A stretch of DNA of 64,000 nt, taken from Mycobacteriales bacterium. Lineage in GTDB: Bacteria > Actinomycetota > Actinomycetes > Mycobacteriales > CADCTP01. The position numbers and the translations under genes are program-made. This document shows positions 1-64,000 of this stretch, piece by piece. The stretch is taken from NCBI GenBank assembly GCA_035995165.1, contig DASYKU010000093.1, forward strand, positions 1 to 64,000. The letters are read 5' to 3'. Below the pieces are notes generated by a model. The model had not been told where the DNA came from. It ran no database searches and saw nothing but the letters and a program-made list of their open reading frames with translations. Position 1 is the stretch's first letter. The number at the start of each line of letters is the position of its first letter.

Positions 1-1884
1 CTGCTTGCGCCAGTGGCTCATCCCCGGCCCGTCGGTGCGGCGCAACGCCCCGCGGGACAGGAAGTACGACGCCTCCTGAGCGTCCACTTCGGACGAGACG
101 AGCCCCTCCGCGGCGGCGCGGCCGACCGCGCCGGGGAGGTCGGGGGTGTCGAAGAAGCCGTACCGGACGGTGAGGTGCACGATCCCGTCGTCGGTGTAGC
201 CGAGGTCGTCGACGGTGAGCATCTCGTCCGGCTCGACATGCGGGACGCCCTCGGGGCGGGCCGAGACGATCAGCACGTGCCGGTGCAGCACGTGGTTGTG
301 CTCGACGTTCGCGCGCAGCGCCAGCGGGGTCGTCTGCTTGTTCGGGTGCGGGAAGACGCCGGTTCCGACGACCCGGGTGATCTTGTGCTTGCGGACCTTG
401 TCGATGAAGTCCGGCAGCTCACCCTCGGCCGCGGTCCGGTTCCGTACGGTGATCTCGCGGCCCTTGCGCCAGGTCGTCATGATCAGGAAGACGCCGGACG
501 CGATGAGCAGCGGCAGCCAGCCGCCGGACAGCACCTTGGTCAGGTTGGCGCCGAAGAACGCCAGCTCCGTGCCGCCGAACGCGACCGCCGCCAGCACCAG
601 CTGCCAGGTCGCCCAGTGCCACCGCCGCCGGGCCACCACCAGCAGCAGCACGGTGTCGACCAGCAGCGCCCCGGTGACCGCGATCCCGTACGCGGTGGCC
701 AGCCGTTCCGAGGTCCGGAACGCGACGATCAGCACGAGCACGCCGGCGAACAGGGACCAGTTGACCGCGGGCAGGTAGACCTGACCGGCCTCGTGCTCGG
801 AGGTCTGCCGGATCCGCAGCGGCGGCAGCAGCCCGAGCTGGACCGCCTGCCGGGACACCGAGAACGCGCCCGAGATCACCGCCTGCGACGCGATCACGGT
901 CGCCACCGTGGCCAGCACGACCATCGGGATCCGGGCCCAGCCCGGCAGCAGCAGGAAGAACGGCGAGGAGATCCCGGCCGGGTCGCGCAGGATCAGCGCA
1001 CCCTGGCCGAGGTAGTTCAGCGTGAGCGCCGGGAAGACGACGAAGAACCAGGCCCGGCGGATCGGCGGCCGGCCGAAGTGGCCCATGTCCGCGTACAGCG
1101 CCTCGGCGCCGGTGATGCAGAGGACGACCGCGCCGAGCGAGACGAACGCGATGAACGGGTGCTCGCCCAGGAACGCCAGCGCGTACGTGGGGGACAGCCC
1201 GCGCAGGATCCCCGGGTGCAGCACGGCCTCGCGCAGCCCGGCCACGCCGATGACCAGGAACCAGAGCGCCATCACCGGTCCGAACAACGCGCCGATCCGG
1301 CTGGTGCCGAACCGCTGCGAGACGAACAGCAGGGCCAGGATCGTCACCGCGATCGGGACGACCAGGTGGGCCAGGCTCGGCGCGGCCACCTTCAGCCCCT
1401 CGACCGCGGACAGCACCGAGATCGCCGGGGTGATCACCGAGTCGCCGTAGAACAGCGAGGCGCCGACGATCGCGAGCAGGATCACCCGTCTCGTCACCGG
1501 CGAGCGCGGCCCGGCCATCCGGCGGACCAGCGCGGCCAGGGCCAGGACGCCGCCCTCACCGTGGTTGTCCGCCCGCATCACGATCGTCACGTACTTGATC
1601 GAGACGATCAGGGTGACCGACCAGAAAACCAGCGAGATCACCCCGTACACGTCGGTGGGGGTGGCCTGGACCTTGTTGTGGTCGAGGGAGAAGACGGTCT
1701 GCAGCGAGTAGAGCGGGCTGGTGCCGATGTCGCCGAACACGACGCCGAGCGCGGCCAGCATGAGCCCGATCGCGCCGGTCTGGGCCTTGGAGCGGCCGGT
1801 CCCGGCCGCGGGCTCCGGCCGCGGCTCCGGCTCCTGGGCATCCGGCATGGGCTCCGGGAGCGGCGAGGTCACGGCGTCGGGCAC
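1..1884 (-). CDS. kup: Kup potassium uptake transporter (3' end outside window)
   Basis: Low-affinity K+/H+ symporter of the KUP/HAK/KT family in the cytoplasmic membrane. About 628 codons are visible and the frame runs off the left edge with no stop. The N-terminus has a short Pro/Glu-rich cytosolic stretch, then the hallmark first membrane segment GVVFGDIGTSPLYSL, followed by about a dozen hydrophobic segments (for example GDSVITPAISVLSAVEGL and a YADMGHFG loop) and a soluble C-terminal domain. I chose GTG at 1884 because AGGGGA lies about 13 nt upstream; ATG at 1848, twelve codons in, is the alternative. Family length is roughly 630-660 residues, so little is missing. No neighbour explains its regulation. 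Confidence 0.93.
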   Translation of the reverse strand, partial: MPDAVTSPLPEPMPDAQEPEPRPEPAAGTGRSKAQTGAIGLMLAALGVVFGDIGTSPLYSLQTVFSLDHNKVQATPTDVYGVISLVFWSVTLIVSIKYVTIVMRADNHGEGGVLALAALVRRMAGPRSPVTRRVILLAIVGASLFYGDSVITPAISVLSAVEGLKVAAPSLAHLVVPIAVTILALLFVSQRFGTSRIGALFGPVMALWFLVIGVAGLREAVLHPGILRGLSPTYALAFLGEHPFIAFVSLGAVVLCITGAEALYADMGHFGRPPIRRAWFFVVFPALTLNYLGQGALILRDPAGISSPFFLLLPGWARIPMVVLATVATVIASQAVISGAFSVSRQAVQLGLLPPLRIRQTSEHEAGQVYLPAVNWSLFAGVLVLIVAFRTSERLATAYGIAVTGALLVDTVLLLVVARRRWHWATWQLVLAAVAFGGTELAFFGANLTKVLSGGWLPLLIASGVFLIMTTWRKGREITVRNRTAAEGELPDFIDKVRKHKITRVVGTGVFPHPNKQTTPLALRANVEHNHVLHRHVLIVSARPEGVPHVEPDEMLTVDDLGYTDDGIVHLTVRYGFFDTPDLPGAVGRAAAEGLVSSEVDAQEASYFLSRGALRRTDGPGMSHWRKQ

Positions 1885-2052
1885 ACAGCAGATGATTCCC
1901 CTGGCGACGCACCTCGACACGACCGGGTGCGCGATCGCCGGGCGAGCCGGACCCGGTTCCGCCCGCGGTCGGGTATCTCGACCCGCACCGGGAGCCGGCG
2001 GACCAGCTCTGGCGGCGCCAGGGCTGCGACCGGGCGGGAGATCACCGAGGGG

Positions 2053-2460
2053 TCAGCCGCCCCGCAGGGCAGTGAGGACCGCGGCCTCGGCGCGGAGGCG
2101 GTCGGCGGCCGGGCCCGGGCCGTACTGGTCGGCCGCCTCGAGCCGCTCGGCGATCTCGGCCCGGACGATGGCGTCCTGTTCGGCCTCGGTCAGGGAGCGA
2201 CGCTGCACCTCGGCGGCGCCGACCCCGACCGCACTGCCCGCGAAGTGCTCGTCCCCGGCCGGCACCAGCCCGGCCGGCCCGGGGCCGCCCGGACCTTCGG
2301 CCGGCCCGGGGCCGCCCGGCCCGCCGGGACCTTCGGCCGGCGGCACCGCGCCCGCGTTGTCGAGCGCGGCCAGCGCCGACCGCAGCGCCGCCGTCGCGAC
2401 CCTGTCCCGCGCCCGCATGGAGTCGCGGAGCGCCGTCCGGAGGCGGTCGGACAGACTCAC
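2053..2460 (-). CDS. GatB/YqeY domain protein with Gly/Pro-rich insert
   Basis: 135-residue protein resembling the YqeY/GatB C-terminal helical domain, found alone in many bacteria and related to the tRNA-binding tail of the Asp/Glu-tRNA amidotransferase. The N-terminal helix SLSDRLRTALRDSMRARD and the C-terminal helices are recognisable. About residues 40-62 are low complexity (repeated AEGPGGPGP), produced by an internal DNA tandem repeat near 2270-2345. The GTG start overlaps the stop of the MarR gene (GTGA), so the two are probably co-transcribed. Function of the stand-alone domain is not settled; the insert and short length make the family call moderately firm. Confidence 0.75.
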   Translation of the reverse strand: MSLSDRLRTALRDSMRARDRVATAALRSALAALDNAGAVPPAEGPGGPGGPGPAEGPGGPGPAGLVPAGDEHFAGSAVGVGAAEVQRRSLTEAEQDAIVRAEIAERLEAADQYGPGPAADRLRAEAAVLTALRGG

Positions 2461-2909
2461 GTCAGCCGGACCTGACCGAGCAGCCCGAGCAGCCGGGTCA
2501 GCTCGGTGATGTCGCCGGGCTCCCACTCGTCCAGCGCGGTCCGCCACCGCTCCATCCGCACCGCCTTGAGCGCCTCCATCCGTTCCCGCGCCGGCTCGGT
2601 CAGCCGTACGGTCACGGCCCGGGCGTCGTCCGGGTCCGGCACCCGTTCCAGCAGCCCGAGCCGGGCGGCGGAGTCGATCTGCCGGCTGACCGTGGACCGG
2701 TCCAGGTGCAGCGCGGCGGCGAGCTCGGACGGCCGCATGTCGCCGCGCCAGCCGATCATCGACACCAGCGGGTACGCCGTGGTGTCCAGCCGCGGGTCCA
2801 GCGCCTGCGCGCCGGCCTTCGCGGTCGCCCGGGCCCACGACCAGGTGTCGGAGATCGCCGCCTCGAGGGCGGCCATCTGGTCGGCATCCTGCGAACGGGA
2901 ATGTTGCAT
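2457..2909 (-). CDS. MarR-family transcriptional regulator
   Basis: 150-residue winged-helix regulator. The recognition region SELAAALHLDRSTVSRQID (about 66-84) and the wing LERVPDPDDARAVTVRLTE (about 92-110) are typical of MarR/SlyA proteins, which act as dimers and usually repress an adjacent efflux or catabolic gene in response to small ligands. It is divergent from the MFS exporter at 2963, with 53 bp between start codons. A short inverted repeat GTTG-N7-CAAC at 2903-2917 overlaps its own ATG and could be the operator. It overlaps the YqeY-like gene by 4 nt. Confidence 0.9.
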   Translation of the reverse strand: MQHSRSQDADQMAALEAAISDTWSWARATAKAGAQALDPRLDTTAYPLVSMIGWRGDMRPSELAAALHLDRSTVSRQIDSAARLGLLERVPDPDDARAVTVRLTEPARERMEALKAVRMERWRTALDEWEPGDITELTRLLGLLGQVRLT

Positions 2910-2917
2910 GTCTCAAC
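2903..2917. promoter_or_regulatory. Possible MarR operator
   Basis: GTTG-N7-CAAC inverted repeat spanning the start codon of the MarR gene, in the 53-bp gap to the divergent exporter. The arms are only 4 bp, so this is a weak candidate; the position is the main argument. Confidence 0.3.
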
Positions 2918-2962
2918 TACCTTGTTCTTGGCGTCGCGTTGCCACGATCGAGGGGTTCCACC

Positions 2963-4543
2963 ATGTCCAGCACGACCCAGCCCGCACCGCCGGCCGTCGC
3001 CGCACCGGCGATGAGCCACCGGGAGATCCTGGAGGCGCTGTCGGGCCTGCTGCTCGGCATGTTCGTCACCATTCTGGCCAGCACGGTGGTGTCCAACGCG
3101 CTGCCCCGCATCATCTCCGATCTGCATGCCGGCGAGTCCGCCTATACCTGGGTGGTCACCGCGACCTTGCTCGCACTGACCGTGACCACCCCGATCTGGG
3201 GCAAGCTCGCCGACCTGACCAGCAAGAAGATGCTCATCCAGATCGCGCTGACGATCTTCGTGCTGGGCTCGGCGCTGGCCGGACTGTCGCAGAACGCCGG
3301 CATGCTGATCACGTTCCGGGTCGTGCAGGGCGTCGGCGCCGGCGGCCTGACCGCGCTGGTGCAGGTGATCCTGGCCGCGATGATCTCGCCCCGCGAGCGC
3401 GGCCGGTACATGGGCTACCTCGGTGCGGTGTTCGCCGTCGGCACGGTGCTCGGGCCGCTGGTCGGCGGCGTGATCGTGGACACCAGCTGGCTCGGCTGGC
3501 GCTGGTGCTTCTACGTCGGCATCCCGTTCGCGGCCGTCGCGCTGGTGCTGCTGCAGCGCACGCTGCACCTGCCGGTGGTCAAGCGGCAGGTCACGATCGA
3601 CTACCTGGGCGCGACGCTGGTCGCCGCCGCGGTCTCGCTGCTGCTGATCTGGGTCTCGCTGGCCGGCCACCAGTTCGGCTGGAACTCGCTCGCGTCGTAC
3701 GTGATGGTGCCGGGTGCGATCCTGCTCGGCCTGCTGTTCCTGGTCGTCGAGCAGCGCGCGGCCGAGCCGATCATCCCGCTGCGGCTGTTCCGGGACCGGA
3801 CCGTCACGCTGTCCACGGTCGCCAGCCTCTTCGTCGGCATCGGCCTGTTCGGCGGCACCGTGTTCCTCGCGCAGTACTTCCAGATCAGCCGCGGTCACAG
3901 CCCGACGGCGTCCGGCCTGATGAGCCTGCCGCTGGTGCTCGGCCTGCTCGGCGCCTCGACGATCGTCGGCCAGCTGATCAGCCGGTCCGGGGTCTGGAAG
4001 CGCTACCTGGTCACCGGCGGCGTGCTGATCTCGGTGGGCTTCGGGCTGATGGGCTCGATGCGTACGGACACGCCGTACTGGCTGCTCGCGTTCTACATGC
4101 TCCTGCTCGGCTCCGGCCTCGGCATGATGATGCAGAACCTGGTCCTGGCGACCCAGAACGTCGTCGCCACCCGCGACCTCGGCGCGGCCAGCTCGACCGT
4201 CGCGTTCTTCCGCAGCCTCGGCGGCGCGGTCGGCGTCTCCGCGCTCGGCGCGCTGCTCGCCCACCGGGTCGCGTCGTACACGGCCGACGGGCTGGCCGCG
4301 GTCGGCGTGGTGCCGGCCGGCGGCGGCGCGGGCGCGGAGCTGCCCAACCCGGCGACATTGCCGGAGCCGGTCCGGCAGGTCGTGCAGGACGCGTTCGGGC
4401 ACGGCATCGGCGACGTGTTCCTGTTCGCCACGCCGTTCGCGGTCCTGGCCTTCGTCGCGGTGCTGTTCGTCAAGGAGACCGTGCTGCAGACGAAGTCCGC
4501 GATCGAGCGGGACGCGGAGACGGCCGTACCGACGACGGTCTGA
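2963..4543 (+). CDS. MFS drug exporter, DHA2 (14-TMS) type
   Basis: 526-residue proton-driven efflux pump of the EmrB/QacA class. About 14 hydrophobic segments are visible, with the MFS signature loop GKLADLTSKKMLI between segments 2 and 3 and the antiporter motif region AVGTVLGPLVGGVI in segment 5. ATG at 2963 follows GAGGGG at a 7-nt spacing; an in-frame TTG at 2939 is less likely. Divergent from a MarR regulator that probably controls it. The substrate cannot be read from sequence; multidrug or antibiotic export is the family norm. The 3' end is convergent with a weakly supported small gene. Confidence 0.92.
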   Translation: MSSTTQPAPPAVAAPAMSHREILEALSGLLLGMFVTILASTVVSNALPRIISDLHAGESAYTWVVTATLLALTVTTPIWGKLADLTSKKMLIQIALTIFVLGSALAGLSQNAGMLITFRVVQGVGAGGLTALVQVILAAMISPRERGRYMGYLGAVFAVGTVLGPLVGGVIVDTSWLGWRWCFYVGIPFAAVALVLLQRTLHLPVVKRQVTIDYLGATLVAAAVSLLLIWVSLAGHQFGWNSLASYVMVPGAILLGLLFLVVEQRAAEPIIPLRLFRDRTVTLSTVASLFVGIGLFGGTVFLAQYFQISRGHSPTASGLMSLPLVLGLLGASTIVGQLISRSGVWKRYLVTGGVLISVGFGLMGSMRTDTPYWLLAFYMLLLGSGLGMMMQNLVLATQNVVATRDLGAASSTVAFFRSLGGAVGVSALGALLAHRVASYTADGLAAVGVVPAGGGAGAELPNPATLPEPVRQVVQDAFGHGIGDVFLFATPFAVLAFVAVLFVKETVLQTKSAIERDAETAVPTTV

Positions 4544-4790
4544 GCGCTCGGCCGGCGACGACGGGCACCGTGAGCGAGTCGGTCACCGACCGCTTGTGGT
4601 AGCCCGCGTCGCCGGCGTCGCGCACCAGCAGGCTGTCGTCGAACGTCAGCCGGTTCGCGTAGACGCCGGCCTTGACCAGGCCCTGCTCGGTCAGCGGCTG
4701 CGTCCCGGCCAGGTACGACCACCGGCTCACCAGCGCGGAGCTGAAGCCGTCCACCGGGACGACCGTGTCGTACGGGTAGCCGGCGCTCAT
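4470..4790 (-). CDS. Unrecognised small protein, possibly a gene fragment
   Basis: 106-codon frame starting at ATG 4790 behind a good ribosome site (GAGG, 6 nt away). The first 83 residues read like a real protein, with a stretch GVYANRLTFDDSLLVRDAGD and normal amino-acid mix. The last 25 are Arg/Ser/Pro-rich and lie antisense to the end of the MFS gene, as expected if the original 3' end was lost. I do not recognise the family. It could be a real short gene convergent with the exporter, or a truncated remnant. Confidence 0.38.
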   Translation of the reverse strand: MSAGYPYDTVVPVDGFSSALVSRWSYLAGTQPLTEQGLVKAGVYANRLTFDDSLLVRDAGDAGYHKRSVTDSLTVPVVAGRALRPSSVRPSPRPARSRTSSAARSP

Positions 4791-4864
4791 CACGTACCTC
4801 GCCGGGCGACCGCGTGACGCCGGTCTCCCTCCCGGTTCTCGCCGCGGGCACATAGCGTGGGGTG

Positions 4865-5668
4865 GTGACCACCGTTACCCAGACGCCGACCCGGGACCAG
4901 CTCCGTGCCCACCTCGTCAGCTCCCGCATCGCCGGTGACGTGGCCACGACGCGCCAGAACAACCTGGAGAACTTCGGCAAGATGAGCCGGCGCGACCCGC
5001 TCTACCTGTTCGGGCTGCTCCCGACCGGGCGCTGGTCGTACGAGGACGTGCTGGCGTTGATGGCATCGCGCTGCGGGGTCGTCGCGGACCCGGAGCACGT
5101 TCACGGGCAGGACACCATCGACCCGGACCGTACGGTCGAGCGGCTGGACGCGATGGCCGACCGGCTGCGGCTGGCGGCCGAACGGCAGGAGCGGGTGATC
5201 GTCGCGACCGGCCACCCGGTCGGGCTGCGGCCGACGCACACCGCGGTCGCGCACGGGCTGGCCGCGGCCGGCTGCACGCTGCTGACCCCGGCCGGCGGCT
5301 GGCGGCACCCGGACGTGGCCGAGCTCGGCGACCACTCCGGCACGCTGGACTGGGTCGACTCGGTCGGGGTGTTGCGCTCGCCGTGGGGCAACCTCAAGCA
5401 CACCCACTCGCCGCTGCTCATGCAGGCGGCGCTGGACACGCTGGAGACGCCGCCGGACCTGGTGGTGGCCGACCACGGGTGGGCCGGGGCGGCCGGGCAG
5501 GCCGGCATCGACACCGTCGGGTACGCGGACTGCAACGACCCGGCGCTGTTCGTCGGCGAGGCCGAGGGAAAGGTCCTCTCCTGCGTGCCGCTGGACGACA
5601 ACGTGGACCCGCGCCTCTACCTGCCGCTCACCGCCTACCTCCTGGACCGGGCCGGCCTGTCGGCGTGA
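4865..5668 (+). CDS. Actinobacterial 'phosphatase' family protein
   Basis: 267-residue soluble protein matching, from memory, a conserved actinobacterial family annotated as phosphatase. Conserved-looking segments are VATGHPVGLRPTHTAVAHGL (about 115-134), a central LTPAGGWRHPDVAELGDHSG, and an acidic VVADHGWAGAAGQAGIDT region. Two GTG codons are adjacent (4862 and 4865). I prefer 4865 because TAGCGT at 4853-4858 would then sit 6 nt upstream, the leaderless spacing seen repeatedly in this window. The substrate is unknown. The 3' end carries an imperfect duplication that includes the stop codon. Confidence 0.7.
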   Translation: MTTVTQTPTRDQLRAHLVSSRIAGDVATTRQNNLENFGKMSRRDPLYLFGLLPTGRWSYEDVLALMASRCGVVADPEHVHGQDTIDPDRTVERLDAMADRLRLAAERQERVIVATGHPVGLRPTHTAVAHGLAAAGCTLLTPAGGWRHPDVAELGDHSGTLDWVDSVGVLRSPWGNLKHTHSPLLMQAALDTLETPPDLVVADHGWAGAAGQAGIDTVGYADCNDPALFVGEAEGKVLSCVPLDDNVDPRLYLPLTAYLLDRAGLSA

Positions 5669-5724
5669 GCGCCAGACCCGCCGGCCCGGCCGGCGGCTTG
5701 AGCCGCCACGCCCGCCGGGCCGGG
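5661..5724. repeat. Imperfect tandem repeat spanning a stop codon
   Basis: Two imperfect copies of a unit of about 30 bp, at 5661-5690 and 5694-5724, separated by 3 bp. The first contains the TGA of the phosphatase-family gene; the second has TTGAGC at the same place. The unit is itself GC-palindromic, so it may also serve as a terminator between this gene and the convergent LLM oxidoreductase gene. Confidence 0.55.
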
Positions 5725-5731
5725 ATCGCCA

Positions 5732-6646
5732 CTACCTGAGCTTCTCGATCACGGCCGCGGCGGCCTCGGGATCATCGAGCATGATGCTGGTGATGCCGAA
5801 CCGCTCCCGCAGCTCCCGGCACTTCTCGGCCAGCCCGTCGACCGAGCCGATGAACACGTGCGGCGACTCCAGGAGCTCCTCGACGGTCAGCCCGAGCCGC
5901 TGAGCCCGCTCCGCGCCCGCGGATCGCGCGTCGTTGGTCACCACCACCGGCCCGCCGGACGGGTACGCGTTGAACTCCAGCGCGTCGAACCGGTCGCCCG
6001 CCGCCTCCCGGACCCAGCCGATCTTCTCCTCGGTCGCGGCCGCGGTCATGCTGCGCGGGTCACCCGGCCGCGGCGCCAGCCCGATGATGTCGGCCTCCCG
6101 CGCGGCCAGGGTGAGCGACCGGCGACCGCCGCCGCCGAGGAACAGCGGCGGGTGCGGACGCTGCACCGGCTTGGGGTACCCGTCGTGGCCGGTGATCCGG
6201 AAATGCTCGCCGGCCAGTGTGAACGGGCCGTCGGCGAAGCAGCCCTTGAGCACCGCGACGGCCTCGGTGAGCCGCTGCACGCGGGTCGGCAGCCGGTCGT
6301 ACGGGATGCCGACCGCGTCGTACTCGGGCTCGTTCCAGCCGGCGCCCATGCCGATCTCCAGCCGGCCGCCGGACAGGACGTCCAGGCTGGCCAGCTCCTG
6401 CGCGAGCACGGCCGGGTGGCGCAGGTCGACGTTGAGCACGAACGTGCCGACCCGGATCCGCTCGGTGGCCGCGGCCACGGTGGCGAGCACGGGCAGCGGC
6501 GCGTACTGCTCCAGGAGGTGGTCGGAACGGATCAGTACGTCGATGCCGATCTCCTCGGCCCGCCGCGCCTCCGCGACGAGCGCGCGGGCGTCGGGCAGGC
6601 CGTCACCGATCGGGGCCAGGAAGCGGAAAGGGCGCATCCTGAGCAC
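5732..6646 (-). CDS. LLM-class F420-dependent oxidoreductase
   Basis: 304-residue luciferase-like monooxygenase-fold protein. The (beta/alpha)8 pattern is clear: FRFLAPIGDGLPDA at the N-terminus, IRVGTFVLNVDLRHPAVLA, then the family hallmark GRLEIGMGAGWNEPEY and LFLGGGGRRSLTLAA. This subgroup in actinomycetes usually uses reduced coenzyme F420 rather than FMN; that is inferred from family, not shown. GTG at 6646 begins 1 nt after the methyltransferase stop (ATG at 6637 is the alternative), so translation is probably coupled and the gene is third in a minus-strand operon. Substrate unknown. Confidence 0.88.
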   Translation of the reverse strand: MLRMRPFRFLAPIGDGLPDARALVAEARRAEEIGIDVLIRSDHLLEQYAPLPVLATVAAATERIRVGTFVLNVDLRHPAVLAQELASLDVLSGGRLEIGMGAGWNEPEYDAVGIPYDRLPTRVQRLTEAVAVLKGCFADGPFTLAGEHFRITGHDGYPKPVQRPHPPLFLGGGGRRSLTLAAREADIIGLAPRPGDPRSMTAAATEEKIGWVREAAGDRFDALEFNAYPSGGPVVVTNDARSAGAERAQRLGLTVEELLESPHVFIGSVDGLAEKCRELRERFGITSIMLDDPEAAAAVIEKLR

Positions 6647-6647
6647 G

Positions 6648-7403
6648 CTAGACGGCCAGCGCGTGCAGCAGGGTGGGGTGCAGGTGGCCGCCGGCGATCA
6701 GCCGGCCGATGCGGGCGGACTGTTCCTCGGCGGTGACCCAGCGCGGGTCGTCGCCGTGCTGCCGGTTCAGGACGTCCTCGACCTGGTCGGCGTGCGCCCG
6801 CCAGGACACCGGCGCGTCCCGCAGCGGCGCCGCCGGGACCGTCTGCAGGACGTGGAAGCGGGCCTCCTTCAGCAGCCTGCGCAGCTCGTCCTGGGTGGAG
6901 AAGTCGTTGCCCTCGGGCAGCGGCGGCGGCAGCGGGCCGGCGGCGAGGAAGGCGAGCAGGCCGAGCCGGCCGCCGTCGCCGAGCACCCGGCGTACCTCGG
7001 CCAGCAGGGCGGCCTTGTCCCCGGCGGTGTCCAGCACGCCGAGCGACCAGGCCGCGTCGAAGCTGCCGTCGGCGAACGGCAGCGCCTGCCCTTCCGCCGC
7101 GACCGCGGGCAGCCCGAACAGGCGGTGGCTGGCGCGGACGGCGCCGCGCATCGGCTCGGCGCAGACCGGCCGGACGCCGAAGTGCGCGGCCAGCCAGGCG
7201 GCCGGGCCGCCGACCCCGGAGCCGGCGTCCAGCATCCGGCGGGCGAGCGGGACCTCCAGCGCCTCGGCCAGCCAGGCCAGGCTGGCCGGGCTGCCGGAGC
7301 CGCGGCAGGCGGCGGCGATCGCGTACGCCGGCCCGAGCTCCTCGACGGCCTGCTCGGTCCAGGTCGCGACGAGGTCGAACTCGTCCTCCAGCTGCTCGCT
7401 CAC
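6648..7403 (-). CDS. Class I SAM-dependent methyltransferase
   Basis: 251-residue Rossmann-fold methyltransferase. Motif I MLDAGSGVGGPAAWLA (about 57-72) binds SAM, motif II is around VRPVCAEPM, and the post-motif region ALPFADGSFDAAWSLGVLD is typical of the UbiE/COQ5-like group. GTG start follows AAGGAG at a 5-nt spacing. It lies between a MetF-like reductase gene and an LLM oxidoreductase gene in the same direction, so it may act with them on a methyl- or folate-linked substrate, but no substrate can be assigned. Confidence 0.88.
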   Translation of the reverse strand: MSEQLEDEFDLVATWTEQAVEELGPAYAIAAACRGSGSPASLAWLAEALEVPLARRMLDAGSGVGGPAAWLAAHFGVRPVCAEPMRGAVRASHRLFGLPAVAAEGQALPFADGSFDAAWSLGVLDTAGDKAALLAEVRRVLGDGGRLGLLAFLAAGPLPPPLPEGNDFSTQDELRRLLKEARFHVLQTVPAAPLRDAPVSWRAHADQVEDVLNRQHGDDPRWVTAEEQSARIGRLIAGGHLHPTLLHALAV

Positions 7404-7512
7404 GGTGTCTCCTTACAGGACCGGCGTCGATCCGTCCCGGCCGCCCACGCGGTCGACCGGCCGTCGGGGTCGGCCTCCGGCCCCGGCCGGTGCCGGCCCG
7501 GCCTGGCGGCGC

Positions 7513-8490
7513 TCATCGGACGGCCGCCCGGACACAGGCGGCGACCGTGGCCTTGACCTCGGCCGCGGCCTCCTCGCCGGCGCCGGACGCCAGTCCGGAC
7601 AGGTTCACGCCCTCGACCCCGGGGATCGCCAGCAGGGCCGCGGCCTCCGCCACCGCGGCCTCGATCCCGGCCGCGCGCGGGTCCGGCGCCGCCAGCACCG
7701 CCGCGATCGCGGCCGGGTCCATCGCCAGCCCGGGGAAGCGCTCCAGCACCCGCGCGGACCGCTCGTCGGTGTAGACGGCGACCCCGGCCACGAACGGCAG
7801 CCGCGCCCCGGCCGCCCGGGCCGCCGCGACGAACTCGGCCGCCCGGGCCGGCGTCCGGACGTGGTTGAGCACGCACATCCCGGCCCCGGCCCGTTCCTTC
7901 TGCGCCACCCGGCCCGGCCGGAGGCCGGTCGGCGGCGCGTCCGGCGCCTCCGGCACCGCGACCGGCAACCCGGTCGCCGCGGCCAGCGCCGCCAGCCGGG
8001 TCCCGTCCAGGTCGAACACCTGCGTCACATCGGGCCGTACGCCCTGGCCGCGGGCATCGCCGGTCACGCAGAGCACGCCCTGCACGCCGAGCGCCCGCAG
8101 CCCGACCAGCTCCTGCTCCAGCACGATCCGGTTGCGGTCCCGGCAGGTGAGCGTCGTCCAGGGCCGGCCGCCGGCGGCGAGCACCTCGGTCGCGAACAGC
8201 GTCGGCGGCAGGTCCGGCCGGTTGTGGTGCTCGCCGACCAGCAGCCCGTCCGAGACCGGCGCCAGGATCTCGACCACCCGCCGGACCGAGCCCGGGTCGT
8301 ACGGGCGGACGGTCAGGTCGGTGAGCACCAGCGGCACCTCGACCGGGACCGGCGGGACCGGCTCGTCCGGCCAGCGCACCGGCGGCCGGGTCGCGAACGG
8401 GCAGGGCCGGTCCCCGACCTCGCAGCCGAGGTCGGCCCGGACCCCGCCGCAGGGGCCGTGCACCATCCGCTTCGGACAGCCGTTGTCCAC
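7513..8490 (-). CDS. MetF-like methylenetetrahydrofolate reductase with N-terminal Cys module
   Basis: 325-residue protein. The first 35 residues hold a Cys cluster (CPKRMVHGPCGG, then GCEVG and PCPF) like the MTHFR C-terminal/MetV-type zinc or Fe-S module, here placed at the N-terminus. The rest reads as a TIM barrel of the MTHFR family: LVGEHHNRPD, TLTCRDRNRI, GVLCVTGDARGQG, GAGMCVLNHV and FVAGVAVYT. Expected role is reduction of methylene-THF to methyl-THF in one-carbon metabolism. It is shorter than MetF plus full MetV. GTG follows GGGAGG. First gene of a probable three-gene minus-strand operon, though 109 bp separate it from the methyltransferase. Confidence 0.8.
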   Translation of the reverse strand: MDNGCPKRMVHGPCGGVRADLGCEVGDRPCPFATRPPVRWPDEPVPPVPVEVPLVLTDLTVRPYDPGSVRRVVEILAPVSDGLLVGEHHNRPDLPPTLFATEVLAAGGRPWTTLTCRDRNRIVLEQELVGLRALGVQGVLCVTGDARGQGVRPDVTQVFDLDGTRLAALAAATGLPVAVPEAPDAPPTGLRPGRVAQKERAGAGMCVLNHVRTPARAAEFVAAARAAGARLPFVAGVAVYTDERSARVLERFPGLAMDPAAIAAVLAAPDPRAAGIEAAVAEAAALLAIPGVEGVNLSGLASGAGEEAAAEVKATVAACVRAAVR

Positions 8491-8543
8491 GGCCTCCCGT
8501 TACCCACCCGGAACGGTCGTACCCCACCGCTAGGTTCGTGGGC

Positions 8544-8918
8544 ATGGAGATGAGGCTGGAAGTCGTGCCCGTGCCGGTCACCGACGTCGACCGGGCCAAG
8601 TCGTTCTACGTGGACCAGGTCGGCTTCACCCCCGACCACGACCACGTCGTCAGCCCCGAGATCCGGTTCGTGCAGCTGACCCCGCCCGGGTCGGCCTGCT
8701 CGATCGTGATCGGCGTCGGCGTGGCCGGGGACATGGTGCCGGGCTCGCTGCGCGGGCTGATGGCGGTGATCCCGGACGCGGACGCCGCCCGCAAGGAGCT
8801 CGCCGAGCGCGGTGTCGACGTGAGCGAGGTCAGCGAGCAGCCCTGGGGCCGGTTCGTCTACTTCGCCGATCCCGACGGCAACACCTGGTCGCTGCAGCAG
8901 CTGCCGCAGCGGAGTTGA
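8544..8918 (+). CDS. VOC/glyoxalase-fold protein
   Basis: 124-residue vicinal-oxygen-chelate domain protein: a beta-alpha-beta-beta-beta unit twice, with DVDRAKSFYVDQVGF near the N-terminus and the C-terminal FVYFADPDGNTWSLQQL strand containing the usual metal-site region. Family members are lyases, dioxygenases or resistance proteins; the reaction here is unknown. ATG at 8544 is preferred over GTG 8538 because TAGGTT at 8531-8536 lies 7 nt before it with no ribosome site, consistent with a leaderless message. Divergent from the MetF-like gene (53 bp). Confidence 0.85.
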   Translation: MEMRLEVVPVPVTDVDRAKSFYVDQVGFTPDHDHVVSPEIRFVQLTPPGSACSIVIGVGVAGDMVPGSLRGLMAVIPDADAARKELAERGVDVSEVSEQPWGRFVYFADPDGNTWSLQQLPQRS

Positions 8919-8934
8919 CGCCTACAGTCAGGCC

Positions 8935-10350
8935 GTGAGCAGCGACGCGGGCGAGCATCCGGAGCTCGGCGCGGCCGTCGCCCGCGGCTTCCTCTCCCTG
9001 CGCGAGGCCGCCACCCCGCGCGAGCAGCGGTACGAGTTGGGTCGCGCCCTGCGCAAGCAGGTGCCGCGCTCCGCGCTCGGCGACTGGACCTCGCCCGACC
9101 GCCGCAAGGACCCGGTCGAGCAGATCATCACCGCGCACAAGGGCCGGGTGCCGTGGCTGATCCCGGTCCGGGTCGGGCGGATGGCCGCCTCGCCGTACGC
9201 GTTCCTGCGCGGGGCGGCCAACATCATGTCGGCCGACTTCGCCGCGCTGCCCTCGACCGGGATCACGCCGGTCGTCTGCGGCGACGCCCACCTGGGCAAC
9301 TTCGGCTTCTACGCCTCGCCCGAGCGGGAGCTGGTCTTCGACCTCAACGACTTCGACGAGGCCCACCCGGGCGCCTGGGAGTGGGACCTGCGCCGGCTGG
9401 CGACCAGCGTCTGGGTCGCCGGCCGGCAGAACGGCTCCAGCGAGTCCGAGTGCGGCGACGCGGTCGCCCGGTGCACGTCGGCGTACCGGCAGCAGGTGCG
9501 GTATCTGGCCGATCAGCCGCTGCTGGCCCGCTCGTTCGAGCGGCTGGACGTCGACCAGCTCGGCGCCGGGGCCAGCCCGGCGCTGCGCAAGGAGGTCAAG
9601 CGGGCGGCCCGGCAGGCGCGCAAACGGACCAGTGACCGGGCGCTGCCGCGGTTCACCGAGCAGCGGGACGGCGCCCGCCGGATCGTGCAGGAGCCGCCGC
9701 TGATCACCCGGCCGACGGCGAAGCACGCGGACCAGCTCGCGGCCGGCCTGGACGACTACCTGCGCACGCTGCCCTCGCACTGGGCCCGCATCCTCGGCGG
9801 CTACACGCTGGTCGACCTGGCCCACAAGGTGGTCGGGGTCGGCTCGGTCGGCCTGCGCGCGTACGTGGCCCTGCTGGAGGGCAGCTCCCCGGACGACGTG
9901 CTGTTCCTGCAGCTCAAGCAGGCCCGCCGGTCCGTCCTGGGGCCGTACGTGCACGGCGACCGGGCCTGGCACCAGCACCAGGGCCAGCGGGTGGTGGAAT
10001 ACCAGCAGGCACTGCAGACGGTCAGCGACCCGCTGCTGGGCTGGACCACGGTCGCCGGCCGGCAGTACTACGTCCGGCAGTTCCGGGACATGAAGGGCGC
10101 GATCACCGTCGACGGCATCGACGCCGCCGCGCTGGCCGACTACGCCGGTGTCTGCGGATCGCTGCTGGCCAAGGGACACGCCCGCACCAGCGGCGCCTCG
10201 ATGATCGCCGGGTACGTCGGGCACGGGCACACGATGGACGACGCGCTGTGCCGCTTCGCCCGGGCGTACGCGGACCAGACCGAGGCCGACCACGCCGCGC
10301 TGCTCGCGGCCGTCGACCGGGGCGTGCTGCCGGCGGACCCCGACCACTAG
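8935..10350 (+). CDS. DUF2252 family protein
   Basis: 471-residue protein of the DUF2252 family, which has a protein-kinase/phosphotransferase-like fold and no settled function. Visible hallmarks are VVCGDAHLGNFGFYASPE (about 119-136), DLNDFDEAHPGAWEWDLRR (about 140-158) and a C-terminal GHARTSGASMIAGYVG. The GDxHxxN and DxNDFD motifs resemble the catalytic and metal loops of aminoglycoside-phosphotransferase-like kinases. GTG at 8935 is 6 nt after TACAGT, so probably leaderless. A stem-loop just after the stop (10350-10370) is a likely terminator. Confidence 0.88.
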   Translation: MSSDAGEHPELGAAVARGFLSLREAATPREQRYELGRALRKQVPRSALGDWTSPDRRKDPVEQIITAHKGRVPWLIPVRVGRMAASPYAFLRGAANIMSADFAALPSTGITPVVCGDAHLGNFGFYASPERELVFDLNDFDEAHPGAWEWDLRRLATSVWVAGRQNGSSESECGDAVARCTSAYRQQVRYLADQPLLARSFERLDVDQLGAGASPALRKEVKRAARQARKRTSDRALPRFTEQRDGARRIVQEPPLITRPTAKHADQLAAGLDDYLRTLPSHWARILGGYTLVDLAHKVVGVGSVGLRAYVALLEGSSPDDVLFLQLKQARRSVLGPYVHGDRAWHQHQGQRVVEYQQALQTVSDPLLGWTTVAGRQYYVRQFRDMKGAITVDGIDAAALADYAGVCGSLLAKGHARTSGASMIAGYVGHGHTMDDALCRFARAYADQTEADHAALLAAVDRGVLPADPDH

Positions 10351-10370
10351 CAGTTGCTCGCAGCGACTGC
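10350..10370 (+). terminator. Stem-loop after DUF2252 gene
   Basis: GCAGT-T-GCT / AGC-G-ACTGC arms around a 3-nt loop, beginning on the last base of the TAG stop codon. No T-tract follows, as is usual for high-GC actinomycetes. Confidence 0.45.
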
Positions 10371-10555
10371 GCGGTCCGGATGAGTCATCACAGGACCGTC
10401 CGGAGCGGTCATCGATGATCCACTCAGACAACGCTGTTTCTTCGCCCACGCAAGGGGTCTTCAGCTACGGAAAGACCACTGGCGCACCGCTGATCCAACG
10501 GTTACAGTCCGGAACCGGTTCGTCCTGAGGTCCGGCCCCTGCCTTGGAGGATTAG

Positions 10556-11527
10556 GTGTTCGGCTCACGTCTGCGCGCCCTCGGCGCCGCGCTCGTCCTC
10601 GCGCTCGTCGCCACCGTCGCCGGTGTCTCGACGACCGGGCACCGGGCCGACGCCGACCCGCTGTTCGTCGAATGGCCGGCGGTGCTGCCGGGCCTCGTCG
10701 ACGGCTTCGACGCCGGCAGCTCGAACGTCTGCGTCGCCGGCAAGATCGGCTGCATCGACGCGCTCGTGCGCGAGATGCAGCGCCGCTACGAGCCGCTGCG
10801 GGACAGCTGCTCGGACCAGGCCGTGTTCGCGCTGACCTACCTCCGCGTCACCCAGACGTACGCCTGGAGCGCCCGGCAGCCCGGGTACTACCAGGACCCG
10901 GCCTGGACCAACCACGCGGTCGCCGTGTTCGCGAAGTACTACCTGCGCGCGTTCGACAACTGGACCGCCGACAACAACTCGGCGAACGTGCCCCAGGCCT
11001 GGAAGATCGCGTTCAGCGGCGCCCGCGACGGCAAGATCATGGGTACCGGCAACTTCCTGCTCGGGCTCAACGCGCACATCAACCACGACCTCGCGCTGGC
11101 GATGGCGGCGGCCGGCCTGACCCAGGCCAACGGCCAGTCGGCGAAGCCGAACTACGACAAGATCGACCTGCTGCTCAACTCGGTCACGAACCCGCTGGTC
11201 GCCGAGCTCTCGGCCCGGTTCGACCCGAGCATGGACGACACCACGCTGCCGCTGAACCTGGACGCGGTCGCCATCGGCAACCTCATGTTCCTCTGGCGGG
11301 AGCAGGCCTGGCGCAACGCCGAGCTGCTCGCGCTCGCCCCGGCCCTGACCAAGGGCCTGGTCCAGACGACGATCGACGCCAACTCGGTGACCCAGGCGAC
11401 GCTGTACTCGGCGGCGATGAGCTACCTCCCGTCCGCGCCCGGCCGGGTCGACCGCACCACCTTCTGCTCCGCCCACCACGACGACCCCGCCCCGCAGGCT
11501 TATCCCTTCGGCCTGCCGACGGACTGA
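10556..11527 (+). CDS. Secreted DUF5995 family protein
   Basis: 323-residue exported protein. Residues 1-31 are a signal peptide (hydrophobic [16 protein letters not shown], likely cleavage near GHRADA). The mature part is all-helical, with [14 protein letters not shown] and the conserved region [21 protein letters not shown], which I associate with the actinobacterial DUF5995 family. Three or four cysteines ([14 protein letters not shown]) suggest disulfides outside the cell. GTG 10556 has a strong GGAGG 5 nt upstream. The 205-bp upstream region contains TACAGT around 10502 as a possible -10. The 3' end is followed by an exact 21-bp duplication. Confidence 0.82.
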
Positions 11528-11554
11528 GACCGGCTGCCGACGGACTGAGACCGG
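11513..11554. repeat. Exact 21-bp tandem duplication including stop codon
   Basis: Positions 11513-11533 are repeated exactly at 11534-11554. The first copy contains the last codons and TGA of the DUF5995 gene, so the duplication adds a second in-phase copy of its 3' end that is never translated. Confidence 0.9.
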
Positions 11555-11579
11555 CCGGCGGATCCGGGTGACGCCCGGG

Positions 11580-12656
11580 TCAGCCGGCGGTGTGGGTCGG
11601 CTGAGGCTGAAGGGCCGGGGCGGGCGCCTCGCCCGGGTAGGCGAGGGCCTCGCCGGCGACGGAGAGGCGGACGACCGAGCCGAGGGCCGGACGGTCGTGG
11701 CCGGCGACCCGGGCCAGCACCTCGGTGCCGTTCGGCAGCAGCTCGAGCCGGACCGCGGCGTCGTGCCCGAAGTAGCTGACGTCGCGGACCCGGGCCTCGA
11801 CCCCGCCGGTGCCGGAGTAGGAGAGCACCAGCTGCTCCGGCCGGAGCAGGATCCGGGCCTCGCCCTCGACGTCGCCGCGGACGGCGAACGAGCCCAGCTC
11901 GCAGGTCGCGTACCCGTGCGAGATCGAGGCCGGCAGCAGCACGGCCTCGCCGACGAACCCGGCCACCCCGGCGTCCGAGGGCGAGCGGTAGACGATCTCG
12001 GGCGCGTCCAGCTGCACCAGCCGGCCCTCCCGCATGACCGCGACCTGGGAGGCCATCGACAGCGCCTCGGCCTGGTCGTGGGTGACCAGCACCGCGGTCG
12101 TCTCGGCCGCCTCCAGCGCGGCTGCGACCGCCCGCCGGGTCGACTCCCGCAGGCCCGCGTCCAGCGACGAGAACGGCTCGTCCAGCAGCACGATCTCCGG
12201 GCGCGGGGCCAGCGCCCGGGCCAGTGCGACCCGCTGCTGCTGCCCGCCGGAGAGCTCGTGCGGGTGCCGCCCGGCCAGCGCCGGGTCGAGCCCGACCAGC
12301 TCCAGGCCGGCGGCGATCCGGCCCGGGGTCCGCTCCCGCCGGGGCAGCCCGAAACCGACGTTGGCGGCGACCGACAGGTGCGGGAACAGCGCGCCCTCCT
12401 GGGGCACGTACCCGATCCGGCGGCGCTGCGGCGGCCGCCGCCGGCCGGCCCCGACGACCACCTCGTCGTCGAGCGCGATCGTGCCGGAGTCCGGGTCGTC
12501 GAAGCCGGCCACCAGCCGCAGCAGCGTGGTCTTGCCGCACCCGGACGGACCCAGTACGGCGGTGAGCGTGTGCGCCGGCACGTGCAGGTCCACGCCCAGC
12601 AGCACCGGGGTCGATCCGAACGCCTTGGTGACGCCGGACACCGTCAGTGCCGTCAT
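11580..12656 (-). CDS. fbpC: Iron(III)-type ABC importer, ATP-binding subunit
   Basis: 358-residue ATPase of the FbpC/PotA-CUT1-like group. Walker [10 protein letters not shown] (about 38-46), Q-loop YVPQEG, signature LSGGQQQRV, Walker [13 protein letters not shown] and the H-loop VTHDQAEAL are all intact; about residues 240-340 form the TOBE-like regulatory domain. It pairs with the permease upstream (ATGA overlap at 12653-12656) and the lipoprotein gene at 14225, completing an importer. Control is expected through the IdeR/DtxR box at 15268. Ligand could be ferric iron or a thiamine-like compound by fold alone; the iron box favours iron. Confidence 0.92.
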
Positions 12657-14221
12657 GCGGTCACCCTTCTCGCTTGGCGGGTGAGCAGGTACGTCGCCGG
12701 GGCCGAGAGCAGCACGAGCAGCGCCGCGTACGGCGCGGCCGCCCCGTACGCGAGGCTGTTGCTCTGGTTCCAGAACTCGGTGGCCAGCGTCCGGGTGCCC
12801 AGCGGGGAGAGCAGCAGGGTCGCGGTCAGCTCGGTGACGACGGCCAGGAAGACCAGCGCGGCGCCGGCGCCGAGGCCGGGCGCGATGAGCGGCAGGGTGA
12901 CCCGGCGCAGCGTGCCGATCGGGCCCTGGCCGAGCGAGTGCGCGACCGAGTCGAGCACCGGCGGCGCCTGCGCCAGCGCCGCCCGCACGGTCACCACGGC
13001 CCGGGGCAGGAACAGGATCGCGTACCCGGCCAGCAGCAGCGGGGCGGTCTGGTAGAGCGGCTTGGCGCCCCGGATCGCGATCGTCACCAGCGCGAGCGCG
13101 ACGACGATCCCGGGCAGCGCGCTGGACACGTACGTGCTGCGCTCCAGCAGCGCGGACACCCGGCCGCGGTGCCGGACCGCCAGCCAGGCCGCCGGGACCG
13201 CGAGCACGACGGTGATGACGGCCGCGAGCGCGCCCAGGGTGAGCGAGCTCCCGGTCGCCTGCAGCAGGATGTGGGCGTCGATCCCGGTCGAGCTGCCGGC
13301 GACGAGCCAGCGCACGATCGAGCCGATCGGCACCCCGAGGGACAGCACGGTCAGCCCGACCAGGGCGGCGGTGACCGGCCAGGTCGCCCACCCGAGCCGG
13401 GCCGGGGACGGCGGCCGCGGCGCGCCCCCGCCGATCCGCGCGTACCGGCTGCGGCCGCGCAGCGCGAGCTCCAGCACCAGCAGGGTCAGGCAGAGCAGCA
13501 CCAGCACGGCGGCCAGCATGGTCGCGGCCGAGCTGTTGAACGAGGACTGGAACTGGTCGTAGATCGCGGTGGTGAAGGTCGGGTAGCGCAGCAGCGCCAG
13601 CGCGCCGAACTCGGAGAGCAGGTGCAGCGCGACCAGCAGCCCGCCGCCGAGCAGGGCCGGCCGCAGCTGCGGCAGCACCACCCGGGCGAAGGTCGCGCCC
13701 CGGTTCAGCCCGAGCGAGTACGCCGACTCCTCCAGCCCCGGGTCGAGCCCGCGCAGCATCGCGGCCGCCGGCAGGAACACCAGCGGGAAGTACGACAGGG
13801 TCGTGATCAGCAGCGCGCCGCCGTACCCGTCGGCGGACGGGAGGACCGAGACCCAGCCGAACGCGTTGACGAACGAGGGCACCGCCAGCGGCGCCACCAG
13901 CAGCACCGTCCACAAGCGACGGAGCGGGAGGTCGGACCGCTCGACCAGCCAGGCCCCGCCGACGCCGAGCAGCACGCAGAGCACGACGCAGCCGCCGGTC
14001 AGCCGGACGGTGTTCCAGAGCAGCTCGCCGGTGCGGTCCCGGAACACCAGCCGGCTCGCCTCGGACCAGCCGGTGTCCACGGCCTGCCAGGCCACGAAAC
14101 CCAGTGGCAGCAGGGCGAGCAGCGCCACCGCCGCCGCGGCCAGCACCAGCAGTGCCGGCGGCCGCGGGACGCGGCGCCGGGTGACCGGAGGTGTGGCCTC
14201 GGGGGCGGAGAGGACGGTCAT
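12653..14221 (-). CDS. fbpB: Iron(III)-type ABC importer, fused permease
   Basis: 522-residue inner-membrane protein with about 12 hydrophobic segments and two internally homologous MetI-type permease halves, as in FbpB/ThiP. The EAA-like coupling loops are seen as EESAYSLGLNRGATFARVVL in the first half and DSVAHSLGQGPIGTLRRVTL in the second. It lies 3 nt after the binding-protein gene and overlaps the ATPase gene by 4 nt, so all three are translated together. Length is normal for the family. Confidence 0.92.
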   Translation of the reverse strand: MTVLSAPEATPPVTRRRVPRPPALLVLAAAAVALLALLPLGFVAWQAVDTGWSEASRLVFRDRTGELLWNTVRLTGGCVVLCVLLGVGGAWLVERSDLPLRRLWTVLLVAPLAVPSFVNAFGWVSVLPSADGYGGALLITTLSYFPLVFLPAAAMLRGLDPGLEESAYSLGLNRGATFARVVLPQLRPALLGGGLLVALHLLSEFGALALLRYPTFTTAIYDQFQSSFNSSAATMLAAVLVLLCLTLLVLELALRGRSRYARIGGGAPRPPSPARLGWATWPVTAALVGLTVLSLGVPIGSIVRWLVAGSSTGIDAHILLQATGSSLTLGALAAVITVVLAVPAAWLAVRHRGRVSALLERSTYVSSALPGIVVALALVTIAIRGAKPLYQTAPLLLAGYAILFLPRAVVTVRAALAQAPPVLDSVAHSLGQGPIGTLRRVTLPLIAPGLGAGAALVFLAVVTELTATLLLSPLGTRTLATEFWNQSNSLAYGAAAPYAALLVLLSAPATYLLTRQARRVTA

Positions 14222-14224
14222 CGG

Positions 14225-15244
14225 CTAGAGCAGCCCGGCCTGCTGCATCATCGCGACCACCGCGGGCCCGTTGAGCGCGCCGACGTCGACGGTCGGCGGG
14301 TCCAGTTCGGACAGTGGCTTGAGCTTCGCGTTGGCCTTGATCCCGTTGCCCACCGGGTATTCCAGCGCGTTGCTGTCGACCAGCGCCTGCTGGCCCGCCT
14401 TGCCGGTGAGGTAGTTCACCAGCTGCTGCGCGTCGGCCGCGTGCTTGCTCGACTTCAGGACGCCGGCCCCGGAGGTCGACAGGAACGCGCCCGGGTCCTG
14501 GTGGCCGAAGAAGTCCAGCGTGACGTTCTTGCTGTTGGCGCCGGACTCGGCCTGGTCCTGGTACCAGTAGTAGTGGTAGATGATCCCGGTCTTGATCTCG
14601 CCGGAGTTCACCGCGGACAGGATGGCCACGTTGTTGCGGTAGATCTTGGCGTTGGTCTTCAGCCCCTGCAGCCAGGTCTGCGCCTTGGCCTGCCCCTCGA
14701 CCGCGACCACCGCGGACACGATCGCCTGGAAGTCGGCGCCGGACGGGGCGATCCCGACCTGGCCCTTCCACCGCGGGTCGGCCATGTCCATGATCGAGGC
14801 GGGCAACTGGTCCTTCGGCACCCCGGCGGTGTTGTACGCCAGCACGGTCGAACGGGCCGCGAAGCCGAGCCAGTCCTTCTTCGAGGACACGTACGCCGCC
14901 GGCACCTGGGCCATCGTGTCGCCGTCGACCGGGGCGAACAGGCCCTTGTCCGAGACCAGCGTCATGGCCGGCGAGTTCTCGGTCAGGAAGACGTCGGCCG
15001 GGGAGGCGGAACCCTCCTGCACGATCTGGTTGGCCAGCTCGAAGTCGCTGCCGTTGCGCAAGGTCACGTCGATCCCGGTCTCCTTGGCGAAGCCCTTGAG
15101 CATCGCCGCGACCAGGTCCTCGTGCTGCGCGTTGTAGACGACGAGCTCGGTCTTCGATCCGGATCCGCCGCCGCCGCAGGCGGCCGAGAGGGCCAGCACC
15201 GCTGCCCCGACGACCGCCGCTACCGCCGTACTGCGCCCGCGCAT
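14225..15244 (-). CDS. fbpA: Iron(III)-type ABC importer, substrate-binding lipoprotein
   Basis: 339-residue extracytoplasmic binding protein of the Fe3+/FbpA-type periplasmic-binding family. Signal peptide with lipobox LSAAC at residues 19-23 indicates lipid anchoring. ELVVYNAQHEDLV begins the mature domain; ligand-site tyrosines characteristic of ferric-binding proteins may be in IIYHYYWYQD (about 222-231). ATG 15244 has GGAG about 8 nt upstream. First gene of the operon, 24 nt downstream of a 19-bp IdeR/DtxR-like box, which supports iron as the ligand and iron-starvation induction. Confidence 0.93.
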   Translation of the reverse strand: MRGRSTAVAAVVGAAVLALSAACGGGGSGSKTELVVYNAQHEDLVAAMLKGFAKETGIDVTLRNGSDFELANQIVQEGSASPADVFLTENSPAMTLVSDKGLFAPVDGDTMAQVPAAYVSSKKDWLGFAARSTVLAYNTAGVPKDQLPASIMDMADPRWKGQVGIAPSGADFQAIVSAVVAVEGQAKAQTWLQGLKTNAKIYRNNVAILSAVNSGEIKTGIIYHYYWYQDQAESGANSKNVTLDFFGHQDPGAFLSTSGAGVLKSSKHAADAQQLVNYLTGKAGQQALVDSNALEYPVGNGIKANAKLKPLSELDPPTVDVGALNGPAVVAMMQQAGLL

Positions 15245-15267
15245 GGCAGAACTCCAATGTCCGCTCG

Positions 15268-15286
15268 TTAGGTAAGGGGAACCTTA
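15268..15286. promoter_or_regulatory. IdeR/DtxR iron box upstream of the ABC importer
   Basis: 19-bp sequence TTAGGTAAGGGGAACCTTA closely matches the known IdeR/DtxR consensus TTAGGTTAGSCTAACCTAA. It is embedded in a longer inverted repeat with outer arms GTCCGCTCG (15259-15267) and CGAGCGGAC (15292-15300). Position just upstream of the binding-protein gene fits repression by Fe2+-loaded IdeR. Confidence 0.88.
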
Positions 15287-15304
15287 CTAGGCGAGCGGAC
15301 AGCA

Positions 15305-15340
15305 GCGCGCCCCCCAGTTCCTGTGAGCTGAGGGGCGCGC
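15305..15340 (-). terminator. Stem-loop downstream of the SDR gene
   Basis: Nine-base-pair arms GCGCGCCCC and GGGGCGCGC enclose an 18-nt region that can form a short inner stem. It lies 9 nt beyond the stop of the minus-strand SDR gene and before the iron operon's promoter, so it probably insulates the two units. Confidence 0.6.
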
Positions 15341-15348
15341 GAGGTGGT

Positions 15349-16281
15349 TCAGCGAGCCAGTGTGTCCTGCGACACGGTCCAGAGCCGGGCCGCGGCCTCG
15401 GGGTCCAGCGCGTACGCGGCGACGCCGGTCCGGGTGCCGGGCTGGTTGAGGCCGGCCTCGGCCACGTCCTCGAAGTACGTGCCGGTGACGCCCTCGACCA
15501 GCGGGGACGCGGCCAGCAGCACCGAGGTCGCGGCCCCCTGCTCGGGCGTCTTCCACTGCGGCAGGGTCGAGCCGCCGGCCGCGGTCCGCATCCGCTCCAG
15601 GTCCTCGTCGGAGACGTAGCGCTGCAGATTGGTCCGGATGCCGCCCGGGTGCAGGGCGTTGGCGGTGATGCCGTCGCCGGCCCAGCGCCTGGCCACCTCG
15701 ACGGCGAACAGCACGTTCGCCGTCTTCGACTGCCCGTACGCCGCCCAGGGCTCGTATGCGCGGTGCTCGAAGTGGATGTCGTCGAAGACGACCGGGGAGC
15801 GCAGGTGCGCGGCCGAGCTGACCGAGACCAGCCGGGCCCCGCCGGCCAGCGCGAGCGCGTCGTGCAGCCCGCTGGCGAGCGCGAAGTGGCCGAGGTGGTT
15901 GGTCGCGACCTGCATCTCCCAGCCCTCGGGCGTCCGCATCAGCGGCGAGGCCATCACCCCGGCGTTGTCGACCAGAATGTGCAGCGGGCCGTCCCAGTTG
16001 GCGGTGAACGCCGCGATCGAGGCCCGGTCGGCCAGGTCCAGCGGGGCGACGAGGACGTTGCGGCCGATCTCGGCGGCGGTCTTGGCCCCGGCGTCGAGGT
16101 TGCGGACGGCGATCGTGACCTCGGCCCCGGCGTTCGCGAGCGCGCGGGCGGTCTCGACGCCGATGCCGGAGGCGCCGCCGGTGACGACGGCGCGCCGGCC
16201 GGACAGGTCGATCCCGGCGACGACCTCGGCGGCGGTGGTTTCCCGCCCGAACGGCCAGGGGGCGGGTGTGCTGGCGGTCAT
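15349..16281 (-). CDS. SDR-family NAD(P)-dependent oxidoreductase
   Basis: 310-residue short-chain dehydrogenase of the protochlorophyllide-reductase/WWOX-like group. Cofactor loop VVTGGASGIGVETARALA (about 33-50), the NNAG-type motif as LVDNAGVM, and catalytic Ser-Tyr-Lys as SVSSAAHL followed by YGQSKTANVLF are all present. ATG 16281 follows GGGAGAGG. Divergent from a TetR regulator; two palindromes in the gap suggest tight repression. Substrate unknown, probably a xenobiotic or ketone/alcohol. A hairpin terminator follows the stop. Confidence 0.9.
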   Translation of the reverse strand: MTASTPAPWPFGRETTAAEVVAGIDLSGRRAVVTGGASGIGVETARALANAGAEVTIAVRNLDAGAKTAAEIGRNVLVAPLDLADRASIAAFTANWDGPLHILVDNAGVMASPLMRTPEGWEMQVATNHLGHFALASGLHDALALAGGARLVSVSSAAHLRSPVVFDDIHFEHRAYEPWAAYGQSKTANVLFAVEVARRWAGDGITANALHPGGIRTNLQRYVSDEDLERMRTAAGGSTLPQWKTPEQGAATSVLLAASPLVEGVTGTYFEDVAEAGLNQPGTRTGVAAYALDPEAAARLWTVSQDTLAR

Positions 16282-16317
16282 GGACCTCTCCCGGTAGGAC
16301 GATCTCGGTACGATGGA

Positions 16318-16335
16318 AGCGGAGGAACCTCCGCT
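16318..16335. promoter_or_regulatory. Perfect 18-bp palindrome, TetR operator candidate 1
   Basis: AGCGGAGG-AA-CCTCCGCT lies in the 128-bp gap between the divergent SDR and TetR genes, on the SDR side. Symmetry, size and place are typical of TetR-family operators. Confidence 0.7.
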
Positions 16336-16346
16336 ACCTCTCCAGA

Positions 16347-16370
16347 CTAAGCGGAGGAAGCTCCGGTTAG
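16347..16370. promoter_or_regulatory. 24-bp near-palindrome, TetR operator candidate 2
   Basis: CTAAGCGGAG-GAAG-CTCCGGTTAG, one mismatch between the arms, shares the AGCGGAG half-site with the site at 16318. Two related sites in one intergenic region suggest cooperative binding that controls both divergent promoters. Confidence 0.7.
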
Positions 16371-16409
16371 CAACGTGACCCGGTCGGCACCGCGACGGAG
16401 GAGGCACCT

Positions 16410-16961
16410 GTGGAGACGCGCCCGCTGCGCGCCGACGCCCGGCGCAACCGGGACCGGCTGCTCGCGGTGGCGGTGCGCGCGTTCTCCCAGGACGGCCCGG
16501 ACGTGCCGCTGGACGCGATCGCCCGGGAGGCCGGCGTCGGGATCGGCACGCTCTACCGGCACTTCCCGACCCGGGACGCGCTGGTCGAGGCCGCGTACCG
16601 GACCGAGCTCGACCGGCTCTGCGACGCGGCGCCGACCCTGCTCGCCGAGCTGCCGCCGGAGCGGGCGCTGCGGGCGTGGATGGACCGGTTCGTCGACTAC
16701 ATGACGACCAAGCGCGGCATGGCGGACGCGCTCAAGGCGCTGATCGCCTCCGGCGGGAATCCGTACGCGCACAGTCGGGACCGGATGACGACCGCGGTCG
16801 AGTCGCTGCTCGAGGCGGGGGTGCAGGCCGGCAGCCTGCGCCCGGACGTGCTCGCGCCGGACGTGCTGGCCGGGCTGTCCGGGGTCACCCTGGCCGCGGG
16901 CGAGCGGGACCAGGCCGGCCGGCTGCTCGACCTCCTGCTCGACGCGCTCCGCGCCCGCTGA
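16410..16961 (+). CDS. TetR-family transcriptional regulator
   Basis: 183-residue repressor. N-terminal helix-turn-helix in DAIAREAGVGIGTLYRHFPT (about 36-55); ligand-binding C-terminal helices follow. GTG start has GGAGG upstream. It faces the SDR gene and very probably binds the two AGCGGAG palindromes between them, controlling itself and the SDR. The inducer is not predictable. Confidence 0.92.
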   Translation: METRPLRADARRNRDRLLAVAVRAFSQDGPDVPLDAIAREAGVGIGTLYRHFPTRDALVEAAYRTELDRLCDAAPTLLAELPPERALRAWMDRFVDYMTTKRGMADALKALIASGGNPYAHSRDRMTTAVESLLEAGVQAGSLRPDVLAPDVLAGLSGVTLAAGERDQAGRLLDLLLDALRAR

Positions 16962-16972
16962 CGCGGGCTGCG

Positions 16973-17533
16973 CTAACGCCGCCAGTTCACGTCGCGGCCG
17001 GTCAGGCCGAGCAGCCGCCGGAGGTCGTCCGCACCCGCCGGCACCTCGACCGACGGCCCGAACGGCCCGCCCTCCAGGTCGGAGAACTTCTCCGCGAAGC
17101 CCAGTGCCGCGGCCACCAGCTCGGGCTCGGCCCCGTACGGCTGCCCGGTCCCCTCCGCGAGGTCCCAGCCGTGCACGACCAGCTCGTCCGCGAGGACCGC
17201 CGCGGTGAGATCGGCCGGCAGCGCGACCCCGCCGACGGTCGCCTCGCCCAGCCAGGCGTCCGGGTCGCGCCAGGCCGAGACCAGGTCGTCGAGCCGGAAC
17301 CGCAGCTGGTCGCGCCAGTCCGGCGGCAGGTCGGCGGTCGGTTCCGGCGCGAGGCCGATCTGCTTGCGGGCACCGTTGGCGAACGCCACCGTGAAGTCGA
17401 GGAGGTGGTGCAGCAGCATCGCGACCGACCAGCCCGGGCAGGGCGTCGGCCGGTCGAACTGATCGTCGGTGACGCCGTCGGCGAGCACGGCGATCTGACG
17501 GGCGGCCGGGGCGAAGTCGTACGGCACGGTCAT
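16973..17533 (-). CDS. TIGR03086-type DinB/maleylpyruvate-isomerase-fold protein
   Basis: 186-residue helical-bundle protein. The start QLTDDQFDRPTPCPGWSV-like region (here VTDDQFDRPTPCPGWSVAML, about 20-39) and VVHGWDLAEGTG (about 125-136) are the hallmarks of the mycothiol-dependent maleylpyruvate isomerase N-terminal/TIGR03086 metal-binding family. The conserved histidines (LLHHLLDF and VHGWD) would bind a metal. Catalysed reaction unknown. ATG overlaps the stop of the upstream MFS gene by 4 nt, so it is co-transcribed with it. Confidence 0.82.
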   Translation of the reverse strand: MTVPYDFAPAARQIAVLADGVTDDQFDRPTPCPGWSVAMLLHHLLDFTVAFANGARKQIGLAPEPTADLPPDWRDQLRFRLDDLVSAWRDPDAWLGEATVGGVALPADLTAAVLADELVVHGWDLAEGTGQPYGAEPELVAAALGFAEKFSDLEGGPFGPSVEVPAGADDLRRLLGLTGRDVNWRR

Positions 17534-18678
17534 GCGGGCGCTCCTACCCGCCCCCGGCGGCGGGCACGCGCGAGCAGCGCGACCGCGGGCGCGCCGAGCA
17601 GGGCGGTGGCCAGCAGCGCCGCCGGCACCGACGCCCGGGACCCGAGCAGCCCGATCGGCGGTCCGCCGAGGATCTGCCCGGCCGAGTCGGCCTGCCCGAC
17701 CGCGGACAGGGCGGTGGCCCGGGTCGCCGGGTCGGTCAGCGCGACCAGCCAGGTGTCCAGCAGCGGCGCGGCGGCCGAGCGCAGCAGCCCGGCCAGCAGC
17801 CAGGTCGCCGCGGCCAGCGGCAGCAGCCCGGTCACGGCGAACACGGTCATCGCCGGCAGCCGGACGCACTCCACCGCCAGCAGCAGGCCGCCGGCCCGGG
17901 ACGCGTCCAGCCGGCGCCGGAACAGCTCGGTCAGCCCGGCCGCCCCGAGCATGGCGGCCGCGGTGAGCACGCCGATCGTCAGCACGCCGACCGCCGGGAA
18001 CGCCAGCAGCCGGGCGGGACCGAGCCGGTCCCAGCCCTCGCTGCCGAGGCCGAGCACGAAGACCGCGGCCAGCACGTACAGGGTCGCGGGGGAGGGGCGG
18101 ATGCGGGACAGCCGGATCTCGTCCGCGGCCGGGGCGACGCGGGTCTCCTGCAGGGCGAGCGCGAGCAGCCCGGCCAGCAGCAGCCAGCCGGCCGCGCCGG
18201 CGACCATCGGCAGCCGCAGACCGTGCCGGCCGAGCAGGGCGCCGACCCCGACCCCGGCGACGGTGCCGACCTGGGCGAGCTGGGCGCCGCGGCTGAACGC
18301 GGGCCCGGCCCGGTGGTCGCCGAGCTCGCCGGCGATCCAGGCCTGCTCGGCGCCGTCGGTGAGGGCGGAGCCCAGCGCGGACACCGCGGTGCCGATCAGC
18401 ACCGGGACGAGGGTCGGCACGCTCTGCACCGCGATCCCGGCGCCGAGCAGCGCGGTGCCGGCGACGATCGCGGGCTTGCGGCCGTACCGGTCGGCGGCCA
18501 GGCCGGTCGGCAGCTGGGCGATCAGATAGGTCACCTCCAGCACGGTGCCGACGAGCACCAGCTGGAACGGGCCGAGGCCGACGTCCCGGATCTGGTAGAC
18601 CAGCGAGTACGTCAGCGCGCAGCCACCGGCCAGGGAGCCGAGGCCGCGCAGGAGCAGGTAGAGCGGGTACGCGCGCAC
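17530..18678 (-). CDS. MFS transporter
   Basis: 382-residue, about 12-segment major-facilitator protein. The loop motif LAADRYGRKPAIV (about 60-72) and a central cytosolic stretch around QETRVAPAADEIRLSRIRPS are typical. It looks like the group of small actinobacterial MFS permeases with no assigned substrate. GTG follows AAGGA. First gene of a two-gene unit with the TIGR03086 protein (4-nt overlap). Confidence 0.88.
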   Translation of the reverse strand: MRAYPLYLLLRGLGSLAGGCALTYSLVYQIRDVGLGPFQLVLVGTVLEVTYLIAQLPTGLAADRYGRKPAIVAGTALLGAGIAVQSVPTLVPVLIGTAVSALGSALTDGAEQAWIAGELGDHRAGPAFSRGAQLAQVGTVAGVGVGALLGRHGLRLPMVAGAAGWLLLAGLLALALQETRVAPAADEIRLSRIRPSPATLYVLAAVFVLGLGSEGWDRLGPARLLAFPAVGVLTIGVLTAAAMLGAAGLTELFRRRLDASRAGGLLLAVECVRLPAMTVFAVTGLLPLAAATWLLAGLLRSAAAPLLDTWLVALTDPATRATALSAVGQADSAGQILGGPPIGLLGSRASVPAALLATALLGAPAVALLARARRRGRVGAPA

Positions 18679-18764
18679 GCGGGAGTCCTTTGTGGACGGA
18701 CGAGGTCCCGGGCTCGCGGCAGGCGCTCAGCCCGGGGCGACGGCGTACGCGGTTGGCATCACGA

Positions 18765-19928
18765 TCAGGCTAGGCCGTCCGTCGAGCGGTTAACGGGGTG
18801 GAACAGCGCGGCCCCGGTGCCGGCGTCGAAGACGTGCGCCCGGCGGCCGTCCAGCGCGACCCGGACGGCGTCGCCGGCCCGGACCGGGTCCCGCGGCGGG
18901 TAGAGCGCCCGCAACGTCGCGCCGCCGGGCGCGGCCAGCGCGGCCCCGGGCGCGGTCACCGGCGCGGCCCCGACGGCGAGCACCACGGCCTGGTGCCGGC
19001 CGGTGTACTCGACCGCGGTCACGACCGCGTCCAGGGTGACCTCCTCGGCCGTCCCGGTGGCCGGGCGGACGTCCTCGGGCCGGAAGCCGAGCGCGAGCGC
19101 GCGCCCGGCCAGCCCGGCCGGCGCCGGTCCCCACAGCGGCAGCGTGCGGGGGCCGACCTCGTAGCCGGCCAGGTCGGTGCCGACGAGCCGGGCCGGCACC
19201 AGCCCGATCGGCGCGACCGAGACGGCCGCGAGCACGCTCGCGGGCCGGTCGTACAGGTCGGCGGGCGGGCCGACCTGGACGACGGAACCCTCGTGCAGCA
19301 GGGCGACCCGGTCGGCGACCGCGAGCGCCTCGTCCGGGTCGTGGGTGACGTAGAGGGTGCTCACGCCGAGGGAGCGGACCACCTCGACGATCCGGCGCCG
19401 GACCCGGATCCGCTCGGCCGCGTCGAGGTGCGCGAGCGGCTCGTCGAGCAGGAACGCCTGCGGCGTCTGCACCATCGCCCGGCCGATGCCGACCAGCCCG
19501 CGCTCGCCCTCGGAGAGCTGATCGGGCTTGCGCCGCAGCAGCTTGCCGATCCGGAACTGGCCGGCCCGCCCGGTCACTCGTCTGTCCACTTCGGACTTCT
19601 CCACGTGCCGGACCTTCAGGCCCCAGCCCAGGTTGCCGGCGACGTCGAGAAAAGGCAGCAGCGCGCTGGTCTCGAACACCATCGCGACCCGGCGGTCCCC
19701 GGCCGGGATCCCGTTCGCCGGCCGTCCGTTCACGACCACCTCGCCCGAGCGCACCGGCAGCAGCCCCGCGACCGTCCGCAGCAGGGTGGACTTGCCGCTG
19801 CCGGAGGCGCCGAGGACCGCGAGCAGCTCGCCCGGGCCGGCCAGCAGCGTGACCTCGCGCAGCGCGACCACGTCTCCGTGCACGACGGTCACCCCGCGGA
19901 CGCCGGTCTCGCCGGTCACCCCGGTCAT
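18765..19928 (-). CDS. Orphan MalK/UgpC-like ABC ATPase with altered Q-loop
   Basis: 387-residue ATP-binding protein with a C-terminal TOBE-type domain like MalK, UgpC or MsiK. Walker A GASGSGKST (about 37-45), Walker B AFLLDEPLAHLDAA and H-loop YVTHDPDEA are intact. The Q-loop glutamine is replaced by Glu (VFETSALLP), and the signature is LSEGERG rather than LSGGQ. No permease is adjacent. It is divergent from a LacI regulator across a perfect TGAACCGGTTCA palindrome, which suggests a sugar-linked role, possibly energising a transporter encoded elsewhere. The changed coupling residues make ordinary transport less certain. Confidence 0.85.
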   Translation of the reverse strand: MTGVTGETGVRGVTVVHGDVVALREVTLLAGPGELLAVLGASGSGKSTLLRTVAGLLPVRSGEVVVNGRPANGIPAGDRRVAMVFETSALLPFLDVAGNLGWGLKVRHVEKSEVDRRVTGRAGQFRIGKLLRRKPDQLSEGERGLVGIGRAMVQTPQAFLLDEPLAHLDAAERIRVRRRIVEVVRSLGVSTLYVTHDPDEALAVADRVALLHEGSVVQVGPPADLYDRPASVLAAVSVAPIGLVPARLVGTDLAGYEVGPRTLPLWGPAPAGLAGRALALGFRPEDVRPATGTAEEVTLDAVVTAVEYTGRHQAVVLAVGAAPVTAPGAALAAPGGATLRALYPPRDPVRAGDAVRVALDGRRAHVFDAGTGAALFHPVNRSTDGLA

Positions 19929-19965
19929 GGACCCTGCCTAGCACGCGCGGGAGGTGATCGGGAGA

Positions 19966-19977
19966 TGAACCGGTTCA
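19966..19977. promoter_or_regulatory. LacI-family operator TGAACCGGTTCA
   Basis: Perfect 12-bp palindrome with the central CCGG/CG core typical of LacI/GalR-family operators, in the 89-bp gap between the divergent ATPase and LacI genes. It is placed to control both promoters. Confidence 0.75.
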
Positions 19978-20017
19978 GACGGCCGCTTGGGTTGATGTTG
20001 GTGCGACACTCGGGGAC

Positions 20018-21067
20018 GTGCCGTTCGCGCGCCCACGCCGGGTCACCCTTCGCGAGGTCGCCGTCCGGGCCGGGGTCTCGCCCACCACCGCCTCGTTCGT
20101 GCTCGCGGGGCGGGAGGACATGCGGATCTCCGAGGAGGCCCGGATGCGGGTCCGGCAGGCCGCCTCCGACCTCGACTACCGGCCCAACCTCACCGCCCGC
20201 AGCCTGCGGACCAAGGTGACCCGGACATTCGCCTTGGTCTCCGACACGATCACCACCCGGCAGTACGGCGGGGGCATGATCCGCGGCGCGCTCACCGCCG
20301 CGCTGGAGGAGGAGCACCTGCTCTTCGTCACCGAGACCGACGGCGACCCGCGGACCGAGGAGCGGCTGGTCGAGGACCTGCTCGGCCGCCAGGTCGACGG
20401 CTTCCTCTACGCCTCCATGTTCACCCGCCAGGTCACGCTGCCGGCTTCGCTGCAGGGCCACCCGGTGGTGCTGCTCAACTGCACCACCGGCGACGCGGCG
20501 CTGCCGACCGTGCTGCCGGACGAGCGGGCCGGTGGCCGCGCCGCCGCCCAGGCCGTGCTCGACCGCGGCCACCGGGACGGGATCGTGATCGCCGGCGAGA
20601 CCCCGCCGGGGGTGTACGCGGCCCGCGAGCGGCTGGCCGGGATCGAGGAGGCGCTGGCCGAGGCCGGGACGCAGGCGGACGCGATGCTGGACTGCTCCTG
20701 GTGGCCCGAGGCCGGGTACGACGCGGTCGCGCACACGCTGGCCCGCGGACGGGTTCCGCGGGCACTGATCTGCCTCAACGACCGGATCGCGTTCGGGGCG
20801 TACCAGGCCTTGCAGGAGGCCGGGGTGGCGATCCCGGCCGAGGTGTCGGTCGTCTCCTTCGACGACTCGGACCTGGCCGGCTGGCTGCGGCCGGGGCTGA
20901 CCAGCGTCGCGCTGCCGCACTACGAGCTCGGCCGGCGGGCCGTCCGGGTCCTGCTGGCCTCGGAGTCCGGGCACGGGATCGAGGCCGTGCCGATGCCGCT
21001 GCACGAGCGCGAGTCGGTCGCCGCGCCGCGCCCGGCCGCCCGAACGGAGCAGCGCGACCGCGCCTGA
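20018..21067 (+). CDS. LacI-family transcriptional regulator
   Basis: 349-residue repressor. Helix-turn-helix VTLREVAVRAGVSPTTASFV (about 9-28) and hinge region YRPNLTARSLRT are followed by a type I periplasmic-binding-like effector domain (LVSDTITTRQYGG, CLNDRIAFGAYQAL, SVVSFDDSDLAGW). The effector is probably a sugar. GTG at 20018 is 7 nt after GACACT, so the message may be leaderless. It likely autoregulates and controls the divergent MalK-like ATPase via the palindrome at 19966. Confidence 0.93.
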   Translation: MPFARPRRVTLREVAVRAGVSPTTASFVLAGREDMRISEEARMRVRQAASDLDYRPNLTARSLRTKVTRTFALVSDTITTRQYGGGMIRGALTAALEEEHLLFVTETDGDPRTEERLVEDLLGRQVDGFLYASMFTRQVTLPASLQGHPVVLLNCTTGDAALPTVLPDERAGGRAAAQAVLDRGHRDGIVIAGETPPGVYAARERLAGIEEALAEAGTQADAMLDCSWWPEAGYDAVAHTLARGRVPRALICLNDRIAFGAYQALQEAGVAIPAEVSVVSFDDSDLAGWLRPGLTSVALPHYELGRRAVRVLLASESGHGIEAVPMPLHERESVAAPRPAARTEQRDRA

Positions 21068-21193
21068 GCCGCGCAGGGCGGGCGCGGCGGCGTCTGGACC
21101 GCAGCGACGCGCCGACCGAGTCGCCGCGCGGAGGGAGGACGCCGCCGGAGGCGACCACCCGGAGCGGCCGGGGGATCAGCGACACTGTTCGGC

Positions 21194-22426
21194 GTGCACT
21201 TCGTCTTCACACCGCCGGCGGAAGCGGCCGCAGGCCTGCTGAGCCTGCCCTGGGACCGCCCGCTGGCGGAGTGGACCGACGATCGGCTGGTGGAGATCCG
21301 GCAGCGCGGCATCTCCCGGCACGTGGTCCGGTTCGTGGTCGAGGGGGGCGAGGTGTTCGCGATCAAGGAGATCGACGAGCGGCTGGCCCGGCGGGAGCAC
21401 CGGCTGCTGCGGCGGCTGGGCGAGCTCGGCATCCCGGCGGTCGACGTGCTCGGCGTGGTCGCCGACCGGCCCGGGCTGGAGGCGGCGCTGGTGACCCGCT
21501 TCCTCGACTTCTCCACGCCGTACCGGAACCTGTTCGCGAACCCGCGCGGGGTGCAGCTGACCGACCGGCTGCTGGACGCGCTGGTCGAGCTGCTGGCCCG
21601 CCTGCACACGGCCGGCTTCCTGTGGGGCGACTGCTCGCTGTCCAACACGCTGTTCCGGCACGACGCGGGCTCGTTCGCGGCGTACCTGGTCGACGCGGAG
21701 ACGGCCGAGCTGCGGCCGACCCTGTCGGACGGGATGCGGCACTACGACGTGAGCCTCGCCTTCGAGCGGGTCGGCGGCGAGCTGTTCGACCTGCAGGCCG
21801 GCGGGCTGCTCTCACCCGAGATCGACCCGCTGGCGGTGGCCGAGCAGGTCGAGGCCCGGTACGACGCGCTCTGGCACGAGCTGACCCGGGAGGAGCTGCT
21901 GCAGCCCGGCGACCAGCGCTACCGGATCGCCGAGCGGCTGCGCCGGCTCAACGAGCTCGGCTTCGACGTCGACGAGCTGGACATCGTGCAGGGGCCGGCC
22001 GGCAACCGGCTGCGGGTCCGGACCCGGATCGCCGAGCCCGGGCACGACCGGCAGCTGCTGTTCGCCCGGACCGGGATCGACGCCCAGGAGAACCAGGCCC
22101 GCCGGCTGCTCAACGACGTGGCCAGCTTCCGGGCCTGGCTGGAGCAGAGCGAGGGCCGGCGGGTGCCCGACGCGGCGGCGGCCAACCGCTGGCTGGCGGA
22201 GGTGTACGAGCCGGTGATCGCCTCGATGCCGGAGGAGCTGCGGGGTCGGCTGGACGACGCCGAGGTCTTCCACGAGATCCTGGAGCACCGCTGGTTCCTG
22301 TCCGAGGCCGAGGGCCGCGACGTCGGCACCACCCGCGCGGCCGAGGACTACTTCGCCGGCGTGCTGCCGGCCGTGCCGCCCGACCTCACCGTCGGCACCG
22401 GCATGCGCGGCATCATCGGGCCGTGA
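21194..22426 (+). CDS. DUF4032 protein with kinase-like domain
   Basis: 410-residue protein combining a lipopolysaccharide-kinase-like domain and a C-terminal DUF4032 region. In the N-terminal half, FAIKEIDERLARREHRLLRR supplies the ATP-site Lys and a helix Glu, HTAGFLWGDCSLSNTLF (about 137-153) resembles the catalytic HxD loop, and YLVDAETAEL resembles the DFG metal loop. The C-terminal half (about 200-410) is conserved in actinomycetes but of unknown function. GTG at 21194 lies 7 nt after GACACT, a spacing shared with the LacI gene upstream. Substrate unknown. Confidence 0.83.
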   Translation: MHFVFTPPAEAAAGLLSLPWDRPLAEWTDDRLVEIRQRGISRHVVRFVVEGGEVFAIKEIDERLARREHRLLRRLGELGIPAVDVLGVVADRPGLEAALVTRFLDFSTPYRNLFANPRGVQLTDRLLDALVELLARLHTAGFLWGDCSLSNTLFRHDAGSFAAYLVDAETAELRPTLSDGMRHYDVSLAFERVGGELFDLQAGGLLSPEIDPLAVAEQVEARYDALWHELTREELLQPGDQRYRIAERLRRLNELGFDVDELDIVQGPAGNRLRVRTRIAEPGHDRQLLFARTGIDAQENQARRLLNDVASFRAWLEQSEGRRVPDAAAANRWLAEVYEPVIASMPEELRGRLDDAEVFHEILEHRWFLSEAEGRDVGTTRAAEDYFAGVLPAVPPDLTVGTGMRGIIGP

Positions 22427-22469
22427 AGATCACACCGGGACCGCTCCCGGTGCCGGGTACCGTCGTGCG

Positions 22470-23621
22470 GTGCTACGCCCGCGTCTGATCGTTCCGCTGA
22501 TCGCTGCCGCCCTTGCCGCGGCGGCCTGTACGAGCGGCTCGGACCAGGTGACCGGCGCGCAGCCGAGCGCCTCGGCGTCCGGGGCCGCGAGCCTGGCCGG
22601 GGTCTGCCCGGCCACCGTGACGATCCAGTCGAACTGGTGGGCGCAGGCCGAGGACGGCGCGATCTACCGGCTGCTCGGCGGCACCCTCGACGTCGACAAG
22701 CAGCACAAGCGGGTCACCGGTGCGCTCGTCGCCGACGGCGTCGACACCGGCGTGAAGGTGCAGATCCGCTCGGGCGGGCCGGCCAACGGGTTCGTGCCGG
22801 CGGCGAGCGTGCTCTACACCGACCCCTCGGTGCTGCTGGCGACCGCGGACACCGACCAGATCGCGCAGCTGGCCTCGTCCAAGCCGGTCAAGGCGGTGGT
22901 GGCGCCGATGGAGCGCTCGCCGGTGGTGCTGATGTTCGACCCGGCCCAGCACTCGTTCACGAAGATCGGCGACATCGGGAAGACCGACACCCGGGTGCTC
23001 TACTTCCAGGGCGCGACCTACATGGACTACCTGGTCGGGTCGGGACAGCTGAAGAAGGCCCAGGTCGACTCCGGGTACGCCGGGACGCCGGACCGCTGGG
23101 TCGCGGCCCGCGGCAGCATCGTGCAGCAGGGCTTCCTCACCAACGAGCCGTTCGCGTACGAGAACGAGCTGCCGTCGTGGGACAAGAAGGTGGCCTGGCT
23201 GCTGGTCGCCGACGCCGGCTACCCGGTCTACCCGGAGACGCTCACGGTCCGCTCGGACAAGGAGAGCGCGGACGCGGCCTGCCTGAAGAAGCTCGTGCCG
23301 ATCATCCAGCGCTCAGCGGTGGGCTACCTGTCCGACCCGGCCGCGACCAACACGCTGATCGTGAAGCTGACCCAGGACTACAACGCCTATCCGTACTCGG
23401 CCGCGCGGGCGGCGTACGCGGCGAAGGTCATGAAGGACAACGGGATCGTCGGCAACGGGACCGACGGGATCCTCGGCAACTTCGACCTGGCGCGGGTCAC
23501 GAAGCTGCTCGGGATCGTCCGGCCGGTGTTCGCGGCGGACCGGACACCGCTGCCGGCCGGGCTCACCGCGGACGATCTTGTCACCAACGCGTACATCGAC
23601 AGTTCGGTCGGGGCTTCCTGA
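22470..23621 (+). CDS. Solute-binding lipoprotein (SsuA/THI5-like)
   Basis: 383-residue exported protein with signal peptide and lipobox AAAACTS (Cys at about 20). The mature part resembles ABC-type nitrate/sulfonate/thiamine-precursor binding proteins: TIQSNWWAQAEDGAIYRLLG at the mature N-terminus, a GATYMDYLVGSGQLKKAQVD segment, and a long helical C-terminus. No permease or matching ATPase gene is adjacent; the orphan ATPase at 18765 is a conceivable partner. GTG 22470 is 6 nt after TACCGT (leaderless style). A stem-loop at 23640 follows. Confidence 0.8.
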   Translation: MLRPRLIVPLIAAALAAAACTSGSDQVTGAQPSASASGAASLAGVCPATVTIQSNWWAQAEDGAIYRLLGGTLDVDKQHKRVTGALVADGVDTGVKVQIRSGGPANGFVPAASVLYTDPSVLLATADTDQIAQLASSKPVKAVVAPMERSPVVLMFDPAQHSFTKIGDIGKTDTRVLYFQGATYMDYLVGSGQLKKAQVDSGYAGTPDRWVAARGSIVQQGFLTNEPFAYENELPSWDKKVAWLLVADAGYPVYPETLTVRSDKESADAACLKKLVPIIQRSAVGYLSDPAATNTLIVKLTQDYNAYPYSAARAAYAAKVMKDNGIVGNGTDGILGNFDLARVTKLLGIVRPVFAADRTPLPAGLTADDLVTNAYIDSSVGAS

Positions 23622-23639
23622 GGATCCCGGTTCTGTCGG

Positions 23640-23655
23640 ACCCTCCTGCGAGGGT
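23640..23655 (+). terminator. Short stem-loop after the lipoprotein gene
   Basis: ACCCTC-CTGC-GAGGGT, followed by TTCTGT, 19 nt beyond the stop codon. Confidence 0.5.
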
Positions 23656-23767
23656 TCTGTGGCGTCGGACTCTTTCTGAGCGGGGCCAGGCGTGGAGCTG
23701 AGAGCCGCGTTCAGCCCAGGGCCGAATTCGCCGTAATCCGGTTGCGGGGTTGCGCGAAGGGTCTTAG

Positions 23768-23791
23768 CGTTTCGTGCTGGAGTACGAAACG
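23768..23791. promoter_or_regulatory. TetR operator candidate CGTTTCGT-N8-ACGAAACG
   Basis: Perfect 8-bp arms with an 8-nt spacer, 36 bp upstream of the TetR gene. It is AT-richer than its surroundings and well placed for autorepression of the TetR-MFS operon. Confidence 0.7.
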
Positions 23792-23827
23792 GTGTCGTTC
23801 ACTTGTTGGTAACGGGAGGACCTCAGC

Positions 23828-24496
23828 ATGTCACCGCACGAGCCCGCCGGCCTGTCGGCCGACGTCCTGGAGGAGCCCGCGACGCCGGGTTCCAGCCGGG
23901 GTCCGGCCCGGGAGTCGGCGATCTGTGCCGCGGCGCTCGAGCTGCTGGCCGAGGTCGGCTACGACAAGATGAGCATGGACGCGGTGGCCTCCCGGGCCCG
24001 CGCCTCCAAGGCGACGATCTACCGGCGCTGGCCCGGCAAGCGGGAGCTGGTGGTGCATGCCATCCGCTGCCGCGGGCCGCAGGCGGTCGAGCCGCCGGAC
24101 ACCGGGACGCTGCGCGGCGACATCATCGCCACCCTGCGGTTCGCCCGCGAGGGCATCGGCTCCGAGGACGTCGCGCTGCTGGCCGGCGTCCTGCGGGCCA
24201 TGCGTGGAGCTCCGGAGCTTGCCGACACGCTGCGCCAGCAGGTGCTGGTGGACAAGCGCCACGTCGGGGCCACCATCGTGCGCCGGGCGATCGAGCGCGG
24301 CGAGCTCGGCCCGAACGCCGACCCGTCCGTCTTCCACGAGGTCGCGCCGGCCCTCATGTTCTTCCGCGTGCTCGTCACCGGTGAACCCATCGATGACGAG
24401 TTCTTCGCCCACGTCGCCGACGACGTGCTCATCCCGCTGCTCGCCTGCAGCAGCACCCGAACGACGGTTCCATCCGCCAGACAGGAGACATCGTGA
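23828..24496 (+). CDS. TetR-family regulator of an efflux pump
   Basis: 222-residue repressor. DNA-binding part: MSMDAVASRARASKATIYRR (about 48-67). The C-terminal half matches the TetR group that often precedes DHA2 exporters. It is cotranscribed with the MFS gene (GTGA overlap at 24493-24496), so repressor and pump would be made together and induced by pump substrates. A strong palindrome lies 36 bp upstream. Confidence 0.92.
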   Translation: MSPHEPAGLSADVLEEPATPGSSRGPARESAICAAALELLAEVGYDKMSMDAVASRARASKATIYRRWPGKRELVVHAIRCRGPQAVEPPDTGTLRGDIIATLRFAREGIGSEDVALLAGVLRAMRGAPELADTLRQQVLVDKRHVGATIVRRAIERGELGPNADPSVFHEVAPALMFFRVLVTGEPIDDEFFAHVADDVLIPLLACSSTRTTVPSARQETS

Positions 24497-25998
24497 CCAG
24501 CTCCATCGGCGCCGGCCCTGACCAAGCCGCGCCAGAATCAGGCGCCCAGGACTCCAGGCGCTGGCTCGCCCTTGCCGTGATCGCGGTGAGCCAGCTCATG
24601 GTCGTGCTGGACGCGTCCATAGTGAACATCGCCCTGCCGTCGGCGCAGCGGGACCTCGGCATCACCGACGCCGACCGGCAGTGGGTCGTCACGGCGTACA
24701 CGCTGGCCTTCGGCGGGCTGCTGCTGCTCGGCGGTCGCATCGCCGACTACGTCGGCCGCAAGCGGATGCTCATCGTCGGCCTGCTCGGCTTCGCCGGCGC
24801 GTCCGCGCTCGGCGGCATCGCCTCGACCGCGGAGCTGCTGTTCGCGGCCCGCGCGCTGCAGGGGGCGTTCGCGGCCCTGCTGGCGCCGGCCGCGTTGTCC
24901 TTGATCACGGTGACGTTCACCGAACCGAAGGAACGGGCCCGCGCGTTCGGCGTGTTCGGCGCCATCTCCGGCGGCGGCGCGGCCATCGGCCTGGTCCTCG
25001 GCGGCATCCTGACCGAGTACGCGTCCTGGCGCTGGTGCCTCGGCGTCAACGTCCCGATCGCCATCGCAGCCGCCGGCGCGGCCTTCGTGATCGTCAAGGA
25101 GAGCAAGGCCCACGGCAACACCAAGTACGACGTGCCCGGCGCGGTCCTGGTCACCCTCGGCCTGGTCTCGCTGGTGTACGGGTTCACCGAGGCCGCCAAG
25201 CCCGACCTGGGCTGGACCGCCGGCACCACGATCTTCTTCCTGGCCGCGTCGGTCGTCCTGCTGGTCGCGTTCGTCGTGTGGGAGTCGCGGATCGCGAACC
25301 CGCTGCTGCCGCTGCGGATCGCGCTCGACCGCAACCGGGGCGGGTCGTACCTGGTCTTCCTGGTCGTCGGGGCCGGCCTGTTCGGGATGTTCCTGTTCCT
25401 GACGTACTACTTCCAGCTCAACCTGGGCTACAGCGCGCTGAAGTCGGGCCTGGCGCTGCTGCCGTTCAGCGGCGGGATCATCGTCAGCGCGGGCGTGGTC
25501 TCGCAGTTGCTGCCGCGGCTCGGACCGAAGCCCCTGATGATCAGCGGTCTGGTCATGGCCGTGCTGGGGATGCTGTGGCTGACCCAGATCACCGCGGACA
25601 CCAGCTACGTCAGCCACATCCTGCCGTCGGAGCTGCTGCTGTCCATCGGCCTGGCCGGGGTGTTCATCCCGGCGTCGAGCACGGCGCTGGTCGGCGTCGA
25701 CTCGCATGACGCCGGTGTGGCCAGCGCGCTGCTGAACACGTCCCAGCAGATCGGCGGCTCGCTCGGCACGGCGCTGCTCAACACGCTGTACGCGTCGGCC
25801 GTGACCGGCTTCCTGGCCGCGCGGGTCACGTCTCCGGCGGACGCGCAGCGGCTGCAGCCGGACGCGCTGATCCACGGCTACCACGTGGCCTTCTTCTGGG
25901 CCGCGGTGCTGCTGGCCGCCGGTCTGGTCTTCGCGCTCATCTTCATCAACGCGAAGAAGGACGACATCCCGTCGGAGCCCGCGCTCGCCGCGGCCTGA
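24493..25998 (+). CDS. MFS drug exporter, EmrB/QacA type
   Basis: 501-residue 14-segment proton antiporter. The N-terminal segment VVLDASIVNIALPSAQRDLG is the classic DHA2 start, with the loop GGRIADYVGRKRMLI (about 79-93) and the segment-5 antiporter motif around GGGAAIGLVLGGIL. Second gene of the TetR-MFS operon. Likely exports lipophilic drugs or an antibiotic; exact substrate unknown. A strong hairpin terminator follows at 26008. Confidence 0.93.
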   Translation: MTSSIGAGPDQAAPESGAQDSRRWLALAVIAVSQLMVVLDASIVNIALPSAQRDLGITDADRQWVVTAYTLAFGGLLLLGGRIADYVGRKRMLIVGLLGFAGASALGGIASTAELLFAARALQGAFAALLAPAALSLITVTFTEPKERARAFGVFGAISGGGAAIGLVLGGILTEYASWRWCLGVNVPIAIAAAGAAFVIVKESKAHGNTKYDVPGAVLVTLGLVSLVYGFTEAAKPDLGWTAGTTIFFLAASVVLLVAFVVWESRIANPLLPLRIALDRNRGGSYLVFLVVGAGLFGMFLFLTYYFQLNLGYSALKSGLALLPFSGGIIVSAGVVSQLLPRLGPKPLMISGLVMAVLGMLWLTQITADTSYVSHILPSELLLSIGLAGVFIPASSTALVGVDSHDAGVASALLNTSQQIGGSLGTALLNTLYASAVTGFLAARVTSPADAQRLQPDALIHGYHVAFFWAAVLLAAGLVFALIFINAKKDDIPSEPALAAA

Positions 25999-26007
25999 CC
26001 CGTAGGA

Positions 26008-26041
26008 CCCGAGGGGCGGCAGCGACTGCCGCCCCTTCGGG
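26008..26041 (+). terminator. Strong terminator hairpin after the MFS gene
   Basis: Ten-bp perfect stem GGGGCGGCAG / CTGCCGCCCC with a CGA loop, extended by CCCGA and TTCGGG at the base. It probably stops transcription from both sides, since the decayed globin fragment ends just beyond it on the minus strand. Confidence 0.8.
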
Positions 26042-26046
26042 GTCTC

Positions 26047-26237
26047 TCAGGGCTGGTAGGGCGGCGCACCGCCCCAGCCCAGTCGGGAATCGGGGCGGCC
26101 GGCGGGGGTGTGGCGCCGGGCCGGGAGTTGGCCGGGGCGATGCGCGAGCCCCACTCCAGGTAGGCGACGAAGGCCGAGCGGAACTCCGGATCGTCGGGCA
26201 GGCCGACCTCGTCGGCGGGGCTCGCGCGGGAAGCCGA
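26047..26237 (-). pseudogene. Remnant of a group II truncated haemoglobin gene
   Basis: About 63 codons on the minus strand read GLPDDPEFRSAFVAYLEWGS, RIAPANSRPGATPPP and PIPDW, which match the C-terminal part of actinobacterial truncated haemoglobins (trHbO/cyanoglobin type). The true ending, GWGGAPPYQP and a stop, is in the next frame, reached by restoring one G in GACTGGGCTGG near 26079-26089. The haem-binding first half is absent: the space upstream holds only a 51-codon membrane-protein gene and then pta in the other direction. So the gene is both truncated and frameshifted. Confidence 0.72.
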
Positions 26238-26262
26238 GCACCGTTCGCGCTGGGTGGACGGG

Positions 26263-26418
26263 TCAGTAGACCGAGCCGTAGTCCCCGGAGGTGGTGCCGC
26301 TCCCGGACATCGCGGCCACGACCACGAGGACGGCGAACACGATCACGCCGACGAAGCCCAGGCCGGCCAGCACGGTGACCAGCACCCGGAGCCAGGCGAC
26401 CGCAGCAGCAACAGGCAC
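26263..26418 (-). CDS. Small single-span membrane protein
   Basis: 51-residue protein with one or two hydrophobic stretches (residues 10-38, including VLAGLGFVGVIVFAVLVVV) and a short Gly/Ser/Tyr tail. GTG 26418 has AAGGA 7 nt upstream, good support for a small gene. It is divergent from pta (105 bp) and sits upstream of the globin remnant. Function unknown. Confidence 0.55.
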   Translation of the reverse strand: MPVAAAVAWLRVLVTVLAGLGFVGVIVFAVLVVVAAMSGSGTTSGDYGSVY

Positions 26419-26523
26419 GTTGCGTCCTTCCGCCGAACGTCGTCGAAATGCTGATACGGACACCCCACCCCACCGGTTCACTTTCCCGGCCGGAGACTTC
26501 GCCGGCCGAGCTAGGGTCCGGGC

Positions 26524-28563
26524 GTGGTCAGCACCGTGTACGTCGCCGCGCTGGAGCCGGACACCGGCAAGTCCGCGGTCGCGCTGGCGGTGATGGAGGC
26601 GCTGGCCGGGCGTACCGGCCGGGTGGGGTTCTTCCGGCCGATCCTCGGCGAGGGTCCGGACCCGCTGGTCGAGCTGATGCGCGAGCGCTACCAGGTCAAG
26701 GTCCAGCCGCAGGGCATCACGTACGCGCAGGCGCAGGAGCTGAGCCCGGACGAGCTGGTCAGCCGGGTGGTGGAGCGGTTCCGGGAGCTGGCCCGGGACT
26801 GCGACGCCGTCCTCTGCGTGGGCAGCGACTTCACCGACGTGTCGACCGCGACCGAGTTCGCGCTGAACCGGCGGCTGGCCGGGGATCTCGGCGCGAGCGT
26901 GCTCGCGGTGGTCTCCGGCCGCGGCAAGAGCGCCGCCGACGTGATCGCCTCGATCCGGTTCGCCCGGTCCGAGCTGGCCGAGACCTCGGTGCTCGGCGTG
27001 GTCGCCAACCGGGTCGACCCCGCGGTCGCGGACGAGGTCCGGGCGACCACCGGCGAGTACGTCGTCCCGTACGACCCGGTGCTGGTCGAGCCGACCGTGG
27101 GCGAGGTGGCCGAGCAGACCGGGGCCCGGGTGCTGGTCGGCGACCCGGCCGAGCTGGACCGCGACGTCCGGGCGGTGGTGGTCGGCGCGGCCACCCTGCC
27201 GACCGTGCTGGACCACCTGTCCGAAGGCGCGTTGGTGCTCACCCCGGGCGACCGGGCCGAGATCGTGCTGGGCATGCTCGCGGCCGCGGTGTCGCCGAGC
27301 GCGCCGCACGTCAGCGGCCTGCTGCTGACCGCCGGGCTGCTGCCGGACCCGCGGGTGCAGCGGGTGCTGGACGGGCTGGCCCCGCACACGCCGGTGCTCG
27401 CGGTGGAGACCGACACGTTCACCACCGCGCAGGCGGTCGGGCGGATCCAGGGCCGGCTGTCCGGCCGCAAGATCCCGGCCGCGCTCGGCCTGGTCGAGCG
27501 GTACGTCGACACCGCCGAGCTGGTCCGCCGGGCCGAGCTGACCCGCTCGGACCGGGTGACCCCGCTGATGTTCGAGTACGACCTGGTCGAGCGGGCCCGG
27601 GCCGACCGGCGCCGGATCGTGCTGCCGGAGGGCCTGGACGAGCGGGTGCTGCGGGCGACCGAGATCGTGCTGCGGCGCGGGGTCGCCGCGATCACCCTGC
27701 TCGGCGCGCCGGCCGAGGTCCGGGCCGGGGCGGCCGCGCTCGGCCTGGACATCGACGGGGCCGCGATCCTGGACCCGGTCGGGCCGGACGCCGACGACCT
27801 GCGTGACCGTTTCGCCGCCCGGTACGCCGAGGCCCGCAAGCACCGCGGCGTCACCCTCACCCAGGCCCGCGACGTGGTCACCGACGTGAGCTACTTCGGC
27901 ACGCTGATGGTGGCCGAGGACCTCGCCGACGGCATGGTGTCCGGGGCCGCGCACACCACCGCGCACACGATCCGGCCCGCGTTCGAGATCGTCCGCACCG
28001 TCCCCGGGGTCCGTACGGTCTCCAGCGTCTTCTTCATGTGCCTGGCCGACCGGGTCCTGGTCTACGGCGACTGCGCGATCATCCCGGACCCGACCGCCGA
28101 GCAGCTGGCCGACATCGCGGTCTCCAGCGCGGCCACCGCGCGCCGGTTCGGGGTGGAGCCGCGGGTGGCGATGCTGTCGTACTCGACCGGTTCGTCCGGG
28201 TCCGGCGCCGACGTGGACAAGGTGCGGGAGGCGACCCGGCTCGTCCACGAGCGGGCGCCGGACCTGCCGGTGGAGGGTCCGATCCAGTACGACGCGGCGG
28301 TCGACGCGAGCGTCGCGGCGGCCAAGCTGCCGGGCAGCGCTGTCGCCGGGCAGGCCACCGTGTTCGTGTTCCCGGACCTGTCGAGCGGCAACAACACCTA
28401 CAAGGCCGTGCAGAGGTCGGCCGGGGCGGTCGCCGTCGGTCCGGTGCTGCAGGGCCTGCGGCGGCCGGTCAACGACCTGTCCCGCGGCTGCACGGTCGCC
28501 GACATCGTGAACACGGTGGCGATCACCGCGATCCAGGCCCAGTCCGGGCAACAGCCGGGCTGA
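26524..28563 (+). CDS. pta: Phosphate acetyltransferase
   Basis: 679-residue long-form Pta, converting acetyl-CoA and phosphate to acetyl phosphate. Three domains in order: an N-terminal P-loop/BioD-like domain (ALEPDTGKSAVALAVMEAL, about 8-26), a DRTGG middle domain (about 200-310), and the C-terminal catalytic domain from about 345 (RRRIVLPEGLDERVLRA, SVFFMCLADRVLVYGDCAI, LSYSTGSSGSGADVDKV, VFPDLSSGNNTYKAVQR). GTG is 6 nt after TAGGGT (leaderless style). Unusually, no acetate kinase gene follows; the next gene is convergent. Confidence 0.96.
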   Translation: MVSTVYVAALEPDTGKSAVALAVMEALAGRTGRVGFFRPILGEGPDPLVELMRERYQVKVQPQGITYAQAQELSPDELVSRVVERFRELARDCDAVLCVGSDFTDVSTATEFALNRRLAGDLGASVLAVVSGRGKSAADVIASIRFARSELAETSVLGVVANRVDPAVADEVRATTGEYVVPYDPVLVEPTVGEVAEQTGARVLVGDPAELDRDVRAVVVGAATLPTVLDHLSEGALVLTPGDRAEIVLGMLAAAVSPSAPHVSGLLLTAGLLPDPRVQRVLDGLAPHTPVLAVETDTFTTAQAVGRIQGRLSGRKIPAALGLVERYVDTAELVRRAELTRSDRVTPLMFEYDLVERARADRRRIVLPEGLDERVLRATEIVLRRGVAAITLLGAPAEVRAGAAALGLDIDGAAILDPVGPDADDLRDRFAARYAEARKHRGVTLTQARDVVTDVSYFGTLMVAEDLADGMVSGAAHTTAHTIRPAFEIVRTVPGVRTVSSVFFMCLADRVLVYGDCAIIPDPTAEQLADIAVSSAATARRFGVEPRVAMLSYSTGSSGSGADVDKVREATRLVHERAPDLPVEGPIQYDAAVDASVAAAKLPGSAVAGQATVFVFPDLSSGNNTYKAVQRSAGAVAVGPVLQGLRRPVNDLSRGCTVADIVNTVAITAIQAQSGQQPG

Positions 28564-28593
28564 CCAGGCTCGCCGTGACGCTGACCGTGTCGG

Positions 28594-29256
28594 CTACGTG
28601 AGCAGCAGCCAGCCGCCGGCGGCGAGCGCGGCCAGCGTCGACAGGCCGAAGAACGAGACCCAGAGGCCGCCCGGCACGTGGGTGAGGTGGGCCAGCTGGT
28701 CGGCGTCGGTACGGCGGGTCCGCCGCCGTTCGCGGTAGAGCTCCCAGACCGGCCGGACGCCGGCCAGCAGCAGGAACCAGGTCGCCGCGTACCCGAAGCC
28801 GGCCTGCACGTCCGCCGGGGTGAACAGCGAGACGCCGACCACGATCGCGCCGGTGACCAGCAGCGTCAGCGCCCCGTACACGTTGCGGACCATGATCAGC
28901 ATCGCCAGCAGCAGCGCCACCGCCGCCCAGAGCATGACCGTGACCTGGTCGAACGCCAGCAGCACGACCCCGACCAGCCCGACCAGCGACGGCGCCAGGT
29001 AGCCGGCCGCGGCCGTCACCACCATCCCGGGCCCGCTCGGCCGCCCGACCGACAGCGTCAGCCCCGAGGTGTCGGAGTGCAGCCGGATCCCGGTCAGCCG
29101 CCGCCCGGTGAGCACGGCGGTCAGCGCGTGCCCGCCCTCGTGCACGATCGTGACGAGGTTGCGGGTCCACCGCCATACCGCGTCCAGGACGACCGCGAGC
29201 AGCGCGAACACGCCGGTCCCGGCGACCAGCCAGTTGTCCGGCTCGTACTGCCGCAC
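28594..29256 (-). CDS. M50-family membrane metallopeptidase
   Basis: 220-residue membrane protein with about six hydrophobic segments. The zinc motif HEGGH lies at about 39-43 (VTIVHEGGHALTAVLTGRRL), followed by GYLAPSLVGLVGVVLLA; this is the M50B-like layout, and the third zinc ligand is not obvious. Members are site-2-protease relatives or uncharacterised. GTG start 14 nt after the ParA stop, so it is second in a minus-strand unit. Substrate unknown. Confidence 0.82.
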   Translation of the reverse strand: MRQYEPDNWLVAGTGVFALLAVVLDAVWRWTRNLVTIVHEGGHALTAVLTGRRLTGIRLHSDTSGLTLSVGRPSGPGMVVTAAAGYLAPSLVGLVGVVLLAFDQVTVMLWAAVALLLAMLIMVRNVYGALTLLVTGAIVVGVSLFTPADVQAGFGYAATWFLLLAGVRPVWELYRERRRTRRTDADQLAHLTHVPGGLWVSFFGLSTLAALAAGGWLLLT

Positions 29257-29270
29257 CCAGTCCAGGTTGC

Positions 29271-30200
29271 TCAGGCCGCGACCTCGTCCAGGTGCGCGAC
29301 CATCTCGCTGACCAGGTCGCGCAGCTCCCGGGTCAGGGCCCGGCCGGTGCCGGCCAGGATGACCGGCACGCCGTACTCCGGGGCCGGGCCGTAGACCGCC
29401 TTGGAGTCTCGGACGGTGGTGGCGAAGGTCGGCACGCCCAGCCCCTCGACCCGGCTGATGTAGCTGCGCTGGGCCTCGATCGGCTGGTTGTCGTGCAGCT
29501 GCACCATCGTGAAGACGACCGCGGCCGGCGGCCGGCCCAGCGGGGCGCCGCCCTCGTCGCCGGCGGCCTGGAGCTGCTCGTTGTACTCCTGCGCGAACGC
29601 CTGCACCTTGCGGCCGAGCGAGTCGATGCCGTTGATCGACAGGTAGTCCGGCCGGGTCGGGATCAGCAGCATGTCGCTCGCGGCGACCGCGTTCTTGGCG
29701 ATCAGACCGAAGTTCGGGGCGCAGTCGATCAACGCCACGTCGTAGTCGGCGATCTCCTTCTCGGCCAGCCCCTCGCGTAGCCGCCGGTGCGCGGTCAGGT
29801 AGTGCTCGGGATCGATCAGCAGCTGCGCGGCCAGCGCGGTGTCCACCTCGGAGAGGTCCCGGTGCGAGGCGACGAGGTCGAGGGAGCCACCGCTCGTGGT
29901 CAGGAACTGCGCGACCCGCTGCGGCGAGGCGACCAGCGAGGACAACGTCTCCGCGCCGTCACCGGCCAGACCTTCGAACCAATTCTTGATCGTCTTGTTC
30001 GGCACCAGGTCGGTCTGCCACTCGCCCTGGGTGAAGAACGACACCGTGAGGCTGGCCTGCGAGTCGAGGTCTATCAAGAGAACCTTGCGACCACGGGCAG
30101 CCAGGCCCGCGCCGAGGTTGGCGGTGAGCGTCGTTTTGCCGACGCCGCCCTTGTGGTTGATGACGGAGACGACCTTCACCGCGTTCTCCCTGGTCGACAT
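29271..30200 (-). CDS. Orphan ParA-family ATPase
   Basis: 309-residue deviant Walker ATPase. SVINHKGGVGKTTLTANLGA (about 12-31) carries the signature lysine, DLDSQASLTVSF is Walker A', and VALIDCAPNFGLIAKNAV is Walker B. Unlike chromosomal parA there is no parB, gidB or oriC marker nearby, so it is more likely a positioning or partition-like ATPase for another cargo. Start at ATG 30200 is set by family alignment; GGAGGT sits about 13 nt upstream. Followed by the M50 peptidase gene. Confidence 0.87.
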   Translation of the reverse strand: MSTRENAVKVVSVINHKGGVGKTTLTANLGAGLAARGRKVLLIDLDSQASLTVSFFTQGEWQTDLVPNKTIKNWFEGLAGDGAETLSSLVASPQRVAQFLTTSGGSLDLVASHRDLSEVDTALAAQLLIDPEHYLTAHRRLREGLAEKEIADYDVALIDCAPNFGLIAKNAVAASDMLLIPTRPDYLSINGIDSLGRKVQAFAQEYNEQLQAAGDEGGAPLGRPPAAVVFTMVQLHDNQPIEAQRSYISRVEGLGVPTFATTVRDSKAVYGPAPEYGVPVILAGTGRALTRELRDLVSEMVAHLDEVAA

Positions 30201-30292
30201 CAGGACGGTTTCCACCTCCGCCGGGCTGCGCTGCGCAAGAGGAGCCGAGGGTTGAGGATGCCACGGACTGCCTCGCGATGAGACACCGGTCT

Positions 30293-30922
30293 TCACGCAC
30301 CGGCCGGTACGGTGACGACGATCTCCTTCGACAACCACGCCCCGCCGGTCAGCGGCAGCTTGTCGCCGCTCCAGAACGAGCCCGGGTCGTAGTGGTTGGG
30401 CCGATGATCGTCCGGCAGCAGGCCCATCTCCTGGTACGTCACCGCGACCACCTCGGCGCAGTACGCGGTCTCCAGCTCGGCCGCGTCCCGGCGCCGCCGG
30501 ACCGGGATCCGCCCGGTCAGCCAGCGCCCGGCGAGCCGGGCGGTCGACGGGAACGGCGTGCCGTCCAGCCGGGCGATGGTCCTGAGCAGCGCGTCCTCCA
30601 GGTCCCGGCCGACCTGGTGGTCGAGCTGACGCAACCAGGCGTGCTGGCCGTACCGGTGGGCCCACAGCATGATCGCGTCCCGGGCGTCGTGCAGCTGTAC
30701 GCCCCGGTGCCGGTCGCCGGACCACAGGTCCGGCAGCGACCGGCCCAGCTCCGCGTGCCAGAGCAGCGGCGGCAGGTCGTCCAGCGCGACGATCATGCCG
30801 ACGTGGTTGACCGGGCTGTTGGTGGACAGCCGGATGGCCCGGTCGGCCGCGGAGGAACCACGGAAGATCCAGATGTCACCGGTCCGGGTGACGTCGAGCG
30901 CCTCGTCCAGGCTGATCGGCAC
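30293..30922 (-). CDS. Permuted papain-like (YiiX/C92-type) hydrolase candidate
   Basis: 209-residue soluble protein without signal peptide. It has a His-containing strand early (NSPVNHVGMIVALDD, about 36-50) and a Cys at the start of a helix late (TAYCAEVVAVTYQEMGL, about 155-171). This His-before-Cys order is that of circularly permuted NlpC/P60 enzymes such as YiiX/YebB, a weak assignment from motifs alone. GTG start. It lies 92 bp upstream of parA in the same direction and is divergent from a 49-residue membrane protein. Confidence 0.6.
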   Translation of the reverse strand: MPISLDEALDVTRTGDIWIFRGSSAADRAIRLSTNSPVNHVGMIVALDDLPPLLWHAELGRSLPDLWSGDRHRGVQLHDARDAIMLWAHRYGQHAWLRQLDHQVGRDLEDALLRTIARLDGTPFPSTARLAGRWLTGRIPVRRRRDAAELETAYCAEVVAVTYQEMGLLPDDHRPNHYDPGSFWSGDKLPLTGGAWLSKEIVVTVPAGA

Positions 30923-30940
30923 CGCCCTACCCTAGGGCCC

Positions 30941-31090
30941 GTGAACCTGTGGAAGGTGCTCGGCATCGCGGGGCTGGTCGGGGTCGCGGCCGGCGGGGTC
31001 GTGCTGGCCCGGTCGGAACGGCGGCGGCGGACGTACACGCCTGAGGAGATCCGGGCGCGATTGCAGGCCCGGCTGGCCGAGGCGTCCTAG
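30941..31090 (+). CDS. Small membrane-anchored protein
   Basis: 49-residue protein with one N-terminal membrane span (VLGIAGLVGVAAGGVVLA, residues 5-22), an arginine cluster and a charged helix ending in ARLQARLAEAS. GTG at 30941 lies 6 nt after TACCCT (30929-30934) with no ribosome site, a clear leaderless arrangement. Similar short actinobacterial proteins are unannotated. Divergent from the papain-like gene, upstream of the ABM-domain gene. Confidence 0.6.
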   Translation: MNLWKVLGIAGLVGVAAGGVVLARSERRRRTYTPEEIRARLQARLAEAS

Positions 31091-31137
31091 GCTGCCGTCA
31101 CGGGCGCACCGACGCGTCCGCAACGGGAGGAGCCCGC

Positions 31138-31458
31138 ATGGCCGACATCAGCGTGGTCGCGATCATCACCGCCAAGGCGGGCGAGGGGGACGCGGTCCAG
31201 ACGATGCTCAGCGACCTCGCCGCGGCCAGCCAGCAGGAGGACGGCTGCGTCCTCTACAGCCTGCAGCGCGGGGTCCAGGACCGGGACGTCTTCGTCACGG
31301 TCGAGAAGTGGACATCGCTGGACCACCTGGACAAGCACATGAACGGGCCGTCGATCGCGGGCGCGATGGCCAGTGGTGGTCACCTGCTGGCGGGGGCGCC
31401 GCAGATCGTGCCGGCCGAGGTGCTCGGGGTGGGCGACCCGGCGAAGGCGCGGTACTAG
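31138..31458 (+). CDS. ABM-domain monooxygenase-like protein
   Basis: 106-residue antibiotic-biosynthesis-monooxygenase (ferredoxin-like, dimeric alpha-beta barrel) domain. ISVVAIITAKAGEGDAVQTM, EDGCVLYSLQRG and FVTVEKWTSLDHLDKHMNG are the usual conserved blocks. Small quinol or haem-related oxygenases and many uncharacterised proteins share this fold. ATG follows GGGAGGAG at a good spacing. Its stop overlaps the convergent DUF445 stop by 4 nt. Confidence 0.88.
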   Translation: MADISVVAIITAKAGEGDAVQTMLSDLAAASQQEDGCVLYSLQRGVQDRDVFVTVEKWTSLDHLDKHMNGPSIAGAMASGGHLLAGAPQIVPAEVLGVGDPAKARY

Positions 31459-32705
31459 CTGACCAGCAGGCCGACGGTGTGGATGACCACGCCGGCCAGC
31501 GCGCCGACCACGGTCCCGTTGATCCGGATGAACTGCAGGTCGCGACCGACCGCGAGCTCCACCTTGCGGGCGGTCTCGACGCCGTCCCAGCGCTCGACCG
31601 TGTCGGTGATCGTGCGGGTGAGCTCGTCCCGGTAGTGGGTGACCACGTAGCCGGCCGCGTCCGCGACCCAGCCGTCGACCCGGGCCCGCAGCACGTCGTC
31701 GGTGTCCAGCCGGCGGCCGAGGTCGGCGAGCGCGCCGGCGAGCCGCGTCCGCAGCTCGCCGTCGGGGTCGTCGACCATCTCCAGCAGCAGGCGGCGGCCG
31801 GCCGAGATCACGTCGCCGAACGCGCGGCGGACCTCGGGCTGCTCCAGCAGCCCGGTGAGCACCCCGGAGGCTTGTTCGATGGTGGCCGGGTCGTGCCGCA
31901 GGTCCTCGGCGAAGCGGGCCAGCAGCCGGTCCAGCGTCTGCCGGATCGGGTGCTCGGGCTGGGCCCGGACCTCGGCCGAGACCCGGGCCAGCTCGGCGTA
32001 GATCCGGCCGGCGACGGCCCGGTCCACGAACTCCGGTGACCACACCGGCGCCTGCCGGGCGACCAGGTCGACCAGCTGCTCCCGGTTCGCGGTGACCCAG
32101 TCGTCGATCGCGGTGGCGACGAGGTCGACCAGCCGGTGGTGCGCCTTGTCCTCGACCACCTGGGCCAGCAGCCGCCCCAGCGTCGGGCCGACCGGCAGCT
32201 GGGACAGCCGGCGCAGCACGACCGGCTCCAGCACCGCCCGGACGTCCTCGTCCCGCAGCACGTCGACCGCACCGCGCAGCGCCCGGGCCAGCTCGGCCGT
32301 GACCCGGCGGGCGTGCTCCGGATCGGCCAGCCAGCGGCCCACCCGCCGCGGCACGTCGGCGTTGCGCAGCCGCTCCCGGATGACCTGTTCGGACAGGAAG
32401 TTGGTGCCGACGAAGTCGGAGAGGTTGCGGCCGAGCGCGTCCTTGCGGGTCGGGATGATCGCGGTGTGCGGGATCGGCAGCGCCAGGGGCCGGCGGAACA
32501 ACGCGGTCACCGCGAACCAGTCGGCCAGCCCGCCGACCATCCCGGCCTCGGCCGCGGACTCGAGGAAGCCGACCCAGCCGTGGCCGCCGGCCCGCCGGGC
32601 CAGCACGTAGACCACCGCGGCCAGCAGCAGCAGCGCGGTCGCCCCGGACTTCATCCGGATCAGCCCGCGCCGCCGCTCCTGGTCGGCCGGGCTGAGCGCG
32701 GTCAT
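31455..32705 (-). CDS. DUF445 membrane protein
   Basis: 416-residue DUF445 protein with an N-terminal membrane span (ALLLLAAVVYVLA), the conserved EAGMVGGLADWFAVTALFRR (about 53-72) and PIPHTAIIPTRKD, a long helical body, and a C-terminal membrane span ending INGTVVGALAGVVIHTVG. Function of the family is unknown. Its ATG directly follows the racemase stop, so the two are probably co-transcribed. Confidence 0.88.
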   Translation of the reverse strand: MTALSPADQERRRGLIRMKSGATALLLLAAVVYVLARRAGGHGWVGFLESAAEAGMVGGLADWFAVTALFRRPLALPIPHTAIIPTRKDALGRNLSDFVGTNFLSEQVIRERLRNADVPRRVGRWLADPEHARRVTAELARALRGAVDVLRDEDVRAVLEPVVLRRLSQLPVGPTLGRLLAQVVEDKAHHRLVDLVATAIDDWVTANREQLVDLVARQAPVWSPEFVDRAVAGRIYAELARVSAEVRAQPEHPIRQTLDRLLARFAEDLRHDPATIEQASGVLTGLLEQPEVRRAFGDVISAGRRLLLEMVDDPDGELRTRLAGALADLGRRLDTDDVLRARVDGWVADAAGYVVTHYRDELTRTITDTVERWDGVETARKVELAVGRDLQFIRINGTVVGALAGVVIHTVGLLVS

Positions 32706-33857
32706 TCAGGCGACCGCACCGGCGGCCCTCAGCGCCGCCACGGCGTCCGGGGTCCGGCCCAGCTCGGTCAGCACCGCGTCGGTGTCGGCCCCGGGCCAGG
32801 CCGGGCGACGGTCCAGTGTGGACACCGTACGGTCGAAGCGCGGGGCCGGCGCCGACTGCGGCACCCCGTCGACGGCCGTGTACGTCCGGCGCGCGGCCAG
32901 GTGCGGGTGCGCCGGCGCCTCGTCCCAGTCCAGCACCGGCGCCACGCAGGCGTCGCTGCCCTCGAACACCGCGGCCCACTCGTCCCGGGTCCGGGTCGCG
33001 AACAGCTCGGCCCAGCGCTGCTTGGCCGCCGGCCAGCCGGCCGGGTCGTTCCGGCGGTCCGGAGCGAGCTCCGGGACACCGTCCATTCCGGACAGTCGCA
33101 GCAGCTCGGCGTAGAACTTCGGCTCCAGCGCACCGACCGCGATCTCGCGCCCGTCCGCGCAGGCGTAGACCTCGTAGAACGGGGCGCCGGTGTCGAGCAG
33201 GTTGTGCCCCGGCGGTCCCGGCCAGAGGCCGGCGTTGCGGGCACCGTAGACGAAGTTGGACAGGGCCGCGGTGCCGTCGACGATCGCGGCGTCGACGACC
33301 TGGCCGGTGCCGGTCCGGCCCGCCTCCAGGAGAGCGCTGACCACGCCGAAGGCGAGCATCATGCCGCCGCCGCCCATGTCGCCGAGCAGGTTCATCGGCG
33401 GCACCGGCCGGTCGCCGGCCCGGCGGCTGTTGTTCAGCGCGCCGGTCAGCGCGATGTAGCCGACGTCGTGGCCGGCCACCGTCGCGAGTGGACCGTCCTG
33501 GCCCCAGCCGGTCATCCGGCCGTACACCAGGGCCGGGTTGACCGCGTGGCAGTCGGCCGGGCCGAGGCCGAGCCGTTCGGTGACCCCGGGCCGGAAGCCC
33601 TCCAGCAGGGCGTCGGCGGACGCCACCAGGTCGAGCACGACCTGCCGGCCGTCGGGGTGCTTGAGGTCGACCGCGATCGAGCGCCGGCCGCGCAGCACGA
33701 CGTCCGGGTGCGGGCCGTCCGGGTGGTCGCGGACGGCGGCGGGCCGCTCGACCCGGATCACGTCGGCCCCGGCGTCGGCCAGCATCATCGCCGCGAACGG
33801 GCCGGGCCCGATCCCGGCCAGCTCGACCACCCGTACGCCCGTCAGCGGTCCACCCAC
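32706..33857 (-). CDS. Alpha-methylacyl-CoA racemase (CaiB/BaiF family)
   Basis: 383-residue family III CoA-transferase-fold enzyme. The match to alpha-methylacyl-CoA racemase is good: VVELAGIGPGPFAAMMLAD at the N-terminus, VYGRMTGWGQDGP, the catalytic His in AGHDVGYIALTGAL, Asp in LLGDMGGGGMML, and Glu in REIAVGALEPKFYAEL. It would interconvert 2R and 2S methylacyl-CoA thioesters in branched fatty-acid or sterol side-chain breakdown. GTG start; directly upstream of the DUF445 gene. Confidence 0.9.
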   Translation of the reverse strand: MGGPLTGVRVVELAGIGPGPFAAMMLADAGADVIRVERPAAVRDHPDGPHPDVVLRGRRSIAVDLKHPDGRQVVLDLVASADALLEGFRPGVTERLGLGPADCHAVNPALVYGRMTGWGQDGPLATVAGHDVGYIALTGALNNSRRAGDRPVPPMNLLGDMGGGGMMLAFGVVSALLEAGRTGTGQVVDAAIVDGTAALSNFVYGARNAGLWPGPPGHNLLDTGAPFYEVYACADGREIAVGALEPKFYAELLRLSGMDGVPELAPDRRNDPAGWPAAKQRWAELFATRTRDEWAAVFEGSDACVAPVLDWDEAPAHPHLAARRTYTAVDGVPQSAPAPRFDRTVSTLDRRPAWPGADTDAVLTELGRTPDAVAALRAAGAVA

Positions 33858-33879
33858 GCGGACCAGGCTAATCGCAGTC

Positions 33880-34740
33880 CTACACGAACAGCGGGTCCGC
33901 CTCGGCGTGGGCGGACAGCGCCGCCATCGCCTCGTCGGTCGGCTCGTCCTCGAACCGCTCGGCCGCGTCCAGCACCCGCGGCAGGATGTCGACGTCGCCG
34001 AGGCTGATCACGTGCGTGCCCTCGCGGGCCAGCGCATACCAGATCGAGAGGTCGAGGGCGTCCTGGTCCTCGTACGGCTCGTACCAGGTGGCGCGGGTGT
34101 GCGGCCGGCCGCGCCAGGGCCGGCGCGCGGCCGACTTGATCGTCTGCACCGCGATCCCGCGCTCCTGGCAGGTCGCCTGCACGGCGTCGAAGTTCTCGGC
34201 GTAGTAGGAGTTCTGCATCGTCACGTAGTTGTACGGCAGCAACACCGAGTCGAACGCGTACCGCTCCAGGCTGCGGCGGTGGTTGGCGGCGATCTGGCTG
34301 CCGTGCCCGGTGACGCCGACGAACCGGACCAGGCCGTCCTTCTTGGCCTGCTCGGCCGCCTCGATGATGCCGCCCGGGCTGAGCGCGATGTCCCACTCGA
34401 TCGGGTCGGCCAGGTTGTGGAACTGCCAGAGGTCCACGTGGTCGACCTCGAGCCGGCGCAGCGAGTCCTCCAGCTGGGCCCGGGCCGCGGTCGCGGTCCG
34501 CTCGCCGCTCTTGGTGGCGAGGAAGAAGTCGTCGCGGCGGGTGCGCAACCAGGGCGCGATCCGCAGCTCGGAGTCGCCGTACCCGGCGGCCGTGTCGATG
34601 TGGTTGATGCCGTGGTCGAGGAGGTGGCCGAGCGTGCGGTCGGCCACCTCCTGCGACACCTCGGCGAGCGCCGCGGCACCGAAGATCAGGCGGGTGCTGC
34701 GGTGCCCGGTCGAGCCGAACTCCAGGGTGGGAATCGCCAC
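33880..34740 (-). CDS. Aldo/keto reductase
   Basis: 286-residue (beta/alpha)8 NADPH oxidoreductase. Catalytic tetrad candidates: Asp in HIDTAAGYGDSE, Tyr in the same motif, Lys in FLATKSGER and His in LWQFHNLAD. TRLIFGAAAL at the start and GVTGHGSQI in the middle fit the AKR group acting on small aldehydes or sugars. GTG follows GAGGGG. 22 bp upstream of the racemase gene in the same direction, so possibly in the same operon. Confidence 0.9.
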   Translation of the reverse strand: MAIPTLEFGSTGHRSTRLIFGAAALAEVSQEVADRTLGHLLDHGINHIDTAAGYGDSELRIAPWLRTRRDDFFLATKSGERTATAARAQLEDSLRRLEVDHVDLWQFHNLADPIEWDIALSPGGIIEAAEQAKKDGLVRFVGVTGHGSQIAANHRRSLERYAFDSVLLPYNYVTMQNSYYAENFDAVQATCQERGIAVQTIKSAARRPWRGRPHTRATWYEPYEDQDALDLSIWYALAREGTHVISLGDVDILPRVLDAAERFEDEPTDEAMAALSAHAEADPLFV

Positions 34741-34754
34741 GTGGTTCCCCTCGG

Positions 34755-35618
34755 TCAGCGGCGGCGCCGGTCGGCGTCCGCCTCATCCTCGACCGCCGCG
34801 TCGTGATCGTCCACCCGGCCGGTGAGCCGGTCCTTCAGCCGGTTCAGACCGCCGCGCTCCTGGTCGTCCGGGACCCCGTCGCCGTCCCGGTCCCGGTACG
34901 TCCCGTCCGCGTCGCCGTCGCGCACGGTCCCCTCTGCGTCGCGGTAGGTATCGGTGGTCCCGTCGGTGCGGTGGGCGCCGGCGTACGGCCCGTCGTCGGT
35001 CACGCCCTCGGGGTCGGTGACCGGCTCGGAGTGCCGGTAGGTGTCGGCGGTCGGCCGCTCGTCGGTCTCGCGGACGGTCGTGTCGTCGTACTGGGTGGGC
35101 GCCGGGCCGATCCGGGTGTCGTCGTCGATCCCGTCGTGGGTGTCCCGCCCGATCCCGGCGTGGTCGTCCCGGACGACGCCCGAGTGGTCGCTCCGGATGA
35201 CCCCGGAGTGGTCGTCGCGGACGACCCCGGAGTGGTCCTCGCGCAGGACGCCGGCGCCGTCGCGGGTGGTGGGGTCCTCGGCGGCCAGGTTCGGCGCCAG
35301 CTTGCGGGCCCGTTCCTGCAGCTCGGCGGCCTTGGCCGCGTCGCGATCGGCGTCGGCCGCCATCTGGGCCGACTCCCGCTCGGACTGCGCCGTCCGCTGC
35401 TCCAGCTCGGCGCGCTCGCGGCGCAGCCTCGCGGCCTCCTCGTCGGCCGCGGCCCGGGTGCTCTCGGCCCGGGCCTGTCGCTCCCGGGCCTCGGTGAGGT
35501 GCTCCCGGGCCTGGGTCTCGCGCTTCGCGGTCCGCTGCCGCCGCGTCGCCGCCCAGGCGAGCAACGCCAGGACCAGCACGATCACCACGATCAGCAGCAC
35601 TGTCTGCCAGGCATTCAT
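34755..35618 (-). CDS. Membrane-anchored coiled-coil protein with octapeptide repeats
   Basis: 287-residue protein: one N-terminal membrane span (5-24), an Arg/Glu/Ala-rich coiled coil (30-107), then five tandem octapeptides of pattern [VI]-x-R-[EDS]-DHSG (about 124-163), and an acidic tail with YRDRDGDGVPDDQE, a calcium-loop-like sequence. ATG 35618 has AAGGAG upstream. I do not recognise the full architecture. It resembles membrane-tethered stress or envelope proteins; the His/Asp-rich repeats could bind metal. The DNA of the repeats is also partly repeated. Confidence 0.75.
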   Translation of the reverse strand: MNAWQTVLLIVVIVLVLALLAWAATRRQRTAKRETQAREHLTEARERQARAESTRAAADEEAARLRRERAELEQRTAQSERESAQMAADADRDAAKAAELQERARKLAPNLAAEDPTTRDGAGVLREDHSGVVRDDHSGVIRSDHSGVVRDDHAGIGRDTHDGIDDDTRIGPAPTQYDDTTVRETDERPTADTYRHSEPVTDPEGVTDDGPYAGAHRTDGTTDTYRDAEGTVRDGDADGTYRDRDGDGVPDDQERGGLNRLKDRLTGRVDDHDAAVEDEADADRRRR

Positions 35619-35691
35619 CGCTGTTTGTCTCCTTCGGCCCCGACCAGGCTTCATTCGTGGGCCTACCCCCGGGACGGGACGAACGAACGCC

Positions 35692-36465
35692 CTACAGCGC
35701 GAGACCGCCGTCGACCGGCAGCACCGCCCCGGTCACCGCGCTGCTGCCCTCGCCCGCCAGCCAGACCAGCGCGGCCGCGACCTCGGCCGGGTCGAGCAGC
35801 CGCCCGACAGGCTGCTGGGGGGCGAAGTCGGCGGCCGCGCCCAGGCCGTAGAGGCGGGCGCTCTCGGCCAGGATCGGGGTGTCGGTGGAGCCGGGGGAGA
35901 CCGCGTTGGCGGTGACGCCGGTCGGGCCGAGCTCGGCCGCGAGCGCGCGGACGAGGCCGGCCACCCCCGCCTTCGCCGCGCAGTAGGCGGCCAGCATCGG
36001 CAGGCCGCGGGTCGCCGCGGCCGAGGCGACGGCGAGGAACCGGCCGCTGCGGGGCTCGGGCCGGCGCAGCAGCGCCGGGATCGCGGCCCGGGCCAGCGCC
36101 AGCACGGCGTGCAGGTCGACGTCCAGGACGGCCTCGACCTCGGCCGCGGGCATCTCCCAGAGCGGTCTGCCGCCGGCGATCACGCCGGCCACCGCGAGCG
36201 CGGCGTCCAGGCCGCCGAACTCGCGCTCGGCCAGCTCGACCGCGGACCGCAGCGCGGTCTCGTCGGTGGCGTCGGCGACCACGGTCCGGACCCGGTCGCC
36301 GGCGAGCGCGTCGAGCTCGGCCCTGGTCCCCATCCCGTACGGCAGCCGCGGGTCGTCGGCGGCCCGGTCCACCGCGACGACCGACCAGCCCTCGGCCGCC
36401 AGCGCCCGCACGGTCGCCGCCCCGATCCCGCGCGCGGCCCCCGTCACCAGCGCCACCCGGCTCAC
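35692..36465 (-). CDS. Mycofactocin-coupled SDR oxidoreductase
   Basis: 257-residue short-chain dehydrogenase. Cofactor loop ALVTGAARGIGAATVRALAA (about 5-24), NNAG-like LAVAGVIAG, catalytic Ser in LAVASAAATRG and YCAAKAGVAGLVR. It carries the extra segment after beta-2 (AVDRAADDPRLPYGMGTRAE) seen in SDRs that hold NAD non-exchangeably and need mycofactocin for turnover. GTG overlaps the mftE stop by 4 nt, making it the last gene of the cluster. Alcohol substrate unknown. Confidence 0.88.
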   Translation of the reverse strand: MSRVALVTGAARGIGAATVRALAAEGWSVVAVDRAADDPRLPYGMGTRAELDALAGDRVRTVVADATDETALRSAVELAEREFGGLDAALAVAGVIAGGRPLWEMPAAEVEAVLDVDLHAVLALARAAIPALLRRPEPRSGRFLAVASAAATRGLPMLAAYCAAKAGVAGLVRALAAELGPTGVTANAVSPGSTDTPILAESARLYGLGAAADFAPQQPVGRLLDPAEVAAALVWLAGEGSSAVTGAVLPVDGGLAL

Positions 36466-37319
36466 TGTCTCTCCTCGCCGCCGAGGGCGCCGCCCTCGCC
36501 CGTGGGAGCGCCGCCCGCGTTCGTGGGTCCGCCGCCGGCGGCCCTGGGAGGGCCGACCGCGGCCGTGGGCCGGCCGGCCGGGGTGCCGGCGCCGGCCGGT
36601 CGGCGGAAGCCGTCCGCAGGTGCGGAGACCGGCGCCGTGTCGGCGGCGAGCCAGCGGGTGACGAAGCCGGCGAGGTCCTCGACGGCCGCGTCCAGCAGCG
36701 CGGCGCCCTCGGCCGCGGTCGACCCGCCCGGATCGCCGAGCACCCCGTTCGGACTCACCGCCCGGACACCCCCCGCCTGCATCGCCGGCAGCAGCGTACG
36801 GACGTCCGCGGTGTTGCCGGCCACCGCGGCGGGCCGGACCCGGGCCGGGTCGAGGGCGAGCTGTACCGAGGTCTCGGTCCGCCCGGCATGGGCGTCCCCC
36901 CGCCAGCGCGGCGCCCACGCCCGGACGTCCCGGCCCTCCGACCGCAGCAGCCGGACCGCCGCGGTCACCGGCCCCGCGTTGCCGCCGTGGGCGGACACCA
37001 GCAGCATCCGCCGCACGGTGCCCGGCAGCGCCGAGCGGCCCAGCTCGACCAGCACCAGCTCGGTCGCGGCCGCGCCGATCGAGAGCGTGCCGGCGAACCC
37101 GTCGTGCTCCCCGCTCGACCCGTACGGGATCGCCGGCGCGACCAGCACGTCCGGCCGCCGGTCCGCGAGCCGTCGGGCCAGCGCGACGGCCACGTCGGTG
37201 TCCGTGGACAGCGGCAGGTGCGGTCCGTGCTGCTCGGTCGATCCGACCGGGACGACCAGCAGCACGTCCCCGGCCGCCGCAACCTCCCCCGAGGTGAGGG
37301 AGGCGAGGTCAGTCGGCAC
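36462..37319 (-). CDS. mftE: MftE mycofactocin peptidase (creatininase family)
   Basis: 285-residue metal-dependent amidohydrolase of the creatininase family. Metal and active-site blocks: VVPVGSTEQHGPHLPLSTD (about 22-40), AIPYGSSGEHDGFAGTLS, LLVSAHGGNAGP and HAGRTETS. MftE cuts the MftC-modified MftA precursor to release the cross-linked Val-Tyr product AHDP. Overlaps mftD by 11 nt and the SDR by 4 nt. Odd point: about 55 C-terminal residues are Gly/Pro/Ala-rich, beyond the usual family end, and coded by repetitive GC-rich DNA (36480-36610). Confidence 0.92.
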   Translation of the reverse strand: MPTDLASLTSGEVAAAGDVLLVVPVGSTEQHGPHLPLSTDTDVAVALARRLADRRPDVLVAPAIPYGSSGEHDGFAGTLSIGAAATELVLVELGRSALPGTVRRMLLVSAHGGNAGPVTAAVRLLRSEGRDVRAWAPRWRGDAHAGRTETSVQLALDPARVRPAAVAGNTADVRTLLPAMQAGGVRAVSPNGVLGDPGGSTAAEGAALLDAAVEDLAGFVTRWLAADTAPVSAPADGFRRPAGAGTPAGRPTAAVGPPRAAGGGPTNAGGAPTGEGGALGGEERQ

Positions 37320-38484
37320 CGAGGGTGCGGACGAAGTCGGCCGGGATGACGAGGTCCTTGCGGGAGAGGTCCTTCAGCGTCCGGTGGCCGAGCCCGAGCA
37401 GCCCGGAGTCGATCCCGGACCGCAGGATGTCGAGCACGTTCTCCACCCCGGCCTGGCCGTTCGCCGCCAGCCCCCAGAGGTACGCGCGCCCGATCAGCAC
37501 CGCGCGGGCGCCCATCGCGACCGCCTTGACCACGTCCGAGCCGCGCCGGACGCCGCCGTCCAGCAGCACCTCGATCTGGTCGCCGACCGCGTCGACCACG
37601 GCCGGCAACGCCCGGATAGTGGCCGGGGTGCCGTCGAGGTTGTTGCCGCCGTGGTTGGACACCGAGATCGCGGTGACGCCGGCGTCGACGGCCCGCCTGG
37701 CGTCGTCGATCCGCATGACGCCCTTGAGCAGGAACGGCCCGCCCCACAGCTCCCGCAGCCAGGCCACGTCCTGCCAGGTCGGCAGCGTCGCCTGCATCCA
37801 CTGCCCGTACGCGCCGAAGAACGAGGGCGCGGGCTCGTTGCCGACGGCCATGTTCGGCACGGTCAGCTCCGGCGGCCGCAGCGTCCTGGCCCAGGTGTAG
37901 AACCAGCGCGGCCGGACGATCGCCTGCGGCGAGTACTTCACCATCGTCTTGAAGTTCATCGCGTCCGGGATGACCGGCGAGCCCCAGTCCCGGCCCATCG
38001 AGAACGACCAGTCGAGGGTGACGATCAGCCCTACCGCGCCGGCCCGCCTGGCCCGCTCGACCCGGGCCACGATCTGGTCCTTGGAGCCGGCCCAGTAGAG
38101 CTGGAAGAACGTCTTCGGGTTGGCCGCGACGACCTCCTCGACCGGCTTGGAGCCGAACGAGGACAGGCCGATCGCGGTGCCGCGGGCGGCCGCGGCCCGG
38201 GCGACCGCGACCTCGCCGTCCGGGTGCACGGCCTGGACGCCGGTGGGGGAGCAGATCACCGGCAGCGCGATCTCCTGCCCCAGCACGGTCGTGGACAGGT
38301 CACGCTCGCTCTGCAGCCCGACCACGTGCGGGGCCAGGCCGAGCTCGGAGAACGCGCTGACGTTGTCCCGCAGCGTCACCCCGTGCTCGGACCCGGCGAT
38401 CAGTGCCTTGTAGACGGAGTCGGGCAGCCGCTTCTTCGCGCGCCGCTGTGCCTCCGCCACCGTCTCGAACCAGGGATTCGCCAT
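37309..38484 (-). CDS. mftD: MftD pre-mycofactocin synthase
   Basis: 391-residue FMN-dependent alpha-hydroxy-acid-oxidase-fold enzyme. MftD deaminates AHDP to the alpha-keto amide of premycofactocin, the redox-active moiety. Visible: LPVICSPTGVQAVHPDGEVA, VTLDWSFSMGRDW, the catalytic-His motif ISVSNHGGNNLDGTPATIRA (about 283-302), and the phosphate-binding VLLDGGVRRGSDVVKAVAMG and VLIGRAYLWG. ATG follows GAGGA. It lies 18 nt after the VWA gene, showing that the MoxR/VWA pair is within the operon. Confidence 0.95.
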   Translation of the reverse strand: MANPWFETVAEAQRRAKKRLPDSVYKALIAGSEHGVTLRDNVSAFSELGLAPHVVGLQSERDLSTTVLGQEIALPVICSPTGVQAVHPDGEVAVARAAAARGTAIGLSSFGSKPVEEVVAANPKTFFQLYWAGSKDQIVARVERARRAGAVGLIVTLDWSFSMGRDWGSPVIPDAMNFKTMVKYSPQAIVRPRWFYTWARTLRPPELTVPNMAVGNEPAPSFFGAYGQWMQATLPTWQDVAWLRELWGGPFLLKGVMRIDDARRAVDAGVTAISVSNHGGNNLDGTPATIRALPAVVDAVGDQIEVLLDGGVRRGSDVVKAVAMGARAVLIGRAYLWGLAANGQAGVENVLDILRSGIDSGLLGLGHRTLKDLSRKDLVIPADFVRTLGAD

Positions 38485-38502
38485 CGCAGTCCTCTCGTAG
38501 TC

Positions 38503-39471
38503 CTAGGCCGCGAACACGCGGCCGAGCGCCGGTGCCACGTCCCGGTGGTGACGTACCCGCAACAGCCGCCCGCGGCCGGCCGCGGCCAGCTCCCGGCCGA
38601 GCTCCAGGTCGTGCTCGCCGACGGTGTCCAGCAGCACGTCCAGCCGCGGCAGCCGGGCCGCGAACGGCCGCGGGTCCGGGCCGGCGTTGTGCAGGCAGTC
38701 CGACAGCAGCACCACCCGGGCGTCCCGGGTGGGCTTGCGGGCCAGCTCCCGGGCCGCGAGCTGCAGCGGGAAGCCGACGTTCGTCAGTCCCCGGGCCGGG
38801 ATCGCCAGCAGCTCGTCCAGCAGCCGCAGCGGCCGGACCCTGGCGCCCAGGCGCAGCAGCACCGCCGCGTCCGACCAGAACGCGATCACCGCGAGGTCGT
38901 CGCGCTCCAGCTCGCCCGCCAGCGCGCCGACGGCCGCGGCCGCGGTCCGGATCCGCTCGCCCCGCATGGAGCCGGAGACGTCGACCGCGAGCACCACGGC
39001 GCGGCGGGTCCGCACCTGCTCGCGGACGATGATGTCCTCCTCCTCGGGCACCGGCCGCTCGGTGAGCATGTCCAGCGTGCGGTCCAGGTCGATGTCGTCG
39101 GACCCGCCCCGGTACGGCAGGCTCAGGATGTCGCCCGGCCCGCGGACGGCGGCGGAGTCCCGGCGCGGCCGCGGGACCGCCAGCCGGGCCGCGATCTCCC
39201 GGGCCCGGGCCCGGACCTCGGGGTCGACCGGCCCGCCGGCCGGCACCGCGACCAGCTCGCCCTGCTCGTCGGTGTGCTCGGTGGTGGACCCGCTGCGGCC
39301 CTGCGGCATCGCGCCCCGCCGGTCCGACCGTCCACTGAGGACCAGCCCGCCGCGGCCGCCGGCCGCCGGCTCGTACAGGCTGGGCGCCGCGTCGAGCTGC
39401 TTGGGCCTGCGCCGCAAGGGCCGGGCCGGTCGTTCAGCTCCCGGCCGCCGCAGCGGCGTGTCCGCGGGCAC
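38503..39471 (-). CDS. VWA-domain protein in the mycofactocin operon
   Basis: 322-residue protein. About 1-110 are basic and proline-rich with no recognised domain. About 145-322 form a von Willebrand A domain: VVLAVDVSGSMRGERI carries the MIDAS DxSxS, with the later threonine/aspartate positions in GLTNVGFP and VVLLSDCLHNAG. It pairs with the MoxR ATPase 6 nt upstream, as in CoxD/CoxE and other MoxR-VWA chaperone systems that insert metals or cofactors into enzymes. Its position between SDR and mftD genes suggests maturation of a mycofactocin-linked enzyme. Confidence 0.88.
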   Translation of the reverse strand: MPADTPLRRPGAERPARPLRRRPKQLDAAPSLYEPAAGGRGGLVLSGRSDRRGAMPQGRSGSTTEHTDEQGELVAVPAGGPVDPEVRARAREIAARLAVPRPRRDSAAVRGPGDILSLPYRGGSDDIDLDRTLDMLTERPVPEEEDIIVREQVRTRRAVVLAVDVSGSMRGERIRTAAAAVGALAGELERDDLAVIAFWSDAAVLLRLGARVRPLRLLDELLAIPARGLTNVGFPLQLAARELARKPTRDARVVLLSDCLHNAGPDPRPFAARLPRLDVLLDTVGEHDLELGRELAAAGRGRLLRVRHHRDVAPALGRVFAA

Positions 39472-39477
39472 TGCTCT

Positions 39478-40398
39478 TCAACCCGGCTCGGCCGCGTGTG
39501 GGATCAGGATGAAGTGGTCCTCCCAGATCTGGCGGAGCACCTGCTCGGGCGTGGTCTCGGCCGCCTCGTCGAGCTGGACCCGCCCGGACAGGGCGACGGT
39601 CATCGCGTCCAGCACGACGGCCGGGTAGCGCTCGTCCTCGCGGGTGCCGACCCGGCGCAGTTCCGCGATCTCGACCGCCACCAGCGCGGTGTCGATCGCG
39701 CCGCGGACGCTGGAGCCCTGCCGGACGTCCGGGTGCTCCCGGGTGGCCCGGGTGACCGCGACCGCGTCGGCCACCAGCCGGTCCTGGATGGACAGTCCGG
39801 TCCGCAGCGCCACGATGCCGCGCTCGGCCGTGTCGTCCTGGTAGTCCACCGAGAGCCGGCAGAGCCGGTCGGAGATGCTGGTGGACAGCCGGACCGTGCC
39901 GACGTTGTCGTACGGGTTCATCGAGGCGATGACCCGGAAGGTCGGCTTGGCCGTGGTGGTGCCGACCCGGGGGATGGTCACCTGCCGCTCCGCCATCGCG
40001 GTGAGCAGGGTGTTGAGGGTGTCGTCGGGGGCCCGGTTGAACTCCTCGATGTAGAGGAACCCGCCCTCCCGCATCGCCTCCACCAGCGGGCCCGGCACGA
40101 AGTTCTCGGCGCTGTAGTCCTCCCGCAGCACCCGGGCCGGGTTGTGGTGGCCGACCAGCCGGGACGGGGTCAGGTCGGCGTTGCCCTCCACGAACAGCAG
40201 CGGGATGCCCCACTCGGCGGTGATCGCCCGCAGCAGCGTGGTCTTGCTCGTCCCCGGCGGCCCCTCCAGCACGATGTCCCGGCCGGCCCCGACGGCCGAG
40301 AGCACGAGCTCGAGCTCGCGCTCCCGGCCGACGAGGTGACGGGCGACCCGGTCCCGGATCTCGGCCAGGTCGTCCGCAGTGGACAGTGACTCCGTCAC
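39478..40398 (-). CDS. MoxR-family AAA+ ATPase in the mycofactocin operon
   Basis: 306-residue AAA+ chaperone ATPase. Walker A LEGPPGTSKTTLLRAI (about 44-59), Walker B GGFLYIEEFNRAPDDTLN (about 110-127; Glu-Glu in place of the usual Asp-Glu), sensor 1 VIASMNPYDNVG, and a C-terminal helical lid. GTG overlaps a GTCC-N5-GGAC palindrome at 40372-40384. It is 43 nt after the second SDR and 6 nt before the VWA gene. MoxR proteins activate methanol dehydrogenase or CO dehydrogenase elsewhere; here the likely clients are mycofactocin-dependent dehydrogenases. Confidence 0.92.
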   Translation of the reverse strand: MTESLSTADDLAEIRDRVARHLVGRERELELVLSAVGAGRDIVLEGPPGTSKTTLLRAITAEWGIPLLFVEGNADLTPSRLVGHHNPARVLREDYSAENFVPGPLVEAMREGGFLYIEEFNRAPDDTLNTLLTAMAERQVTIPRVGTTTAKPTFRVIASMNPYDNVGTVRLSTSISDRLCRLSVDYQDDTAERGIVALRTGLSIQDRLVADAVAVTRATREHPDVRQGSSVRGAIDTALVAVEIAELRRVGTREDERYPAVVLDAMTVALSGRVQLDEAAETTPEQVLRQIWEDHFILIPHAAEPG

Positions 40399-40441
40399 TT
40401 GACGGTCGCTCCGGCGTCGATCGGCGGGGTGACGCGGCCCA

Positions 40442-41257
40442 TCACTTCACCATGAACCCGGCGTCGACCGGGAAGGTGACCCCGGTGACGTACCGGGCCT
40501 CGTCGGAGACCAGGAACAGGATCGCGTTGCTGATGTCGACCGGCTCGACGATCGCCACCGGCAGCAGGTTGGTCAGCGCGTCGGCCATGTCGCTCTGGGC
40601 CAGGAAGCGCTCCATGACCTCGTTCACGATCATCGGCGTGTTCACCCCGGTCGGGTGGACCGTGTTCACCCGGATGCTGTGCTTGGCCAGGTTCATCGCG
40701 AACCCGCGCATGAGGCCGACGACGCCGTGCTTGGCCGCCGTGTAGCCCATGCCGCCGCCGGACTCGCCGCCGATGCCCTTGAGGCCGGCGGTCGAGCTGG
40801 TCAGCACGATCGCACCGCCGCGGCCCTGCTCGACCAGCGTCGGCACGGCGACCTCGACGGAGTTCCAGACGCCGGTGAGGTTCACGTCGACGACGTCGCG
40901 GAACGCGGCGGTCCGGTCCTCGTTGTCCGCGCCCATCGGCGCGATGCCCGCGTTCGCCAGCACGATGTCCACGCCGCCGAGCTGCGCGACGCCCTCGTCG
41001 AAGGCGGCCTGCAGGGCGGCCTTGTCGCGGACGTCGGCCTGCCGGGCCACGATCCGGCGGTCGAGCGCCTCGACCTCCTTGACCGTCTCGGCCAGGTCCT
41101 CCGGCGTCGCCATCGGGTACTCGACCGTGGCGATCTGGTCGCAGAGGTCCACGGCGATGATGTCCGCGCCCTCCTGGGCCAGCCGGATGGCGTGGCTGCG
41201 GCCCTGGCCGCGGGCCGCACCGGTGATGAAGGCGACCTTGCCCTCTACTCGTCCCAT
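40442..41257 (-). CDS. Mycofactocin-coupled SDR oxidoreductase
   Basis: 271-residue [23 protein letters not shown] (about 8-27) binds NAD; the insertion [20 protein letters not shown] (about 33-52) is the family hallmark of mycofactocin SDRs. NAG motif VLANAGIAP and catalytic [14 protein letters not shown] follow. Such enzymes hold NAD tightly and pass electrons to mycofactocin rather than to free NAD. ATG has AGGAGG upstream; 13 nt after its sister SDR, with which it shares most motifs. Substrate unknown, probably a secondary alcohol or terpenoid-like alcohol. Confidence 0.93.
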
Positions 41258-41270
41258 GGTGGGAAGCCTC

Positions 41271-42077
41271 CTAGCGGATCGTGTTGCCGGCGTCGACGGT
41301 CAGCTCGAGCCCGGTGACGTAACGGGACTCGTCGGAGGCCAGCCAGAGGACGGCGTTGGAGATGTCGACCGGCTCGACGATCTCGATCGGGTACGTGTTG
41401 ACGAAGATCGAGCCGAGCTCCGGCTCCTTGCCGATGATCGCGTCCAGGCCGCCGAGGCCCGCGACCATCGGCGTGTTCACGCCGGTCGGGTGCACGGTGT
41501 TGTCCCGGATCTTGTGCTTGGCCAGCTCGTTCGCCATCGACCGGGAGATCCCGACGACGCCGTGCTTCGCGGCCACGTACGGGGCCAGGAACGGCAGGCC
41601 CTTGATGCCCGCGGTCGAGCTGGTGGCGATGATCGAGCCGCCGCCGTTGGCGATCAGGTGCGGCACCGCGGCGACGAACGTGTTCCAGACGCCGGTCAGG
41701 TTGGTGTCCAGCGTGTCCTGCCAGACCTGCGGCGTCACCTCGTCCCAGGTCTGCACGGTGCAGATGCCGGCGTTGGCGCAGACGATGTCCAGCTTGCCCA
41801 GCTGGGCGACGCCCTCGTCCACGGCGGACTTCAGCGCTGCCAGGTCCCGCACGTCCGCCTTGGTGGCGATGATCCGGCGGTCCAGCGCTTCGACGGCTTT
41901 GACGGTGTCGGCGAGATCGGCCTCGGTGCCCATCGGGTACCCGACGGTGTCGTAGTCACCGGGTACGTCGACCGCGATGATGTCGGCTCCTTCCTCGGCC
42001 AGCCGGACCGCGTGGCTGCGGCCCTGGCCCCGAGCGGCTCCCGTCACGAATGCGACCTTGCCCTCGACACGCCCCAT
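41271..42077 (-). CDS. Mycofactocin-coupled SDR oxidoreductase
   Basis: 268-residue paralogue of the next gene. [20 protein letters not shown], the insertion [20 protein letters not shown] and the catalytic [14 protein letters not shown] are conserved. ATG 42077 follows GGGAGG. The 130 bp upstream, between this gene and mftC, contain a perfect 19-bp palindrome (42156-42174) and a GC-rich inverted element, so a separate promoter here is likely. The N-terminal sequence [10 protein letters not shown] is shared with the sister SDR, consistent with tandem duplication. Confidence 0.93.
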
Positions 42078-42155
42078 CGCGCGCCTCCCTTCCGGGGACC
42101 CGGGCTTAGGGGATCCCCGTTCGATGCCGGCTACCGGCCGGCCTCGGCCCCCGTA

Positions 42156-42174
42156 CGAGTCCACAGTGGACTCG
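42156..42174. promoter_or_regulatory. Perfect 19-bp palindrome upstream of the SDR pair
   Basis: CGAGTCCAC-A-GTGGACTCG, arms of 9 bp around one base, in the 130-bp gap between mftC and the first SDR gene. Its 11-bp core TCCACAGTGGA recurs twice inside mftC (42362-42372, 43256-43266). Likely an operator for a regulator of the mycofactocin genes. Confidence 0.65.
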
Positions 42175-42207
42175 AAGTCTGTGCGTCCGCTGTCCGGCGG
42201 CGAGGAG

Positions 42208-43398
42208 TCACCCCGCGCCGACGCCGGCGAGGCCCGCGACCGGGCTCTCGTCGCAGGCGTGCGCGGGTGGGCGGCGGCGTCCGATCGTGACGGGGACGGG
42301 GCCACCCCGGACGCCGCCGGTGTGGGAGTGGTCCCCCGTCGGCCGCGGCGCGGCAAGGGAGTCCACAGTGGACAGAGCTGTGACACCGTGCCCGATCACG
42401 CACTCCGGGTCGGGTCCGTCCATCGGCAGGCCGGTGAAGAACTTGGCCGCCATGCAGCCGCCGCGGCAGGCGTCGTACGCGCCGCAGGAACCGCAGGCGC
42501 CGGCCGACTGGGGCTCGCGCAGGTCCTGGAACAGCTGCGAGGTCTGCCAGACCGCCTGGAAGCCGGCGGTCCGGATGTTGCCGGCCAGGAAGTTGGCGTG
42601 GATCGCGAACGGGCAGGCGTACACGTCGCCGACCGGGTCGATCAGGCAGACCACCCGCCCGGCGCCGCAGAGGTTCAGCCCCGGCAGGGCGTCGCCGTAC
42701 GCCGCCAGGTGGAAGAACGAGTCGCCGGTGAGCACGCCCTCGCCGTGCGCGACCAGCCAGTCGTAGAGCTCGCGCTGCTGCCCCGGCAGCGGGTGCAGCC
42801 CGTCCCAGGTGTCCGCGCCGCGACCGGACGGGCGCAGCCGGGTCAGCCGCAGCTGCGCCTGGTAGCGGTCCGCGATGGCCTTGAAATCGTCCAGCTGCGG
42901 AATGTTGTGCCGGGTGCAGACGACGGAGATCTTGAAGCCGCGCATGCCGGCCGCGGCCAGGTTCTCCATCGCCCGGACCGCCGTGTCGTACGAGCCGATG
43001 CCGCGCACGGCGTCGTTGACCTCGGCGGTGGCGCCGTCCAGCGAGATCTGGACGTCGACGTAGTCGGAGGCGGCCAGCCGCTGCGCCACCGCGGGGCTGA
43101 TCTTCACACCGTTGGTGGAGAACTTGACCCCGACCCGGTGCGCGGTCGCGTAGTCGACCAGCTCCCAGAAGTCCGGCCGGACCGTGGGCTCGCCGCCGCC
43201 GATGTTGACGTAGAAGACCTGCATCCGCTCCAGCTCGTCGATGACGGCCTTCGCCTCCACAGTGGACAGTTCCCGCGGGTCGCGCCGGCCGGAGGAGGAA
43301 AGACAGTGCGCGCAGGCGAGATTGCACGCGTACGTCAGCTCCCAGGTCAGGCAGATCGGCGCGTCCAGGCCCCGTTCGAACTGGTCCACCAGTCGCAT
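42208..43398 (-). CDS. mftC: MftC mycofactocin radical SAM maturase
   Basis: 396-residue radical SAM/SPASM enzyme. CNLACAHC (about 25-32) binds the catalytic 4Fe-4S cluster; GGGEPTVRPDF is the SAM-binding GGE motif; the SPASM part has LCGAGRVVCLIDPVGDVYAC and CGSCGAYDACRGGC, which bind the auxiliary clusters. MftC oxidatively decarboxylates the C-terminal Tyr of MftA and then links it to the preceding Val. ATG overlaps the mftB stop (TGATG). Two TCCACAGTGGA palindromes lie inside the coding sequence. Confidence 0.96.
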   Translation of the reverse strand: MRLVDQFERGLDAPICLTWELTYACNLACAHCLSSSGRRDPRELSTVEAKAVIDELERMQVFYVNIGGGEPTVRPDFWELVDYATAHRVGVKFSTNGVKISPAVAQRLAASDYVDVQISLDGATAEVNDAVRGIGSYDTAVRAMENLAAAGMRGFKISVVCTRHNIPQLDDFKAIADRYQAQLRLTRLRPSGRGADTWDGLHPLPGQQRELYDWLVAHGEGVLTGDSFFHLAAYGDALPGLNLCGAGRVVCLIDPVGDVYACPFAIHANFLAGNIRTAGFQAVWQTSQLFQDLREPQSAGACGSCGAYDACRGGCMAAKFFTGLPMDGPDPECVIGHGVTALSTVDSLAAPRPTGDHSHTGGVRGGPVPVTIGRRRPPAHACDESPVAGLAGVGAG

Positions 43399-43682
43399 CA
43401 GGCCGCCTCCAGCATCTCGGTGCGGGCCAGCGTGGCCAGCGCGCGGGTGAACTGCGGCAGCTCGGGGTCGGTGATCCCGGCCGCGACGCAGGCGGCCCGG
43501 GCCGTCGGCGCCTCGTCGAGACCGCGGACCACCGCCAGCAGCCGCGGGTCCTTCAGGAAGGACAGCCGGCGGGTGCCGAAGTGGTAGAGCAGCGCCCCGA
43601 ACGGCTCGGGCCGGACGGCGACCTGCGGATGCAGGCCGTATCGCCGGTCCAGGTCGAACGCCATGTCCACCGGTGCGGACAT
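43398..43682 (-). CDS. mftB: MftB mycofactocin precursor-binding chaperone
   Basis: 94-residue RRE/PqqD-like protein that binds MftA and delivers it to MftC. The sequence FDLDRRYGLHPQVAVRPEPF, then GALLYHFGTRRLSFLKDPRL, is the MftB signature; the C-terminal half is helical. ATG 43682 lies 2 nt after the mftA stop, so translation is coupled. Length is normal. Confidence 0.94.
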   Translation of the reverse strand: MSAPVDMAFDLDRRYGLHPQVAVRPEPFGALLYHFGTRRLSFLKDPRLLAVVRGLDEAPTARAACVAAGITDPELPQFTRALATLARTEMLEAA

Positions 43683-43684
43683 GC

Positions 43685-43801
43685 TCAGTAGACCCCGCAC
43701 ATCCCGTCGATGGACACGTCCTCGACGAGCAGATCCTGCTCGACGAGGGGGGCGGGCGCGGTCTCCGTCGGCTCCACGGTGGGGGTGGCCTCGTCGGTCA
43801 T
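43685..43801 (-). CDS. mftA: MftA mycofactocin precursor peptide
   Basis: 38-residue precursor. The leader is rich in Thr, Glu, Pro and Ala; the C-terminus LVEDVSIDGMCGVY matches the conserved mycofactocin core ending IDGMCGVY, whose last two residues, Val and Tyr, become the cofactor. ATG 43801 has GAGGAG about 6 nt upstream. First gene of the operon, divergent from mftR with 60 bp between the start codons. Confidence 0.97.
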   Translation of the reverse strand: MTDEATPTVEPTETAPAPLVEQDLLVEDVSIDGMCGVY

Positions 43802-43823
43802 GGAATGCTCCTCGGTGTCTGAG

Positions 43824-43845
43824 GGCGGTCGCTGACGTGACCGCC
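43824..43845. promoter_or_regulatory. 22-bp palindrome in the mftR-mftA gap
   Basis: GGCGGTC-N8-GACCGCC, perfect arms, centred between the divergent mftA and mftR starts. A typical TetR-family operator shape, so the likely MftR binding site. Confidence 0.65.
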
Positions 43846-43853
43846 ATGTTAAT

Positions 43854-43866
43854 GGCACCGAGTGCC
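43854..43866. promoter_or_regulatory. Second short palindrome at the mftR start
   Basis: GGCAC-CGA-GTGCC overlaps the GTG start of mftR (43862). Small, and unlike the neighbouring 22-bp site in sequence; possibly a separate regulatory element or chance. Confidence 0.35.
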
Positions 43867-44464
43867 GAAAGGAAGGGATGTGGCGACCGGGAGGCGTCCC
43901 AGTACGTCCCGTGCCGAACTGGAACGGGTGGCTCTCGACCTGTTCACGAGCCGCGGGTTCGAGGAGACGACCGTCGAGGACATCGCGGCTGCGGCCGGGA
44001 TCGGCCGGCGGACGTTCTTCCGCTACTACGCCTCGAAGAACGACGCGGTCTGGGGCGAGTTCGACGGGCAGCTGGAGATGCTGCGGGCCTGGTTCGACGA
44101 GTGCAAGCCGGACGTGCCGCTGATGGACGCGGTGCACCACGCGGTGCTCACGTTCAACCGGCTGCCCAAGGACCAGGAGCCCTGGCACCGGCGGCGGATG
44201 GCGCTGATCCTCAACACGCCCGCGTTGCAGGCCCACTCCACCCCGATGTACGCGCGCTGGCGGGCGGTGATCGCCGAGTTCGCGGCGGCCCGCACGGGGG
44301 CCCAGGTGCAGGACATGGTGCCGCAGCTGATCGCGTACGCGGCGCTGGGCGCGGCGGTGGCGGCCTACGAGCAGTGGCTGCGGGACGAGGACGCCGAGCT
44401 GGAGCCGTTGCTCGACCAGGCCATGACCGAGCTCTCCCGCGGCTTCGGCGGCCACGAGACCTGA
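43862..44464 (+). CDS. mftR: MftR, TetR-family regulator of mycofactocin genes
   Basis: 200-residue regulator. HTH region TVEDIAAAAGIGRRTFFRYY (about 37-56) and the C-terminal TetR domain ending YEQWLRDEDAELEPLLDQAM are typical of MftR, which in mycobacteria senses long-chain acyl-CoAs and represses the mft genes. GTG at 43862 gives MPKGRDVATGRRPST; an internal GTG at 43880 is too close to its purine-rich sequence for good initiation. Divergent from mftA. A strong stem-loop follows immediately. Confidence 0.92.
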   Translation: MPKGRDVATGRRPSTSRAELERVALDLFTSRGFEETTVEDIAAAAGIGRRTFFRYYASKNDAVWGEFDGQLEMLRAWFDECKPDVPLMDAVHHAVLTFNRLPKDQEPWHRRRMALILNTPALQAHSTPMYARWRAVIAEFAAARTGAQVQDMVPQLIAYAALGAAVAAYEQWLRDEDAELEPLLDQAMTELSRGFGGHET

Positions 44465-44497
44465 CCGGCCGGCAACCGCGGAGGGCCGCCGGCCGGT
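44464..44497 (+). terminator. Terminator after mftR
   Basis: Perfect 10-bp arms ACCGGCCGGC and GCCGGCCGGT around a 14-nt loop, starting at the last base of the mftR stop codon; no U-tract. Confidence 0.7.
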
Positions 44498-44567
44498 GGG
44501 TCAGCTCGATTCAGCTGGCGTGCAGGTCAGGCGGTTCGCGGCGTGGTCACCGCTTCTCACCAGCGGA

Positions 44568-44879
44568 TCAGGCAGGAAGGTGGTATTTCCCGCGCGCCGC
44601 CGTCGGCACCAGATCCAGGTAGTCCTGGTGCCGGACGATCCATTCCCGCACGAACGGACACAATGGCAGCACGGCGAGTTCACGCTCGCGGGTCGCGTCC
44701 AAAGCGTGCCGTACGAGCACCGATCCCAGGCCTTTGCCCTCGTACGTCTCGTCGATCAGGGTGTGGGTGAACATGATCTCGCCCGGCCTCAGCTCGTACT
44801 GCGCTGAGCCGGCCACCTGCCCGTCCACCACGATCTCGAAGCGGTGCTGCTGCGGGCGGTCGAACACCTCGGTCGTCAC
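44568..44879 (-). CDS. GNAT-type N-acetyltransferase (NATD1/YidJ-like)
   Basis: 103-residue short GNAT domain. FTHTLIDETYEGKGLGSVLV (about 47-66) contains the acetyl-CoA binding Q/RxxGxG/A-like motif, and LPLCPFVREWIVRHQDY is the usual ending of the small Gcn5-like (PF14542) group. Substrate unknown. GTG start, 9 bp after the neighbouring flavodoxin-like gene's stop. Confidence 0.87.
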   Translation of the reverse strand: MTTEVFDRPQQHRFEIVVDGQVAGSAQYELRPGEIMFTHTLIDETYEGKGLGSVLVRHALDATRERELAVLPLCPFVREWIVRHQDYLDLVPTAARGKYHLPA

Positions 44880-44888
44880 GCCTCGAAC

Positions 44889-45509
44889 CTAGCTCGCCGG
44901 CGGGTAGCCGTCCGCCTTGAGCAGCCGCGCCAGGTGCGCCGCGTTCGCGGCCAGCGACGCGGTCGTCGTCGCCACCTGCTCCGGCGTCGAGTCGAGGTCC
45001 TGGTAGTCGACCGTGTTCATGGCCTCGCCGTTCCAGTACGTCACCGCGCCCGGGGCCAGGCTGAAGCCGACGTCGTTGAGTCCCTGGAACAGGTCCGCGC
45101 TGATCTTGTGCGCGCCGTCCTCGTTGCCGACGACGGCCGCGACCGCCACCTTCCCGTACGTCCGGAGCCGGCCGGCGTCGTCGGTGTCGGACAGCTCGGC
45201 GTCCAGCCGCTCCAGCACCCGCTGGGCCACGCTGGACATGTGCCCCATCCAGGTCGGGGTGGCGAGCACGAAGATGTCCGCGGCCAGCATCCGCTCCCGC
45301 AGCGCCGGCCAGTCGTCGCCCGCGCCCATGTCGGCCTCGACCCCGGGCTTCACGTCGTGGTCGAGCACGCGCTCGAGGGATCCGGTCACGCCGTGCTTGG
45401 CCAGCGCGTCCAGCACCTGGGTCGCCAGCAGCTCGCTGCTGGACCGGTCGGGGCTCGGCTTCAGGCTGCAGACCAGGGCGAACGCGGTCAACGGCGTCGG
45501 TGTCGTCAT
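44889..45509 (-). CDS. Flavodoxin-fold NAD(P)H oxidoreductase
   Basis: 206-residue protein of the NADPH-dependent FMN-reductase/flavodoxin-like family. FALVCSLKPSPDRSSSELLA (about 10-29) is the FMN phosphate loop and FVLATPTWMGHMSSVAQRVL (about 80-99) the isoalloxazine loop. Probably an iron-flavoprotein or quinone reductase relative. Divergent from the ABC exporter (73 bp), and followed by the GNAT gene in the same direction. Confidence 0.87.
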   Translation of the reverse strand: MTTPTPLTAFALVCSLKPSPDRSSSELLATQVLDALAKHGVTGSLERVLDHDVKPGVEADMGAGDDWPALRERMLAADIFVLATPTWMGHMSSVAQRVLERLDAELSDTDDAGRLRTYGKVAVAAVVGNEDGAHKISADLFQGLNDVGFSLAPGAVTYWNGEAMNTVDYQDLDSTPEQVATTTASLAANAAHLARLLKADGYPPAS

Positions 45510-45582
45510 GGCCGCGGTCCTTCCCAGGACGGCGACGGTCACACCCGGATGGCACCATCGCCAGGGAGACGAGGAGACAACG

Positions 45583-47490
45583 GTGCCGGAGCAGGCAGCA
45601 ACACGGGCGGACACGACCGAGGACGAGCGGGGGCTGACCCGCCGGGTCGCCGGGCTGTTCGCGCCGTACAAGCCCCGGTTGACGTTGATCGGGGTCGCGA
45701 TCCTGGTGACCTCGGTGCTCGGGATCGCCAACCCGTTCCTGACCAGGGCCGTCTTCGACCGGGCGCTGTTCGTGACCGGCGGGCCGGACATCCGGCTGCT
45801 GGTGCTGCTGGTCAGCCTGATGATCGTGATCCCGCTGGTGTCGGCGCTGATCGGGGTCGGGCAGACATACCTGACGACCGTGCTCGGCAACCGGGTCATG
45901 CAGGACCTGCGCAACCGGCTGTTCGCGCACCTGCAGTCGATGCACCTGGGCTTCTTCACCGGCACCCGGACCGGCGACATCCAGTCGCGACTCGGCAACG
46001 ACGTCGGCGGCGTGCAGTCGGTGGTGACCGAGACCGCGTCCTCGATCCTGTCCAACGCGGTCACCGTGATCGCGTCGCTGGTCGGCATGCTGCTGCTGTC
46101 CTGGCAGCTCACGATCGTGGCGGTCGCGCTGCTGCCGGTGTTCATCCTGCTGCAGATCCAGGTCGGCCGGGTCCGGCGGCGGGTCGCGGCCCGGACCCAG
46201 ACCTCACTGTCGGAGATGAGCTCGATCACCCAGGAGTCGCTGTCGGTCTCCGGGGTGCTGCTGTCCAAGGTGTTCAACCGGCAGGCGTTCGAGACCAACC
46301 GGTACGAGCGGGAGAACGAGAAGCAGGCCGCGCTGCAGGTCCGCCAGACGATGACCGGGCAGAGCTTCTTCGCGATCGTCGGCACGTTCTTCGGGATCAC
46401 CCCGGCGCTGGTCTACCTGGTCGCCGGGCTGACCGGGGGCGGCAGCGGCGGGCTGCTCTCGGCCGGCACGCTGGTCGCGTTCACCACGCTGCAGACCCGG
46501 CTGCTGTTCCCGGTGGTGAACCTGCTGCGGGTGGCGCTGGACGTGCAGACCTCGCTGGCGCTGTTCGCCCGGATCTTCGCCTACCTCGACCTGGTCCCGC
46601 AGATCGTGGACGTACCGGACGCGCGCCCGCTGCCGGCCACCGGAGTACGCGGCGAGATCGGGCTGGAGCACGTCTGGTTCCGGTACCCGGCCGATCCGCC
46701 GACCCCGCAGCCGGCCGACGACGCCCCCGGCTGGGCCATCCGCGACCTGTCCCTGACCGTGAAGCCGGGGCAGCTGGCCGCGGTGGTCGGGCCGAGCGGC
46801 GCCGGCAAGACCACGCTGTCCTACCTGGTCCCGCGCCTGTACGACCCGGACCGGGGGCGGGTCACGCTCGACGGCACGGACGTCCGGGAGCTGAAGCTGG
46901 AGTCGCTGGCGTCGGTGATCGGGATGGTGACGCAGGAGACGTACCTGTTCCACGCGACGATCAAGGACAACCTGCGGTACGCCGACGACGACGCCACCGA
47001 CGCCCAGCTGGAGGCCGCGGCCCGGGCCGCGAACATCCACGACCGGATCATGAGCTTCCCGGACGGGTACGACACGGTGGTCGGCGAGCGCGGCTTCCGG
47101 CTGTCCGGCGGGGAGCGGCAGCGGCTGGCGATCGCGCGGGTGATCATCAAGGACCCGACCGTGCTGATCCTGGACGAGGCGACCTCGGCCCTGGACACGA
47201 CCAGCGAACGGCTGGTACAGGAGGCGCTGGAGCAGGTGCTGGTCGGGCGGACCACGGTCGCGATCGCGCACCGGCTGTCCACGATCCTGGCCGCGGACGT
47301 GATCTTCGCGATCGACGGCGGGAAGCTGGTCGAGCAGGGCACCCACGACGAGCTCCTGCGCCGCGGCGGGCTGTACGCGTCGCTCTACCACGAGCAGTTC
47401 GGCGACGGTCAGGTCCAGGCCCGCTGCGCCGACGGTCTCGTCCTCGCCGACGGAACGGTCATCCCGGCCGGCGATCCCGCCGGGGTGTGA
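45583..47490 (+). CDS. ABC exporter, fused membrane-ATPase half transporter
   Basis: 635-residue type IV ABC exporter. Six membrane segments (about 35-330), then an ATPase domain: Walker A GPSGAGKTTLSYL (about 404-416), Q-loop MVTQETYLFHATIKDN, signature LSGGERQRLAIARV, Walker B VLILDEATSALD and H-loop AIAHRLST. It would work as a homodimer exporting drugs, lipids or peptides. GTG 45583 follows GAGGAG. The C-terminus has an extra 30 residues or so. The stop codon is the start of a tandem-repeat array. Confidence 0.94.
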   Translation: MPEQAATRADTTEDERGLTRRVAGLFAPYKPRLTLIGVAILVTSVLGIANPFLTRAVFDRALFVTGGPDIRLLVLLVSLMIVIPLVSALIGVGQTYLTTVLGNRVMQDLRNRLFAHLQSMHLGFFTGTRTGDIQSRLGNDVGGVQSVVTETASSILSNAVTVIASLVGMLLLSWQLTIVAVALLPVFILLQIQVGRVRRRVAARTQTSLSEMSSITQESLSVSGVLLSKVFNRQAFETNRYERENEKQAALQVRQTMTGQSFFAIVGTFFGITPALVYLVAGLTGGGSGGLLSAGTLVAFTTLQTRLLFPVVNLLRVALDVQTSLALFARIFAYLDLVPQIVDVPDARPLPATGVRGEIGLEHVWFRYPADPPTPQPADDAPGWAIRDLSLTVKPGQLAAVVGPSGAGKTTLSYLVPRLYDPDRGRVTLDGTDVRELKLESLASVIGMVTQETYLFHATIKDNLRYADDDATDAQLEAAARAANIHDRIMSFPDGYDTVVGERGFRLSGGERQRLAIARVIIKDPTVLILDEATSALDTTSERLVQEALEQVLVGRTTVAIAHRLSTILAADVIFAIDGGKLVEQGTHDELLRRGGLYASLYHEQFGDGQVQARCADGLVLADGTVIPAGDPAGV

Positions 47491-47640
47491 GTCGGGTCGC
47501 GCGCCGGGTCGCGACTGAGTCGGGTCGCGACTGAGTCGGGTCGCGATTGAGTCGGGTCGCGACTGAGGCCGCCGCGCGCCGGGTCGCGGCTGAGTCGGGT
47601 CGCGGCTGAGCCGGGTCGCGACTGAGGCCGCCGCGCCGGT
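47487..47640. repeat. 16-bp tandem repeat array (about eight units)
   Basis: Units of pattern GGGTCGCG(A/G)(C/T)TGAG(T/C)C, with two units extended to about 25-27 bp by GCCGCCGCG, giving a higher-order arrangement. The TGA inside each unit matches the exporter's own stop codon, which is in the first, diverged unit. The 408 bp without genes between 47491 and 47898 hold this array and the palindrome pair at 47735; nothing else recognisable. Confidence 0.88.
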
Positions 47641-47734
47641 CTCGTTCTGCGCGTGCCCGTCTCGTCTTGGGCCCCGCGGGCCGGACGCCACTTGGCGGGC
47701 CAAGGATCCATGCGGCGGATACCTCGCAGAACTC

Positions 47735-47772
47735 GTACCACTCCCAGTGGTGACTACCACTGGGAGTGGTAC
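47735..47772. repeat. 38-bp hairpin made of two 17-bp palindromes
   Basis: Perfect 17-bp arms (47735-47751 and 47756-47772) with a GACT loop. Each arm is itself a palindrome, ACCACT-CCC-AGTGGT and ACCACT-GGG-AGTGGT, so the locus is two copies of TACCACT-N3-AGTGGTA 19 bp apart centre to centre. The same paired element recurs at 59681. It lies between the ends of the exporter and OsmC genes, so it may be a terminator, a protein-binding site or a mobile palindromic repeat. Confidence 0.85.
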
Positions 47773-47898
47773 AGCCCGGGAACGACCATCCGACCGCCGG
47801 GACTGAGCGGCCGACGGAGTGCGGGCCGGGGAATGACAGCGGAGGGCCGGGGGCGTAGCCGGCCCGATCGTGGTCGTGTCCGCCGACCGGCGGCCTGG

Positions 47899-48330
47899 TC
47901 AGACGAGGGCGGCGTCCAGGTTGATGGTGGTGCCGGAGAGGGCCTTGGAGACGGGGCAGGTGCGTTCGGCCGTCTTGGCCAGCTCGGCGAACTTGGCGGC
48001 GTCGACGCCGTCGACCTTGGCCCGCAGCGTGATCTCGATGCCGGTGATCGCGAACCCGCCGTCGGCCTCACCGAGGGTGACCTCGGCGCTGACGTCGATG
48101 CTGTCCGCGGTCAGGCCCTCGCCGCCGAGCACGCCGGACAGGTTCATCGCCAGGCAGGCCGAGTGGGCGGCCGCGATGAGCTCCTCCGGGCTGGTCTGCC
48201 CGTCCGGGCTGCCGGCCCGGGTCGGGAAGGAGACGTCGAACTGCCCGGCGTTGGACGAGTCCAGCGTGACCTGGCCTTTCCCGTCCTGCAGCCCGCCGGT
48301 CCAGTGCGTGGTGGCGTCCCTGCTCGGCAT
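47899..48330 (-). CDS. OsmC/Ohr-family peroxiredoxin
   Basis: 143-residue OsmC-type thiol peroxidase. Peroxidatic Cys in IAAAHSACLAMNLSGVL (about 52-68) and resolving Cys in AERTCPVSKALSGTTI (about 121-136). FPTRAGSPDGQTSPEELIAA is the usual lead-in. It detoxifies organic hydroperoxides, using lipoyl or thioredoxin-like donors in related proteins. ATG start; convergent with the ABC exporter across the repeat region. Confidence 0.93.
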   Translation of the reverse strand: MPSRDATTHWTGGLQDGKGQVTLDSSNAGQFDVSFPTRAGSPDGQTSPEELIAAAHSACLAMNLSGVLGGEGLTADSIDVSAEVTLGEADGGFAITGIEITLRAKVDGVDAAKFAELAKTAERTCPVSKALSGTTINLDAALV

Positions 48331-48501
48331 GTGTGCTCCCGTCGTCGCGAGGCGCCGGGGACCCGGCGCCGACCTTCTCCCCTGCTACCCCGACGTGCGG
48401 TCGGGAATTCCCGTTCAGCCGTGACACCGAACCATGCCGTCAGCTCGTTCGGTAAGTACGCCGGGACAGGACGGCGACGAGGACCGGGGGAGGGACGACG
48501 G

Positions 48502-48885
48502 GTGGCCGCTCGCGACTGGACCCCACCGTGGCAGACGGTCACGGCGGGCAAGCCCATGCTGGCGCGGGACTGGGCCCACGCGGTGGCCCCGTTCGGGCCG
48601 TCCGGCATCGTCCGGGCCGAGGTCGCGCTCTGGCTGCGCCCGCACCTGGAGACGCTGCACGACGCGCTGCTCGCGCTCCCGCCGGACACCCGCGCGGCCG
48701 AGCGGGTCGGCGCCGCGCTGGTCCGCCGGGGGCTCGACGACCCGGACGTGCTGGCGGCGAGCGTCGCGGTGCTCGGCGAGCGGCTGCTGCCGGAGCTCGG
48801 CCTGGACGAGGTCACCTTCGCCGGCCCGCTCCACATCCTGCTCGGAGCCCTCGCCGCCGGCTACGCCCGCGCCCTCATGGGCTGA
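48502..48885 (+). CDS. Stand-alone domain like the N-terminus of GGDEF/EAL proteins
   Basis: 127-residue all-helical protein. The arrangement VGAALVRRGLDDPDVLAASV, LGERLLPELGLDEV and LLGALAAGYARALMG resembles, from memory, the N-terminal sensor-like domain that precedes PAS-GGDEF-EAL modules in actinomycete cyclic-di-GMP proteins. Here a stop follows exactly where the linker to those modules would begin, and nothing downstream resembles GGDEF or EAL. GTG is preceded by GGGGGAGGG. It may be a real short protein or the surviving end of a larger gene. Confidence 0.55.
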   Translation: MAARDWTPPWQTVTAGKPMLARDWAHAVAPFGPSGIVRAEVALWLRPHLETLHDALLALPPDTRAAERVGAALVRRGLDDPDVLAASVAVLGERLLPELGLDEVTFAGPLHILLGALAAGYARALMG

Positions 48886-49003
48886 TCCGCCCCGGACGCA
48901 GGGCTGGTTCACAGGGTTCTTTCAGGTCGCGGTGAGCCCGCGCGGGTGACACTGGGGGCATGACCGACGCACCGCCGGCCCGTTCCACCGCCGGGAGCCG
49001 TCC

Positions 49004-49576
49004 GTGAGCGGCCTGGGCGACACCGGCTACGTCCGTGCGTTCCTCCACAGCCCGTCGATCGTCGACACGATCTTCCTGATCGGGCTGGTCGTGCTGGCGG
49101 TCGTGATCGTGGCCCCGCGCCGGCGGGCGTTGCTCCTGTTCACCGGCGCGTCCCTCGCGGCCGTGCTCGGGGTGACCACGGTGCCGTGGGGCGGCTGGCG
49201 CAACTTCGGCGTCACGACGAACGCGCTGGACAGCATCGTCCGCAACGTCAGCCCCGAGCGGACCGACCTGACCGAGTGGATGCACACCGGCGACGGCCCG
49301 CTCAACGTCGTGCTCTTCGTCCCGCTCGGGTTCTTCCTCGCGCTGCTGCTGCGGCGCCCGATCACGGCGGCGCTGGCCTGCGGCCTGCTCTCGGTGGCGA
49401 TCGAGTGCTACCAGTCCGCGCTGACCACCCGGGTCGGCTCGTTCGCCGACGTCGTCGCGAACGGCCTGGGTGCGACCGCCGGCGCCGCGGTCGCCGGCAT
49501 CCTGCTGATCGCCTGGCGGTTCCGGCCGGCGACCACGCCCGTGCCACCCCGCGAGCGGATCGGCACGCGGCCCTGA
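49004..49576 (+). CDS. VanZ-like membrane protein
   Basis: 190-residue membrane protein with about five hydrophobic segments. GPLNVVLFVPLGFFLALLL (about 97-115) and the acidic IECYQSALTTRVGSFADVVANG-like stretch (key Glu, Gln, Asp; about 128-149) are the VanZ signature. VanZ proteins modify teicoplanin or lipoglycopeptide sensitivity; general members are of unknown function. GTG has GGGAG 8 nt upstream. Confidence 0.85.
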   Translation: MSGLGDTGYVRAFLHSPSIVDTIFLIGLVVLAVVIVAPRRRALLLFTGASLAAVLGVTTVPWGGWRNFGVTTNALDSIVRNVSPERTDLTEWMHTGDGPLNVVLFVPLGFFLALLLRRPITAALACGLLSVAIECYQSALTTRVGSFADVVANGLGATAGAAVAGILLIAWRFRPATTPVPPRERIGTRP

Positions 49577-49612
49577 GGAGCCGAATTCGGGTGCGGAATC
49601 CCGGTTCGGCCG

Positions 49613-49629
49613 GGATCGTTGAACGATCC
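49613..49629. promoter_or_regulatory. 17-bp palindrome abutting the hrpA start codon
   Basis: GGATCGTT-G-AACGATCC ends 2 nt before ATG 49632. No ribosome site is visible between them, so the element is either an operator over the promoter of a leaderless message or a hairpin at the very 5' end. Confidence 0.5.
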
Positions 49630-49631
49630 GT

Positions 49632-52600
49632 ATGTCTTCTTCCCTCGCCGAGCTGCGCGCCCGGCTTCCCGAGCTGACGCTGCGCGACGAGTTCCGTCTG
49701 CGGCGCCGGCTCGACGGCGTGCGCGGGGACGCCGTCCCGGACGGTCTCGAGGACGAGATCGACAAGGCCGCGGCGCGGGTGGAGCGGCGCCGGGCCGCGA
49801 TCCCCGCGGTCAGCTACCCGCCGCAGCTGCCGATCTCGGCCCGCCGCGACGACATCCTCGCCGCCGTACGGGACAACCAGGTCGTGGTCATCGCCGGCGA
49901 GACCGGCTCGGGCAAGACGACCCAGCTGCCGAAGATCTGCCTGGAGCTGGGCCGCGGCGTCCGCGGGGTCATCGGGCACACCCAGCCGCGCCGGATCGCG
50001 GCCCGCACCGTGTCCGAGCGGATCGCCGAGGAGCTCGGCGTCGAGCTCGGCAGCGCCGTCGGCTACCAGGTCCGGTTCACCGACCGGGCCGGCGAGGACA
50101 CCGCGGTCAAGGTGATGACCGACGGCATCCTGCTGGCCGAGATCCAGCACGACCGCATGCTCCGCCGGTACGACACGCTGATCATCGACGAGGCCCACGA
50201 GCGCAGCCTGAACATCGACTTCCTGCTCGGCTACCTCAGGCAGCTGCTGCCCCGCCGCCCCGACCTGAAGGTGATCATCACCTCGGCGACGATCGACCCG
50301 CAGCGGTTCTCGGCCCACTTCGGCGACGCGCCGATCCTGGAGGTGTCCGGCCGGACGTACCCCGTCGAGGTCCGCTACCGGGAGCCGGCCGAGGACGCCG
50401 ACCAGATCGAGGCGATCACGGCCGCGGTCGGCGAGCTGGGCCTGGAGGCGCCCGGCGACGTGCTGGTCTTCCTCTCCGGCGAACGCGAGATCCGGGACAC
50501 CGCGGACGCGCTGCGCAAGTCGCTGCCGGAGACCACCGAGGTGCTGCCGCTGTTCGCCCGGCTGTCCGCGGCCGACCAGCACAAGGTCTTCGCGTCGCAC
50601 TCCGGCCGCCGGGTCGTGCTGGCCACGAACGTCGCGGAGACCTCGCTCACCGTCCCCGGCATCCGGTACGTCGTGGACCCCGGCACCGCCCGCATCTCCC
50701 GCTACAGCCTGCGTACGAAGGTCCAGCGGCTGCCGATCGAGCGGGTCTCGCAGGCCAGCGCCGACCAGCGCAAGGGCCGCTGCGGCCGGACCGCGGACGG
50801 CATCTGCATCCGGCTCTACTCCGAGGAGGACTTCGAGTCCCGGCCCCGGTTCACCGAGCCGGAGGTGCAGCGGACCAACCTGGCCTCGGTCATCCTGCAG
50901 ATGACCGCGCTCGGGCTCGGCGACGTCGGCGCGTTCCCGTTCGTGGACCCGCCGGACCGGCGCGCGGTCGCCGACGGCGTCGCCCTGCTGCACGAGCTGG
51001 GCGCGCTGGAGGCCGGCACGGGCGAGAAGCGGCGGCTGACCCCGGTCGGCCGGAAGCTGGCCCAGCTGCCGATCGACCCCCGGCTGGGCCGGATGGTGCT
51101 GGCCGCCGAGGGGAACGGCTGCCTGCACGAGGTGCTGGTCATCACCGCGGCGCTCTCGATCCAGGACCCGCGCGAGCGCCCGGTCGAGAAGCAGGAGGCG
51201 GCCGACACCATGCACCGCCGCTTCGCCGACCCGACCTCGGACTTCATGACCCTGCTCAACCTCTGGAACTACATCGAGGACCGGCAGGACGCGCTGTCCT
51301 CCAGCGCGTTCCGGCGGCTGTGCACGGCGGAGTTCCTGCACTACCTGCGGGTCCGCGAATGGCAGGACCTGTACGGGCAGCTGCGCAGCATCCTGCGCCA
51401 GCTCGGCACCGCGGTGCCCCGTTCGCCCGCCGAGGTGGACCCGAAGGTCGTCACCCGGTCCCTGCTGGCCGGCCTGCTCTCGCACCTGGGGCTGCGCGAG
51501 GACACCGGCCCGCGCTCCCGGGAGTACGCCGGTGCCCGCGGGGCCCGGTTCGCGGTCTGGCCCGGCAGCGCGCTGGCCAAGCAGCCGCCGCGCTGGGTGG
51601 TGGCGGCCGAGCTGGTCGAGACCTCCCGCCTCTGGGCCCGTACGGTGGCGAAGGTCGAGCCGGAGTGGGCCGAGGAGCTGGCCGGTCACCTGGCCGTGCG
51701 CTTCTACAACGAGCCGCACTGGTCCAAGCGCCGCGGCGGCGTGGTCGCGACCGAACGGGTCACGCTGTTCGGGCTGCCGATCGTGGTCGGCCGGACCGTC
51801 GACTACGCCCGGATCGACCCGCAGCTGTCCCGGGAGCTGTTCCTGCGGCACGCTCTGGTCGAGGGCGACTGGCAGTCCCAGCACGCGTTCCTGGCCACCA
51901 ACCGGGCCCTGCTGGAGGACGTCGAGGAGCTGGAGCACCGGACCCGGCGGCGCGGGCTGGTCGTCGACGACAACACGCTGTTCGACTTCTACGACTCCCG
52001 GGTGCCGGCCGACGTGGTGTCCGGGCGGCACTTCGACGCCTGGTGGAAGCAGGCCCGCCGGACCGACCCGAACCTGCTCACCTTCACCCGCGAGATGCTG
52101 GTCCCGGACGACGTGGACACCGCGGACACGCCGGACGAGTGGACCCAGGGCGGGCTGACGCTGCCGGTCGCGTACCGGTTCGAGCCGGGGGCGGCGGACG
52201 ACGGGGTCATCGTCGAGGTGCCGCTGGCGGCGCTGAACCGGGTCCGGCCGGACGGCTTCGACTGGCAGGTGCCGGCGCTGCGGGAGGAGCTGGTGACCGC
52301 GCTGATCCGGTCGCTGCCCAAGCCGCTGCGGCGCAACTTCGTCCCCGCGCCGGACGCGGCCCGGGCCATCCTGGCCCAGCTGGAGCCGGGGCGGGAGCCG
52401 CTGGTGGAGGCGCTGGCCCGGGAGCTGCGCCGGGCGTCCGGGCAGGACGTGCCGATCACCGCGTTCGACTGGGCCAAGGTGCCGGCCCACCTGCGGGCCA
52501 CGTTCCGGGTCACCGACGGCGCGAGGACCGTGGCCGAGGGCAAGGACCTGGAGCAGCTGCAGCGCCGCCTCGGCCGGACCGTGCAGGACGTGCTCTCCGG

Positions 52601-53468
52601 CGCCGCGCGGACGCTGGAGCGTACGGGCCTGACGAGCTGGACGGTCGGGACGGTGCCGCGGACGTTCGAGGCCGGTGGCCTGGTCGGCTATCCGTCCCTG
52701 GTCGACGAGGGTGCGACGGTCGCGCTGCGGGTGCTGCCGACCGAGCCGGAGCAGCGGGCCGCGATGTGGGCCGGGGTCCGGCGGCTGCTGCTGCTCGGCG
52801 TGCCGTCCCCGCTGAAGTGGGTCTCGGCCCGGCTGGACAACCGGGCCAAGCTGGCGCTGACCAACAACCCGCACGGCAGCCTCGCCGCGCTGCTGGCCGA
52901 CTGCGCCGCCGCGGCCGCGGACGAGATGATCACCGAGGCCGGCGGGCCGCCCTGGGACGCCGAGGGCTTCGCCAAGCTGGCCGACCGGATCAAGGCCGAG
53001 CTCAACGAGCGGGTGCTGGAGCTGCTGCGCGGCGCCCAGCAGGTGATCGGGGAGTGGGCGCCGCTGGTGGCCCGGCTCGGCGTACCGGTCGCGTCGCCGC
53101 TGCAGCCGGCCCTGAACGACCTGAAGCTGCAGGTCCGGGGCCTGATCGGACCGGGGTTCGTGGCCGCGACCGGGCGCCGGCGGCTGCCGGACCTGCGTCG
53201 CTACCTGGCCGCCGCGGCGTACCGGCTGGACCGGCTGCCGGGGGACACGGCCCGGGACTCGATCCGGATGGGGCGGGTGCAGGCCGCACAGCAGGAGCTG
53301 GACTCGTTCCTGGCCGCGCTGCCGCCGGGGCGGCGGGAGGCCGACGAGGTCCGCCAGCTGCGCTGGATGGTGGAGGAGCTGCGGGTCAGCCTGTTCGCGC
53401 AGTCGCTCGGCACGCCGTACCCGGTCTCGGAACAGCGGATCTACCGGGCGATGGACCAGCTCGGATAG
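49632..53468 (+). CDS. hrpA: HrpA-type DEAH-box ATP-dependent RNA helicase
   Basis: 1278-residue helicase. Motif I GETGSGKTTQLPKICLELG (about 91-109), Ia TQPRRIAARTV, II LIIDEAHERSLN (DEAH), III ITSATIDPQRFSAHFG, IV VFLSGEREIR, V LATNVAETSLTVPGIRYVVD and VI QRKGRCGRTADGICIRLY are all intact; HA2/OB and long HrpA C-terminal domains (DUF3418-like) fill about 600-1278. HrpA acts on structured mRNA and on stalled or collided ribosomes. Its TAG stop directly abuts the convergent next gene. Confidence 0.96.
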   Translation: MSSSLAELRARLPELTLRDEFRLRRRLDGVRGDAVPDGLEDEIDKAAARVERRRAAIPAVSYPPQLPISARRDDILAAVRDNQVVVIAGETGSGKTTQLPKICLELGRGVRGVIGHTQPRRIAARTVSERIAEELGVELGSAVGYQVRFTDRAGEDTAVKVMTDGILLAEIQHDRMLRRYDTLIIDEAHERSLNIDFLLGYLRQLLPRRPDLKVIITSATIDPQRFSAHFGDAPILEVSGRTYPVEVRYREPAEDADQIEAITAAVGELGLEAPGDVLVFLSGEREIRDTADALRKSLPETTEVLPLFARLSAADQHKVFASHSGRRVVLATNVAETSLTVPGIRYVVDPGTARISRYSLRTKVQRLPIERVSQASADQRKGRCGRTADGICIRLYSEEDFESRPRFTEPEVQRTNLASVILQMTALGLGDVGAFPFVDPPDRRAVADGVALLHELGALEAGTGEKRRLTPVGRKLAQLPIDPRLGRMVLAAEGNGCLHEVLVITAALSIQDPRERPVEKQEAADTMHRRFADPTSDFMTLLNLWNYIEDRQDALSSSAFRRLCTAEFLHYLRVREWQDLYGQLRSILRQLGTAVPRSPAEVDPKVVTRSLLAGLLSHLGLREDTGPRSREYAGARGARFAVWPGSALAKQPPRWVVAAELVETSRLWARTVAKVEPEWAEELAGHLAVRFYNEPHWSKRRGGVVATERVTLFGLPIVVGRTVDYARIDPQLSRELFLRHALVEGDWQSQHAFLATNRALLEDVEELEHRTRRRGLVVDDNTLFDFYDSRVPADVVSGRHFDAWWKQARRTDPNLLTFTREMLVPDDVDTADTPDEWTQGGLTLPVAYRFEPGAADDGVIVEVPLAALNRVRPDGFDWQVPALREELVTALIRSLPKPLRRNFVPAPDAARAILAQLEPGREPLVEALARELRRASGQDVPITAFDWAKVPAHLRATFRVTDGARTVAEGKDLEQLQRRLGRTVQDVLSGAARTLERTGLTSWTVGTVPRTFEAGGLVGYPSLVDEGATVALRVLPTEPEQRAAMWAGVRRLLLLGVPSPLKWVSARLDNRAKLALTNNPHGSLAALLADCAAAAADEMITEAGGPPWDAEGFAKLADRIKAELNERVLELLRGAQQVIGEWAPLVARLGVPVASPLQPALNDLKLQVRGLIGPGFVAATGRRRLPDLRRYLAAAAYRLDRLPGDTARDSIRMGRVQAAQQELDSFLAALPPGRREADEVRQLRWMVEELRVSLFAQSLGTPYPVSEQRIYRAMDQLG

Positions 53469-53879
53469 CTAGCGCGCCAGCAGCGGGAGCTCCGCCCAAA
53501 CCGTTTTGCCATGGCCGGGGGAGGCGCGCCAGCCCCAGGCCACCGCGAGGCGGGTGACCACGGACAGTCCCCGGCCGTTCTCGGCGTCGGCCGGCGGGCG
53601 GGGGTTGCCGTGCGGCGAGGACCCGGCGGCCCCGTCGGTGACCTCGACCCGGACCCGCTCGGGCGCCCGGACCATCGTCACCACGATCGGCTCGGCGCCG
53701 TGCACGACCGCGTTGGTGACCAGCTCACTGACGACGAGCAGCAGGTCCTCGCGGATGCCGGGCTCGCACCCCCAGTCGTCCAGCACCTCGGTCACGGCGT
53801 GCCGGCCACGCGACGGCGCGTCCGGATCGCCGTCGAGCTCGATCACCTGCGTCTGGTCCCCGCCGTGTGCCAAGTCCAC
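53469..53879 (-). CDS. Anti-sigma-type serine kinase/ATP-binding protein
   Basis: 136-residue HATPase_c_2 (SpoIIAB/RsbW-like) domain. N-box LLLVVSELVTNAVVHGAEPI (about 47-66), G1 VEVTDGAAGS and G2 GRGLSVVTRLAVAWGW are present. Actinomycetes encode many such stand-alone ATPases that bind sigma factors or anti-anti-sigma proteins. GTG follows AAGGA. No STAS partner or sigma factor gene is adjacent; the divergent neighbour is a possible 23-codon gene. Confidence 0.9.
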   Translation of the reverse strand: MDLAHGGDQTQVIELDGDPDAPSRGRHAVTEVLDDWGCEPGIREDLLLVVSELVTNAVVHGAEPIVVTMVRAPERVRVEVTDGAAGSSPHGNPRPPADAENGRGLSVVTRLAVAWGWRASPGHGKTVWAELPLLAR

Positions 53880-53988
53880 GTTCCTTGTGTGCCCGGCGAG
53901 CAGGTCGGCCTATCCCGAATCGGCCGGCTGATTTCCGCGTTGGGCCGAACTGGTTACGATCTTGGCGTAGTTGTCACGGGGGGTGACG

Positions 53989-54060
53989 ATGGCCAGCGGC
54001 CTGAAGCCGGCGCCGACCGGGGGGACGGTGGCCTGGTTCACGATCCCGGATCCCGACTGA
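53989..54060 (+). CDS. Possible 23-residue peptide
   Basis: Short frame with codon use and a G-rich ribosome-site-like GGGGGGTG 3-11 nt before ATG. An extended -10 (TGGTTACGAT, 53951-53960) lies about 30 nt upstream, divergent from the ATPase gene. Residues MASGLKPAPTGGT, VAWFTIPDPD. No family recognised. Its TGA begins the tandem repeats that follow. This is the only coding candidate in the 324-bp gap 53880-54203. Confidence 0.35.
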   Translation: MASGLKPAPTGGTVAWFTIPDPD

Positions 54061-54157
54061 GCCGGCCAGGCCCGGCTCCCATCGCCGGACCTGACCCGGC
54101 CCGGCTCATTTCGCCGGACCTGACCCGGCCCCGGCTCATTTCGCCGGGCCTGAGCGG
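54055..54157. repeat. About 30-bp tandem repeat beginning at a stop codon
   Basis: Two near-identical units (54083-54111 and 54112-54141) and partial, diverged units on both sides. Each contains CTGA(C/G)CCGG, matching the TGA context of the possible 23-residue peptide. The region leads into the leaderless ligase promoter. Confidence 0.8.
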
Positions 54158-54190
54158 CGCCGGGCGGCCGGGTCTGTCGTAGGGGCGGGT

Positions 54191-54196
54191 TAGCTT
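54191..54196 (+). promoter_or_regulatory. Leaderless -10 element of the ligase gene
   Basis: TAGCTT, 7 nt before ATG 54204 with no ribosome site, an example of the leaderless pattern seen in this window (others at 8531, 8923, 26512, 30929, 63261). Confidence 0.6.
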
Positions 54197-54203
54197 CTGC
54201 GGC

Positions 54204-55748
54204 ATGACCGTGCTGCTCCGGGACCTCGCCGACACCTCGGCGGCGGTCGCCGGGACCTCCGCGCGGCTGGGCAAGGTCGGGCTGCTGGCCGAGGCGCTGG
54301 CCCGGGCCGATCCCGCGGAGGCAGCCGCGGCCGTGGCGTTCCTGTCCGGGGAGCTGCGGCAGCGGCAGATCGGCGTCGGCTGGGCGAGCCTGCGCGAGGT
54401 GCCGCCGCCGGCTGACGCGCCCTCGCTGCGGGTCGGTGAGGTCGACGCGATCTTCGAGGAGGTCGGCCGGCAGGCCGGGGCCGGGTCGCAGACGGCCCGG
54501 CGGACGCTGCTGGCCGCGCTGTTCGCCCGCGCGACCGGGCCGGAGCAGAAGTTCCTGCGCCAGCTGCTGGTGGGAGAGCTGCGGCAGGGTGCGCTCGAGG
54601 GCGTCATGGTCGACACGGTCGCCAAGGCGTCCGGGGTGCCGGTGAAGGACGTCCGGCGGGCGGCGATGCTGCGCGGCGACCTCGGGCTGGTCGCGGCCGC
54701 GGCGCTGGCCGGGGGCGCGGCCGCGCTGGCGGAGTTCCGGCTGGAGGTCGGGCGGCCGGTGCTGCCGATGCTGGCCCAGCCCGCCGACGGCGTCGACACG
54801 GCCCTGGCGAAGATCGGCGGCGCGGCGGCGGTCGAGTGGAAGCTGGACGGCGCCCGGATCCAGGTCCACCGCAGCGGCTCGGACGTCGCGGTCTACACCC
54901 GCTCGCTGGACGACATCACCGCCCGCGTGCCGGAGGTCGTGGAGGCGGCGCTGGCGCTGCCGGTGACCGCGGCCGTGCTGGACGGGGAGGCGATCGCGCT
55001 GCGACCGGACGGCCGGCCGCTGCCGTTCCAGGTGACCGCGTCCCGGGTCGGCAGCAAGGGCGACCCGGTCGGGCTGCGGGTCGCGACGCCGCTGTCGCCG
55101 GTGCTGTTCGACCTGCTGCACCTGGACGGTGCGGACCTGCTCGACGCGCCCGGTTCGGACCGGGCTGCGGCGCTGGCCTCGGTGGTGCCGGTCGACCTGC
55201 GGGTGCCGCGGGTCGTCGCGGGCTCGGCCGCCGACGCGTCGGCGGCGTTCGCGGCGGCGCTGGAGCGCGGGCACGAGGGGGTCGTGGTCAAGTCGCTGAC
55301 CGGGCCGTACGAGGCCGGGCGGCGGGGCGCGGGCTGGCTGAAGGTGAAGCCGCGGCACACGCTCGACCTGGTCGTGCTGGCGGTCGAGCGCGGGCACGGC
55401 CGCCGTACGGGGTGGTTGTCCAACCTGCACCTCGGCGCCCGGGATCCGGCCGGCGGGTTCGTGATGCTGGGCAAGACGTTCAAGGGGCTGACCGACGAGA
55501 TGCTGCGCTGGCAGACGGCGCGGCTCGGGGAGCTGGCGGTCGACGACTCCGGCTGGGTCGTGCGGGTACGTCCGGAACTGGTGGTCGAGATCGCGTTCGA
55601 CGGGGTGCAGACGAGCCCGCGCTATCCCGGCGGGGTCGCGCTGCGCTTCGCCCGCGTCCTGCGCTACCGGGAGGACAAGACCGCCGCCGAAGCGGACACC
55701 CTCGACACCGTCCGGGCGATCCACGCCGGAACTCGGCAGCCGACCTGA
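54204..55748 (+). CDS. ligB: ATP-dependent DNA ligase, LigB type
   Basis: 514-residue ligase joining DNA nicks with ATP. N-terminal DNA-binding domain (about 1-190), then the nucleotidyltransferase core with the AMP-accepting lysine in [13 protein letters not shown] (about 211-223), motif [12 protein letters not shown], IIIa [25 protein letters not shown] and [20 protein letters not shown]; the C-terminal OB domain includes [20 protein letters not shown]. Not replicative (LigA does that) and not linked here to Ku or LigD. Message probably leaderless. Confidence 0.95.
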
Positions 55749-55861
55749 CCCGGGGTTGGACTTACTGGTCCTCCGCCTGCGGCGGGGCCTCGGTGGAGGA
55801 GGTCGGTGCTTCTCCGGCACCGCGCGGAAGCCCCGCCCGGGGGTTAGGGGCGGCCCGACAG

Positions 55862-55895
55862 CCGAAAGGCCCGGCCGTGAGGCCGGGCCTTTCGG
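55862..55895. terminator. Bidirectional terminator between ligase and GlsB genes
   Basis: Perfect 15-bp stem (CCGAAAGGCCCGGCC and its complement) with a GTGA tetraloop, A-rich on one side and T-rich on the other at the base, between two convergent genes. The best hairpin in the window for transcript termination. Confidence 0.93.
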
Positions 55896-55936
55896 TTACA
55901 GCGAGTGTGCAATCCCCGTGGAGTGGTGCGTTGGTA

Positions 55937-56230
55937 CTAGAGGCGCGTACGGCTGCGGCCACCGACCCCGCGACGCGTCGCGGCCCGGTAGATGAGCAGC
56001 GCGATGACGGCGCCGATGATCGAGCCGATGATCCCGGACGGCTGCAGCGCGCCCTCGCTGAGGTCGTGCCCGAACAGCAGGTATCCGAGGAGACCGCCGA
56101 TGAACGAGCCGATGATGCCGAGCAGGATCGTCGCGCCGATGCCCATCGGGTCCTTGCCCGGCACCAGCGCGCGGGCGATGAACCCGGCGATCGCGCCGAT
56201 GATGATGAGCGAGATGATGAACCAGAGCAC
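55937..56230 (-). CDS. GlsB/YeaQ/YmgE-family membrane protein
   Basis: 97-residue protein with three membrane spans of the transglycosylase-associated/GlsB family: LWFIISLIIIGAIAGFIARA, GIGATILLGIIGSFIGGLLG and GIIGSIIGAVIALLIY. A general-stress membrane protein of unknown mechanism. GTG 56230 is preferred over GTG 56242 because GGAGG lies 5 nt upstream of it. Divergent from ctaD. Confidence 0.9.
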   Translation of the reverse strand: MLWFIISLIIIGAIAGFIARALVPGKDPMGIGATILLGIIGSFIGGLLGYLLFGHDLSEGALQPSGIIGSIIGAVIALLIYRAATRRGVGGRSRTRL

Positions 56231-56382
56231 GGGTTCCTCCACTGTGTCTGCGACGGCCCCACACCGTCACATTGGGTCAGCACTGGAGGTACCCCGGACC
56301 GCACGGGCCCAATCCAGCCGACCGCATCACATCGGCGTACGACCCACCTGTGACGCGATCTCCGCAGGCCCAGCGACGGCCT

Positions 56383-56399
56383 GATCCACCGGGTGGATC
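56383..56399. promoter_or_regulatory. 17-bp palindrome in the glsB-ctaD gap
   Basis: GATCCACC-G-GGTGGATC, perfect 8-bp arms, 29 bp upstream of a possible -10 TATTCT (56428-56433) for ctaD. Candidate operator for the oxidase gene or its divergent neighbour. Confidence 0.55.
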
Positions 56400-56446
56400 C
56401 CGGAGCGCGCCCGCCGGAGCCGGGGACTATTCTGCGGATGCTCGCT

Positions 56447-56467
56447 GCCGGAGCTTCCAGCTCCGGC
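56447..56467 (+). promoter_or_regulatory. Leader hairpin of ctaD
   Basis: GCCGGAGC-TTCCA-GCTCCGGC, 8-bp stem in the predicted 5' untranslated region, 28 nt before the chosen start. May influence mRNA stability or translation. Confidence 0.45.
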
Positions 56468-56495
56468 GGTGCTGTCGATGAGTCGGAGGCCAGCA

Positions 56496-58250
56496 GTGAC
56501 CGTCACCGCCCCCTCGCCGATCGTCAGCCGCCCCGCTCCGGTGCGGACGACGTCGCGTGGGTCGATGCTGCTCGACCTGCTCAAGACGACCGATCACAAG
56601 CTGATCGGCAAGATGTACCTGGTCACGGCGTTCCTGTTCTTCCTCGCGGGCGGCCTGATGGCCCTGCTGATGCGCGGTGAGCTGGCCCGCCCGGGCCTGC
56701 AGTACCTCAGCCTGGAGCAGTACAACCAGCTGTTCACCATGCACGGCACGATCATGCTGCTGTTCTTCGCGACGCCGATGGTCTTCGCGTTCGCCAACCT
56801 GGTGCTGCCGCTGCAGATCGGCGCCCCGGACGTGAGCTTCCCGCGGCTGAACGCGTTCTCGTACTGGCTGTATCTCTTCGGCGCCCTGACCGCGGTGTCC
56901 GGTTTCGCCACGCCCGGCGGCGCCGCCGACTTCGGGTGGTACGCGTACTCGCCGCTCACCGACTCGATCAACTCGCCCGGCGTCGGTGCCGACCTCTGGT
57001 TCGTCGGCCTGGCGATCTCCGGCCTCGGCACGATCCTCGGCGGCGTCAACATGATCACCACGGTGATCACGCTGCGCGCGCCCGGCATGACGATGTTCCG
57101 GATGCCGATCTTCACCTGGAACATCCTGGTGACCAGCGTGCTGGTGCTGCTGGCGTTCCCGATCCTCACCGCGGCGATCTTCGGCGTGATGGCGGACCGC
57201 AAGTTCGGCGCGCAGATCTTCGAACCGCAGAACGGCGGCGCCATCCTCTGGCAGCACCTGTTCTGGTTCTTCGGCCATCCCGAGGTCTACATCGTGGCGT
57301 TGCCGTTCTTCGGCATAGTCACCGAGATCATCCCGGTCTTCAGCCGCAAGCCGATCTTCGGCTACAAGGGCCTGGTCGGCGCGACGATCGCGATCGGCGC
57401 CCTGTCGGTGACGGTCTGGGCGCACCACATGTTCGCCACCGGCGCCGTGCTGCTGCCGTTCTTCTCGTTCCTGACCTACCTCATCGCGGTGCCGACCGGG
57501 ATCAAGTTCTTCAACTGGATCGGCACGATGTGGCGGGGCTCGATCAGCTTCGAGACGCCGATGCTGTGGTCGATCGGCTTCCTGGTCACCTTCCTGCTCG
57601 GCGGGCTGACCGGCGTCATCCTCGGCTCGCCCCCGCTGGACTTCCACCTCAACGACTCGTACTTCGTGGTCGCGCACTTCCACTACGTGCTCTTCGGCAC
57701 GATCGTGTTCGCGGTCTTCGGCGGGATCTACTTCTGGTTCCCGAAGTTCACCGGCCGCTACCTGGACGAGCGGCTGGGCAAGCTGCACTTCTGGGCCACG
57801 TTCGTCGGCTTCCACCTCACCTTCCTGGTGCAGCACTGGCTGGGTGCCGAGGGTATGCCGCGGCGGTACGGCGACTACCTGCCCGGCGACGGCTTCACCA
57901 CGCTGAACACGATCTCGACGGTGGGCTCGTTCCTGCTCGGCGTCGCCACGGTGCCGTTCCTCTGGAACGTCTACCACTCCTACAGGTACGGCGAGGTCGT
58001 GACCGCGGACGACCCGTGGGGCCACGGCAACTCGCTGGAGTGGGCGACGTCCTGCCCGCCGCCGCGGCACAACTTCACCGTCATGCCGCGGATCCGGTCC
58101 GAGCGGCCGGCGTTCGAGGCGCACTACCCGGAGCTGGCCGAGCGGCTCGAGCTGGAGGCCCACTCCGGCAGCGGGCCGCTCGGGCCGAACGACCTGGTCG
58201 GGGCGGACGTCGGGTCGCGGCAGGGGGCGAAGGACCCCGACCCGAGCTGA
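56496..58250 (+). CDS. ctaD: Cytochrome c oxidase subunit I
   Basis: 584-residue haem-copper oxidase core subunit of the aa3 enzyme that reduces O2 in the membrane. The 12-segment pattern includes haem a ligand His in [12 protein letters not shown], the CuB region [17 protein letters not shown] (His and cross-linked Tyr), WAHHMFATG (two CuB His) and the haem ligands in [17 protein letters not shown] 56496 is chosen because GGAGG lies 6 nt upstream; GTG 56469 and ATG 56478 are in frame. Followed by a SerB2-like gene, the same order as ctaD-serB2 in mycobacteria. Confidence 0.96.
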
Positions 58251-58256
58251 CCCTGG

Positions 58257-58281
58257 TGTCACACCGGTGGCGCCTGTGACA
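58257..58281. other. Inverted repeat TGTCACA-N11-TGTGACA
   Basis: Seven-bp arms just after the ctaD stop and about 10 bp before a possible extended -10 (TGATACCGT, 58295-58303) for the next gene. Either the ctaD terminator or an operator for the SerB2-like gene. Confidence 0.4.
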
Positions 58282-58376
58282 TGTCGTGCGCGCCTGATAC
58301 CGTTGCGTAATCCCTTCCCGAGCTGACCGCGCGGGCCTCACCAGGCCCCGCTGACCCCAGCGCAAGACCCTTCCTC

Positions 58377-59585
58377 ATGCACCCACACTCCGTGCTCGTC
58401 ACCGTCACGGGACACGACCGCCCGGGCATCACCTCCGCCCTGTTCGCCGCGCTCGCCGCGCACGACGTGGAGGTCCTGGACGTCGAGCAGGTCGTCATCT
58501 CCGACCGGATGGTGCTCGGGGTGGTGCTGGCCCTGCACGGTGACCCGGCCCCGCTCCGCCGCGCGGTCACTCACGCGGCCGAGGCGCTCGGCACCGAGGT
58601 CGAGGTGTCCATCACCGAGGACCCGGACGCGGTCGGCAACGCGATGCCGGTCCGCCACCACGTGATGGTGCTGGGCCGCCCGCTGCGGGCCGGCGCGGTC
58701 GGTGAGATGGCGCGGCGGATCTCCGACCTCGGCGGCAGCATCCACTCGATCGTCCGGCTCACCCACCGGCCGGTGACCGCGCTGGAGCTGGTCGTGTCCG
58801 GGGTGGACGCGGCCCGGCTCGGGGCCGGCCTGGTCCAGGGCGCGGCCGCCGCCGGCGTCGACGTCGCGGTCGAGCGCGCGGGCCTGCAGCGGCGGGCCAA
58901 GCGGCTGCTGATGATGGACCTGGAGACCGTGCTGGCCGGGCCGGAGCCGTTCGCGGCGCTGGCCGACCAGATCGGCCGCGGCGCCGAGTCCCGGCGGCTG
59001 CTGGCCGCGGGCGAGGCCGAGGGCAGCTCGACCGCGGAGGTGGTCCGGACCCGGGCCGCGCTGCTGGCCGGCGCGCCGGTGGCCACCCTGGACGTGCTGC
59101 AGGGACAGATGCGCTGGACGCACGGGTCGCGTGCGCTGCTCGGTGCCGCCCGCCGGGCCGGGCACCGCACCGGCGTGGTGACCGGCGGGATCGCCCAGGT
59201 CGCCGAGCGGCTGGTGGACGGGCTGGAGCTGGACTTCCTGGCCGCGAACCGGCTGGAGACCGCGGACGGCCGGCTCACCGGCCGGATCGTCGGTGAGGTC
59301 GTCGGCGGCGGCGGGCGGGGCCGGGCGCTGGTCCGCTTCGCCGAGTCGTACGGGGTGCCGCTGGCGCAGTCGGTCGCGGTCGGCTGCGGAGGCGAGGCGG
59401 CCGAGCTGCTGCGGCTGGCCGGGCTGGGCGTGGTGCTGGACGTGGCCCGCCCGGCCGAGCCGGGGTCCGAGCGCAGCGCGCACCTGGATGCGCTGCTGTT
59501 CGTGCTGGGGATGCGGTCCGACGATCCGGAGGAGGCGCCGCTGCGCCCCGAGGACGTGCTCGCCACCGCCCGCCGCTCCCGCTGA
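58377..59585 (+). CDS. SerB2-like protein with two ACT domains and degenerate phosphatase site
   Basis: 402-residue homologue of SerB2 phosphoserine phosphatase, by position (next to ctaD) and full-length layout: two ACT domains (about 1-80 and 92-165) and a HAD domain (about 180-380). Key residues are lost: the nucleophile motif DxDST is MMDLETVLAG (second Asp to Glu, Thr to Val), the motif III lysine is Arg (GRGRALVRF), and GDGANDxxML is GCGGEAAELL. The VTGG motif remains. It is therefore probably not a normal phosphatase, and may be an ACT-ligand-binding regulator. Confidence 0.88.
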   Translation: MHPHSVLVTVTGHDRPGITSALFAALAAHDVEVLDVEQVVISDRMVLGVVLALHGDPAPLRRAVTHAAEALGTEVEVSITEDPDAVGNAMPVRHHVMVLGRPLRAGAVGEMARRISDLGGSIHSIVRLTHRPVTALELVVSGVDAARLGAGLVQGAAAAGVDVAVERAGLQRRAKRLLMMDLETVLAGPEPFAALADQIGRGAESRRLLAAGEAEGSSTAEVVRTRAALLAGAPVATLDVLQGQMRWTHGSRALLGAARRAGHRTGVVTGGIAQVAERLVDGLELDFLAANRLETADGRLTGRIVGEVVGGGGRGRALVRFAESYGVPLAQSVAVGCGGEAAELLRLAGLGVVLDVARPAEPGSERSAHLDALLFVLGMRSDDPEEAPLRPEDVLATARRSR

Positions 59586-59624
59586 TCGCCCGCCGCTCCC
59601 GCTGACCGGCCGCCGCGCGCTGAC
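59567..59624. repeat. 20-bp tandem duplication at the SerB2-like stop
   Basis: 59567-59586 and 59587-59606 differ only at the last base, and a diverged third copy runs to 59624. The TGA at 59583-59585 is inside unit 1. Confidence 0.85.
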
Positions 59625-59680
59625 GTCTCGCCGTCCGCCCTGGGCGAGTGTGCGCCGGACGGCACGTCGGCGCCGACGCG

Positions 59681-59716
59681 TACCACTGTCAGTGGTAATT
59701 ACCCGGCCGAGTGGTA
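59681..59716. repeat. Second paired palindrome locus (TACCACT-N3-AGTGGTA)
   Basis: Perfect 17-bp palindrome TACCACT-GTC-AGTGGTA at 59681-59697, then a degraded copy at 59700-59716 (right half intact, AGTGGTA). The 19-bp centre spacing is identical to that at 47735. Again between convergent gene ends (SerB2-like and pncA). Confidence 0.8.
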
Positions 59717-59749
59717 ACGCCGATCAGGACATCGCCCGGTCGCGGGAAC

Positions 59750-59808
59750 GGCGACGTGAGGCGGCGACGTGAGGCGGCGACGTGAGGCGGCGACGTCAGG
59801 CGGCGACG
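59750..59808. repeat. 13-bp tandem array at the pncA stop
   Basis: Four units of GGCGACGTGAGGC (the fourth with GTCA in place of GTGA, providing the pncA TGA on the minus strand) plus a partial fifth inside the coding end. Confidence 0.88.
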
Positions 59809-60368
59809 ACGGGCGTGCCGACGAGGGTGATGCCGGCGGTGCGCAGGCGGTCGAGGGCGGCGGCGGTGGTCTCGGCGGCGACGCCGGCGGTGAGGTCGAG
59901 CAGGACGGTCGTCGCGAAGCCCTCCCGGGCCGCGTCCAGCGCGGTCGCCAGCACGCAGTGGTCGGTGGCGATGCCCATCACCTCGACCGTGTCCACGCCG
60001 GCGGCGCGCAGCCAGTCGGCCAGCCCGGCGCCGTCCGGCCCGTGCCCCTCGAAGCCCGAGTACGCCGCCTGGTATTCGCCTTTGTCGAACACCGCCGCCA
60101 GCAGCGACCGGTCCAGGTCCGGGTGCAGCTCGACCCCGCCGGTGCCGACGACGCAGTGCGCCGGCCAGGTGGCGACGAAGTCCGGGTGCGCGGCGAAGTG
60201 CGTACCCGGGTCGATGTGGTGGTCCCGGGTCGCGACCACGTGGTCGTAGCCGGCCGTGCCCAGGTGCGCGGTGATCGCCGCCGCCACCCCGGCCCCGCCG
60301 CCGACCGCGAGCGAGCCGCCCTCGGTGAAGTCGTTCTGCACGTCCACGACGATCGCCGCGCGCGTCAC
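59796..60368 (-). CDS. pncA: Nicotinamidase (isochorismatase fold)
   Basis: 190-residue enzyme that converts nicotinamide to nicotinate. Catalytic triad and metal residues: Asp in AAIVVDVQNDFTEGGSLAV (about 3-21), metal ligands in TRDHHIDPGTHF, Lys in VFDKGEYQAAYSGFEG and the nucleophile Cys in VMGIATDHCVLATALDA (about 140-156). GTG overlaps the pncB stop by 4 nt, so the two salvage enzymes are translated together. The C-terminus GTPVVAA is formed within a 13-bp repeat. Confidence 0.95.
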   Translation of the reverse strand: MTRAAIVVDVQNDFTEGGSLAVGGGAGVAAAITAHLGTAGYDHVVATRDHHIDPGTHFAAHPDFVATWPAHCVVGTGGVELHPDLDRSLLAAVFDKGEYQAAYSGFEGHGPDGAGLADWLRAAGVDTVEVMGIATDHCVLATALDAAREGFATTVLLDLTAGVAAETTAAALDRLRTAGITLVGTPVVAA

Positions 60369-61645
60369 GGTCCCTCCAGCAGGACGGTCGGCAGGGCGGG
60401 CTCGCCCTGGGACAACTTGAGACCCTCCCACGGTACGGTCCGCAGCGCCGCCGCCAGCCGCGTCCGGGCGGCGCCCAGATCGGCGGGGTCGTCGACCCGC
60501 TCGCCGCCGCGGACCAGCGGCACCTGCAGCAGCCGGTCGTGCGGGCCGAGCGACGGGGACCCCTTGACGACCAGCACCTCCTCGGTCGCGGTCCCGGTCG
60601 CCCGGTGCCGGCGCAGCGCGGTCTTGCGGCCGCCCTGGGTCGCCTTGTGCTCGGAGCGTTTGGCCACCGGCCGGCCGTCGACCTCGACCAGCTTGTAGAC
60701 CATCCCGGCCGTCGGCGCGCCGGAGCCGGTGACCAGTGAGGTGCCCACGCCGTACACGTCGACGGGGGCGCCGGACAGGCCGGCGATGGCGAACTCGTCC
60801 AGGTCGCCGGACAGCACGATCCGGGTCCCGGTCGCGCCGAGCGAGTCCAGCAGCTCGCGCGACTCCAGGGCCAGCACGCTCAGGTCGCCGGAGTCGATCC
60901 GGACCGCCCCGAGCGACGGGCCGGCGACCTCGATCGCGGTCCGGATCCCCTGCGCGATGTCGTACGTGTCGACCAGCAGCGTGGTGCCGACCCCGAGCGC
61001 GTCGATCTGGGCCTTGAACGCGGCGGCCTCGTCGTCGTGCAGCAGCGTGAACGCGTGCGCGGCCGTGCCCGAGGTGGGCACGCCGTAGCGGCGGCCGGCC
61101 TCGAGGTTGGAGGTCGAGGAGAAGCCGCCCAGGTACGCCGCCCGGGCCGCCGCCACCGCGGCCTCCTCGTGGGTACGCCGGGAGCCCATCTCGATCAGCG
61201 GCCGGTCCCCGGCCGCGGTCGCCATCCGGGCCGCGGCCGCGGCGATCGCGCAGTCGTGGTTGAGGATCGACAGCGCCAGCGTCTCCAGCAGCACGGCCTC
61301 GCCGAACGTGCCGGTCACGGTGAGCACCGGCGAGTTGGGGAACCAGAGCTCGCCCTCGGCGTAGCCGTCGATGTCGCCGGTGAACCGCCATTCGGCCAGC
61401 CAGTCCAGGGTGGTGCCGTCCAGGCCGGAGTCGGACAGGACGGCCAGCTCGTCCGGGCCGAACCGGAAGGACTCCAGCGCGTCCAGCAGGCGGCCGGTGC
61501 CGGCGACGACGCCGTACCGCCGGCCGTGGGGCAACCGGCGGGCGAACGTCTCGAACACGCAGGACCGCCCGGCGGAGCCGTCCCGCAGGGCCGAGGCCAG
61601 CATGGTCAGCTCATAACGGTCGGTGAGCAGCGCGGTCGACCCCAC
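60365..61645 (-). CDS. pncB: Nicotinate phosphoribosyltransferase
   Basis: 426-residue enzyme forming nicotinate mononucleotide in the Preiss-Handler NAD route. [20 protein letters not shown] at the start, [19 protein letters not shown], the active-site histidine region [47 protein letters not shown] and GVGTSLVTG are conserved. GTG 61645 is preferred because TAGAGT lies 7 nt upstream and the family starts near here; in-frame ATG 61702 would intrude on the clpS promoter. Heads an operon with pncA. Confidence 0.95.
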
Positions 61646-61708
61646 GACGAGGACTCTAGGCGGGCGCTCGCCTGTGAGCCGGGCCGGGTCACGTGCCACC
61701 ATGGGGCG

Positions 61709-62026
61709 GTGACCGGCATGATGGCACCCGGTACCGACACCGGGACCGCAACCGACACGCAAGAGGACATCGAGGAGGCCACGGACGTCCGGGCCGCGAT
61801 GCCGTGGGTGACGCTGGTCTGGAACGACCCGATCAACCTCATGTCCTACGTGACGCACGTCTTCCAGAAGCTCTTCGGCTACGACCGGGAGAAGGCGACC
61901 AAGCTCATGCTCGACGTGCACAAACGCGGCCGGGCGGTGGTCAGCTCCGGTTCGCGGGAGCAGATGGAACACGACGTGGCCCGGCTGCACGCGTACGGCC
62001 TGTGGGCCACCCTCCAGCAGCAGTGA
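61709..62026 (+). CDS. clpS: ClpS adaptor protein
   Basis: 105-residue adaptor that delivers N-degron substrates to ClpAP/ClpCP. The conserved core [20 protein letters not shown] (about 34-53) and [20 protein letters not shown] (about 66-85) are intact. The first 30 residues are a variable flexible extension that feeds into the ClpA/C pore. GTG 61709 or ATG 61718. The stop overlaps the DUF2017 start (GTGA), as in many actinomycetes. Confidence 0.95.
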
Positions 62027-62613
62027 CCGCGGTCAAGCGCACCCGGCGCGGGGTGGTCGTCAGCTTCGACGAGGTCGAGGCCTCGCTGCTGCGGCACCTG
62101 GTCGGCGAGGTCCGGGAGCTGCTCACCGACGGTGAGCCGGAGCTGCCCGAGCCGGCCGCCCGGGCCGGCGGGCTGCCCAGCGACGCCGAGCTGTCCGCGC
62201 TGACCGGGCTCGGCGGCCCGGCCGGGCTGGCCGGGTACGCCGACGAGCCCGAGACGCCCGAGGACCCGGCGCTGGCCCGGCTGCTGCCCGACGCCTACCG
62301 GGACGACCCGGACGCGGCCGGCGAGTTCCGCCGGCTGACCGAGACCTCGCTGCGCCGGGACAAGGTCACCGCGGCCGACCGGCTGCTGGCCACGCTGCCG
62401 GGCGACGGCCCGGGCGAGGTCCGGCTGGACGCGGACACGACCGAGTCCTGGCTGGCCACGATCAACGACGTCCGGCTGGCGCTGGGCACCCGGCTCGAGG
62501 TGAGCGAGGAGATGGCCGAGCCCGACCCGGAGGATCCGGACGCCCCGGCGTACGTGGTCTACCTGTGGCTGACCGAGCTGCAGGGCGTCCTGATCGAGGT
62601 CGCCGACGACTAG
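62023..62613 (+). CDS. DUF2017 family protein
   Basis: 196-residue acidic protein consistently found after clpS in actinobacteria. [20 protein letters not shown] (about 14-33), [20 protein letters not shown] and the ending [20 protein letters not shown] match the family. No experimental function is known to me; linkage with ClpS suggests a role in regulated proteolysis. Translationally coupled to clpS. Confidence 0.92.
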
Positions 62614-62641
62614 CGACGGGTGGCTCACCCGCCTGGGGCTG

Positions 62642-63223
62642 CTAGCTCACGACTGACTGGCGGTGCGGGTCCCAGTACTCGAGGCCGGCCTCCTCGAACC
62701 GCTGCTCCAGCGCCTCCAGCCCGCGCTCGGCCGCGTACGCCCGCTCCTTGGCCGTGATCGGGATGACCCAGCGGAAGTTCACCGTCCGGCCCGGCAGCGG
62801 CAGCGTCCAGAGCTCGTCGGCCAGCAGGTACGGGTTGCTGACGAGCAGGTGCCCGCAGGTCGAGCCGGGCAGCCAGGGCTCGCCGACCGACACGGTGTCG
62901 CCGACGGAGAGCTCCTGCACGCCGTGGAAGTAGACGACCATCGCCAGCAGCTCGACCGCGCGCAGCGTCTTGAACGGCGTGACCAGCACGAACTCCGATC
63001 CCTGGGACGAGCTCGGGGCCTGCTCGGCCGGGATCGAGGCGCCGCTGGACACGTGCAGCCAGAGCCCGCCCCGGGTCTCCGGGTCCACCCGCAGCACCCG
63101 GACGTGCGGCGCGGACATCGCGTCGGTACGCCAGCCCTGCACGACCACCCGCTGGCCCGGGAACCCGTGCCGCAGGTGGCTCTCGATCGCGCTCTGCGCG
63201 TCCACATCGGTCACGGGGCCCAC
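62642..63223 (-). CDS. SUFU (suppressor of fused) domain protein
   Basis: 193-residue protein matching the bacterial SUFU domain pattern, with FVLVTPFKTLRAVELLAMVV (about 83-102), VGDTVSVGEPWLPGSTCGHL and NFRWVIPITAKERAYAAERG near the end. Bacterial members often serve as immunity-like or uncharacterised proteins. GTG 63223 is chosen because TAGCGT lies 7 nt upstream; the divergent Mec promoter shares the 49-bp gap. Confidence 0.75.
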   Translation of the reverse strand: MGPVTDVDAQSAIESHLRHGFPGQRVVVQGWRTDAMSAPHVRVLRVDPETRGGLWLHVSSGASIPAEQAPSSSQGSEFVLVTPFKTLRAVELLAMVVYFHGVQELSVGDTVSVGEPWLPGSTCGHLLVSNPYLLADELWTLPLPGRTVNFRWVIPITAKERAYAAERGLEALEQRFEEAGLEYWDPHRQSVVS

Positions 63224-63260
63224 CCCCGACACGCTACCCAAAGTGGCGACCGCGCGGCGG

Positions 63261-63266
63261 TAACCT
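63261..63266 (+). promoter_or_regulatory. Leaderless -10 of the mec gene
   Basis: TAACCT, 6 nt before GTG 63273; back to back with a TAGCGT element (63231-63236, minus strand) serving the SUFU gene. Confidence 0.6.
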
Positions 63267-63272
63267 GAGCGG

Positions 63273-63707
63273 GTGCTGACCCTCGACCCGGCGGTCCGGG
63301 ACGCGATCGTCGCGCACGCCCGCCGCGACCACCCGGACGAGGCCTGTGGCATCGTCGCCGGACCGGCCGGTACCGGGCGGCCCGAGCGGGTGATCGAGAT
63401 GACCAACGCCGCCCGCTCGATGACCCAGTACGAGTTCGAGCCGGCCGAGCAGCTGCGCGTCTACCGGGAGATGGACGACCGGGACGAGGAGGCGGTCGTG
63501 GTCTACCACTCGCACACCGCCACCGAGGCGTACCCGTCCCGGACCGACGTGCGGTACGCGAGCCAGCCGGACGCGCACTACGTGCTGGTCTCCACCCGGG
63601 ACCCGGAGACCGCCGAGTTCCGGTCGTACCGGATCGTGGACGACGTCGTGACCGAGGAAGAGGTCCGGATCTCAGCCGGCGTGGCCGAGGCGAGGGAAGC
63701 GTTGTAG
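63273..63707 (+). CDS. mec: Mec, JAMM/MPN metallopeptidase acting on CysO-cysteine
   Basis: 144-residue M67-family zinc peptidase. JAMM motif HSHTATEAYPSRTD (about 79-92) plus the upstream Glu (DEACGIVAG). In mycobacteria Mec releases cysteine from the C-terminus of the sulfur carrier CysO. The cysO gene follows 53 bp later, so this is the Mec-CysO(-CysM) cysteine pathway. Message probably leaderless. Confidence 0.92.
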   Translation: MLTLDPAVRDAIVAHARRDHPDEACGIVAGPAGTGRPERVIEMTNAARSMTQYEFEPAEQLRVYREMDDRDEEAVVVYHSHTATEAYPSRTDVRYASQPDAHYVLVSTRDPETAEFRSYRIVDDVVTEEEVRISAGVAEAREAL

Positions 63708-63760
63708 CACCTGCGCGGTTCGTGGCTTAGACAACCCGAGAGCACCCAGGAGTTTCAGGC

Positions 63761-64000
63761 ATGGCCATCGAGGTCCGGATCCCGACGATTCTCAGGCAGT
63801 ACACCGGCGGCGAGAAGCAGGTGAAGGCGGACGGCTCGTCCCTGGGCTCGCTCGTCGACGACCTCGACACGAGGTTCCCGGGGTTGAAGGGCCGCCTCGT
63901 CACCGACGAGGGCACCCTGCACCGGTTCGTCAACGTCTACGTCAACGACGAGGACGTGCGCTTCACCGGCGCCCTGGACACCGGGCTGTCCGACGGCGAC
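63761..64000 (+). CDS. cysO: CysO sulfur carrier protein (partial at right edge)
   Basis: First 80 codons of a ubiquitin-like MoaD/ThiS-family protein. VRIPTILRQYTGGEKQVKAD starts the beta-grasp fold, and FVNVYVNDEDVRFTGALDT is the usual later segment; the C-terminal Gly-Gly that carries the thiocarboxylate is beyond the window. ATG follows AGGAG. In the known pathway CysM would add the sulfur to O-phosphoserine; cysM is expected just to the right. Confidence 0.93.
   Translation, partial: MAIEVRIPTILRQYTGGEKQVKADGSSLGSLVDDLDTRFPGLKGRLVTDEGTLHRFVNVYVNDEDVRFTGALDTGLSDGD

Follow-up and report, generated by a model that had tools for sequence, protein, structure and literature searches.

A ctaD-linked SerB2 orthologue in Mycobacteriales with conserved ACT domains and an altered metal site: a probable pseudo-phosphatase

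Locus, domain architecture and orthology

The window analysed here, a stretch of 64,000 nucleotides from a draft genome of the Mycobacteriales, carries at positions 58377..59585 of the + strand, on which ctaD and the parts of the gene described below also lie, an intact gene, open in frame, for a protein of 402 residues. Its reading frame, Pfam domains, phmmer alignment and synteny mark it as the positional orthologue of serB2, with a probable pseudo-phosphatase as its product. Immediately upstream lies ctaD (56469..58250), encoding cytochrome c oxidase subunit I, a conserved neighbour which anchors the orthology. The same adjacency is found in the sister assembly (AVDCRST_MAG41; L004/L047), whose protein is 83% identical to that of the window, and in 28 of the 28 Mycobacteriales loci tested; because ctaD adjoins the gene in all of these, it is the vertically inherited serB2 itself and no paralogue. 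The order lig-ctaD-serB2-pncA-pncB, in which some gene names were assigned by recognition, is common to the window, the sister and genome G024. A stretch of the intergenic region between ctaD and serB2 (58273..58329) is 86% identical in the sister (49/57, counted by eye) and possibly holds a promoter of its own.

Pfam places ACT_6 at residues 5-77, ACT_PSP_2 at 94-166 and HAD at 209-336, all above cut-off, and the protein has the two N-terminal ACT domains followed by HAD-IB that characterise SerB2. In phmmer its whole length aligns with structures of mycobacterial SerB2 (E about 1e-66), and the ACT-ACT-HAD layout and ctaD neighbourhood described in the earlier note are thus borne out by Pfam, phmmer and the 28/28 loci. 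The likeness to SerB2 of M. tuberculosis and M. avium comprises full-length homology, domain order, serine-sensing residues of the ACT domains and predicted fold, to which the ctaD neighbourhood common to Mycobacteriales orthologues is added. Unlike SerB2, however, the window protein lacks the motif IV metal ligands, has a large part of its invariant HAD positions changed (see below) and scores 84 bits against the NCBIfam serB equivalog model, under the cut-off of 144.

Two tandem arrays were also noted: one of 20 bp at 59565-59616, which overlaps the 3' end of the gene, and one downstream of it at 59749-59808 of the window, with 4.6 copies of the 13-bp unit CGGCGACGTGAGG. In G024 there are two canonical SerB2 copies, one linked to ctaD (L017/L046) and one elsewhere that is Jiangella-like (L045), a paralogue or contamination (5%).

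The catalytic domain

The HAD (phosphoserine phosphatase) domain comprises residues 173-356 (58893..59444), and of the 64 positions that the alignment shows to be invariant in canonical relatives, 30 differ. As had been read earlier from the letters, motif I is DLETV (58917..58931) in place of DVDST, the motif III lysine is replaced by R314 (59316..59318), and motif IV is GCGGEA (residues 336-341; 59382..59399) instead of GDGAND, with the loss of both acids (D337C and D341A). In motif II, T269 (59181..59183) replaces Ser and keeps the hydroxyl, and F219, D218, M213 and other invariant residues of the cap and core have also been lost. The 34 invariant positions that are kept include the nucleophile D181, G336, G338 and two substrate contacts that are retained in both species of the genus, E190 (58944..58946), which we take to be the equivalent of E20 of M. 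jannaschii PSP, and R226 (59052..59054), presumably the equivalent of R56 of that enzyme. The catalytic site that the earlier note had called eroded is unevenly so: most of the named changes are conservative, and the real loss is that of motif IV.

The corresponding motifs of the sister are DMDIV (I), VTPG (II), Arg (III) and GCGQDA (IV). Since the sister retains DMD in motif I, the D183E exchange is recent and did not found the series of changes. The canonical motifs are all present in 28/28 ctaD-linked orthologues of the order and in three from Jiangella; in Jiangella muralis, a partial second copy of the C-terminal part of serB follows the full gene (L007:4911-5279 region), possibly an assembly duplication. 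The alignment of ctaD-linked orthologues had been proposed as a check on sequence error, and bears directly on whether the changes arise from sequencing, assembly or a contaminating contig. Such an artefact could be suspected of a draft genome with an estimated contamination of 3.9%, but its probability is negligible, as the independent sister assembly has the same gene order and the same key losses, and we consider sequence error and contamination to be ruled out by this second genome.

Mutants of M. tuberculosis SerB2 (MtSerB2) help to weigh the individual changes: D185N and S273A abolish activity, D187N leaves it near normal, K318A retains about half of it, D341N lowers it about sevenfold, D345N leaves about half, and D341N/D345N has none that can be measured (PMC4270767). 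The D341/D345 pair corresponds to C337/A341 of the window protein, the mapping to MtSerB2 numbering being made via the M. avium sequence. By analogy, the protein would probably withstand the motif I and Lys exchanges on their own, and might withstand those of motifs I, II and III on their own; what decides is that motif IV has lost its two aspartates. The case for inactivity rests on motif IV, because two of the three motif changes first cited sit where single mutants of MtSerB2 keep much activity. The identical aspartate pair is removed in M. avium SerB2 D343N/D347N (PDB 5it0) and in MtSerB2 D341N/D345N, and the single mutant MtSerB2 D341N still oligomerises with serine (PMC4270767); unlike in the laboratory double mutants, the change described here is natural (Cys and Ala), occurs in two species and stands beside many others.

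An acid occupies the place of the motif IV Asn in both species (E340 in the window, D340 in the sister), and another remains at position 343; metal might therefore still be bound, weakly or in an altered way. One alternative is that the protein remains a HAD phosphatase whose metal ligands have been rearranged (E183/D183, E340/D340, E343) and whose activity, possibly still directed at phosphoserine, is altered or slower. The conservation or conservative replacement of D181, E190, R226, T269 and R314, the shared acid at position 340 and the activity kept by the D187N and K318A mutants, and in part by the D345N and D341N singles (PMC4270767), all agree with this explanation. Nevertheless, we regard it as unlikely, given that motif IV has lost its two aspartates at once, a combination that inactivates MtSerB2 in the corresponding double mutant, that motif II of the sister is VTPG, and that F219, D218, M213 and further cap and core residues are gone.

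The ACT domains and the distribution of constraint

A distinct picture results from the N-terminal half. In ACT domain 1 (residues 5-77; 58389..58607) D14, G17 and E32, equivalents of the serine-sensing residues of mycobacterial SerB2 (PMC4270767, PMC10564941), are kept, as are R101, G106 and T134 in ACT domain 2 (residues 94-166; 58656..58874); altogether, 10 of the 11 invariant ACT positions are conserved. In MtSerB2, the binding of serine requires G18 and G108 (PMC4270767), and the change of oligomer that serine drives depends on E33, R103 and T136 (PMC10564941). Aligned through M. avium SerB2, the residues equivalent to G18, G108, E33, R103 and T136 are all present, as G17, G106, E32, R101 and T134.

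The relative conservation of the two halves is also inverted. Of 496 canonical pairs, 494 have a HAD domain with higher identity than the ACT pair, whereas between window and sister the ACT pair is 90% identical and the HAD domain 81%, and selection has thus been re-weighted from the HAD domain towards the ACT pair in this genus, a lineage of which two species are known, the sister being a metagenome assembly. In the unrooted HAD tree the stem of the genus measures about 1.9 (1.49 + 0.41) of a total of 8.0, about 24%, and is followed by short tips; in the unrooted ACT tree it measures 0.38 of 12.7 (3%). The HAD stem is therefore about 8 times too long and then gives way to a slow-down.

Substitution rates between window and sister (NG86) give a dN/dS of 0.34 for the whole gene, 0.11 for ACT1, 0.25 for ACT2 and 0.41 for the HAD domain, within which the core is at 0.29 and the cap at 0.66, and 0.21-0.39 for the neighbouring genes; third positions are 97% GC, which depresses dS and makes the absolute values unreliable, so that the figures should be compared with one another within the locus only. 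HAD differences fall on the three codon positions as 18/17/49 (p = 7e-6). There was a burst of change and then renewed constraint, and no decay, in agreement with the earlier view that the gene is maintained: the overall ratio is low, differences lie mostly at third codon positions, and the losses are common to the sister.

The constraint on the HAD core (0.29) is a further point for an enzyme that is still active. The relaxed cap (0.66) and the variable C-terminus of the protein are, in turn, what could be anticipated if SerB2 had become redundant beside another phosphatase and were slowly degrading without function, and two observations described below, the complete loss of SerB in other genomes of the order and an eroded copy that is also losing ACT residues, point the same way. 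Yet the frame is open, codon bias and a strong third-position excess have persisted since the split from the sister, ACT1 is at 0.11, the burst was followed by a slow-down and the intergenic stretch is conserved, and we consider a dying gene to be quite improbable.

As to the fold, an AlphaFold2 model has a mean pLDDT of 79.7 and a pTM of 0.65, obtained from a shallow alignment of 35 rows and bearing on fold and not on activity. Its best Foldseek matches (E about 1e-35) are chains of M. avium SerB2, with the D343N/D347N mutant among them, which suggests that the SerB2 fold is retained.

The serine pathway and candidate replacement phosphatases

The genes serA (616 bits) and serC (630 bits) are intact, and are so in both species of the genus. 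A canonical serB elsewhere, for which the earlier note had advised to look, was found in neither the window genome nor that of the sister: no protein scores above the family cut-off in these assemblies (100% and 96% complete). Other HAD-IB matches of the window genome (on C152, C94 and C14) reach 29-37 bits and resemble other HAD-IB groups. That the genome has no other canonical SerB also counts towards residual activity of the window protein.

Across the order, 304 of 399 genomes have a serB above cut-off. Four that do not (G015, G007, G010 and G023) nevertheless have serC and a full serA; because such genomes keep both genes, SerB replacement probably occurs in the order. In G010 the serB model matches nothing at E <= 1e-4, which makes a phosphoserine phosphatase of another, unknown kind likely there, and f15 genomes with intermediate serB scores have no SerB2-like protein. 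Two further genomes, G057 and G064, have serC and no serB above cut-off.

Gene predictions around serC and serA of the window genome revealed no replacement phosphatase adjoining either. Unrelated phosphoserine phosphatases have precedents (PMC9026213), and PspA, the histidine-phosphatase type PSP of Hydrogenobacter thermophilus (PDB 4ij5), is a precedent for the replacement of SerB, being without homology to the window protein. There are 12 histidine phosphatase matches in the window genome, among which an RNase H-His-phosphatase fusion is the best match to 4ij5 (E = 1e-26). This fusion and a GpgP-like protein are candidate replacements, and similar proteins also occur in the sampled genomes that lack SerB.

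Interpretation

The combination of lost catalytic residues and an otherwise maintained fold is that of a pseudoenzyme, and the window protein is probably a sensor without an enzyme. The reading that we favour, with a probability of roughly 60%, is that of a maintained, serine-responsive pseudo-phosphatase, the last step of serine synthesis being covered by another phosphatase. It explains best why a protein that has lost its metal site still carries every sensing residue of its ACT pair. An amino-acid-sensing pseudo-enzyme had been suggested before, and this part of the suggestion stands as far as residues can tell, but two of the three motif changes on which it had been built carry little weight.

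The following course of events would account for these observations. In the ancestor of the genus the HAD half lost the Mg2+-binding motif IV, an event that can be read from the two genomes, and with it most likely the hydrolysis of phosphoserine, judging from the M. tuberculosis SerB2 mutants. Presumably a phosphatase that is unrelated or only distantly related took over the phosphoserine step and so would have freed the SerB2 orthologue; such a takeover is suggested by intact serA and serC, by the absence of a canonical serB and by other families of the order that manage without SerB. Selection still protects the two-ACT module, which would bind L-serine and set the oligomeric state, as well as a remodelled HAD core with its nucleophile and substrate contacts. 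A likely mode of action would be a serine- or phosphoserine-responsive oligomer acting upon a partner, which might be the replacement phosphatase or another enzyme of the serine pathway.

A more specific proposal, which we put forward as tentative, is that the pseudo-phosphatase is the serine/phosphoserine sensor of the pathway, which through its retained ACT pair and phosphoserine contacts would control the replacement phosphatase or SerA/SerC in trans, SerB having disappeared or become inactive on more than one occasion in the order. If the pseudo-phosphatase reading is true, evolution has uncoupled sensing from catalysis in a model allosteric enzyme and provided a natural counterpart to the laboratory double mutants; it would also suggest that actinobacteria with serA and serC but without SerB (e.g. 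the f15 and f10 families) have a phosphoserine phosphatase still to be recognised. A search of the open literature, which was not exhaustive, returned no pseudoenzyme derived from phosphoserine phosphatase.

Other altered SerB2 loci

A second, independently eroded protein, which offers a partial parallel, is encoded in G133, of another family of the order, f2 (L110:1501-2655; G133:C64). Like that of the window, it is a ctaD-linked ACT-ACT-HAD protein with DLE in motif I (DLEAT) and a disrupted motif IV (ARGCSD), in an assembly (82% complete) that has no serB above cut-off. It differs in belonging to a separate lineage and in having lost ACT invariants and both substrate contacts (E190A, R226Q); its relatives have the canonical residues, apart from G140 with its mild changes. 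Because of these losses and the incompleteness of the assembly, the G133 copy may be decaying. In G140, one locus (L116) has the milder changes DVDAT, E to Q and GDGADD, and a second SerB2 copy (L132), truncated by the end of its contig, looks canonical and could reflect contamination or early redundancy.
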